Part shown: piece after piece, positions 1 to 33,723 of the stretch
Layout of the letters: every line of letters starts with the position of its first letter
Numbering within the stretch: position 1 is the stretch's first letter
NCBI GenBank assembly: GCA_016875195.1
Contig: VGRY01000048.1
Coordinates: 1-33,723, forward strand
Length of the DNA stretch: 33,723 bases
Origin: Deltaproteobacteria bacterium
GTDB lineage: Bacteria; Desulfobacterota; BSN033; UBA1163
Reading direction: 5' to 3'
The notes under the pieces: model-generated
Told to the model about the DNA's origin: nothing
Seen by the model: only the letters and a program-made list of their open reading frames with translations
Databases searched by the model: none
Made by a program: the position numbers and the translations under genes

Positions 1-26
1 CAATCCAAAAGGCCGGTCTGCATCAT
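1..26 (-). CDS. 5' end of an unidentified gene running off the left edge
   Basis: Only the first eight codons are inside the window (M-M-Q-T-G-L-L-D). The evidence that this is a real start is a good Shine-Dalgarno (AAGGAG at 34-39 on the minus strand) placed seven bases before two consecutive ATG codons at 26-24 and 23-21. It lies downstream of, and in the same direction as, the carboxypeptidase gene, 108 bases beyond that gene's stop. Too little is visible to name the product. Confidence 0.55.
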
Positions 27-134
27 GATTTGTCTCCTTATTTTCCATTTCGATGCCAGACCATAACATACTGATGGTTAGATTGGTATAGGTTGATAGT
101 AAATATCGTTAATTTTTAGAGGAACCCTTTAGAC

Positions 135-1445
135 TTATTTCCTCTTAGGCCGCCTAAAAAACCATAACCCGAGGAAGCAGAGAATAAGAAGTCCCACAAC
201 TCCTCCGACCAGGACGGGCCACGGAGGAATCAAACTCTTCTCCATATCCGAGGATGCGAGCAGGTTTATTTCTTTCAACGTCTTTCCCTCTTTCTGAACC
301 AAAACCTTTGCTAAAACCTGCCCCTTCTGAATGGGTGCGGTCGCAGATTCCGGCAATTGAGGGACGGCGGACACTAAATTTTCTTTTCCTTTTGGAACAG
401 TCACCCATCCCGTTTCAGAAGCCTTGAGACTCACCTGATCCAATTTTCCCCGTTTAACTTTGAGTGGACCAAAGGACGCGCCCTTCTTCACCGCCTCTAC
501 TGTGGAAAAATTCTTAAACCCATGTTCCAGTAACTTCTGTGCTTCGGGTGCCCTTGTCTTCATTTTATCGCATCCCATCACCACCGCAATCATCCTTTGA
601 CTGTCTCTCTTTGCGGTTGCCACGAGATGATATCCCGACTCCTTAATATAGCCAGTTTTAAGCCCATCCACCCCGATGTTCTTATACAGAAGAAGGTTGC
701 GGTTCCCCTGTTTAATGCCATTGTATTCGAATTCCGTAGCGGAGTGCAGCGCAAGAGATTGGGGATGGTCTTCAAGATATCGCCGTGCCAGAATGGCCAT
801 ATTAAGGGCCGTAACATATTGACCCTCGGCAGACAGACCATGGGAGTTCATAAATTGGGAATCGTTCATTCCTAATGCCTTGGCCTTCTCGTTCATCTTC
901 GACACGAAGGTCTCCTCCGATCCTGCAAGATGCTCGGCCAGGACAATGCACGCATCATTTCCTGAAGCAATCGCAACTCCTTTGATCAGGTCTTCAACCT
1001 TTACACGTTCTCCCACCTTGATATACATGGCCGAGCTGTCCGTTTTCCAGGCGCTTCTCCATGCTCTCTCACTCACAGTCACCATGTCGTCCATCTTGAT
1101 TTGTCCCGCGCGGAGGGCATCAAAGATCACATAGAGTGTAAGAACTTTAACGAAACTGGCGGGTGGAATTCTCAGATCAGGATTCTGCTGGTAGAGAATT
1201 TCTCCAGTCAACCCATCCATCAGCACTGCAGACTGGGCATTGCACTCGAGGGGATCCTTCGAGGATGATTGAGTTGAAGTTTCCTTCGGAGGTTGCTCCT
1301 TTTTCTGTGAAGATACAGCCGAAGGAGGCTTTGGTGGAGATGGTTTTTTAGTCGTTTTACCAAAGGCCTGGTGAGCAAATGTCAGATAAAGGAAGCCTGA
1401 CATAAGAATCAATATCAAAAAAATTTTTCGAAACCGGGTTTTCAT
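135..1445 (-). CDS. dacA: D-alanyl-D-alanine carboxypeptidase (penicillin-binding protein 5/6 family, peptidase S11)
   Basis: Periplasmic enzyme that removes the terminal D-Ala from peptidoglycan stem pentapeptides. All three serine penicillin-recognition motifs are visible: S-x-x-K (SFVK, about residues 97-100), SGN (about 161-163) and KTG (about 263-265). An N-terminal hydrophobic segment (about 8-24) fits a signal peptide, followed by a Pro/Lys/Ser-rich linker. The C-terminus is a strongly hydrophobic stretch followed by RRPKRK, so it looks like a true membrane-spanning tail instead of the amphipathic helix usual in PBP5. The open frame can be extended to a GTG at 1457, but those extra codons are the Shine-Dalgarno itself (GGAGGTGAGG just before ATG at 1445), so the ATG is preferred (436 aa). 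The closest paralogue (dacA, dacC or dacF) cannot be told from sequence alone. Confidence 0.93.
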   Translation of the reverse strand: MKTRFRKIFLILILMSGFLYLTFAHQAFGKTTKKPSPPKPPSAVSSQKKEQPPKETSTQSSSKDPLECNAQSAVLMDGLTGEILYQQNPDLRIPPASFVKVLTLYVIFDALRAGQIKMDDMVTVSERAWRSAWKTDSSAMYIKVGERVKVEDLIKGVAIASGNDACIVLAEHLAGSEETFVSKMNEKAKALGMNDSQFMNSHGLSAEGQYVTALNMAILARRYLEDHPQSLALHSATEFEYNGIKQGNRNLLLYKNIGVDGLKTGYIKESGYHLVATAKRDSQRMIAVVMGCDKMKTRAPEAQKLLEHGFKNFSTVEAVKKGASFGPLKVKRGKLDQVSLKASETGWVTVPKGKENLVSAVPQLPESATAPIQKGQVLAKVLVQKEGKTLKEINLLASSDMEKSLIPPWPVLVGGVVGLLILCFLGLWFFRRPKRK

Positions 1446-1502
1446 CCTCACCTCCACTACTTTTTAGGAGTTCATAACAGATTCATTCTCTTTTTTCAAT
1501 TT

Positions 1503-1778
1503 CCCCCCACCCTCACCCTCAAGAGACTGTGTCGTAATACGAAAAAATCGCCCTTTAGAAAAGGGGGAGAGGCGGTCAGGAGAAAAAGATTTAGAGCGGT
1601 AACCTTTATTCGTTCGGATTCACGCGTGCCAAGCGTATGAAAACATTTCATTTTATGGAAGTGACGATTCCCTATCATCTAAAAAACCCGCATTCTAAAT
1701 CTTTTGAGCTTGACTGTCTCTCCTCCTTTTCTTAAGATTACGACACAACCTCCAATGGAGGAGGGTGAGGGTGAGGGG
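1503..1778. repeat. 276-bp inverted-repeat, MITE-like element
   Basis: The two ends are inverted copies of each other. The outer arms carry CCCTCACCCTC (left) and GAGGGTGAGGG (right). Inside them lie GTGTCGTAAT at 1529-1538 and its complement ATTACGACAC at 1737-1746. The inner arms are 1557-1595 (AGAAAAGGGGGAGAGGCGGT...) and 1694-1732, matching with several mismatches. The central ~98 bp is not repeated and contains no convincing gene. It fills most of the 363-base gap between dacA and the dehydratase subunit; I see nothing else in the gap. It has no transposase of its own. Confidence 0.7.
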
Positions 1779-1820
1779 CATTGAAAACGATCACCATTTC
1801 ATTTAAGATGTGCACGGGCC

Positions 1821-2948
1821 ATGGAAAATAAATCTCCATTGATCAGAGAGTTTGAGAGAATCGCTTCTCTCGAATATAAAGATATCAAATCTCATCTCCC
1901 TGGAGATCGCATCCCGATCGGTTTTTTCTGCCCCTACGTTCCGGAGGAGATGCTTCATGCTGCGGGGGCGCTTCCCTTCCGTCTGATGGGGCCTCCGATC
2001 AAGATGTCCCGTGTCCAGGCCCACATTCCTCCCAACTGTTGCCATCTGGCAAAATCGTCTCTTGAAGGTCTGCTGCAGGGAGAACTTGATTTCTTAAAAG
2101 GAATCATCTTCAGCCACACCTGCGATGTGATGCAGGGTCTTTCCGATATCTTTGCTTTCCAGAAACGCATCCCTCTCCAGTTCCATTTGATGATCCCGTC
2201 GAACCTGAGTTCCGAACGTTCCCTTCCCTATCTGAAGGAGGAATTCAGACGATTCAAGGAGTTCCTTGAAACAAATGTCGGGGTAGTGACACGGGAGAGC
2301 CTGGCAGGTTCCATCCGGCTCTTTAATCAGATCAGAGAAAAAATTCAGCGTCTTTATCAACTCAGACGAATCGGGCCCGGCCTGATATCGGGTAATGACT
2401 TTGCTCAAATCATTCGGGCCGGATACCAAATGGATCGCAACCGCTACCTTGCCCTCTTAGACGAATTGCTGAATGGATTACCGCTGGATCATGAGGGAGC
2501 AGGTGGGTTCGTCCCTGTTTACCTCATCGGCAATATGATCCACTCCCCTTCTTATTTGACGATGATCGAAGAGGCAGGAGCCTCTGTCGTCTATGACAAT
2601 CTCTGCAGTGGAGCGCGATTCCTACGCCTCATGACACGTGAGGATATCGACCCAATAGATGGTCTTGCGGAAAGATATGTATCATCTTTCTTATGTCCGG
2701 CAAAACACGGAGGACCAAGCGCTCATCTTGAAGTCCTGATTAAAGAGATGGAGGAATCCGGAGCCAAAGGCGTGATCTTTCTCTTCTATAAATACTGTGA
2801 GCCACACTACTTTGATTATCCGGACTTGAAAAGTGCTCTCGAGGCCAAGTCCATTCCTTCTCTGCTCCTGGAAGTGGATGACCCCGCCACCTCGCAAGGA
2901 CAACTGAAAATAAGGATACAAGCATTTGTAGAAATGCTGACGGGATAG
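1821..2948 (+). CDS. 2-hydroxyacyl-CoA dehydratase / benzoyl-CoA reductase family subunit (BcrC/HgdB-like)
   Basis: Member of the HGD-D family (PF06050), iron-sulfur subunits that work in pairs and receive ATP-activated electrons from a separate BcrA/HgdC-type activator. Visible landmarks are the N-terminal PEEMLHAAGALPFRL segment, H-T-C-D-V-M-Q-G-L near residue 100, and the C-terminal FLFYKYCEPHYFDYPDLKSAL, which resembles the BcrC-like partner of this family. The length of 375 aa is normal. The Cys residues of HTCD and KYCEP are candidate cluster ligands. It is followed after a palindrome by a second family member on the same strand, so the two likely form one heterodimer. No activator ATPase is in the window, and the substrate cannot be inferred. 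The start ATG has only a weak ribosome-binding site. Confidence 0.87.
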   Translation: MENKSPLIREFERIASLEYKDIKSHLPGDRIPIGFFCPYVPEEMLHAAGALPFRLMGPPIKMSRVQAHIPPNCCHLAKSSLEGLLQGELDFLKGIIFSHTCDVMQGLSDIFAFQKRIPLQFHLMIPSNLSSERSLPYLKEEFRRFKEFLETNVGVVTRESLAGSIRLFNQIREKIQRLYQLRRIGPGLISGNDFAQIIRAGYQMDRNRYLALLDELLNGLPLDHEGAGGFVPVYLIGNMIHSPSYLTMIEEAGASVVYDNLCSGARFLRLMTREDIDPIDGLAERYVSSFLCPAKHGGPSAHLEVLIKEMEESGAKGVIFLFYKYCEPHYFDYPDLKSALEAKSIPSLLLEVDDPATSQGQLKIRIQAFVEMLTG

Positions 2949-3036
2949 TTCGGAGTAATGAGCTCGGAGTTCGGAGAAATTAAATTCAGATTTATCTATA
3001 TTAAATTTGTACTCCGAACTACGAACTCCGAACTCC
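2947..3036. repeat. long intergenic palindrome, word TTCGGAG/CTCCGAA
   Basis: The left arm repeats AGTTCGGAG with small variations; the right arm is its complement (ACTCCGAACT, ACGAACTCCG). The A/T-rich centre also pairs (AAATTAAATT with ATTAAATTT). The left end overlaps the TAG stop of the upstream dehydratase subunit. It lies between two genes expected to be co-expressed. Confidence 0.75.
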
Positions 3037-3068
3037 AAACTTAAAGGCGGTCATTCCCTAAGAAAGTC

Positions 3069-4295
3069 ATGGAAGAAAATCAAAAAACTAATCCCTATCG
3101 TCCGATTCAATCCACGGCGGCTTACCGTCGCCTGATGATCGCCTATTACTTTATGGTGAAGCATCCCTCCTGGTTCGGGAAAAAAGTGGCCTGGATCACA
3201 AGCGGTGGCCCGGTGGAACCCCTCTACGCCATGGGCGCGCTTCCCTTCTATCCTGAAAATTATGGGGCCATGTGCGGGGCCTCGAGAATGTCTCCTTCCC
3301 TTTGCGAAGCAGCTGAACATAAAGGGTACTCCCATGATCTCTGCTCTTATGCCCTGACGGATATCGGGTCTTACTTCACTGGGAAAGGCCCTATCGGACG
3401 CCTTCCCAAACCTGACTTTCTCGTATGTGGGAACAATATCTGCGGGACGGTCATCAAATGGTATGAGATTCAGGCACGCGCCTATAATGTGCCGGTATTC
3501 TTCTTTGATACTCCCTTTATCCACGATGAGATCCAGGAGCACACCCTGAAATATGTCCAGGGGCAGATGAAAGATTACATCTCTTTTTTGGAAAAACGAA
3601 TGAACCGGCTTTTTCCAGAAAAGCGTTTTGAAAAGGTGGCCGATTGGTCATTGGAAACGATTGCCTTATGGAAAGAAATTCTCGAACTTTCAAGGCACCG
3701 TCCTGCCCCGATTGCCGCCTTTGATGCCTTCATCCATATGGCTCCTATCGTAACACTCAGAGGGACACGCTGGGCAGTCCGCTATTATAAAAAACTAAAG
3801 AAGGAGTTGGAGGAAAGGGTTAGAACAAAAACAGGAGCGTTTGGACGCGAAGAGATCAGGTTGATCTGGGACAATATCCCCATCTGGTACGATATACGAA
3901 ATCTTTCTAAACTACTTTCCTCTAACGGGGCTGTCCTCGTAGCGGATACCTACACATCTGCATGGGCCATGGAAGAACCCAACCTTACCTATTCTCTAGA
4001 TGGAATGGCCCAGGCTTATGCCACAATCCATCTCAATCGCAGCCTCGATTATAAGATCAATAAGATGGTCAATCTGATTCAACGTTACGAAGCGGATGGA
4101 TTCCTCATGCACTCGAACCGCAGCTGTAAACCTTACTCTCTCGGACAATACGATATGAAGCGGGAGGTAACCCGGTTAACCGGCAAACCCGGGTTGATCA
4201 TCGAAGCTGACCATACCGACTCCAGAAGCTATGCCCCCCAGCAGGTAGAAAAACAGATCCTGATGTTCCTCGACATCATCAAAAACAAAAAGTAA
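3069..4295 (+). CDS. 2-hydroxyacyl-CoA dehydratase / benzoyl-CoA reductase family subunit (BcrB/HgdA-like)
   Basis: Second HGD-D family subunit (408 aa), probable partner of the preceding gene. Motifs include ITSGGPVEPLYAMGALPFYPENYGAMCGASR near the N-terminus, LVCGNNICGTVIKWYE near residue 120, and the C-terminal HSNRSCKPYSLGQYDMKRE with EADHTDSRSYAPQQV, which resemble the larger BcrB/HgdA-type subunit. Cys residues in MCGAS, CNNIC and RSCKP are candidate Fe-S ligands. In the family, the pair catalyses low-potential radical chemistry: dehydration of 2-hydroxyacyl-CoA or reduction of an aromatic acyl-CoA. Which applies here is unknown. The ribosome-binding site before the ATG is poor (AAGAAAG). 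Confidence 0.87.
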   Translation: MEENQKTNPYRPIQSTAAYRRLMIAYYFMVKHPSWFGKKVAWITSGGPVEPLYAMGALPFYPENYGAMCGASRMSPSLCEAAEHKGYSHDLCSYALTDIGSYFTGKGPIGRLPKPDFLVCGNNICGTVIKWYEIQARAYNVPVFFFDTPFIHDEIQEHTLKYVQGQMKDYISFLEKRMNRLFPEKRFEKVADWSLETIALWKEILELSRHRPAPIAAFDAFIHMAPIVTLRGTRWAVRYYKKLKKELEERVRTKTGAFGREEIRLIWDNIPIWYDIRNLSKLLSSNGAVLVADTYTSAWAMEEPNLTYSLDGMAQAYATIHLNRSLDYKINKMVNLIQRYEADGFLMHSNRSCKPYSLGQYDMKREVTRLTGKPGLIIEADHTDSRSYAPQQVEKQILMFLDIIKNKK

Positions 4296-4450
4296 TCATG
4301 TTCTCTGGGCTTAAACCCACCGTGGATCATTTCTACTTCGTTAATTTTTTATAATTTCACTTATTCATATTTTCCCTCGCCTGAGTGACTCAGAAGGTTT
4401 TTCCCGAAGATCTTTACTAAATTATTGTGGATTCTCACACTGCCTTTGCA

Positions 4451-4490
4451 AAATGTACCTAAAATTGCGATCGCAATTTTAGGTACATTT
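4451..4490. repeat. perfect 40-bp palindrome, copy 1 of a dispersed repeat
   Basis: Both 20-bp halves are exact reverse complements with no spacer. The half-site core is GTACCTAAAATTGCG and the centre is GCGATCGC. A second copy with the same core lies at 16572-16607. It sits in the 272-base gap between the plus-strand dehydratase subunit and the minus-strand nitroreductase, where a bidirectional terminator could be useful, but no flanking T-run is present. Confidence 0.9.
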
Positions 4491-4567
4491 GAGGGTGAAA
4501 GGAAGGTGTAAATGTTGGCTAGAAAATTCGGTTACATGTCAGGTGAAATCATTGAGCCTGAAGATTT

Positions 4568-5218
4568 TTAACGAACAAACTCTAACACTTCTCCTACGGG
4601 CTTTCTGTCTCTTTGAGGAGATTCGCCTGCATAACCCGCGGCGATGAGACAGACGAGCCCCATTTCTGCAGGAATCTTTAATATTGTTTCGATCTCTTTT
4701 TTCGCCATGAGCGGAGAAGCTAACCAGAGCGCACCCAACCCCATCTGGTGAAGTGCCAATAACATCGTTGTAGCCGCGGCAGAGGCGCTCTGAATCGCAG
4801 TGGGAGCGAATCTTCGAAATCCCATAATCCGATTTGCTTCGGAATCAACAGGTTCTCTGGCTAATAAAACCTTATCCATCACACTTCGATATTCACTGAT
4901 AAAAATTCCAATCACCGCTGGTGCGTTTCTAAAGAATGAGGTATTCTTCTGATACCGCTTTACATCCTCTTCCCATGATTTGATTTCCGGCCAGGAGGCG
5001 ATCATATCCGCAGCCGACTGTACAGCATCAGCCATCTTCACGATCACGTCCTTATTCTTAACGATAACAAAATGCCATCCCTGGTAATTGCCACCGTTAG
5101 GTGCCCAGGTGGCTAATTCTACTGCTTTCTTTAGCAGTTCATCCGGAACATCATCCTGTTTCCACTTCCGGATTGAACGTCTATTCTTGATCAAACTTTC
5201 CAAAGTTTCGATATCCAT
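4568..5218 (-). CDS. nitroreductase family protein (FMN-dependent oxidoreductase)
   Basis: FMN-binding nitroreductase-fold protein of 216 aa, cytoplasmic. The N-terminal IKNRRSIRKWKQDDVP is the typical FMN-phosphate-binding RRSIR segment. It is followed by ATWAPNGGNYQGWHFVIV, the flavin-contacting APNGGNxQ(P)W region. The mid-region ASAAATTMLLALHQMGLGALW and the C-terminal LIAAGYAGESPQRDRKPVGEVL are also characteristic. A strong Shine-Dalgarno (GGAGGAATCG) directly precedes the ATG at 5218. The substrate (quinone, nitroaromatic or other) is not predictable. It is distinct from the exported nitroreductase-fold protein at 20301-20990. Confidence 0.9.
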   Translation of the reverse strand: MDIETLESLIKNRRSIRKWKQDDVPDELLKKAVELATWAPNGGNYQGWHFVIVKNKDVIVKMADAVQSAADMIASWPEIKSWEEDVKRYQKNTSFFRNAPAVIGIFISEYRSVMDKVLLAREPVDSEANRIMGFRRFAPTAIQSASAAATTMLLALHQMGLGALWLASPLMAKKEIETILKIPAEMGLVCLIAAGYAGESPQRDRKPVGEVLEFVR

Positions 5219-5279
5219 CGATTCCTCCTGCTTTAAATATTAGAAGCCTTTTGTGTATGACTAGAAATAATGTTTATAA

Positions 5280-5705
5280 TTATCTTAGGAAACGCCAGCG
5301 GAGCCCAGGAAACCTTGCATAATAGCGATCGAGAGTGACCCATTCACACCCAGATTCGATAGCCAGTGCGGCAAACCATGCGTCCGGAACTAAATTACCG
5401 CGAATTTTCATTTCGAGGCACAATCGGTTGAAGATTTCCCAATGTCGCTCTCCTGGAAGAACAATGATACAATGAGGTTGACTTAGCAGAATATTAGAGA
5501 AATGGAAGACTTCATCCAAGGAGCTCGGCACAGAAAATACTTTATGGTGGGTTACAATGCGGATCACACTGCTTAAAACTTGCGGAGCCATCCCATAGCG
5601 TGCATCGCCATTGACGACTTCATCCAGCCACCCCCGACAGACGGCATGATTGGGAGTATCAGATCGAAAAGCTTGAACGAGGATGTTGACATCAGGGAGA
5701 ATCAC
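5280..5705 (-). CDS. vapC: VapC-type toxin, PIN-domain ribonuclease
   Basis: 141-aa PIN-domain protein, the RNase toxin of a type II toxin-antitoxin pair. It begins MILPDVNILVQAF, with the first catalytic Asp at residue 5. The C-terminal signature GNLVPDAWFAALAIESG (Asp108) continues to TLDRYYARFPGLRW (Asp126), typical of the VapC subfamily whose members end in ARFPGLRW. The acidic residue many PIN proteins carry near residue 43-46 is not obvious here (PQVLSSVIRI), so three acidic positions are certain and the fourth is unclear. The start is a GTG that overlaps the antitoxin stop by four bases (GTGA), so translation is probably coupled. Cleavage target unknown. Confidence 0.88.
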   Translation of the reverse strand: MILPDVNILVQAFRSDTPNHAVCRGWLDEVVNGDARYGMAPQVLSSVIRIVTHHKVFSVPSSLDEVFHFSNILLSQPHCIIVLPGERHWEIFNRLCLEMKIRGNLVPDAWFAALAIESGCEWVTLDRYYARFPGLRWRFLR

Positions 5706-5941
5706 GGCATTCCCATGACTTCCTCAAGGGCGCCGGATTGATTAAGATCAACTCCGGGCAACACACCGCCTGTGGCTTTGGATACAGGCAACCTCACCCG
5801 TTTCCGCGGATGCATCTTCGGTCTGGTTAGGGTAAGGGCTAAACCCTCTTCAATGACCGAAGTTAGACTGCGTCCTTCCCTTGCCGCCCGTTGTTTTGCT
5901 CGCTGAAGAAGATCGTTCTTTATTCTGACGGTTGTTCTCAT
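5702..5941 (-). CDS. vapB: VapB-type antitoxin with ribbon-helix-helix N-terminus
   Basis: 79-aa antitoxin. The N-terminal MRTTVRIKNDLLQRAKQRAA is a short beta strand plus helix typical of ribbon-helix-helix DNA-binding proteins, followed by GRSLTSVIEEGL. The C-terminal tail, with LPVSKATGGVLPGVDLNQS, would wrap the toxin. The open frame extends upstream to 6007, but a near-consensus promoter lies between 5949 and 5977, inside that extension. The ATG at 5941 is therefore the likely start. Free VapBC complex normally represses its own promoter, and a palindrome suited to this overlaps the -35 box. Confidence 0.87.
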   Translation of the reverse strand: MRTTVRIKNDLLQRAKQRAAREGRSLTSVIEEGLALTLTRPKMHPRKRVRLPVSKATGGVLPGVDLNQSGALEEVMGMP

Positions 5942-5948
5942 GTATGAA

Positions 5949-5977
5949 ATCATATCACTTAGACATAAATATGTCAA
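5949..5977 (-). promoter_or_regulatory. vapBC promoter with overlapping operator palindrome
   Basis: On the minus strand, TTGACA (5972-5977), a 17-base spacer and TATGAT (5949-5954) make a near-consensus sigma-70 promoter. A perfect inverted repeat GACATA-AA-TATGTC (plus strand, 5962-5975) overlaps the -35 box and spacer, the expected place for VapBC autorepression. The predicted transcription start (about seven bases after the -10) is at or within two bases of the vapB ATG at 5941, so the mRNA would be leaderless. Confidence 0.75.
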
Positions 5978-6035
5978 GCTAGAAAAAAACAACTTAACAG
6001 CACCCAATATCTTTTTCCAGCCCCTGTTTCAGGTT

Positions 6036-6503
6036 TTAAGACCGGGCGGGTGGGAGTTCCTCATATCCCTTAACCGTCAGCCCGGGCAATACCATCATCG
6101 TAGAAGTCCCGTGTGCAATCAGCTTTCCTTCTTCATCCCTGACGAATGCTTCTCCAAGCGCAAGGGTCTTGCCCATCTTGATACATCGGCCTTCAGCCCT
6201 GAGTTTACCTTTCTGAACCGGCGCCAAGTAATTCACCTTAATCTCCACGGTCGTCAATCCCAACCCATTCTCCACCTGCGGAAAGGTAGCCCAGAAAGTG
6301 GCTGCATCTACGACTGAGGCCATGACCCCTCCGTGGACATATCCAAAAGGTTGTAGATGTTTCTCTTCCAGTTTGACTACCAGAAGGGAGGTCCCCCATT
6401 TCAGGTCTTCAATCTGCATCGACAGGAGGGAGAAATAAGGACTTTGGTTCACGACCTTGGTCACACCCTCTTTATACTTTGGGTTTAACTCTTCTCCGGC
6501 CAT
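6036..6503 (-). CDS. PaaI-family hotdog-fold thioesterase
   Basis: 155-aa single hotdog domain, predicted acyl-CoA thioesterase. The core FGYVHGGVMASVVDAATFWAT carries the HGG loop and the following acidic residue (Asp) at the start of the central helix, as in PaaI/YbgC-type enzymes. VEIKVNYLAPVQKGKLRAEGRC is the typical beta-sheet portion. A Shine-Dalgarno-like AAAGGGGA precedes the ATG. It may hydrolyse aromatic or aliphatic acyl-CoA. Proximity to a CoA-dehydratase pair is suggestive but not evidence of a shared pathway, because a toxin-antitoxin module and palindromes intervene. Confidence 0.88.
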   Translation of the reverse strand: MAGEELNPKYKEGVTKVVNQSPYFSLLSMQIEDLKWGTSLLVVKLEEKHLQPFGYVHGGVMASVVDAATFWATFPQVENGLGLTTVEIKVNYLAPVQKGKLRAEGRCIKMGKTLALGEAFVRDEEGKLIAHGTSTMMVLPGLTVKGYEELPPARS

Positions 6504-6520
6504 CAGATTCCCCTTTCATC

Positions 6521-6646
6521 TATAGTGAACGACTTAACAAAATTGACCTCCATCATGTGTCATTGCGAACGAAGTGAAGCAATCTCATGAGATTGCCACG
6601 TCGCTTCGCTCCTCGCAATGACTACTCTTCAAAGTCGTTCACTATA
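6521..6646. repeat. GTCATTGCGA palindromic element (~126 bp)
   Basis: The outer arms TATAGTGAACGACTT (6521-6535) and AAGTCGTTCACTATA (6632-6646) are perfect inverted repeats. Inside them are GTCATTGCGAACGAAGTGAA and, inverted, TCGCTTCGCTCCTCGCAATGAC, with a CAATCTCATGAGATTG centre. From memory, GTCATTGCGA-type palindromes of this kind are widespread repeats in many bacterial phyla. The right arm lies inside the 3' end of the GNAT gene and encodes its last residues. Confidence 0.85.
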
Positions 6647-7110
6647 ATATTCTTCCCGGTATTATGTTTTTCTAAAAAGATGATGATCAATTTCTCGTTT
6701 GCCGTTACGGTCTTAAAACGTCTATATCCCAGTTTTCCATAGAGGTGGAGATTCCGCTCACTTTTATGGCCCGTAAAAATCTCGAACCTTGGGACCTCTT
6801 GAAAAATCTCTTCGATCCGACCCATCAATTGTTTACCTATCCCATGGTTCTGGAAATCCGGATGGACGATGAGGCGTCCGACATAGCAGGTCCCCTCTTT
6901 TGCAAAAGCCCTGACTGAACCAATAATTCTCCCATCGCTGATTGCTTTAAGAAATATCTGGGCCTCAAAATCCTTCTTAATCTCTTCCAGAGTTTGTTTT
7001 AACGGCGGAATCGTAAAATCGTTATAGATCTCAGCCTCACTCAGGTAGGCCAGCTTTTGAAGCGAAAGAATTTCCTCTGCGTCACCAACGACTGCCTTTT
7101 CAATGATCAT
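6622..7110 (-). CDS. GNAT-family N-acetyltransferase
   Basis: 162-aa acetyltransferase of the GNAT fold. Acetyl-CoA-binding motif A is visible as VGRLIVHPDFQNHGIGKQLM (the Q-x-x-G-x-G pyrophosphate loop, about residues 88-95). It is preceded by strands containing GRIIGSVRAFAKEGTCYVG and followed by FTGHKSERNLHLYGKLGYRRF (the usual N/LYGKLGYRRF motif B). Substrate unknown. The last ~9 residues (NIIVNDFEE) are encoded by the right arm of the GTCATTGCGA palindrome, so the natural C-terminus was probably near FLEKHN and has been extended by the repeat. Confidence 0.88.
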   Translation of the reverse strand: MIIEKAVVGDAEEILSLQKLAYLSEAEIYNDFTIPPLKQTLEEIKKDFEAQIFLKAISDGRIIGSVRAFAKEGTCYVGRLIVHPDFQNHGIGKQLMGRIEEIFQEVPRFEIFTGHKSERNLHLYGKLGYRRFKTVTANEKLIIIFLEKHNTGKNIIVNDFEE

Positions 7111-7169
7111 GATGCAATACTCCTACCCGCAGGGAAAACTAACAGGTAAAATGAAAAAACCATTCTGCC

Positions 7170-7314
7170 CAGGGTGCTCAAAAATATCCGGATGCAAGGC
7201 TCCCGAAGTCCTGAGGAGTGAGGCGTACTTGGACGTACGCCGCAACGACGAAGGATGAGCCCGCCCGCCGATAGGCAGGGGAAACGCCGCAGACGGAAGT
7301 TTTTCAGCACCCTG
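7170..7314. repeat. ~145-bp palindromic element with CAGGGTGCT ends
   Basis: The ends are inverted copies: CAGGGTGCTCAAAAA at the left and TTTTTCAGCACCCTG at the right. The centre holds a small hairpin, GGCGTAC-TTGGAC-GTACGCC. From memory, similar dispersed elements are common in Desulfobacterota genomes. The right end touches the TAG stop of the kinase-like gene at 7315. The first ~60 bases after the GNAT start (7111-7169) show nothing else. Confidence 0.8.
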
Positions 7315-8334
7315 CTAAAATTTCTGTGAGTAGCGGTAAGCGAGGTCAAAATACTTTTGGGCCCTTTTCAGGGCCTCTCTTTTTTCTTCTTCCGGGATAT
7401 TCGGGTCATCGAGTCTAAAGCTTTCCACTTTACCTCTGACATAGGCCCGGTAACATTTGTAGAAATCGAGGATCTCAAGGAGATCGCGATCTCCGGATCC
7501 ATTGATATAGGTATTGATCAGGTAGGGATTCAGGTCTTCTCTTCCCTGATAATCGATATCCATTGCCAAAAAGGCGATATCTGCAGCGACATCGGTATAT
7601 CGAAATCTCTCGTTGAATTCAATGCAGTCAAAGATGGAGATTTCATCTCCCCAGAAGATATGCTCCAGCCGGAGATCGCCATGACAATCCCGGATTCGAC
7701 CCTCAGCAATTCTCCGTTCGAATAGCTTCTCCTGGTTCTTTAAAAACCGATTCGTCCGATTCTTGATCCATTCATATGCTTCCTTCAAGATCGCCCGATC
7801 AATATATTTTTCTGTCTGCTCGAAGTTCTCATCCGTATCTTGCTTGACCCGTTCCGGCTTTGCAAAACTTTTGATGATCTCATTCGTATCGGCTGTCGAA
7901 TAGAAATGGACTAGTTTTTCGGAAACCTTCTGAATCATCTCCGGAGTAACCTCTCCTTTCTGGAGTAATTTATCCATCAGAAGATCTTCCGGGATCTGCT
8001 TCATCCAGACCGCGTATTCTATCGTCTTTCCTCCCCCGTTGAAGGATATCTGTCCCTTGTCCTCTGTTATTGCAACCACGCCAAGATAGATCTTGGGGGA
8101 AAGCCGGAGATTCAACTTCACTTCCTGCTCACAAAAATATTTCCTTTTCTCAAGGGTGGTAAAGTCTAAAAAACCGAAGTTCATCGGTTTCTTCAATTTA
8201 TAGACATGCTTTCCCGTAAAAAAGAGGAGGGAGATATGGGTCTCGCCGAACTGGATATCATTAGGGTGATCCGGATAGATGGCAGGATTGAAGAGCGCTT
8301 TCTTGAGAGAGGAAATATCCATAATAAAATTCAT
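7315..8334 (-). CDS. aminoglycoside phosphotransferase-like kinase domain protein (COG2187 type)
   Basis: 339-aa protein with a protein-kinase/APH-like fold. The N-terminal lobe includes ISLLFFTGKHVYKLKKPMNFGFLDF, where a Lys in VYKLKK is the candidate ATP-binding lysine. The catalytic region is CHGDLRLEHIF (HGD at about 218-220) and the metal-binding segment is IFDCIEFNERFRYTDVAADIAFLAMDID. In COG2187 proteins this domain is commonly fused to a C-terminal P-loop kinase domain. Here that domain is a separate gene lying upstream (8456-9064). The Asn usually found after the HGD motif appears to be His (HGDLRLEH). ATG at 8334 and ATG at 8322 are both possible starts; neither has a clear ribosome-binding site. 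Substrate unknown. Confidence 0.82.
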   Translation of the reverse strand: MNFIMDISSLKKALFNPAIYPDHPNDIQFGETHISLLFFTGKHVYKLKKPMNFGFLDFTTLEKRKYFCEQEVKLNLRLSPKIYLGVVAITEDKGQISFNGGGKTIEYAVWMKQIPEDLLMDKLLQKGEVTPEMIQKVSEKLVHFYSTADTNEIIKSFAKPERVKQDTDENFEQTEKYIDRAILKEAYEWIKNRTNRFLKNQEKLFERRIAEGRIRDCHGDLRLEHIFWGDEISIFDCIEFNERFRYTDVAADIAFLAMDIDYQGREDLNPYLINTYINGSGDRDLLEILDFYKCYRAYVRGKVESFRLDDPNIPEEEKREALKRAQKYFDLAYRYSQKF

Positions 8335-8337
8335 TCA

Positions 8338-8456
8338 ATGTCAAATGTCAAAGTTCAACTTTCAAATTAAATCCAAAGACCGAATGTCAAACAATATTTT
8401 AAATTTTGGAATTTGGCATTCCTTTGACATTTGGATTTTGAAATTTGAAATTAATC
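8338..8456. repeat. long intergenic palindrome, words CAAATGTCAAAG / CTTTGACATTTGG
   Basis: The left arm carries TCAAATGTCAAAGTTC and CAAATTAAATCCAAAG. The right arm carries their imperfect complements CTTTGACATTTGGATTTTG and TTTGGAATTTGG. It fills the gap between the P-loop gene stop (8456-8458) and the APH-like gene start. It is A/T-rich and belongs to the same word family as the palindromes at 9081, 10186 and 10798. Confidence 0.75.
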
Positions 8457-9064
8457 TAACTCCTTTTTTCGATCTTTCGGATCTTCCAGTCAGGTGCGGT
8501 GTCATATTCGGTGTCAATCGTGAGGTGAATGATGGATAATTTCGGAGCCCTCTTTTTCAAATCGTCAATATTAATGGGCTGGAAAATCGCTTTATTATTG
8601 AGATAGGCCTCCCGTGTGAGAGCATTCGATTCGTAGTTTTCTTTCGTCCTTTTCAGAATTCTTTCGATTGATTTTTCTTCCGTACAGGCGCACTCGGCAA
8701 TCACAAAAGGTCGATTGGCCTTTTCAGCAATTTCTGCAGCCTGCATCCTCAAATCCTGGGTGACGAAGGTGGCATCCAGGATTAATCCCCCTGAATTTAC
8801 CTCCAGAGCTTCTTGTGCCATTCGAAACATCTCCTCGTAAACCTTTCTCCTGTTTTCGGGGCTGGAAGCAACCTTATTGTCAAAAATATCCTGCCCTTTC
8901 AGTACCTCCAGGCGAATCAGATCCGAACGGAGAATCTGAAACCCTTTCATCTTTGCGATCTCCTCGGTCACCGGGCTCTTCCAGCTTCCCGGAAGTCCCA
9001 TAGAGATCAGCACAGAATTCTTCGGAATCTCCGATTCAATCACCTCTACAAAAGCTCTTTCCAT
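8456..9064 (-). CDS. P-loop kinase-like protein (COG0645 type) with altered Walker A
   Basis: 202-aa P-loop domain of the predicted-kinase family that usually forms the C-terminal half of COG2187 fusion proteins. Supporting segments are SVLISMGLPGSWKSPVTEEIA near residue 20, LILDATFVTQDLRMQAAEIAE, and CACTEEKSIERILKR. The Walker A should read G-L-P-G-S-G-K-S-T, but here it is G-L-P-G-S-W-K-S-P (residues 23-31): the invariant third Gly is Trp and the Thr is Pro. Each change needs only a single base (GGG to TGG, ACN to CCN). The frame is otherwise intact with a Shine-Dalgarno (AAGGGGG) before ATG. It is either a non-binding paralogue or an early pseudogene. Transcribed ahead of the APH-like gene. 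Confidence 0.78.
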   Translation of the reverse strand: MERAFVEVIESEIPKNSVLISMGLPGSWKSPVTEEIAKMKGFQILRSDLIRLEVLKGQDIFDNKVASSPENRRKVYEEMFRMAQEALEVNSGGLILDATFVTQDLRMQAAEIAEKANRPFVIAECACTEEKSIERILKRTKENYESNALTREAYLNNKAIFQPINIDDLKKRAPKLSIIHLTIDTEYDTAPDWKIRKIEKRS

Positions 9065-9080
9065 TGCAACCCCCTTCTTG

Positions 9081-9190
9081 TTGAATCACCAAATCTCAAT
9101 AACCAAATAATCACCAAATCTCAACAACCAAAATATAAAAAGTCTATTGGGGACATGGGTTATTGGTCATTATTTGGTGATTGGAATTTT
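9081..9190. repeat. long intergenic palindrome, words ATAACCAAAT / ATTTGGTGATTGG
   Basis: The left arm has AATCACCAAATCTCAATAACC followed by a near-repeat (AATCACCAAATCTCAACAACC). The right arm has GGTTATTGGTCATTATTTGG and GGTGATTGGAATTTT. It lies between the nucleotidase stop and the P-loop gene start. It is clearly related in word content to the palindrome at 10186-10312 on the other side of the nucleotidase gene. Confidence 0.78.
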
Positions 9191-9198
9191 AGGACCCA

Positions 9199-10185
9199 TC
9201 ACATCTCCAGCGCTTTTAGAACGACTCCATGCAAAATCCCATTGCTCGCAAGGATCCCACGATTTTTTTCGAGCTTAATGCCGCAGGAAAAATCCAGGGG
9301 CTTGCCATCGAGATCGGTCACTGTACCTCCTGCTTCCTCGGTAATAATCGCACCTGCCGCATGGTCCCAGATCTTTTCTTTGTAACCTGGTTCGGAAGGT
9401 GAAGGAACTCTAAGATAGAGCGTAGCTTCTCCCCTTGCAACGATTCCGTATTTAGCCTGGCTGTCCATCTTGAGAGGAGGTTGGGTAATCCCCAACTTCT
9501 GTGCGAGCTTGAGGTGAGTTATGTGATCAGCATGGTCGGGCTCAACACTTTCTGTAAAAGAGGCTTTCTCCGGGACAGCTACTTTTGAGACATAAAGGGG
9601 TTGACTTGCCTTCCCCTCCAAGTCCATCTGAAAAGTCCCCCTCCCTCTCAAGGCAAGGAAGATACATCCTTTCTTTCCATCAAGCTGGTTTTTGCTCACA
9701 TAGAGATTTGGACAAGCCATAAGTCCAAGTTGCACTACCCCATTCTCAATCAGTGCAAGGGCGATCGCATACTGATCCCCTCTGAGAAAGCCCTTGGTCC
9801 CATCGATCGGATCCAATGTCCAGAACCGATTTCTAACCGAATGGGAGCTGAGATCGATCCACGCACACACCTCATCTGAGGAAGCAGAAGGATAAAAATC
9901 ACCAACATAGCGCGTGACCTGAGCGAGAAGGTTCGAACGATCTGGTTTTCTCAATTCTGTCGAATTTTCCTCGCCCACTACGAGATCATTTGGAAAAGTA
10001 TCTTTGAGCAATTTGCAGATGATTGCCTGAGACCCGTAATCGGCAATCGTTACAGGGGTTCGGTCGCTTTTCTGAATCGATGCTCCTTCAGTGAGATCCT
10101 CCCTGACCTTCTGGCAGAGCCGCGATGCCATGAGGATGGCTTCAAGGGCAGTCGTGACTTCAGGAGAGGAATCATCCATACACAT
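9199..10185 (-). CDS. 3'(2'),5'-bisphosphate nucleotidase / inositol monophosphatase superfamily
   Basis: Mg-dependent, lithium-sensitive-type phosphatase of the IMPase superfamily, most like Hal2/SAL1/CysQ enzymes that hydrolyse 3'-phosphoadenosine 5'-phosphate. Metal-site motifs are VVGEENSTEL (Glu-Glu), FWTLDPIDGTKGFLRGDQYA (DPIDGTKGF, diagnostic for this group) and KIWDHAAGAIITEEAGGTVTDLDG. The length (~328 aa) fits Hal2-like enzymes better than the shorter E. coli CysQ. The open frame continues upstream to 10227, but those codons read through a palindrome. ATG at 10185 (four bases after GGAG) or 10179 are the likely starts. The product would recycle PAP arising from sulfate or acyl-carrier metabolism. 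Confidence 0.87.
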   Translation of the reverse strand: MCMDDSSPEVTTALEAILMASRLCQKVREDLTEGASIQKSDRTPVTIADYGSQAIICKLLKDTFPNDLVVGEENSTELRKPDRSNLLAQVTRYVGDFYPSASSDEVCAWIDLSSHSVRNRFWTLDPIDGTKGFLRGDQYAIALALIENGVVQLGLMACPNLYVSKNQLDGKKGCIFLALRGRGTFQMDLEGKASQPLYVSKVAVPEKASFTESVEPDHADHITHLKLAQKLGITQPPLKMDSQAKYGIVARGEATLYLRVPSPSEPGYKEKIWDHAAGAIITEEAGGTVTDLDGKPLDFSCGIKLEKNRGILASNGILHGVVLKALEM

Positions 10186-10312
10186 AAAACTCCAATAACC
10201 AAATCCCAAATCCCAAATAATAACCAATCACCAAATTCCAATGATCAAACTTGTGTTTTGGACATTGGAGTTTGGAATTTATTTGACTATTGGAGCTTGG
10301 AATTTGGTTATT
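10186..10312. repeat. long intergenic palindrome, words AATAACCAAAT / ATTTGGTTATT
   Basis: The left arm contains AATAACCAAATCCCAAATCC and CACCAAATTCCAATGATC; the right arm contains GGACATTGGAGTTTGG and GGAATTTGGTTATT. The arms pair imperfectly over about 60 bases each. It lies between the tRNA-Leu terminator and the nucleotidase start, and carries the GGAG that may act as Shine-Dalgarno for that gene. Confidence 0.8.
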
Positions 10313-10343
10313 AAAAAAAAGGAGGGGCTGTTCGCCTCTCCTC
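10313..10343 (-). terminator. rho-independent terminator after tRNA-Leu
   Basis: On the minus strand, a G/C-rich hairpin (GGAGAGGC-GAACA-GCCCCTCC, one mismatch) is followed by a run of eight T. It lies 14 bases after the tRNA-Leu 3' end and would close the gap-pgk-tpiA-secG-tRNA transcript. Confidence 0.85.
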
Positions 10344-10356
10344 TCCGTTTCTCAAA

Positions 10357-10442
10357 TGGTGCCGAAGGGGGGATTTGAACCCCCACGGGGATTACCCACC
10401 ACCCCCTCAAGATGGCGTGTCTACCAATTCCACCACTTCGGC
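10357..10442 (-). tRNA. tRNA-Leu (anticodon GAG)
   Basis: 86 nt including an encoded CCA. The acceptor stem GCCGAAG pairs with CTTCGGC and the discriminator is A. The D-arm has TGGTGGAATTGGTAGACA. The anticodon stem-loop CCATC-TTGAGGG-GGTGG gives GAG. There is a long class II variable arm (TGGGTAATCCCC region) and the T-loop is GTTCAAATC with a GGGGG/CCCCC stem. It starts five bases after the secG stop, the same order as secG-leuU in Escherichia coli, where the tRNA is also Leu(GAG). Confidence 0.97.
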
Positions 10443-10447
10443 ATCCT

Positions 10448-10774
10448 TTATTTTTTAGGTTCAGGCACAGGCGCCTGAGGTTGAACCGGAATTTTTTCAG
10501 ATTCAGCAGGAGCGGTCTGGATCGGCTTCTCCTTGATAACCGTCGAGGTGCGCCTGGCTGAGGAATAAGTCAGCAGAAGCGAAGTGATCATGAAGACCAC
10601 TGCTGCAACTGTCGTCAGTTTGCTGAGAAATCCCATCGCTCCTGCGCTTCCGAAAATGGTCTGGCTCGATCCGCCAAACGCAGCCCCCATCTCTGCTCCC
10701 TTCCCTGCCTGAAGAAGGACGATCAAGATAAGGGCAAAACAAACAATAACATGTAATATGATAATGATTGTCAT
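10448..10774 (-). CDS. secG: SecG, protein-export membrane subunit
   Basis: 108-aa small subunit of the SecYEG translocon. It begins with a hydrophobic segment (TIIIILHVIVCFALILIVLLQ). It carries the SecG hallmark LLQAGKGAEMGAAFGGSSQTIFGSAGA (Q-x-G-K-G ... GGSS/FG), then a second membrane helix (TVAAVVFMITSLLLTY), and ends in a Pro/Gln/Glu-rich cytosolic tail. The open frame runs upstream to 10858 through a palindrome, but ATG at 10774 aligns with the usual N-terminus and has AGGGG upstream. It is last in the glycolytic cluster and is followed by tRNA-Leu. Confidence 0.95.
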   Translation of the reverse strand: MTIIIILHVIVCFALILIVLLQAGKGAEMGAAFGGSSQTIFGSAGAMGFLSKLTTVAAVVFMITSLLLTYSSARRTSTVIKEKPIQTAPAESEKIPVQPQAPVPEPKK

Positions 10775-10797
10775 TGATTCAATCCCCTTTTTACACC

Positions 10798-10950
10798 CTA
10801 AATAAATTCGAAATTCGAATATCGAAACACGAAACAAATCCGAATTTTCAAAATCCAAATGTCTTAAACTTTTTTTGTTTCGGACCTTTGAAATTTGGAA
10901 ATTTGAGATTGCTTCGGATTTCGAATTTCGTGCTTCGGATTTTCGAGTTT
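10798..10950. repeat. long intergenic palindrome, words TTCGAAATTCG / CGAATTTCG
   Basis: The left arm includes TTCGAAATTCGAATATCG, CACGAAACAAATCCGAA and CAAAATCCAAATG. The right arm includes TTTGAAATTTGGAAATTTG, TTCGGATTTCGAATTTCGTG and CTTCGGATTTTCGAG. It separates the tpiA stop from the secG start. It is among the longest of the set, and its codons would extend SecG artificially if an upstream start were used. Confidence 0.78.
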
Positions 10951-10957
10951 ATATATA

Positions 10958-11719
10958 TCACATTTCTTTAAATCTGACAATCCTCGAGAAGGAATCAGCA
11001 TTCAAGCTGGCTCCCCCCACGAGGGCTCCGTCAATATTCTCCTGCTCCATCAAACCCTTGATATTGTCCGGAGTCACACTTCCCCCGTATTGGATTCGGA
11101 GTTCGTCCGCAATCTTTGGGGAAAAGAGAAACCTTATTTTTTGACGGATGAATAGATGCACTTCCTCTGCCTGCTGAGGAGTGGCTGTTTTCCCGGTCCC
11201 GATGGCCCAGACAGGCTCATAGGCGATGACCAGATTTTGAAGTGCCAACTCTCCAAAATCTTTCAACCCTCCTTCGATCTGTCGCTCCACCACTAAAAAG
11301 TTGACCCCTTGTTCCCTCTCCTGTAATGTTTCTCCGACGCAGAATATCACTTTCAGACCATGATTCAACGCAGCTTTGATTCTTCGGTTCACCGTCTCGT
11401 CAGTTTCACCAAAATGTTGCCTTCTCTCCGAATGGCCGATGATAGCATACTGGCAACCACATTCCTTGATCATCACCGGAGAAATCTCCCCTGTGAAGGC
11501 ACCCTTCTCCTCCCAGAAAAGATTCTGGCTGGCCAAATGGATCGAGGATCCCTTCAACTCTTGAGCCGCAGCGTGGAGAGCAGTAAAGGGAGGAGCAATG
11601 GCCACCTCTACCTCCTTAATCTCTTTCAGAGATCCTTTTAACTCCCTGACAAGGGCGAGAGTCTCTTCAACGGTCTTATTCATCTTCCAGTTTCCTGCGA
11701 TAAAAGGCAATCTTCCCAT
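10958..11719 (-). CDS. tpiA: triosephosphate isomerase
   Basis: Interconverts dihydroxyacetone phosphate and glyceraldehyde 3-phosphate in glycolysis/gluconeogenesis. Active-site elements are visible: FIAGNWKMNK (Asn10, Lys12), CQYAIIGHSERR (catalytic His) and VIAYEPVWAIGTGKTATP (catalytic Glu with the WAIGTGKTAT lid loop). The phosphate-binding segments IQYGGSVTPDN and DGALVGGASL are also present. Length 253 aa is standard. The frame is open to 11773, but AGAGGTGG lies five bases before the ATG at 11719, which aligns with normal TIM N-termini. It is 34 bases downstream of pgk. Confidence 0.97.
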   Translation of the reverse strand: MGRLPFIAGNWKMNKTVEETLALVRELKGSLKEIKEVEVAIAPPFTALHAAAQELKGSSIHLASQNLFWEEKGAFTGEISPVMIKECGCQYAIIGHSERRQHFGETDETVNRRIKAALNHGLKVIFCVGETLQEREQGVNFLVVERQIEGGLKDFGELALQNLVIAYEPVWAIGTGKTATPQQAEEVHLFIRQKIRFLFSPKIADELRIQYGGSVTPDNIKGLMEQENIDGALVGGASLNADSFSRIVRFKEM

Positions 11720-11753
11720 AAAGTCCACCTCTTTAGTCTTTAGATTCTCCCTA

Positions 11754-12953
11754 TCACCCGATCTCCCCACCATTTCTTCTCAGGGCTTCAATCCCGGGCA
11801 ACTTCTTCCCCTCGATCAATTCAAGGGATGCTCCTCCGCCAGTGGAAATGTGTCCGATCTTATCTCCGACTCCGGCTTGATTCACAGCCGCCACCGAGTC
11901 CCCTCCTCCGACGATGCTAAAGGCAGAAGATTTCGCAATCGCCCTGGCAATCGCAAAGGTTCCGTGACTGAATGGCTCCATCTCAAAAACTCCCATGGGA
12001 CCGTTCCAGAAGATCGTCTTGGCAGATAGAATCTCCTCTGAAAATACTTTGATCGTTTCCGGACCGATATCCAGGCAGATCCAACCTTCGGGAATTTTAT
12101 CGTTGCTCACGATCTCTCTCTTTGCCTCAACATCCATCTTCTGAGCAGCAACATGGTCAGTTGGAAGAAGAAATTTTATCTTCCCCTTTGCCTCTTCCAG
12201 AAGTTTTTTCGAAAGCCCAATTTGATCCTCTTCCACCAGTGACTTCCCTACATGATAACCTTTTGCCTTAAGGAAGGTGTAAGCCATCCCCCCGCCGATG
12301 AGAATCGTGGTCACCTTATCCATGAGGTTTTTGATCACACCGATCTTATCGGAAACCTTTGCTCCTCCCAAGATGGCAACATAAGGAGTCTGTGGTTGGA
12401 CCAGTGCTTTCTCTAAACTTTCAATCTCTTTCATCATTAAAAAACCACAGGCTACGGTTTTCAAATACCGCGTCATTCCTTCGGTCGAGGCATGGGCACG
12501 ATGGGCCGCACCAAAAGCATCATTAAGATAGACATCACACAGAGAAGCCAACGCCTTGGAGAAAGATTCGTCATTCTTCTCCTCTTCGGGATGAAATCGG
12601 AGGTTTTCCAGAAGCAGAACCTCCCCTTCCTTCATCTTCTCGATCTGTTTCTCAACCTCATCCCCGATACAATCAGGAGCAAGCAAAGCTCCCTTTCCAA
12701 GCAATCTCGATAATTTTGCGGCAACCGGAGCCAAACTGTATTTGGGATCCCTCTTCCCCTTAGGCCTTCCAAGATGGGATGCGAGGATAACTTTACCACC
12801 TGCCTCACATACAAATTTTATCGTGGGAAGGGAAGACACAATCCGGGTATCATCCGTGATCTCATTTTTTTCATTAAGGGGGACATTAAAATCGACCCGG
12901 ATGAAAACCCGTTTCCCCCTGAGTTCGATCTGATCTACCTTTCGGAAGCCCAT
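11754..12953 (-). CDS. pgk: phosphoglycerate kinase
   Basis: Transfers phosphate from 1,3-bisphosphoglycerate to ADP. Landmarks are GKRVFIRVDFNVPL (substrate-binding RVDFNVP), ILASHLGRPKG (3-phosphoglycerate basic patch), LLLENLRFHPEEEKND, YVAILGGAKVSDKIGVI, and the nucleotide-binding FWNGPMGVFEMEPFSHGT and IVGGGDSVAAV near the C-terminus. Length 399 aa is normal. ATG at 12953 is chosen over 12959 because GGAG sits seven bases before it. It lies between gap and tpiA, separated from gap by a perfect 28-bp palindrome. Confidence 0.97.
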   Translation of the reverse strand: MGFRKVDQIELRGKRVFIRVDFNVPLNEKNEITDDTRIVSSLPTIKFVCEAGGKVILASHLGRPKGKRDPKYSLAPVAAKLSRLLGKGALLAPDCIGDEVEKQIEKMKEGEVLLLENLRFHPEEEKNDESFSKALASLCDVYLNDAFGAAHRAHASTEGMTRYLKTVACGFLMMKEIESLEKALVQPQTPYVAILGGAKVSDKIGVIKNLMDKVTTILIGGGMAYTFLKAKGYHVGKSLVEEDQIGLSKKLLEEAKGKIKFLLPTDHVAAQKMDVEAKREIVSNDKIPEGWICLDIGPETIKVFSEEILSAKTIFWNGPMGVFEMEPFSHGTFAIARAIAKSSAFSIVGGGDSVAAVNQAGVGDKIGHISTGGGASLELIEGKKLPGIEALRRNGGEIG

Positions 12954-12973
12954 TAGCATTCTCCAATATCATC

Positions 12974-13001
12974 GTAGGGGCAATTCATGAATTGCCCCTA
13001 C
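12974..13001. repeat. perfect 28-bp palindrome between gap and pgk
   Basis: Half-site GTAGGGGCAATTCA followed directly by its exact complement. It lies five bases after the gap stop codon. From memory, GTAGGGGCAATTCATG-type palindromes are frequent dispersed repeats in several phyla. In RNA it would make a stable 3' hairpin on the gap message. Confidence 0.9.
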
Positions 13002-13006
13002 ATCTT

Positions 13007-15107
<2,101 letters not shown>

Positions 15108-15115
15108 AAATATAA

Positions 15116-15212
15116 CCCGTTAGAAAAGTGGAGTGTTCATTCTGCCTTGGATAATAATTTGATTTTTATATAGATAACCCCTCTATCATAATCGCAGGGA
15201 TTTTCTAACGGG
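15116..15212. repeat. inverted repeat CCCGTTAGAAAA / TTTTCTAACGGG
   Basis: Perfect 12-bp arms at 15116-15127 and 15201-15212 with ~73 A/T-rich bases between. It starts eight bases after the stop of the hypothetical gene and ends just before the Shine-Dalgarno of the FmdB-like gene, so it could be a terminator, a leader structure, or another dispersed palindrome. Confidence 0.65.
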
Positions 15213-15230
15213 GGTAAAGGAGAATCAACG

Positions 15231-15449
15231 ATGCCGATTTATGAATATCGTTGCAGTAAGTGTGACCATGAGTTCGAGAAACTGGTCTTTAACTCTTCCG
15301 AAAAAATCACCTGCCCGGAATGTAAAAGCAAAAAAGTGAGCCGGGTGATGTCCGCCTTTGCCTTCTCAAGTGGTGGAAAATTCAAAAGCACCGCCAGTTC
15401 CTCCTGCAGTGGCTGCTCCTCCAGTAGCTGTTCTACCTGTGGCTCCTAA
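15231..15449 (+). CDS. FmdB/CxxC_CxxC_SSSS-type zinc ribbon protein
   Basis: 72-aa zinc ribbon. MPIYEYRCSKCDHEFEKL followed by ITCPECKSKKVSRVMSAF gives two C-x-x-C pairs (C8, C11 and C28, C31) for one zinc. The C-terminal tail is a Ser/Cys-rich stretch (CSGCSSSSCSTCGS) typical of many family members. Strong Shine-Dalgarno (AAAGGAG). The family was named for a gene near formamidase regulation, but its function is not established; a nucleic-acid or protein partner is usually assumed. Confidence 0.93.
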   Translation: MPIYEYRCSKCDHEFEKLVFNSSEKITCPECKSKKVSRVMSAFAFSSGGKFKSTASSSCSGCSSSSCSTCGS

Positions 15450-15452
15450 CTA

Positions 15453-15570
15453 TGGAACGATGGAATATTGGAATACTGGAACAATGGGAATAAAAGATAG
15501 AACATATCTTGATCATTCGATTTATTTTATTAAATCATTATTCCATTCTTCCATCACCCCATTATTCCCT
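15453..15570. repeat. long intergenic palindrome, words TGGAA / TTCCA
   Basis: The left arm has repeated TGGAA units (GATGGAATATTGGAATACTGGAACAATGGGAATAA); the right arm has TTATTCCATTCTTCCATCACCCCATTATTCC. It fills the whole gap between the convergent FmdB-like and radical SAM genes and directly abuts the TAA stop of the latter, so it may act as a bidirectional terminator. Confidence 0.75.
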
Positions 15571-16494
15571 TTAAAGGTTGGTCAGATGTCTTCTCGCTTC
15601 CATCTCTTCTCTCAACGACTCGTCATCCTGATAACCTTTTAAAACTTCATCCATCAGGCGAATCATCGCCTCTTTTTCCTCCGGAAGTTTTCCGTGAAGG
15701 GGAACAAGGTTTGAAATATGATCGCTCAGAAATTGGGAGGTAACCTCAAGTTCCTTGAGAAGGAGCCTTGTCTCTTTCAAAATCGTTTCGGGAGAGGAGG
15801 GATGGAAACGGCCCTCTTCCATGGCTTCGTAAAGAACGGAGTTGGGTTGCGGAATGAACGTTCGGACACGAATAAAGTGGGGATCGATTTGATTCAGGAC
15901 ATCTGCAGTTCCTCTTGCGTGTTGTTCCCACTTTTCTTGCCCGCCGATTCCGAGCAGCACATATAAGGAATATTCAAATCCGGCCTCTTTCGCCTTGTTC
16001 CCTGCTTCGACCATCTCCTCCGGTGTCGCCCCTTTATCAATTTCTTTTAATAGTTCCCTATCGCCAGTTTCAAGCCCAACATGAAGCCTGTTCAAACCTG
16101 CCTCATAGATTTTCCGCAGATCCTCAATCGGTTTCTTGGCAATTGTCTTTGCCCTTGCATAACTGGTCACCCGCTCAACATGGGGAAAAGAAGAATACAG
16201 ACGATTTAAAATCTTGACCAGATCATCTGCCTTGAGAACCAGGCTGTTGGAATCCCCGATAAAGACCGTCCTTACTTGATCGCTATAATATTCTCTCGCC
16301 ATAGAGATATCCTCAAGCACCTCGTCCAGATCTCTCCTTTCGAATTTCATTCCTTTATACATGGAACAGAATGAGCACCGGTTCCACGGACACCCCCTCG
16401 TCACCCTCAACAAAAGGCTGTTGGCTTCACTTGGCGGCCGAAAAGGTGGAAAATCATAATCTCTTCTCCTCAATCCAAATCGCCCAATAGTCAT
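15571..16494 (-). CDS. radical SAM protein (COG1032-like)
   Basis: 307-aa radical SAM enzyme. The cluster motif is RVTRGCPWNRCSFCSMYKG, a C-x4-C-x2-C variant (canonical C-x3-C-x2-C) that is common in CPWNRC(S/T)FC families. It is followed by the SAM-contacting segments VFIGDSNSLVLK and LNRLHVGLETGDRELLKEIDKG. SLYVLLGIGGQEKWEQH and FIRVRTFIPQPNS complete the barrel. There is no obvious N-terminal B12 domain or C-terminal TRAM domain. Cytoplasmic. The start is ATG with GGAG eight bases upstream. Substrate unknown; it is convergent with the FmdB-like gene across a palindrome. Confidence 0.88.
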   Translation of the reverse strand: MTIGRFGLRRRDYDFPPFRPPSEANSLLLRVTRGCPWNRCSFCSMYKGMKFERRDLDEVLEDISMAREYYSDQVRTVFIGDSNSLVLKADDLVKILNRLYSSFPHVERVTSYARAKTIAKKPIEDLRKIYEAGLNRLHVGLETGDRELLKEIDKGATPEEMVEAGNKAKEAGFEYSLYVLLGIGGQEKWEQHARGTADVLNQIDPHFIRVRTFIPQPNSVLYEAMEEGRFHPSSPETILKETRLLLKELEVTSQFLSDHISNLVPLHGKLPEEKEAMIRLMDEVLKGYQDDESLREEMEARRHLTNL

Positions 16495-16571
16495 GTCCTA
16501 TCTCCGCATGAAATCTTTTATTTAGAAATGCCAAAATCAATTAAATATCAAAAAAACCCTACGTAGCTTAT

Positions 16572-16607
16572 TTGTACCTAAAATTGCGAACGCAATTTTA
16601 GGTACAA
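16572..16607. repeat. 36-bp palindrome, copy 2 of the GTACCTAAAATTGCG repeat
   Basis: Perfect 17-bp arms (TTGTACCTAAAATTGCG and complement) around a two-base AA centre. The 32-bp core is identical to the copy at 4451-4490 except at the two central bases. The flanks differ, so it is a dispersed repeat unit and not part of a longer duplication. It lies in the gap upstream of one radical SAM gene and downstream of another. Confidence 0.9.
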
Positions 16608-16650
16608 TATTTAAATTAGCTTGGAATAATAATTCAATTCCTGCCTTTTT

Positions 16651-17406
16651 TCAAAATATTAAAGAAACAGGAATTCCTTTTTTCTCAAACTCTTCCTTCA
16701 ACTCCACGCCAACACCTTTAAAATAATCATCCGAGAGATAAAACTCCAGTTCTTTTTTACGGTAGAACCCTATCACCTTATTTGGGTAATTCATTTTATC
16801 AATGAGGATTTCATCCACCGCCCCTTCCAGCATTTCAACCAATGCTTTTGAGTCCATGGGGAGCAGCGGCCCAATGAAGGCGTAGGTCTTCACCTTTTCC
16901 ATATGAAGAGTTTTTAATGCCTTCACCCTGGACTCAATCGTGGGAGAGTTTGGTTCAAAGATCTTTTTCGCGCTCTCATCGTTTGTGCCAATAGAAAATC
17001 CTACCTCGATATCATGAAACTGATTAAACAGGTCTATATCCCTGAGGCAGAGAGGTGACCGGGTCAACAGGTTGACCGGAAATTGTTTCTCCAAAAGGAT
17101 TTCGAGACATCTTCGAACTATCTCATATTTTTTTTCAACGGGTTGATAGGGATCGGTGACTGTGCTGATCGCTACGACTCCCGGTATTGCCCTATTCAAT
17201 TGTTTCTTCAGCAGGGAAGGAGCGTTGATTTTGACATCCACAAAGCTGCCCCAGGGTTCTTTGTGGCCAGTAAACCGCTTCATGAAACTTGCATAACAGT
17301 AACGACACCCGTGCCCGCACCCTACATATGGATTCATACAGTAGTCAAAACCGGAGATCGCCGTTCGTGTAAGTACAGTTTTTGCAAGAATTTCTCGTAC
17401 CTTCAT
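16651..17406 (-). CDS. radical SAM protein, spore-photoproduct-lyase-related (COG1533)
   Basis: 251-aa radical SAM protein. MNPYVGCGHGCRYCYASFMKRF carries the canonical C-x3-C-x2-C motif in the NPY-GC-H-C-YC-YA context characteristic of COG1533 proteins. Further landmarks are VVAISTVTDPYQPVEKKYEIVRRCLEIL, VNLLTRSPLCLRDIDL and VGFSIGTNDESAKKIFEPNSPTIESRVKAL. It lacks the longer domains of true spore photoproduct lyases. The reaction is unknown. The ATG at 17406 has only weak ribosome-binding potential. It is downstream of, and in the same direction as, a membrane-protein gene but is separated from it by 72 bases. Confidence 0.88.
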   Translation of the reverse strand: MKVREILAKTVLTRTAISGFDYCMNPYVGCGHGCRYCYASFMKRFTGHKEPWGSFVDVKINAPSLLKKQLNRAIPGVVAISTVTDPYQPVEKKYEIVRRCLEILLEKQFPVNLLTRSPLCLRDIDLFNQFHDIEVGFSIGTNDESAKKIFEPNSPTIESRVKALKTLHMEKVKTYAFIGPLLPMDSKALVEMLEGAVDEILIDKMNYPNKVIGFYRKKELEFYLSDDYFKGVGVELKEEFEKKGIPVSLIF

Positions 17407-17478
17407 AAGATCATTATGGATTCAAGAGACTAAGGATTCAAGGAAAAAATTAAATGGGGCTGGTTGGGATTATTTTAT

Positions 17479-18237
17479 CTATTGGATGGGCAAATCAGGT
17501 GATGGGGAAAGAAAATCCAGGGTTCTTTTCTGGGGGGAGAGGTCGCCCCTGTGGGAGTATATCTTCTGAAAGAATGCAAAGATATCAATCTCCCCTCTCT
17601 TGGCTTTCTGCCAGAGTCCGTAGAGATGATGTGCGGTGATAAAGCTGACATTATACTGAACGAGAAAATCTGTTAACTCTTTTGAGATATGGGCCGCTTT
17701 CTCTCTGTCGGCAAGGGTAAGGCGAACATGGGTACTCGCAACGATGATGGATTTTTCGCCTTCCTTTTTCTCTTTTTCGAATTGAAGAAGTCGGGTGATC
17801 TTGGGATGTGCTCGATCTGCTTCCTCTTCGTACATCATGACCTGTAACCCAAAAGACCTCTGCGTATTGGGCACTTTGATAATCCGATCAACAGAATGAT
17901 ATTGAATCCCGGGGGTGATCGCAAAACCCAGATCTTTGAAGATTGCATGAATCGTGTCCAGCAAGAGCAATTCGTTTTTAGGCCAGAGGAGCGTCTCAAT
18001 GGTGAAAAAGTCCTGTTCCTTAATGGTAGTCGAATCTTTATGAGAAAACTTATCAATCTCTGATTTTAAAAATTCCTTCCTGGCCATCTCTTTTTCAGAT
18101 GATGTTCTTTCCAACCGACCTATGATAAACATCAGAACAAGGCAAGCCAGAGGGATAATGAGTCTTGTCTCTTCCTCATGGGTGACGGCAACATAAATCG
18201 CAATCACGGTTAGAATGAGCTGTAAAAAAAGCAACAT
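17479..18237 (-). CDS. hypothetical membrane-anchored protein with soluble C-terminal domain
   Basis: 252 aa. Two adjacent hydrophobic segments at the N-terminus (LLFLQLILTVIAIYVAV and LIIPLACLVLMFIIGRL) form a hairpin anchor. A short charged linker is followed by a globular domain with alternating strands and helices (LLLLDTIHAIFKDLGFAITPG, SFGLQVMMYEEEADRAHPKI, KSIIVASTHVRLTLADREKA). The layout recalls membrane-anchored nuclease-fold or sensory proteins, but I see no diagnostic catalytic motif and assign no function. Shine-Dalgarno AAAGGGA before ATG. The 219-base gap upstream contains only an AACCAA-A-TTGGTT inverted repeat (18278-18290), a possible operator. Confidence 0.8.
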   Translation of the reverse strand: MLLFLQLILTVIAIYVAVTHEEETRLIIPLACLVLMFIIGRLERTSSEKEMARKEFLKSEIDKFSHKDSTTIKEQDFFTIETLLWPKNELLLLDTIHAIFKDLGFAITPGIQYHSVDRIIKVPNTQRSFGLQVMMYEEEADRAHPKITRLLQFEKEKKEGEKSIIVASTHVRLTLADREKAAHISKELTDFLVQYNVSFITAHHLYGLWQKAKRGEIDIFAFFQKIYSHRGDLSPQKRTLDFLSPSPDLPIQ

Positions 18238-18456
18238 TGCCTGTCCCTTTTAAATAGAGTGTGATTCCAATGTGTTAAACCAAATTGGTTAAAGCAATTT
18301 CTATACCAACAAGGCTCAACAAAAAATTCATTAATATTATCAAATTGTTAGACTATTAAATCTGTGCTGTGTTTAAAATGCCCCTAACTATCTTTCATAA
18401 TTTGAACGAAAAATGTCATCCTAAGCTATCTGAATGAGTGGGATATCTCAAGAATT

Positions 18457-18633
18457 TCATTTAAAACAACCCAACTGGCACTGGGTGACACGGATATTGA
18501 TTTCGTTCAGAATCTCCCCCATTTTCTTCTTTGAAATCCCAAAATCTTCAGCGATCTTAAAACAGACCGCACAGGGGAGTTTCCCGTCTTTTGATTTTTT
18601 TAAAATGGCCTCTTCCAATTTTTTCCGACCCAT
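18457..18633 (-). CDS. small conserved-looking Cys-rich helix-turn-helix-like protein (58 aa)
   Basis: Short gene, translated by hand. It begins MGRKKLEEAILKKSKDGKLP, continues CAVCFKIAEDFGISKKKMGE with a helix-turn-helix-like pattern, and ends VTQCQLGCFK. Four cysteines are arranged as C-x2-C and C-x3-C. A strong Shine-Dalgarno (GAGGAG, six bases before ATG) supports expression. I recall similar short proteins ending in CQLGCF in anaerobic bacteria, but no function is known to me; a metal-binding or redox-sensing DNA-binding role is only an inference. It lies 38 bases after the LeuA-type domain gene, same strand, possibly one operon. Confidence 0.8.
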   Translation of the reverse strand: MGRKKLEEAILKKSKDGKLPCAVCFKIAEDFGISKKKMGEILNEINIRVTQCQLGCFK

Positions 18634-18671
18634 AGTGAACTCCTCTTGATTGTCTCCTCAGGGTGACTGCC

Positions 18672-19130
18672 CTATTTCCCTTCTGCCTCTTTGGATATAT
18701 AAATCCCGTATTCAAACCCATCCACCAATGCCAGGAAAGAGGCTTTACAGATATTTTCAGAAAATGCTTTGACCCTCCATGCGTCTTTCCCATTGCTAAA
18801 CAGAATCTCCACTTCCACCCCTGCTGCGGTTCCGGCACCAGGATCAAAAATTCTGGAACTGAAATCAATTAATTTAATCTGATCCACTTCAGGAAATATG
18901 GATTTGAGCGACTTCTTTAACACTTTGGCGAGTGCATCGACCGGCCCGGCCCCCGTATCCGCTTCATGCATCTCTTTCCCACTGGCCTTGAGCATAATAG
19001 TGGCCTCAGGCTGGATGCCATCATCAATCAACCGGTAGTTACCGATAATCTCAAAATGAGGTCTATAACCGGACATTGACCTCAAAAGGTTTAAGATCTT
19101 GGTCGCATCTTTGACTCTCTCCTCAACCAA
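18672..19130 (-). CDS. stand-alone LeuA allosteric (dimer) domain protein
   Basis: 152 aa matching only the C-terminal regulatory domain found in 2-isopropylmalate synthase and (R)-citramalate synthase (LeuA_dimer, PF08502). Segments include PEATIMLKASGKEMHEADTGAGPVDALAKVLKK, IKLIDFSSRIFDPGAGTAAGVEVEI, and VKAFSENICKASFLALVDGFEYG. The catalytic barrel is absent and no remnant of it lies upstream. It starts with TTG, supported by a strong GGAGGTGAGC immediately before it, so it looks like a deliberately expressed small protein and not debris. It could bind Leu/Ile or act as a regulatory partner. It is divergent from the aldolase gene. Confidence 0.85.
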   Translation of the reverse strand: MVEERVKDATKILNLLRSMSGYRPHFEIIGNYRLIDDGIQPEATIMLKASGKEMHEADTGAGPVDALAKVLKKSLKSIFPEVDQIKLIDFSSRIFDPGAGTAAGVEVEILFSNGKDAWRVKAFSENICKASFLALVDGFEYGIYISKEAEGK

Positions 19131-19271
19131 AGCTCACCTCCAGATGTTCCTCAGATTGGAAACCATCCTAACTCATTAATTTTTGATATTAAATTCAAAT
19201 TTGTTAAAGTTGTCAAGATAAATTATAATGAGATAAAAAAGAAACCTTCAATTTATTATTAAAGGAGAAAA

Positions 19272-20153
19272 ATGATGAAACTTCATGGCGTCCTGCCCCC
19301 GATTACCACCCCTTTTCAAAAGGGAGCGCTGGCTCTCGATAAATTGAAAGAGAATTTCAATAAGTGGAATAAAACCGGACTCTCTGGTTATCTTGTCCTT
19401 GGTTCTAATGGAGAGGCCGTCTATCTGAATGAAAAAGAGAAGATGAAAGTCATGAAAGCATCGAGGGAATCGATTCCCGAATCAAAGGTGATGATCGTTG
19501 GAACAGGGGCAGAATCCACCCAGGAGACCATCCATTTTAACCAGCAGGCCGCAAAAATTGGGGCCGATTTCGGCCTTGTTGTCACTCCTTCCTACTTCAA
19601 GGGTTCGATGAAACCCCAGATTCTTTACGACCACTTTGTCGCCGTGGCAGATGCGTCAAAGATCGGCATCCTTCTCTACAATGTCCCCCAATTTACCGGG
19701 GTCAATATGGACGCGGAACTGGTTGCAAAATTGTCCTTCCATCCTAACATCGTCGGAATTAAAGATAGCTCCGGAAACATCGGCCAACTGAACGATATCA
19801 TCCATCTCTCGAAAAAGGGATTTGCGGTCTTTGTCGGGTCAGCGCCCGTCTTCTTCCCCGCCCTCTGTATCGGGGCAGTAGGAGGAATTCTCGCAGTGGC
19901 AAATGCCGTTCCTGCCGAATGTGTCCGAATTCAAAGCCTCTATCAGCAGGGGAAACTGGCTGATGCAACCGCATTGCAAAACCGGTTAACCCCTCTTGCT
20001 AAAGCAGTAACAATGAAGTACGGGATCGGAGGTTTGAAGATGGCGATGGATCTTGCAACTTATTTCGGCGGAGATCCAAGGCTTCCTCTGAAAAGACCCG
20101 GAAAAGAGGTAGAAGAAGAGTTGAAGAAGTTATTTATACAACTGGGAAAATAA
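19272..20153 (+). CDS. DapA/HOGA-family aldolase (class I, N-acetylneuraminate lyase superfamily)
   Basis: 293-aa TIM-barrel aldolase. The Schiff-base Lys is in VGIKDSSGNI (Lys164) and the catalytic Tyr in LLYNVPQFTG (Tyr136). GSNGEAVYL replaces the GTTGE loop of typical dihydrodipicolinate synthase. The sequence VGTGAESTQETI, VVTPSYFKGSM and HPNIVGIKDSSG resembles eukaryotic 4-hydroxy-2-oxoglutarate aldolase (HOGA1) more than E. coli DapA, so cleavage of a 2-oxo acid is at least as likely as lysine biosynthesis. AAAGGAG precedes two adjacent ATGs (19272 and 19275). No other lysine gene is nearby. Confidence 0.87.
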   Translation: MMKLHGVLPPITTPFQKGALALDKLKENFNKWNKTGLSGYLVLGSNGEAVYLNEKEKMKVMKASRESIPESKVMIVGTGAESTQETIHFNQQAAKIGADFGLVVTPSYFKGSMKPQILYDHFVAVADASKIGILLYNVPQFTGVNMDAELVAKLSFHPNIVGIKDSSGNIGQLNDIIHLSKKGFAVFVGSAPVFFPALCIGAVGGILAVANAVPAECVRIQSLYQQGKLADATALQNRLTPLAKAVTMKYGIGGLKMAMDLATYFGGDPRLPLKRPGKEVEEELKKLFIQLGK

Positions 20154-20170
20154 GTCAACGATAGTAACCT

Positions 20171-20192
20171 CTATACGTCTACTATACGTCTA
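20171..20192. repeat. tandem 11-bp repeat CTATACGTCTA x2
   Basis: Two exact head-to-tail copies just after the aldolase stop. Confidence 0.8.
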
Positions 20193-20198
20193 TCTGCT

Positions 20199-20266
20199 GT
20201 TATTGCATTAAATCCCTTGGGGTTATATTCCCCGCTGCTTGCGGCGGGGTAATTCATCGCAATAAC
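20199..20266. repeat. nested palindrome GTTATTGC...GCAATAAC with CCCCGC hairpin
   Basis: Outer arms GTTATTGC and GCAATAAC surround an inner G/C-rich hairpin (CCCCGCTGC-TT-GCGGCGGGG, one wobble pair). It lies between the convergent aldolase and exported nitroreductase genes. It could terminate transcription structurally but has no T-run. Confidence 0.75.
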
Positions 20267-20300
20267 ATAATTAAATTCCCCCATATCTTTCTCCTTAGCG

Positions 20301-20990
20301 TCATCCCTTGGGATACCCCACACACTGGGCGAGAACAATCTTTTGGTCGGACCGAAGCTTCATGGATTTGGCCAGGGTCGGACGATCAATCAAGGCTCTT
20401 ACAACCGTGGATAGCCCTTCTGATGCGCAGAAGAGATAGACGTTCTGGCTGATGAATCCGGTGTGGGCCCCTGCAAAGAGGCTCTTTTCATCTTCCGGAA
20501 CATTGCCCATCTTGGTCAGGTCTGCTACATAGACGAGGTTGATTGGCGCCTCCTTGACGAAGGGTTGTGTGCCGGTCAAGGCACGGAGATCCTCCGCAAC
20601 CACGAGCTTCAAGGCGTGTGCTTTAACATCGTAAAGGTACGTCCCCTCCGCCATACAGATATAGACATCAATGTCCTGTCGGTTTCGTGCAGTAGGTGCT
20701 GTCCGTCTGCCATCAGGTCGATTGATGCCGAATGCAGCCCACAGCAGATTGGAAATCACCTCCTGGGGAAGTTGGCCCGGCCGGTATTCTCTATGGGACT
20801 TCCTTTCTTTTAGAAGCCGCATCAAGGCTTTCTCGCCATCGACATGGGGTTTGGGAAGTGCCGAAGCCCCTGCTTCGCTAACCAACGTGAAACGGGGAGA
20901 AGGAAGGAAGAATGTCCCTCCCGCCACGATCGCCGAACCGGTAGTCGCTGTTGCCTTCAAAAACTCCCTTCGGTTGATTTTTGTTTTCAT
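20301..20990 (-). CDS. Tat-exported nitroreductase-fold protein (SagB-type)
   Basis: 229 aa with an N-terminal twin-arginine signal (NRREFLKATATTGSAIVAGG), so it is predicted to be exported folded, with its flavin. The mature part is a nitroreductase fold of the SagB/ThcOx group: LLKERKSHREYRPGQLPQEVISNLLWAAFGINRPDGRRTAPTARN, then VYICMAEGTYLYD, and SQNVYLFCASEGLSTVVR. In the SagB-type context such oxidases act on azoline rings, but stand-alone periplasmic members are uncharacterised. Strong GGAGG before ATG. Electron partner unknown. Confidence 0.87.
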   Translation of the reverse strand: MKTKINRREFLKATATTGSAIVAGGTFFLPSPRFTLVSEAGASALPKPHVDGEKALMRLLKERKSHREYRPGQLPQEVISNLLWAAFGINRPDGRRTAPTARNRQDIDVYICMAEGTYLYDVKAHALKLVVAEDLRALTGTQPFVKEAPINLVYVADLTKMGNVPEDEKSLFAGAHTGFISQNVYLFCASEGLSTVVRALIDRPTLAKSMKLRSDQKIVLAQCVGYPKG

Positions 20991-21014
20991 CTAAACCTCC
21001 ATGAAAGAATGAAA

Positions 21015-22080
21015 TTAGGGGACGTTGATGAAATCTGTGAATTTAATCGCCTCCCATTTTTTGAATTGCCTTGACAACGGCTGATCCACATACTCCCACA
21101 TGCCTTGCTATTTCTGCCATCGGTACTCCTTTTTCATGGCTTAAATGAGAGGAGATCTTTGCCCTTAATCTCGATACTTCCCTTCTCTGGCCCCCATTCC
21201 GAAGTTCCTCCTCTCCTACCCCCTCTTCCTTGCACATCCTCTTGATAACATCGTCAATCGATCTTTTCCTTTCTCCAAGTTTCAGCTGCCGTCGCAAGCT
21301 CCGATCCGCCTCCCTCAAAATATCTTGGACGAAATCTTCCCCGCCCAAAATACGCGCATCGTGTTTAATATCCTTTCTTGACTCTCGCAGAGAAAGCACC
21401 TGTGACCAACCGCCGAGGCTTCGAATCAGCCCTCCCCCAACCAGATCCAGCCGCCTCCCCTGCTGCTTTCCCTCTCCCATAAACTTCCGGTAAACTCGAA
21501 TCGCCTTTTTCGTCTCTTCACTGAACTGCCTGAGGACATATTTCGTCTCCTGCCAATGGTTCTTTCTCCTCCTGGTCAGGACGCCATGACCGCACCATGG
21601 GTATCCTTCCAACTCTTCTATACTCTTCACAATCCCTGCCCTTAAAGGATTCAAATGAATGTAGCGAACCAGTTCCATTAGATAAGGGTCCTCTTCACAG
21701 ACAATAGATTTATAACGATTCTGAAACAGATGACCGTTTCTGCGATGTCTCAAATTATATCGAACCGCATAACCCGTCAAAAGTCGCCGCATAAATTTAG
21801 AAATTCCCTTAGGACCGCTGAATATCAAGAGGTGGATGTGATTTTCCATGAGAGCCCAAGCCAGCACTCTCGTTTGGGTCATTCCCACCAATTGACTGAC
21901 CCGAGAGACAAAATCTTGCCGGTCCTGGTCGTCAAGAAATATTGGGCAACCTTCAATTCCCCGTACCATCACATGGTGAAGGATTCCGGGTGCGTCTAAT
22001 CTCGCTTGCCGTGGCATAAAAACCTTTTATCACAATTACCAATCAATGTAAAGTGATGATTTTCAGCAACGTCCCCTAAA
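21015..22080. mobile_element. candidate REP-associated transposase element bounded by inverted repeats
   Basis: The left end TTAGGGGACGTTGATGAAATC (21015-21035) and the complement of the right end (22058-22080) read TTAGGGGACGTTG(A/C)TGAAA, so the ends are inverted copies about 19 bp long with one difference. They flank a single gene, the Y1 (HUH) transposase. The right end overlaps the last codons and stop of the neighbouring membrane-protein gene. No target-site duplication is apparent, as expected for HUH enzymes. Confidence 0.75.
21043..22017 (-). CDS. REP-associated tyrosine transposase (Y1/HUH superfamily) with C-terminal DNA-binding extension
   Basis: 324 aa. Begins MPRQARLDAPGILHHVMVRG, the classic TnpA-REP N-terminus. 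The HUH metal motif is ENHIHLLIF (His60, His62) and the nucleophilic Tyr is in ELVRYIHLNPLRAG (Tyr119). GHLFQNRYKS is also conserved. Residues ~150-324 are an extension ending in SSHLSHEKGVPMAEIARHVGVCGSAVVKAI, a helix-turn-helix resembling the DnaA C-terminal DNA-binding domain, frequent in longer members of this family. Enzymes of this group cut single-stranded palindromic repeats. The ORF is intact, so it may be active, and it is a candidate source for some of the palindromes around it. Confidence 0.93.
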   Translation of the reverse strand: MPRQARLDAPGILHHVMVRGIEGCPIFLDDQDRQDFVSRVSQLVGMTQTRVLAWALMENHIHLLIFSGPKGISKFMRRLLTGYAVRYNLRHRRNGHLFQNRYKSIVCEEDPYLMELVRYIHLNPLRAGIVKSIEELEGYPWCGHGVLTRRRKNHWQETKYVLRQFSEETKKAIRVYRKFMGEGKQQGRRLDLVGGGLIRSLGGWSQVLSLRESRKDIKHDARILGGEDFVQDILREADRSLRRQLKLGERKRSIDDVIKRMCKEEGVGEEELRNGGQRREVSRLRAKISSHLSHEKGVPMAEIARHVGVCGSAVVKAIQKMGGD

Positions 22081-22405
22081 ACTTTTTGCCCTTTCGGATG
22101 TCGAAGTCTGCGAGAATGCGACTATATGACATTCGGAAAACGAATCTGGCGAGGCCGATATCATAGCAAAGCATCAACACGAGCCATAGCGCGCCTACAA
22201 CCACACCATCGGTCATGGTGGCTGGCGCGATCCATGGAATCGAGATCCAGCCGATTACCAGAATCACTGCCGATCCACTGAATACGGCGATGCGACGGGC
22301 CACCCTGTCGCCAACGCGAGGGCTGAGGAGCCTTGCTCGCAGGATGCCGTGCAATGTCTCGGCACATGCGATTCCGATCCATATGAGGAATGCCCTAAGT
22401 ATCAT
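22076..22405 (-). CDS. small membrane protein, C-terminus probably cut by the transposase element
   Basis: 109 aa with about three hydrophobic segments (ILRAFLIWIGIACAETLHGIL, IAVFSGSAVILVIGWISIPWI, DGVVVGALWLVLMLCYDIG) and a positively charged ETLHGILRARLLSPRVGDRVARR loop. I recall related hypothetical proteins that end with a further hydrophobic segment after a D(Y/F)D(I/L)R(R/K)G motif. Here DFDIRKG is followed at once by KKF and a stop lying in the right terminal repeat of the transposase element, so the last segment seems to be missing. Function unknown. Weak ribosome-binding site. Confidence 0.65.
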   Translation of the reverse strand: MILRAFLIWIGIACAETLHGILRARLLSPRVGDRVARRIAVFSGSAVILVIGWISIPWIAPATMTDGVVVGALWLVLMLCYDIGLARFVFRMSYSRILADFDIRKGKKF

Positions 22406-22453
22406 CTTGTATCGTTTTCCCTGGGCTAACGTCTGAATTGAGCGGAGGCTACA

Positions 22454-22732
22454 ATGAAAGAGAAAAAGAGCGAGACATCAACCGTCCGCTCGAATGACTT
22501 GTTATCTGCTCGTGAATTACTTTCCTCTTATGCCCACGAAGCATGGAGCGGATGGATGAAATACATGTTAAAAAAAACAACTCCTGGCTTCAATGGAACA
22601 GTAATTATTCCGAGAAAATTAGTTGAAAGATGGACAAGGCAAATGAACACCAACTATCGTGATCTGCCAGAAGATGAGAAAAATAGTGATAGAGATGAAG
22701 CAGATCAAATACTTTCCATTATTAACAGATAA
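22454..22732 (+). CDS. hypothetical protein of a phage/accessory-type family
   Basis: 92-aa soluble protein. Recognisable blocks are AHEAWSGWMKYML, GTVIIPRKLVERWTRQMNTNYRDLPEDEKNSDRDEAD. I recall this pattern (W-x-GWM, ERWxRQM, LPExEKxSDRxEAD) from short conserved proteins in phages and mobile regions, but no function is known to me. The ATG has a good Shine-Dalgarno (GGAGG, five bases upstream). It is flanked by a transposase element and an integrase remnant, which supports an acquired origin. Confidence 0.8.
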   Translation: MKEKKSETSTVRSNDLLSARELLSSYAHEAWSGWMKYMLKKTTPGFNGTVIIPRKLVERWTRQMNTNYRDLPEDEKNSDRDEADQILSIINR

Positions 22733-22767
22733 CCATTGATTATCTTGCCATTTTGCCCTGATAATGT

Positions 22768-22812
22768 GATAATAATCGAGTTTTCGGGCAGTTTTGCCCG
22801 ATGCCTATTATC
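22768..22812. repeat. nested hairpin GATAATA...TATTATC with TCGGGCA/TGCCCGA
   Basis: Outer 7-bp arms GATAATA and TATTATC enclose TCGGGCA-GTTT-TGCCCGA. It lies 36 bases after the accessory gene stop and could be its terminator. The remainder of the 435-base gap (22733-23167) holds the palindrome at 22865 and the integrase remnant, and otherwise nothing I can identify. Confidence 0.6.
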
Positions 22813-22864
22813 AAAGATATCGGGCCATGGTGTTAGGGTTTTTATATGCCTGTTTCGACAAAAA

Positions 22865-22914
22865 GTCAATCCTTCGACTCTCCGGCCTGAGACCGGAGCT
22901 TGCTCTGGGTTGAC
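22865..22914. repeat. palindrome GTCAATCC...GGGTTGAC with CTCCGG hairpin
   Basis: Imperfect outer arms GTCAATCC and GGGTTGAC surround a perfect CTCCGG-CCTGAGA-CCGGAG hairpin. It resembles other dispersed G/C-rich hairpins but is seen only once here. Confidence 0.55.
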
Positions 22915-22963
22915 CCTGAGTAGCGTTCTTCACATCGCATTGAATGGAACTGGATATCGTCGA

Positions 22964-23041
22964 ATGGGTCAACAGCCGAAACTCCTCGATCAAATGCGGC
23001 AGGTACTCCGTTTGCACCACTATTCCATTCACACCGAGTGA
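22964..23041 (+). pseudogene. N-terminal remnant of an integron-type tyrosine recombinase
   Basis: 25 codons beginning ATG and ending TGA read MGQQPKLLDQMRQVLRLHHY then SIHTE. This matches the start of the SAM-like N-terminal domain of IntI-type tyrosine recombinases (pattern PKLLDQ-R-x(2)-R-x-HYS-x-RTE, normally continuing into AYxxWI). No continuation of the domain is present in any frame after the stop, and the catalytic domain is absent. The best explanation is a truncated, dead integrase. Too short for a statistical call by eye; a profile search would settle it. Confidence 0.6.
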
Positions 23042-23167
23042 TTAGAATGATAGCAACCAGATAGCATAGGCTTATAAGGTATCCTGCCTCGGCCTTTCTG
23101 AATGAAGAAATATTATCAAAAAGGATAAGAAGTTCGAGATATTTTAAAGTTCTATAGAACAAGACCT

Positions 23168-23806
23168 ATGTGGACGAGAAGAGTTGTTCTGAGAAAATCA
23201 TTCAGAGTGATGCTGGCAGGCTCTGCCACAAATTCCTTTTTGTGGAATTTTATTGCCACTTCCTGGGCTAAGGCAAGACAACTTCTGCCGAAGGGCTTTT
23301 CAAGGTTAGAGCTTAAGGAGATGAATCCCGCTGAGGTCGACAGCCGGGATCTCGAAATTGATCCTCTCGACACATTCGGAACCATGGGACCCACGGATGT
23401 CGTAGTAGATATCAAAGCTTACCGGCTAAAAATTTCAGGGAAAGTGAAACAACCCATTTCCCTCGCCTATGATGAGATTCTCCAACACCCTTCAATTACA
23501 GAAAATGTTCTTCTCATTTGTCCAGGTTTCTTTACCAACAACGGACGCTGGAGCGGCGTGAGCTTCAGGACATTGTTGATGAATGCGGTGATCCAACGGG
23601 AGTCGAAATATCTCGATGTTAAAGGAGCCTATGGAAAGGTCGTAAGAATAACTTTAAAAGATATCGATCAGAAGAGAATCTTTCTGGCCTACCGTGTCAA
23701 CGGGGCTCCTCTTCCCCAGAAACATGGCTTCCCTTTACGATTGGTCTATGAGGATGCTTATGGATATGATTGGGTAAAATATGTGGAGGAAATCGTCATC
23801 TCCTAA
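23168..23806 (+). CDS. molybdopterin-binding-fold protein (sulfite-oxidase/MsrP-like domain)
   Basis: 212 aa. After a basic, hydrophobic N-terminus (WTRRVVLRKSFRVMLAGSATNSF, possibly a weak twin-arginine signal or anchor) comes a domain of the oxidoreductase molybdopterin-binding type (PF00174). VVDIKAYRLKISGKVKQPISLAYDEIL, VLLICPGFFTNNGRWSGVSFRTLL (Cys in LICPG as the candidate Mo ligand, W-x-G-V-x-x-R-x-LL), FLAYRVNGAPLPQKHGFPLRLV and YGYDWVKYVEEI all fit. The GxPLPxxHGxPLRLV signature is diagnostic. No partner dehydrogenase or heme subunit is nearby. The start has no good ribosome-binding site. Confidence 0.85.
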   Translation: MWTRRVVLRKSFRVMLAGSATNSFLWNFIATSWAKARQLLPKGFSRLELKEMNPAEVDSRDLEIDPLDTFGTMGPTDVVVDIKAYRLKISGKVKQPISLAYDEILQHPSITENVLLICPGFFTNNGRWSGVSFRTLLMNAVIQRESKYLDVKGAYGKVVRITLKDIDQKRIFLAYRVNGAPLPQKHGFPLRLVYEDAYGYDWVKYVEEIVIS

Positions 23807-23829
23807 TTTTTGAACTTATATTCCATCGC

Positions 23830-24312
23830 TCATCGGGCCACGTGAACGGCAATCGGATTCAACACCCTCATCAGATCTTTTGGGGACATCTCGCATAGAA
23901 GACCTCTTCTGCCTGCATTGATATATATCCGGGGAAGGCTGAGGATTGTCTCCTCAACATAGACTGGGAGTTGCTTCTTCGTTCCAAAAGGAGAAATCCC
24001 GCCAACCATATAACCGGTGTGTTTCAGAGCCGTTTCAGCAGAACAAGGCGTAACTAATTTAGCCCCGATGATTCTTGCCAGCTCTTTCGTCGAGACCTCT
24101 TTGTCCCCGTGCATGAGAATGATGAGGGGAGATTTTTTTTCATCTTCCATCACGAGGGTCTTCACGGTCAGGTGTTCATCCACACCCAGCGCCTGTGCCG
24201 CAACTTCGGTACCTCCCTTTTCTTCATAGCGATAAGGACGTTCGATAAAGTCGACCTGATGCTCTCTTAAAAAACGAACGGCATTGGTGACTGGAAATTT
24301 CTCTTTGGTCAA
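23830..24312 (-). CDS. ybaK: YbaK/EbsC-family Cys-tRNA(Pro)/Cys-tRNA(Cys) deacylase
   Basis: 160-aa trans-editing enzyme that hydrolyses mischarged aminoacyl-tRNA. VTNAVRFLREHQVDFIERPYRY, GTEVAAQALGVDEHLTVKTLVME (with the conserved Lys of VxKTL), STKELARIIGAKLVTPCSAETALKHTGYMVGGISPFGTKK and the C-terminal YINAGRRGLLCEMSPKDL are family hallmarks. The G-x-x-P-F-G loop is intact. The frame runs upstream to 24366, but those codons (RRSRERGEGRGEGE) lie in a G/C-rich palindrome. TTG at 24312 has GGGGGAGGA four bases upstream and gives the usual length. The Shine-Dalgarno is thus provided by the edge of the repeat. Confidence 0.9.
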   Translation of the reverse strand: MTKEKFPVTNAVRFLREHQVDFIERPYRYEEKGGTEVAAQALGVDEHLTVKTLVMEDEKKSPLIILMHGDKEVSTKELARIIGAKLVTPCSAETALKHTGYMVGGISPFGTKKQLPVYVEETILSLPRIYINAGRRGLLCEMSPKDLMRVLNPIAVHVAR

Positions 24313-24334
24313 AAGGTCCTCCCCCTCACCCCTG

Positions 24335-24378
24335 CCCTCTCCCCGTTCACGGGATCTTCGACCCACCAGGGGAGAGGG
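24335..24378. repeat. palindrome CCCTCTCCCC / GGGGAGAGGG
   Basis: Perfect 10-bp arms with a 24-base loop that has a further GGG/CCC pairing. It resembles the C/T-rich outer arms of the element at 1503-1778. It lies between the rescue-factor stop and the ybaK start, and its downstream margin supplies the ybaK Shine-Dalgarno. Confidence 0.8.
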
Positions 24379-24394
24379 AGAAAAAAGGTAGTGA

Positions 24395-24760
24395 TTACTG
24401 GTCGATCTGATGATACTTCTGCTTTGCTCTTCTCTGTCTCTTTGATTTTTGTTTCCTAATCTTTTTTATTTCAACGCCATCATCTGCCATCTGCCCCGAT
24501 CGTTTCGCAACACGGTTAATCAGTTCCCGCCTTGCAAAAAAACGATTGAGGCCCTGACTCCTTTCGGTCATCCATTTTACTTCAATCCCTGTGGGAAGAT
24601 GTTTGAGATAAACGCAGGAGGAGGTCTTGTTGACTTTCTGTCCTCCCCTTCCCGACGACCGGATGAATCTCTCCTCAATATCACTTTCATGAATACCAAG
24701 GGTCTCCATCCTCTTCTTAAGATCCTTATTTTTCTCCTCACTTACAGGGAAAAGGATCAT
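24395..24760 (-). CDS. stand-alone GGQ-domain peptide chain release factor-like protein (ribosome rescue)
   Basis: 121 aa consisting of the class I release-factor catalytic domain only. The GGQ motif is in RSSGRGGQKVNKTSSCVYLKHLPTG (Gly39-Gly40-Gln41). There is no codon-recognition domain. The C-terminus is strongly basic (KKIRKQKSKRQRRAKQKY), like ArfB/ICT1 or C12orf65-type rescue factors that enter the empty mRNA channel. It most likely hydrolyses peptidyl-tRNA on stalled ribosomes. Its ATG overlaps the stop of the upstream membrane-protein gene (ATGA), implying translational coupling. Confidence 0.9.
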   Translation of the reverse strand: MILFPVSEEKNKDLKKRMETLGIHESDIEERFIRSSGRGGQKVNKTSSCVYLKHLPTGIEVKWMTERSQGLNRFFARRELINRVAKRSGQMADDGVEIKKIRKQKSKRQRRAKQKYHQIDQ

Positions 24761-25209
24761 GATATCACCGGTGTTTGTTGAGGTTCTTCAGGCCACAAAC
24801 GGCCTGCTACTGCGGCAATCTTTGCGCTTAGATGAACACTCATCCGGAAAGGGATCGCTGGGGCCTGCCTGAATCGCAACTCCGCATATTTTCCCCAGAC
24901 CCCTTTCTTTTTCATGACGCTGACATCTCCCCAGGGGATGAAGAGTGGTGGATGTCCTATACGCAATAAGAAAAAAGCAGAAAGAAAGAGGCCGGATTCA
25001 TTCGCCCCGATGGTCAGGCAATTATTATAGCCCATATACCACCTTAACTGAGCGCTCTGAAATCGCCATTTCTGACCGGTAAATTCTCCAGGGAAACGGT
25101 AGAAATTGGAAAGGGTGGACCAGCCGCTGATCCGACCGATCACAAAAAAGAGGATCCCCAGAAATCCGATCAATGCGATAAAACCATATTCGGGCCGGCT
25201 GAAGTTCAT
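24757..25209 (-). CDS. hypothetical membrane protein with one N-terminal helix
   Basis: 150 aa. A single hydrophobic segment (FIALIGFLGILFFVIGRISGW) is followed by a soluble, strand-rich domain (WRFQSAQLRWYMGYNNCLTIGANESGLFLSAFFLLRIGHPPLFIPWGDVSV, YAELRFRQAPAIPFRMSVHLSAKIA), which might be a PH-like fold. I do not recognise the family. Both ends overlap neighbours by the four bases ATGA (CoADR-rhodanese upstream, GGQ factor downstream), a strong sign of an operon of three genes. Confidence 0.8.
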   Translation of the reverse strand: MNFSRPEYGFIALIGFLGILFFVIGRISGWSTLSNFYRFPGEFTGQKWRFQSAQLRWYMGYNNCLTIGANESGLFLSAFFLLRIGHPPLFIPWGDVSVMKKKGVWGKYAELRFRQAPAIPFRMSVHLSAKIAAVAGRLWPEEPQQTPVIS

Positions 25210-26873
25210 CCTTTGCCCTCCGGCTCGTCACACCAGCAGAGCATGCCACCATCGACGTTCTTCACATTCTCAAACCCTTGCTCCTGGAGTTTGAGGCAAG
25301 CTTTATAGGAACGAAGGCCTGATTCACAGTGGACTGCGATCTCTTTCTTCTTGTTGAGCTCGCCTACCTGCTTACCCAATTTACCCAAAGGAATCCAGGT
25401 TGAACCGGGAATTCGTTTTTTGGCAACTTCATCTTCCTCTCTGACATCGAGCACCTCAAAAGAACCTCCTGAAGTTGAAAGTCTCTCCCAGGCCTCCGCC
25501 AACTGAATCCCCTTTACCTTTCCCTCTATTTTGTTCGTCAGAACATTCGCCGCTACAATCACAGGAGAGAGAGCCGGACTGAAAGGGGGCGCATAAGCCA
25601 GGTCCACATTGGCCAACTCCTGGGCAGTCATCTTACCGTGGAGGGTCATAGCCAGGATATCAATTAATTTATCCGAGGGTCCCTCTCCTATGGCCTGACC
25701 TCCGAGAACTCTGCCGGTCTTTTGATCGGCAATCACCTTCAGGGTGGACTCCTTTCCTCCGGGGTAATAATGGGCTCGATCATATCCCCTGACAATCGCC
25801 TGAATGGGATGGAGTTCTTCCTTTTCTGCCTCTCTCATGCTCAAACCGGTCTTTGCCACATTGAAATCAAAAACCTTGAAGATGGCTGTCCCCATCACTC
25901 CTGGAAAGACCGCATGACCACCACAGAGGTTCACACCAGCCACCCTGCCCTGTTTATTCGCTGTGGAGCCAAGCGGCACCCAGACCTTCTTCCCTGTAAT
26001 GAGATGAGTTGTCTCAGCGCAATCCCCTGCTGCATAAATTCCCTCAACGCTGGTCTCCATCCTCTCGTTTACCCAGACTGCTCCGGTTTCACCGATCTTC
26101 AGCCCGGTCTTTCTCGCCAGATCAATCCTGGGCCGGACTCCAAGGCTCATCAAAACCGCATGCGCTTCAATCTCACGAGCTGAGGTTCGTACCCGCGTCA
26201 CCCTACCGTCTCTTCCAGTCAGAGCCTGAATACCCTCAGAGGTGAAGATCTGTACCCCTTTGGCCTCCAGATACTGACGAAGTACGGCTGCAAAATCTTC
26301 ATCAAAGAGCGTGAGGATTTGGGGCGCTAATTCGACGATCGTCACCTTCTTCCCTAACTGGATGAGGGATTCAGCCATCTCCAGCCCGATATAGCCCCCG
26401 CCAGCAATCACAACATCCGTGATCCTTTCTGACTGCATCGCCTGGAGAATCGCATCGGCATCGAAGATCGAGCGAAGATAAAAGATATTTCTGAGATCGA
26501 TGCCTTCGATCTTTGGCCGGATCGGCTCAGCGCCTGTGGCAAGAACCAGCCGGTCAAAACGATCCTCAAACAACTCTCCCGATTCAAGGTTCTTCCCTGA
26601 AATCGTCTTTCCTTTGATGTTAATCTCTTCGATACGCCGGCCCCTCAGGACTTTTATTCCATCCAAAGCAAACTTCCCGGGTGTCCTCGAAATCAATCTC
26701 TCTCTATCCTTGATCACACCGCTGATAAAGTAAGGAAGTCCGCAACCTGCATACGAAATCTCTTCCTCCCCTTGATAGATGACGACCTCCATCTGAGGAT
26801 CGCATCTCTTTGCCTTGGCAGCCGCCTTGGGTCCTGCAGCCACCCCTCCAATCACCAGAAGCCTTTTTCCCAT
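25206..26873 (-). CDS. CoA-disulfide reductase / NADH-dependent persulfide reductase with C-terminal rhodanese domain
   Basis: 555-aa flavoprotein fusion. The FAD domain starts LLVIGGVAAGPKAAAKAKR, with the single redox Cys in EISYAGCGLPYFISG (Cys44, CoADR type). An NAD domain has VVIAGGGYIGLEMAESLIQLG, and the second FAD motif is GIYAAGDCAETTHLITG followed by WVPLGSTANKQGRVAG. Residues from about 465 are a rhodanese domain, FEVLDVREEDEVAKKRIPGSTWIPLG with active-site loop HCESGLRS (Cys516). Enzymes of this architecture (CoADR-RHD, Npsr) reduce CoA persulfide, polysulfide or elemental sulfur with NADH. That suits a sulfur-rich anaerobic environment. First gene of an ATGA-linked operon. Confidence 0.93.
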   Translation of the reverse strand: MGKRLLVIGGVAAGPKAAAKAKRCDPQMEVVIYQGEEEISYAGCGLPYFISGVIKDRERLISRTPGKFALDGIKVLRGRRIEEINIKGKTISGKNLESGELFEDRFDRLVLATGAEPIRPKIEGIDLRNIFYLRSIFDADAILQAMQSERITDVVIAGGGYIGLEMAESLIQLGKKVTIVELAPQILTLFDEDFAAVLRQYLEAKGVQIFTSEGIQALTGRDGRVTRVRTSAREIEAHAVLMSLGVRPRIDLARKTGLKIGETGAVWVNERMETSVEGIYAAGDCAETTHLITGKKVWVPLGSTANKQGRVAGVNLCGGHAVFPGVMGTAIFKVFDFNVAKTGLSMREAEKEELHPIQAIVRGYDRAHYYPGGKESTLKVIADQKTGRVLGGQAIGEGPSDKLIDILAMTLHGKMTAQELANVDLAYAPPFSPALSPVIVAANVLTNKIEGKVKGIQLAEAWERLSTSGGSFEVLDVREEDEVAKKRIPGSTWIPLGKLGKQVGELNKKKEIAVHCESGLRSYKACLKLQEQGFENVKNVDGGMLCWCDEPEGKG

Positions 26874-26974
26874 TCTGTCCCCCCTTTGGAGTTTAACTTT
26901 TAAGAAAACAAACGCGGAGAGTCACTTGCATGAACGTTATGAAAGCTCTCTCGATCACGACATGATTCTTAGGG

Positions 26975-28042
26975 TTATATCCATTTCTTCTTTTTATAAA
27001 AGACCACCATGAAAATACCAATAAAGACAATAACCATCCAGATGGCAGGATACCCCCAGCGCCACTCCAGCTCAGGCATGTATTTGAAATTCATCCCATA
27101 GATCCCGGCAATGAAGGTCAGCGGCATGAAGATCGTCGCGATAATCGTCAGCACCTTCATTACTGAATTGAGCCGGTTGCTCACACTTGAGAGATAGATG
27201 TCGAGCATTCCGGAAATTATATCACGATAGCTTTCAATCGTATCCATAATTTGGACTGTATGATCATAAACATCTCTAAGATAGATTTCCGTTGTCTCCT
27301 TAATCAGCGGAGATTCCCTCCTCCCAAGATTGCTGACAACCTCTCGTAAAGGCCAAACCACCCTCCTTACAAAGGCAATCTCATTTCGGATGGCCTGGAT
27401 TTTTTTAATTGTTTGGTCAGTAGGATGGGTCATCAATTCCTCTTCGAGAAGTTCCACCTGATCTCCCAGTCTCTCAAGGATTAGAAAATAATGGTCCACA
27501 ATCGTATCGATCAGCGAGTAGGCAAGATAGTCGGATCCCATCTTACGAATCAAGCCCTTGGAGGTACGGATTCTTTCTCTGACCGGGTTAAAAACATCCC
27601 CTTCTTTCTCCTCTTGAAACGAGATGACAAAATTCGATCCGAGGATCAAACTGACCTGTTCTCCTTCCACACTATGTCCCGCATCGCCTCCATGGAGCAT
27701 CTTTAAAACAATATAGAGGTAATCCCCATAGATCTCCATCTTGGGACGTTGATCCGTGTTGAGGATGTCTTCCATCACAAGCGGATGGAATCCAAAGCAT
27801 TGCCCCAATTTCTCGATGATCTCAATCTGGTGAACTCCATCCACATTGACCCAGGTGACCGTGGGTTTATCCCTGAAGAGAAAGCATTCATCTATAGTCT
27901 TAACCTCTTTCTCCTCAAAATGGGGTTCATTAAAATCAATGACAGTTATTCTGGGCGCTGAAACCTTTCCTTCCCCAATGTGAACAAGGGTCCCTGGAGG
28001 AAGACCAATCTTCTTCGACCTCTTCTTTCCTGTTTTTGCCAT
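26975..28042 (-). CDS. corA: CorA-type magnesium/cobalt transporter
   Basis: 355-aa divalent-cation channel. The large cytoplasmic N-terminal domain contains PTVTWVNVDGVHQIEIIEKLGQCFGFHPLVMEDILNTDQRPKMEIYGDYLYIVLKML, characteristic of CorA. A long helical stalk follows (DQVELLEEELMTHPTDQTIKKIQAIRNEI). It ends with two transmembrane helices joined by the selectivity motif YGMNFKYMPELEWRWGYPA (GMN) and a basic C-terminal tail KKKKWI. It functions as a homopentamer. A GAGGT-type Shine-Dalgarno lies ten bases before the ATG. Confidence 0.96.
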   Translation of the reverse strand: MAKTGKKRSKKIGLPPGTLVHIGEGKVSAPRITVIDFNEPHFEEKEVKTIDECFLFRDKPTVTWVNVDGVHQIEIIEKLGQCFGFHPLVMEDILNTDQRPKMEIYGDYLYIVLKMLHGGDAGHSVEGEQVSLILGSNFVISFQEEKEGDVFNPVRERIRTSKGLIRKMGSDYLAYSLIDTIVDHYFLILERLGDQVELLEEELMTHPTDQTIKKIQAIRNEIAFVRRVVWPLREVVSNLGRRESPLIKETTEIYLRDVYDHTVQIMDTIESYRDIISGMLDIYLSSVSNRLNSVMKVLTIIATIFMPLTFIAGIYGMNFKYMPELEWRWGYPAIWMVIVFIGIFMVVFYKKKKWI

Positions 28043-28097
28043 TAGACTCTTACCTCTTCATCGCATAAGTTTTGGGGATAGAAGTAGTGAAATCCAA

Positions 28098-29147
28098 TTA
28101 GCCGGGGCGACGCTGGTTATAAAAATTCCAGAGCGCCTTAGACTGGGGGTCAAGGTTGGTCAGACCGTATTTCCTTGCCCAGTCGATCGCCTCCGTGAAC
28201 TCTTCCACCGTGATCCCGCGTCCAATCTCAGGATGCTCGTATGCCTTATATTCAACCCGGTACTGGGCCATGATATTCACATAGGTGTTTTTAGGTAAAG
28301 CTTCAGCCACCCATCTCACAAATTTTTCTGTCCCTGCTACCCGGTTGGGCATCACCAGATGCCGGATCATCACCCCCCGGACCACAATCCCCTGACGATC
28401 CATCCGGTGTACTCCCACCTGCCTGTTCATCTCAATGACAGCCTTCTTTACCACCTCGGGATAATCTTTAGCGCCGGCAGAATATTTTTCCGCCTTATCC
28501 GAATCCATATATTTCACGTCCGGTTTATAGATATCCACAATGCCGTCCAGAATTTTCAATATCTCCACTCGCTCGTATCCGCTGGTGTTGTAAAACAGAG
28601 GGATCCGTAGCCCTTTTAGAAAAGCAATTCTCGTGGCGTTGAGAATGTTGGGCATGACATGTGTAGGAGTGACGCAATTGACATTATGACAGCCTATCTT
28701 CTGGAGATGAAGCATGATGTCCGCTAATTCTTCATCACTGATCTCCTTCCCCCTTCCCTCATGGGCGATTGGCCAGTTCTGGCAGAAGATGCAGCGGAGA
28801 TTGCAGTTGGAGAAGAAGATTGTTCCAGACCCGTTCTGTCCGACTACGGACATCTCTTCGCCAAGATGGGGATGGTGGCTGTAGACTACGGATTTTAAGG
28901 GCGCCCGGCAGAATCCTTTTTCGCCCTTCTGCCTGTTTACGCCACACATCCTGGGGCAGAGATCGCATTTCTCAAAGTGAGCATAAGCCTGTTTGATTCT
29001 CTGGGCCAGTTTTCCTTCTTTTTCCAGTTTCTCATAAGCCGGAACCCAGCGCTCCTCCTTCTGCTTGGATAAAACCGTCGAGGGGAGGAGAAGCGAGCCA
29101 CCTAAAACACCCGAACCTTTAATAAATTCTCTGCGCGTCAATCTCAT
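28098..29147 (-). CDS. Tat-targeted radical SAM protein (PflA-like, COG1313)
   Basis: 349 aa. The N-terminus MRLTRREFIKGSGVLGGSLL is a textbook twin-arginine signal. It is followed by a Cys motif typical of this family (FEKCDLCPRMCGVNRQKGEKGFCRA) and the radical SAM cluster site NCNLRCIFCQNWPIAHEGRG (C-x3-C-x2-C, with CxFCQNW). Further conserved parts are CVTPTHVMPNIL, LFYNTSGYER, VDIYKPDVKYMD and LVMPNRVAGTEKFVRWVAE. The gene can be opened at a GTG at 29168, but a promoter with -10 TATAAT (29157-29162) lies there and predicts transcription starting just before ATG 29147. Function unknown; it is a divergent neighbour of another Tat-targeted radical SAM gene. Confidence 0.88.
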   Translation of the reverse strand: MRLTRREFIKGSGVLGGSLLLPSTVLSKQKEERWVPAYEKLEKEGKLAQRIKQAYAHFEKCDLCPRMCGVNRQKGEKGFCRAPLKSVVYSHHPHLGEEMSVVGQNGSGTIFFSNCNLRCIFCQNWPIAHEGRGKEISDEELADIMLHLQKIGCHNVNCVTPTHVMPNILNATRIAFLKGLRIPLFYNTSGYERVEILKILDGIVDIYKPDVKYMDSDKAEKYSAGAKDYPEVVKKAVIEMNRQVGVHRMDRQGIVVRGVMIRHLVMPNRVAGTEKFVRWVAEALPKNTYVNIMAQYRVEYKAYEHPEIGRGITVEEFTEAIDWARKYGLTNLDPQSKALWNFYNQRRPG

Positions 29148-29156
29148 ACGGGTGTG

Positions 29157-29185
29157 ATTATACTCCACTGCAATGGAGTTGTGAA
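29157..29185 (-). promoter_or_regulatory. promoter with palindrome in the spacer, probably giving a leaderless mRNA
   Basis: Minus strand: TTCACA (29180-29185), 17-base spacer, TATAAT (29157-29162). The spacer plus one base (29162-29179) is an 18-bp imperfect palindrome, ACTCCA-CTGCAA-TGGAGT, a candidate repressor site. The predicted start is around 29149-29151, only 2-4 bases before the ATG at 29147. Confidence 0.65.
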
Positions 29186-29300
29186 GAGAATAAATTACTC
29201 GAATATATTGACGGAGGGATTGTTTTGGATATAATTATTAACAGTCTCATAATAGAATAGACATTCTTTGGCATGAACTTAAAGGGTTTGTTCAATTAAA

Positions 29301-29419
29301 TAACTCCCCCTCCCCCCTCTCGGTTTCGAGTCGCAACGACTTAATTTAAGAGGGGATATATTCCTCCCCTTAAAATAAGTCGACTAGACCCGACCACGGG
29401 GGGAGGCTGGGTGGGGTTA
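29301..29419. repeat. 119-bp palindrome with TAACTCCCCCTCCC ends
   Basis: The left arm is TAACTCCCCCTCCCCCCTC, answered by GGGGGGAGGCTGGGTGGGGTTA at the right. The centre has CGACTTAATTTAAGAGGGGA and TCCTCCCCTTAAAATAAGTCG, nearly exact complements. It lies in the 332-base gap between two divergent radical SAM genes. Apart from this element and the promoter at 29157-29185, I see nothing certain in the gap. It is related in arm composition to the elements at 1503, 24335 and 33512. Confidence 0.8.
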
Positions 29420-29479
29420 TGAGTCTTTGAGCATTTGGTTTCCCATGTATAGACAATTTTGAGACTCTTAATAACTATC

Positions 29480-30640
29480 ATGGTACCAAACGAAACAACT
29501 CCCCATCCCAAAATGACAAGGCGAGAGGCTTTGAAACTCTGTGGAAAGAGTTTCTGCCTCCTCACCGCCTCTTCTCTTCTCACCCTTCCCCAACCCTCAC
29601 AAGCCCAGGGAATGAAGAAGGGGCTCATCAAGACAAAACTTTCTCCTTATTTTGTTCCCCTTGAAGGAGGAGAGATTCGCTGTGAACTCTGCCCCCATCA
29701 GTGCCGTGTCTCAAGAGGAAAGAGAGGGCTTTGCAGGGTGAGGGAGAACCGGGATGGCAAATATTACAGTCTGGTTTATGGTAATCCCTGCGCCATCCAT
29801 CCTGATCCAATCGAAAAGAAACCGTTTTTTCATGTTCTGCCAGGCACGATCTCCTACTCTCTGGCAACGGCAGGATGCAATTTCCAGTGCAAATTCTGTC
29901 AGAACTGGGAGATTTCCCAGGCATCGCCTGAGGATGTATTCGGTTACGATGTTCCGCCAGAGGCGATCGTAAAGAAAGCCAAAGAGGTGAGCGCCCGTTC
30001 CATCGCGTACACCTATGTCGAGCCCACGGTCTTCTATGAATATATGTCAGACATCGCCCAGCTCACCAAAAAGGCGGGGCTTCTCAATGTGACCCATTCC
30101 AATGGCTTCATCAATCCAGAGCCACTCCGGACTCTGTGTAAAGTGCTTGATGCGGCCAATATCGATTTGAAAGGTTTTTCAGAATCCTTCTACCGTGAAC
30201 TATGCAGCGGGGAACTCAACCCGGTCCTCGAGACATTGAAGATCCTGAAAGCGGAAAAAGTTCATCTGGAGATTACGAACCTGGTGATTCCCACAAAGAA
30301 TGATGAGATGTCCATGGTCAGGGAGATGTGTTTGTGGATCAAGAAAGAATTGGGTGCAGATACTCCTATCCATTTTTCAAGGTTCTACCCTTTGTATAAA
30401 CTGAGAACCCTGCCTCCTACCCCGGTCTCAACCCTTGATAAGGCCCGGGCAGAGGCTCTATCTGCAGGGCTGGAGTATGTCTATATCGGAAACATTCCAG
30501 GTCATGAGGCTGAACATACCTTCTGCCCGAAGTGTAAAAAGATGGTCATCCAGCGTACTGGATATATGGTTGGAGAAATCAGCCTCAAGGCTGGAAAGTG
30601 TAATTTCTGCGGAAAACCGATCGCCGGTATCTGGACATGA
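29480..30640 (+). CDS. amrS: AmmeMemoRadiSam-system radical SAM enzyme, Tat-targeted
   Basis: ~386 aa. The N-terminus contains MTRREALKLCGKSFCLLTAS, a twin-arginine signal. The body matches AmrS (COG1180): GGEIRCELCPHQCRVSRGKRGLCRVRENRDG, PIEKKPFFHVLPGTISYSLATAGCNFQCKFCQNWEISQ (C-x3-C-x2-C), YTYVEPTVFYEYM, VTHSNGFINPEPL and IHFSRFYPLYKL. The C-terminus adds a zinc ribbon (FCPKCKK ... KCNFCGKPIAGIW). Partners named in the family (AMMECR1/Memo-like) are not in this window. The start is uncertain: ATG 29480 or ATG 29513, neither with a good ribosome-binding site. A downstream 58-aa zinc ribbon gene overlaps its stop. Confidence 0.92.
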   Translation: MVPNETTPHPKMTRREALKLCGKSFCLLTASSLLTLPQPSQAQGMKKGLIKTKLSPYFVPLEGGEIRCELCPHQCRVSRGKRGLCRVRENRDGKYYSLVYGNPCAIHPDPIEKKPFFHVLPGTISYSLATAGCNFQCKFCQNWEISQASPEDVFGYDVPPEAIVKKAKEVSARSIAYTYVEPTVFYEYMSDIAQLTKKAGLLNVTHSNGFINPEPLRTLCKVLDAANIDLKGFSESFYRELCSGELNPVLETLKILKAEKVHLEITNLVIPTKNDEMSMVREMCLWIKKELGADTPIHFSRFYPLYKLRTLPPTPVSTLDKARAEALSAGLEYVYIGNIPGHEAEHTFCPKCKKMVIQRTGYMVGEISLKAGKCNFCGKPIAGIWT

Positions 30641-30813
30641 AAACATTACCCTTCCCCTGCCCGATTTGTGGTCGAAAAAAAGATTATCCCCCGGAGGAAC
30701 TATTCGAAGGAGCCACCCTCACCTGTCCCTTCTGCAATCTCACCCTGACCCTACACGGCCACATGTGGAAGGATGTCCAGAAAGAGATTCAAAGATTAGA
30801 AGATGAGAAATAA
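30637..30813 (+). CDS. 58-aa zinc ribbon protein coupled to amrS
   Basis: Short gene, translated by hand. It starts at ATG overlapping the amrS stop (ATGA). Sequence features are PCPICGRKKDYPPEELFEG then LTCPFCNLTLTLHGHMWKDV, giving two C-x-x-C knuckles (CPICG, CPFCN) and a charged helical tail (QKEIQRLEDEK). A rubredoxin-like or ribbon fold with one zinc is likely. No signal peptide, so it would stay cytoplasmic. Function unknown; the coupling suggests that it serves the radical SAM enzyme or its maturation. Confidence 0.8.
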   Translation: MKTLPFPCPICGRKKDYPPEELFEGATLTCPFCNLTLTLHGHMWKDVQKEIQRLEDEK

Positions 30814-30875
30814 GAAACGAATAAGACTTTTAAGTGGGCCTAATCTATTCCTGTCTGCAAAAATAGGGTTCTGAT

Positions 30876-31700
30876 TTATCGCTTTACGCTGTGTATCCGA
30901 AGAGAACCCTGAGAGGGCGCAACAACGGTTCGACTCGGGTAATACCCTGCCGGCACGGAAACACCAGAATAAACAATCGAACCTTGGCCCATCAGAGTGC
31001 CAGGAGACGTAACTGAGTTACACCCGGTTTCTGTCCGGTCTCCAAGAATCGCTCCCAGTTTACGCCGCCCTGTATCGTACCGCTTCTTGTCCACAGTAAC
31101 TGTAATTGATCCAGGAATCATCTTCAGGTTGGCAAGTTTTGTTCCTGCACCGAGATTCACGTCCTTCCCTAAAATGCTATCACCTACGTAGGCAAAATGA
31201 GCTGCCTTTGCTCCATTCAAAAGAATAGAGCCTTTCATCTCTGTGGTATGTCCAACCACACATTTATTACCTACGATACAATCCCCTCGGATATAAGCTC
31301 CCTGTCTAATTTCACACTGACTCCCAATGATCACCGGCCCTTTAATAAATGAACCCGGCTCAACGATCGTTCCCGGCCCAATGATGATTTTGTCATTGGA
31401 AAGGTATGCACCGGGCAAAATCACTGCCGCATCTTTTACAATTTCTCCTTTCATCGAAACCTGAATCGAACTCTGGGAGTCTGAAGTCTCTATTTCAAGA
31501 TCATTTCGCACTTCACTGTTATAAATAACGAGGGCTTTATCGATGAGGCCTGTTATTTTAGATAACGGTCTTGGTTTCTGGAAGAAAGCAGAAAGATAGT
31601 CGTTCAGGCGATTGAGCGCTGTCCAAACGAGTTCGTCTTTTGAAAAGATCTCTTGATGTTCAAAATCGTTTAAATCAAAAAAATCCTGCGGGCTCAGCAT
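30876..31700 (-). CDS. left-handed beta-helix (hexapeptide) acyl/acetyltransferase-like protein, GlmU C-terminal type without the pyrophosphorylase half
   Basis: 274 aa. Residues from about 80 onwards show the imperfect [LIV]-G-x(4) hexapeptide repeats of a left-handed beta helix (IIIGPGTIVEPGSFIKGPVIIGSQCEIRQGAYIRGDCIVGNKCVVGHTTEMKGSILLNGAKAAHFAYVGDSILGKDVNLGAGTKLANLK). This order (GHTTEMKGSIL, AHFAYVGDS, NLGAGTK-ANLK) is that of GlmU acetyltransferase domains. The N-terminal ~80 residues are not a nucleotidyltransferase. ATG at 31700 has GGAG six bases upstream and is preferred over TTG at 31718, which overlaps the acs stop. Probably co-transcribed with acs. Acceptor substrate unknown. Confidence 0.85.
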   Translation of the reverse strand: MLSPQDFFDLNDFEHQEIFSKDELVWTALNRLNDYLSAFFQKPRPLSKITGLIDKALVIYNSEVRNDLEIETSDSQSSIQVSMKGEIVKDAAVILPGAYLSNDKIIIGPGTIVEPGSFIKGPVIIGSQCEIRQGAYIRGDCIVGNKCVVGHTTEMKGSILLNGAKAAHFAYVGDSILGKDVNLGAGTKLANLKMIPGSITVTVDKKRYDTGRRKLGAILGDRTETGCNSVTSPGTLMGQGSIVYSGVSVPAGYYPSRTVVAPSQGSLRIHSVKR

Positions 31701-31714
31701 GTGCGTCTCCAATC

Positions 31715-33460
31715 TCAATCCTCTTCCATAGTGGATGTGTCCCCAAGGGGTAGCCCAAGTTCCTTGGCCTTTAACAGCCGCCGCATGATCTTTCCACTCC
31801 TCGTCTTGGGCAATGTGGGGATGAACTCAATTTCACGGGGAGCCGCGGCGCTGGAGAGCCGCTTCATCACAAATTTCTGAATGTCATGCCGTAATTCTTC
31901 CGAGGGGGCATGGCCATCTTTTAAGGAAACAAATGCCTTCACCACTTCCATGGCGATTGGGTCCGGTTTGCCAATCACACCTGCTTCTGCAACAGCAGGA
32001 TGTTCTATGAGCACCGATTCAACTTCAAAGGGACCCACCAAATGTCCTGCCGTATTGATCACATCATCGGTTCTCCCTACAAACCAGTAATAACCCTCTT
32101 CATCCTTTCTGGCCCTGTCCCCTGTGATGTACCATCCATTCTTAAATCGGGATCGATACAACTCCTCTTTCTTCCAATAGGTACGGAACATGGAGGGCCA
32201 TCCAGGTCTGAGGGCCAAGTTTCCCTCTTTGCCGGCGGGAAGCTCATTAAAGCTGTCATCCACGATTCCAGCCTGGATCCCGGGAAAAGGCCTTCCCATG
32301 GAACCGGGTTTAATGTCCTGAACCGGGTAGTTGGCGATCATGATCGCCCCGGTCTCAGTCTGCCACCAGTTATCGTGGAAAGCTTTTCCAATGATCTCCT
32401 TTCCCCAGACGACGGCTTCAGGATTGAGAGGCTCTCCCACACTGTAGGTATGACGCAATGAACGAAAATCATGCTGCCGAGGAAGTTCGTTCCCCGCCTT
32501 CATCAGCATCCGGATGGCTGTAGGTGCCGTGTACCAGATTGTCACCTTCCTCCGTTCAAGGAAGCTGTACCAATGCTTGGCACTGAACCCTCCTTCATAA
32601 ACAACTTGAGTGGCTCCATTCAACCAGGGGCCAAACATTCCGTAAGAGGTCCCTGTGACCCACCCCGGATCTGCCGTGCACCAGTAGATATCATTTTCCT
32701 GGAGATCCAAAACATACTTGGCAGTGGCATAATGGCCCACTGCAGCCCCATGGACATGGACAGCCCCTTTTGGTTTACCCGTTGTGCCAGAGGTGTAGTG
32801 CATAATGGAATAATCTTCTTTGTGGGTTTTAACAACATCGAAGGATTCAGAAGTCCCGGTCATCAACTCGTCATAAAACAGACCTTTAGGGTCAACCTTT
32901 CCCTCTCCACGGCGGACCAGAACAATATGTTTTAGAGCAGGGAGCTCGGGAATAATCTCGTTGATCTTTTTCAGGAGCGTAGGACTGGTGATTAATACTT
33001 TTGCTTCGCTGTCTGCCACCCGGTCTTTCACAGCATCTGGTCCAAAAGCGGAAAAGAGCGGACCGATCACGCCGCCCGCTTTAAGCGTTCCAAGAATACC
33101 GATATAGATCTCCGGAACACGCTCTAAGAAAAAGAAGACCCGGTCTCCTTTCTTAACACCCAGGTTTTTGACAAGGACATTAGCAAACTTGTTGCTCAGT
33201 CTCGATAGATCCTGAAAGGTGTACCCTTCTTCTTCGCCCTTCTTGCTTTCCCATATCAGGGCTTTTTCGTTTCTCCGGTCTGTTTTAAGGTGTGAGTCGA
33301 TAGCTGCATGCGCAATATTGATATGTTCATTGTCAAACCAGTCTAACTCCCGGGCAACTTTATCCCAGCTAAATTCGTTAATTGTTTTAAAATAGTCCTG
33401 GAGATTAGGTTTGACAGAAAATTCCTCTAATGGCAATTTGGTTATTTTAGGATACTCCAT
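31715..33460 (-). CDS. acs: acetyl-CoA synthetase (AMP-forming)
   Basis: 581-aa ANL-superfamily ligase. The P-loop is IMHYTSGTTGKPKGAVHVHG. WCTADPGWVTGTSYGMFGPWLNGA and the motif FHDNWWQTETGAIMIANYP are specific to acetyl-CoA synthetases, where the Trp limits the acyl pocket. The hinge/adenylate region is YWFVGRTDDVINTAGHLVGPFEVES and the C-terminal acetylation-site segment is PKTRSGKIMRRLLKA. It resembles the shorter AcsA type (~580 aa). ATG at 33460 has AAGGAG seven bases upstream; an upstream TTG at 33466 is less likely. It converts acetate, ATP and CoA to acetyl-CoA. A propionyl substrate is possible but less favoured by WWQTETG. Confidence 0.95.
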   Translation of the reverse strand: MEYPKITKLPLEEFSVKPNLQDYFKTINEFSWDKVARELDWFDNEHINIAHAAIDSHLKTDRRNEKALIWESKKGEEEGYTFQDLSRLSNKFANVLVKNLGVKKGDRVFFFLERVPEIYIGILGTLKAGGVIGPLFSAFGPDAVKDRVADSEAKVLITSPTLLKKINEIIPELPALKHIVLVRRGEGKVDPKGLFYDELMTGTSESFDVVKTHKEDYSIMHYTSGTTGKPKGAVHVHGAAVGHYATAKYVLDLQENDIYWCTADPGWVTGTSYGMFGPWLNGATQVVYEGGFSAKHWYSFLERRKVTIWYTAPTAIRMLMKAGNELPRQHDFRSLRHTYSVGEPLNPEAVVWGKEIIGKAFHDNWWQTETGAIMIANYPVQDIKPGSMGRPFPGIQAGIVDDSFNELPAGKEGNLALRPGWPSMFRTYWKKEELYRSRFKNGWYITGDRARKDEEGYYWFVGRTDDVINTAGHLVGPFEVESVLIEHPAVAEAGVIGKPDPIAMEVVKAFVSLKDGHAPSEELRHDIQKFVMKRLSSAAAPREIEFIPTLPKTRSGKIMRRLLKAKELGLPLGDTSTMEED

Positions 33461-33511
33461 GCGCAATCTCCTTATCTCCTCCGAATAGGTATAAACGCCA
33501 ACTAAAATATT

Positions 33512-33597
33512 CCCTCCCCTTCAAGGGGGGGGTTAGGGTGGGGATGGGACAATGAGGTTCATAAGGAAATCGAAACCCATCCCCCTCCCAGCCTCCG
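33512..33597. repeat. C/G-rich inverted repeat upstream of acs
   Basis: CCTCCCCTTCAAGGGGGGGG-type left arm with GGTTAGGGTGGGGATGGG (about 33512-33547), answered by CCCATCCCCCTCCCAGCCTCC (33580-33597). It is the fourth C/T-rich palindrome with GGGTGGGG/CCCTCACCC-like arms in the window. The rest of the right-hand edge (33598-33723) shows no gene I can support. Confidence 0.65.
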
Positions 33598-33723
33598 AAG
33601 CTGTGAAAAAATTCAGCTGTAGTTGGGGTTTGGGGTTTCTGAATTTAATTTTTAGACGAACGGTTAGGTATCAATCATGGTGAACTTACACCCAGTGACA
33701 AATCTCATTGCGACCCCTTACCC

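Follow-up and report, generated by a model that had tools for sequence, protein, structure and literature searches.

Intergenic palindromes of a deltaproteobacterial contig as probable gene-less relatives of elements carrying the 23S rRNA intervening sequence protein

Related systems and the palindromes of the window

According to PMC4990558, the intervening sequences (IVSs) of 23S rRNA are stem-loops with terminal inverted repeats, some of which contain an S23p/IVP ORF; they occur sporadically and are thought to have spread horizontally. REPIN/RAYT systems, as presented in PMC3116915, consist of short hairpins scattered among gaps, with many copies lacking a gene and few linked to one; each family is paired with its own protein. 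Furthermore, PMC10053308 reports that IVP resembles Avd, both being four-helix bundles.

The closest known kind to the palindromes described here is the 23S rRNA IVS. The word-built elements of the window (the whole analysed stretch of 33,723 nucleotides, contig VGRY01000048.1) are likewise stem-loops with terminal inverted repeats, and in the CGAA, TTCGGAG and TGGAAT families, though not in the window copies, an IVP gene lies between the arms; they differ in that the window copies are located between genes rather than in a 23S rRNA helix, are numerous per genome, are composed of 7- or 8-base words, and are gene-less. With REPIN/RAYT they share the occurrence in gaps, the many gene-less copies, the few gene-linked loci and a family-specific protein, but this protein is an IVP and not a Y1 transposase, the hairpins have a word lexicon and the same consensus across phyla, and no linkage to RAYT was found. 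Like MITEs, they are non-autonomous, with a common consensus (CNAA) and sharp ends (CGAA copies); unlike them, they are near-palindromic throughout and lack target duplication (CGAA copies). In contrast to diversity-generating retroelements, their own genome (G000) has no PF00078 reverse transcriptase match; such an enzyme was rejected as a needed partner, being matched in 16 of 34 genomes (17 of 35 rows, since G073 repeats G007). The literature searched, covering few subscription journals and including PMC11270868, gave no description of intergenic gene-less IVP hairpins.

The earlier note had reported long palindromes, with arms made of repeated short words, in at least seven gaps of the window. 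Six of the seven listed are real, as judged from inverted repeats, profile matches and a genome-wide fold excess:

2947..3041, + strand: TTCGGAG hairpin (CTNCGAA heptad), gene-less; inverted-repeat search, fold scan and profile
8339..8452, - strand: CNAA superfamily hairpin, CAAA type, gene-less; profile, orthologous gap compared
9083..9189, - strand: CNAA superfamily hairpin, CCAA type, gene-less; profile, orthologous gap compared
10186..10312, - strand: CNAA superfamily hairpin, CCAA type, gene-less; profile, orthologous gap compared
10804..10944, - strand: CNAA superfamily hairpin, CGAA type, gene-less, in the tpiA-secG gap; profile, orthologous gap compared
15452..15568, + strand: TGGAAT octad hairpin, gene-less; profile

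All six lie between protein or tRNA genes, and inverted repeats were retrieved at 2947-3041, 8369-8445, 9091-9189, 10187-10313 and 10804-10942. The less clear seventh candidate, 15116-15212, is a different repeat without word arms; its ends, CCCGTTAGAAA and TTTCTAACGGG, recur, among the matches listed, in a non-word hairpin (L028:19291-19450 and L023:18306-18465). A search of Rfam at E up to 1 placed no family on the palindromes of the window.

The excess of palindromes over chance was borne out in 433,723 bases of the same genome, where, of the 261 gaps measuring 60 bp or more, 66 contained a stretch with fold z<-4, vs. 1 among 261 length-matched coding stretches, limited to 480 bp (Fisher p about 1e-20). 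The word composition of the arms also holds: the left arm was periodic in 33 of 210 hairpin domains (p at most 0.02 of 50 shuffles), with about 4 to 8 expected. As for single gaps, z was -2.9 at 8335-8455, -1.3 at 9065-9198 and -0.8 at 10859-10957, the last being a place at which an ORF call had cut the element; thus, not every window copy reaches an extreme fold score by itself. ORF calls in the window start inside hairpins, which represents a warning for gene callers.

Three points of the earlier note stand: the architecture is constant, the arms are composed of words, and the copies are unlike classical REPs. The supposed lack of a shared consensus does not hold for four of the six palindromes (8338, 9081, 10186 and 10798), which can be aligned as one CNAA superfamily; in it, four NNNCNAA heptads and, after a short break, inner words lead up to the loop and the mirror image. 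The CCAAAT, TTCGAA and TCAAAT palindromes have a single common consensus; TTCGGAG and TGGAAT represent separate families.

The gene between the arms

The property was said to belong to no named system. This is overturned by the gene-bearing versions, whose single gene encodes IVP, a four-helix bundle of a named family (PF05635/TIGR02436, "23S rRNA intervening sequence protein"). IVP is not known to have a catalytic domain. Seven pairs of arms were 250-5000 bp apart, two of them being one place in two loci; IVP was enclosed in two (L131 and L161; PF05635 E 4e-13 and 2e-14, with TIGR02436 matching too), and the other pairs are probably two separate elements flanking a gene. IVP was also found between CGAA arms in L347 and, in L346, between arms that mix CGAA and CCAA; pure CCAA arms around an IVP gene were not encountered. 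TTCGGAG arms enclose IVP in the window's own genome (G000:C45, L315) and in G007 (L325), and TGGAAT arms do so in G002 (L323).

Flanking inverted repeats above all shuffles were present in 22 of the 30 best-matching IVP loci vs. 8 of 79 control ORFs treated by the same procedure. Armed IVP loci amounted to 22/25 within the genus, to 54/59 distinct copies (flanks taken from the domain border) vs. 6/81 ordinary ORFs of like geometry, and to 17/21 in further genomes, two of these being G007 loci met again via G073; the four sets (30, 25, 59 and 21) overlap. Further IVP-bearing vocabularies above shuffles include TAGTC, ATCAGG, GGGTTCAA, GTGTTAA, GAGTTAA, GTATCGA and GTGACCGTG, while GAACGATG was recognised by eye only, its score tying with the best shuffle. 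Five of the 59 IVPs had no arms above shuffles; one of these, L149, is closely related to the group with CGAA arms.

In the window's own genome, gene-less copies outnumber IVP genes. An IVP-like start, ATGACCAAA, was found in the inner arm of gene-less CGAA copies, more often on the left (47/131; 16/29 in the own genome) than on the right (16/131; 3/29).

Moreover, the outer-arm vocabulary follows IVP identity: comparing different genomes only, and with flanks that may still hold a few N-terminal codons, the Mantel r was 0.42 (largest of 2000 permutations, 0.17), and the vocabulary was common to 26 of 40 IVP pairs with at least 60% identity vs. 7 of 1144 pairs below 40%. The CNAA-armed IVPs of a deltaproteobacterium, a member of Berkelbacteria, one of Aminicenantes and a gammaproteobacterium share 64-72% identity and are mutually best matches; after them, the closest IVP, whose arms are of another kind, reaches 42-45%. 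Linkage inside one element, without recognition, can explain this correlation.

Distribution, ends and competing explanations

The element is multi-copy, between genes and with the same skeleton in several unrelated phyla. Since IVP-gene elements also lie between genes in several phyla, the family known from rRNA insertions looks intergenic too. CCAAAT matches were retrieved from 19 of 59 genomes, patchily even inside one genus (G004 and G008 without a match); nearly all the named genomes are metagenome assemblies. All 19 positive genomes harbor PF05635 (G052 weakly, E 3.5e-4), and none of the 14 PF05635-negative genomes has a CCAAAT match (Fisher p 0.002). IVP is also present in 26 of 40 CCAAAT-negative genomes, and is therefore not sufficient. 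Among 17 CGAA-positive rows, one of which is G007 again, 15 had PF05635; G060 and G069, small Patescibacteria genomes, gave no match. The CGAA and CCAA queries retrieved nothing from 72,556 plasmid records, nor the CGAA query from 50,697 phages; an 18-base pattern occurred in two viral contigs.

Sharp ends at AA...TT were observed in 89 CGAA copies, without target-site duplication (mean longest shared flank 3.17 vs. 2.95 shuffled). In orthologous gaps, after spurious pairs from two-component genes had been set aside, vocabularies were exchanged and, among the pairs listed, gene-bearing and gene-less forms stood in for one another; some gaps had no palindrome or another vocabulary, and the comparison yielded no clean empty site.

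According to these data, the palindromes are probably gene-less copies of small mobile elements consisting of inverted arms of a repeated 7- or 8-base word, the gene-bearing members of which have one IVP gene. The unit would move as a foldback nucleic acid whose words IVP would recognise; IVP supplied from other loci of the cell, acting with a host nuclease or polymerase, might mobilise gene-less copies in trans, and copies might then diversify through template switching between repeated words.

That RAYT, a Y1 transposase, moves them as REPIN-like elements is very unlikely. Solo hairpins with few gene-linked copies are a like architecture (PMC3116915), the window contains a Y1_Tnp gene (21043-22017), and PF01797 was found in 14 of 15 rows in the cross-phyla genome set (one row being G007 again); nevertheless, the repeats occur without PF01797 in G026 (14 CCAAAT matches), G037 (2) and G063 (40 CGAA matches), G017, G018 and G057 have PF01797 but no CCAAAT match, and the window Y1 gene is flanked by a different inverted repeat, AGGGGACGTTG. 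RAYT was rejected as the mover on this presence/absence pattern. We regard as at least equally improbable that the palindromes are host RNA structures under selection (terminators, or mRNA-processing or stability hairpins) and not mobile: CNAA elements do lie mostly between co-directional genes (35 of the 39 classifiable among 41, vs. 167 of 239 gaps) and are oriented along genes (46:16), but in orthologous gaps they are missing or other vocabularies take their place, and the same sequence is patchy within a genus and shared by distant phyla. In G074, a complete chromosome, the elements did not follow the direction of the genes (of 20 sites, 8 were sense and 10 antisense). Replication-oriented insertion, considered on this chromosome, was discarded: strands do cluster regionally, but the borders had been set post hoc and the GC skew was too weak for a decision.

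The earlier note had suggested that the palindromes are generated locally, for example by slippage combined with strand switching; without any mobile unit, this would be a further alternative. One core is common to the words of an element (purity 0.84 vs. 0.55 shuffled, 37 elements), part of the variation consists of whole words, many being swapped whole, and median copy identity is alike within (0.84) and between genomes (0.83). The word-swap reading rests on GCA and TAT slots; the others are mainly ATC/ATT, a single transition, which point mutation explains equally well. Against local generation are the sharp ends, the single consensus across phyla and the IVP gene inside the arms: the units are discrete and share a skeleton in several phyla, and thus were very probably not generated locally. 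The idea that the palindromes grew in place is accordingly very improbable, although slippage and strand switching can still account for the turnover of words within copies, and words are in part exchanged there.

Word pairing and a possible protein-word system

Opposed words avoid pairing, being identical in 31 of 324 cases with 59 expected; for the CCAA family the count was 0/18 with 1.3 expected, a comparison without power as both arms were readable in only 6 of 42 elements. For the mobile elements proposed above, the mismatch kept between opposed words would cap the length of uninterrupted helix, perhaps as a safeguard from nucleases that cut hairpins or duplexes.

More tentatively, they may represent a minimal mobile element, the sole gene of which encodes a small four-helix-bundle protein without known catalytic domain, recognising a foldback in its own 7/8-base lexicon. 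Lexicon and protein would vary in concert, with many parallel vocabularies in different bacteria as the outcome, opposed words would have to avoid exact pairing, and Avd of diversity-generating retroelements might be a relative of the hairpin-binding protein. Already on the main reading, the intergenic palindromes of many uncultured bacteria gain an identity and a link to the IVP family; the function of IVP becomes testable, as binding of own-vocabulary hairpins and moving of gene-less copies, and a natural series of protein-word pairs is on offer. Probing the PDB with a profile of 24 IVPs retrieved no Avd chain, only 2GSC and 2RLD (E up to 0.1); one IVP weakly matched the Avd model of NCBIfam (E 3.6e-6, short of the cut-off).

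Word-built hairpins of the window and their families

Inverted repeats were found in the window at 2947-3041, 8369-8445, 9091-9189, 10187-10313, and 10804-10942, and profile matches delimit six units with inverted arms of repeated words; these are given here with a hairpin of a different kind (L-numbers denote stretches pulled from the compared genomes, which bear G-numbers):

2947-3041, word-hairpin unit, profile match
8339-8452, word-hairpin unit, profile match
9083-9189, word-hairpin unit, profile match
10186-10312, word-hairpin unit, profile match
10804-10944, word-hairpin unit, profile match
15452-15568, word-hairpin unit, profile match
15110-15216, hairpin not built of words, its ends reading CCCGTTAGAAA / TTTCTAACGGG; similar hairpins at L028:19291-19450 and L023:18306-18465

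The earlier note had listed 15116-15212, as its less clear case, among the word-built palindromes; the arms are not word-built, and the ends recur in a different dispersed hairpin. The absence of a shared consensus, also claimed there, has to be abandoned for four of the six units: iterated profiles from CCAA, CGAA, CAAA, and CTAA seeds (types of the CNAA superfamily) reach nearly one set of matches, 74 to 78 of 76 to 79 being common in pairwise comparison. The intergenic abundance of palindromes was borne out by folding, with a stretch of z<-4 in 66/261 gaps versus 1/261 coding controls (433,723 bases of the source genome).

CNAA matches merge to 41 elements in 453,723 bases of this genome. 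With duplicates removed, the CGAA profile yielded 65 elements in 853,723 bases (76 per Mb), from which about 310 per genome are extrapolated. Their skeleton consists of four heptads NNNCNAA, then ACAA/ATAA/GGAA, inner words, the loop, and the mirror of all these. Further families, besides additional ones present as single cases, are reported below.

Locus counts, fragments included, for the other word families of the same DNA
TTCGGAG: 18
TGGAAT: 14
GCGGATT: 13, 3 of them overlapping TTCGGAG
GTTACGG: 10
TAGTC: 9
ATCAGG: 8
GGGTTCAA: 7
GTGACCGTG: 6
GTATCGA: 4, up to 4 common to GTTACGG

The window also harbors:

4451-4490 and 16572-16607, two copies of the perfect palindrome TGTACCTAAAATTGCG..CGCAATTTTAGGTACA, the former 40 bp and loopless
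5280-6007 (-), PIN-domain protein (PF01850) adjoining a small protein
6559-6622, hairpin GTCATTGCGAACGAAGTGAAGCAATCTC, with more copies in L011 and L014
9199-10227 and 10448-10858 (-), ORF calls beginning within palindromes
21043-22017 (-), Y1_Tnp (RAYT-like) gene with its own flanking inverted repeat AGGGGACGTTGATGAAA / TTTTCAGCAACGTCCCCT, not related to the word palindromes

Since those ORF calls begin within palindromes, the repeats mislead gene-start prediction. The PF01850 gene and its small neighbor are likely a toxin-antitoxin pair. At L242:1500-1758, a second insertion breaks a CNAA hairpin; its ends are TTTGTAACACTTTAGC / GCTAAAGTGATACGAAA, and similar insertions lie in gaps of G002 and G005.

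Discrete units with and without an IVP gene

The elements are discrete units occurring in gene-bearing and gene-less forms; their vocabulary is associated with the encoded protein, and they are exchanged at orthologous gaps. In 89 CGAA copies, the outermost words are flanked by AA at the left (97% each base) and by TT at the right (100% and 97%), positions beyond being at background; arm pairing does not continue past these ends, and no target duplication above shuffles was detected in these copies. The CGAA copy is a discrete inserted unit.

The search for CGAA arms set apart retrieved two loci enclosing an ORF (L131 and L161, spacing 436 and 449 bp). Both ORFs match PF05635, the 23S rRNA-intervening sequence protein (IVP; E 4e-13 and 2e-14), and TIGR02436, four helix bundle protein; solved relatives are 2RLD and 2GSC, with five chains each. 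The source genome has 17 PF05635 matches. Inverted arms surround the IVP gene in 22/30 best-matching loci versus 8/79 control ORFs, in 22/25 within the genus, in 54/59 distinct copies versus 6/81 control ORFs, and in 17/21 of an additional set, these sets overlapping one another. Nearly all periodic arms have words of 7 or 8 bases: 64/104 IVP arms are periodic, 60 of the 64 at 7, 8, 14, or 16, as are 55/402 own-hairpin arms (43 at those periods; 8 to 12 periodic arms expected by chance).

IVP arms share vocabularies with gene-less hairpins, including TTCGGAG of the window (L315 of the source genome, L325) and TGGAAT (L323), and between genomes word similarity tracks IVP similarity, with a Mantel r of 0.42 versus at most 0.17 in permutations. 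The IVPs with CGAA arms in a deltaproteobacterium (L131), a member of Berkelbacteria (L161), and one of Aminicenantes (L347), and that with mixed CGAA/CCAA arms in a gammaproteobacterium (L346), agree with one another at 64-72%, the next being other-armed IVPs at 42-45%. A fifth relative, from Desulfobacterales (L149, 61-64%), has CGAA words upstream, its arms being not above shuffles.

Among 59 genomes surveyed, PF05635 is present in 19/19 CCAAAT-positive ones (weakly in G052) and in 26/40 CCAAAT-negative ones, and the 14 genomes without PF05635 gave no CCAAAT match. PF05635 was not found in 2/17 CGAA-positive rows (G060 and G069), which counts against the association of IVP with the elements. 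Presence tests ruled out both a Y1 transposase and a reverse transcriptase as requirements.

Passages of PMC4990558 describe ribosomal intervening sequences (IVSs) as stem-loops, some with an IVP ORF, which RNase III excises, and regard them as probably spread horizontally; PMC11270868 likewise reports an IVP ORF within insertions into the rRNA of CPR bacteria. The window elements resemble gene-less IVSs, yet they sit outside rRNA and are therefore not classed as IVSs proper. The inferred mechanism is mobilization of gene-less copies in trans by IVP and host enzymes, via a foldback intermediate, with word swapping arising from template switching.

Word variation and orientation

Six words (ATC, ATT, TAT, GCA, ACT, and TTT) make up 92% of the 555 words preceding CGAA in 88 elements, a sample enriched for one right-arm word via the 18-base search piece. 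In the two left slots with GCA as the most frequent word, 38 and 25 words differ from GCA at all three bases and one-step variants number 2 and 2; these slots thus vary by exchange of entire words. Variation in the innermost and outer slots is mainly ATC/ATT, a single transition, which fits swapping and point mutation alike.

The words of one element share their core (purity 0.84 versus 0.55 shuffled, 37 elements). Opposed words are identical in 31/324 cases versus 59.4 expected (s.d. 5.7; 0/3000 shuffles that low), in 3/71 versus 11.0 in the source genome alone, and perfect runs of at least 11 bp occur in 9/58 elements versus 21 expected. For ATC versus ATT, phi is -0.55, -0.38, and -0.49 in the three testable opposed slots (n 38, 22, 42) and from -0.29 to +0.39 in the remaining slot pairs. 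An origin of this avoidance from two lineages would link all slots, and such linkage was not seen; intolerance of short perfect palindromes alone does not explain it either, because the same window holds the 40-bp perfect palindrome at 4451-4490.

Taking the IVP-gene strand in L131 and L161 as the sense strand, agreement with co-directional flanking genes is 18:7 in the source genome (p 0.04) and 28:9 in other genomes (p 0.003; 2e-4 with the source genome included); on one complete chromosome (G074) it is 8:10. A ATGACCAAA-like start context occurs in the left inner arm of 47/131 gene-less copies and in the right of 16/131.

Spread across phyla and exchange at orthologous gaps

The 18-base piece of the CGAA arm matched at least 111 stretches, some single matches being expected by chance alone. 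Among the matches listed, 96/111 have a profile match at the same place (72/111 of at least 100 bp), and 110/111 records are metagenome assemblies, the sole isolate being Wenzhouxiangella sp. 15190. Profile-matched records among them come from Deltaproteobacteria of many orders, Gammaproteobacteria, Aminicenantes, another Acidobacteriota, many Patescibacteria, Verrucomicrobia/Lentisphaerae, Planctomycetes, and Bacteroidia; in Nitrospirae and Ignavibacteria, all matches were short. Fifteen genomes searched whole gave 2 to 70 CGAA matches each, both strands counted; one of them (G073) has the match coordinates of G007 and is the same-genus genome repeated. Median element identity is 0.84 within and 0.83 between genomes, the between-genome set being mostly picked via the 18-base piece and aligner gaps being cheap.

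The gene order tpiA, secG, tRNA-Leu, cysQ, kinase, phosphotransferase is conserved in 13/16 genomes, the remaining three stretches having yielded only tpiA, secG, and the tRNA.

Vocabulary of the tpiA-secG gap, assigned by eye (G000, source genome)
CGAA words: G000, G005, G009, G015, G016
CTAA words: G001, G002
Outer CGAA, CTAA at the tip: G006
CCAA words: G007, G011
ATCAGG words: G003
No recognized vocabulary: G004, G008, G010, G013, G014

Elsewhere, a GAGTTAA-worded IVP gene in G006 and G002 (in G002, one arm contains a stretch of N) corresponds to a gene-less GTGTCC hairpin in the source genome, and an IVP gene in G007 to a gene-less CGAA hairpin.
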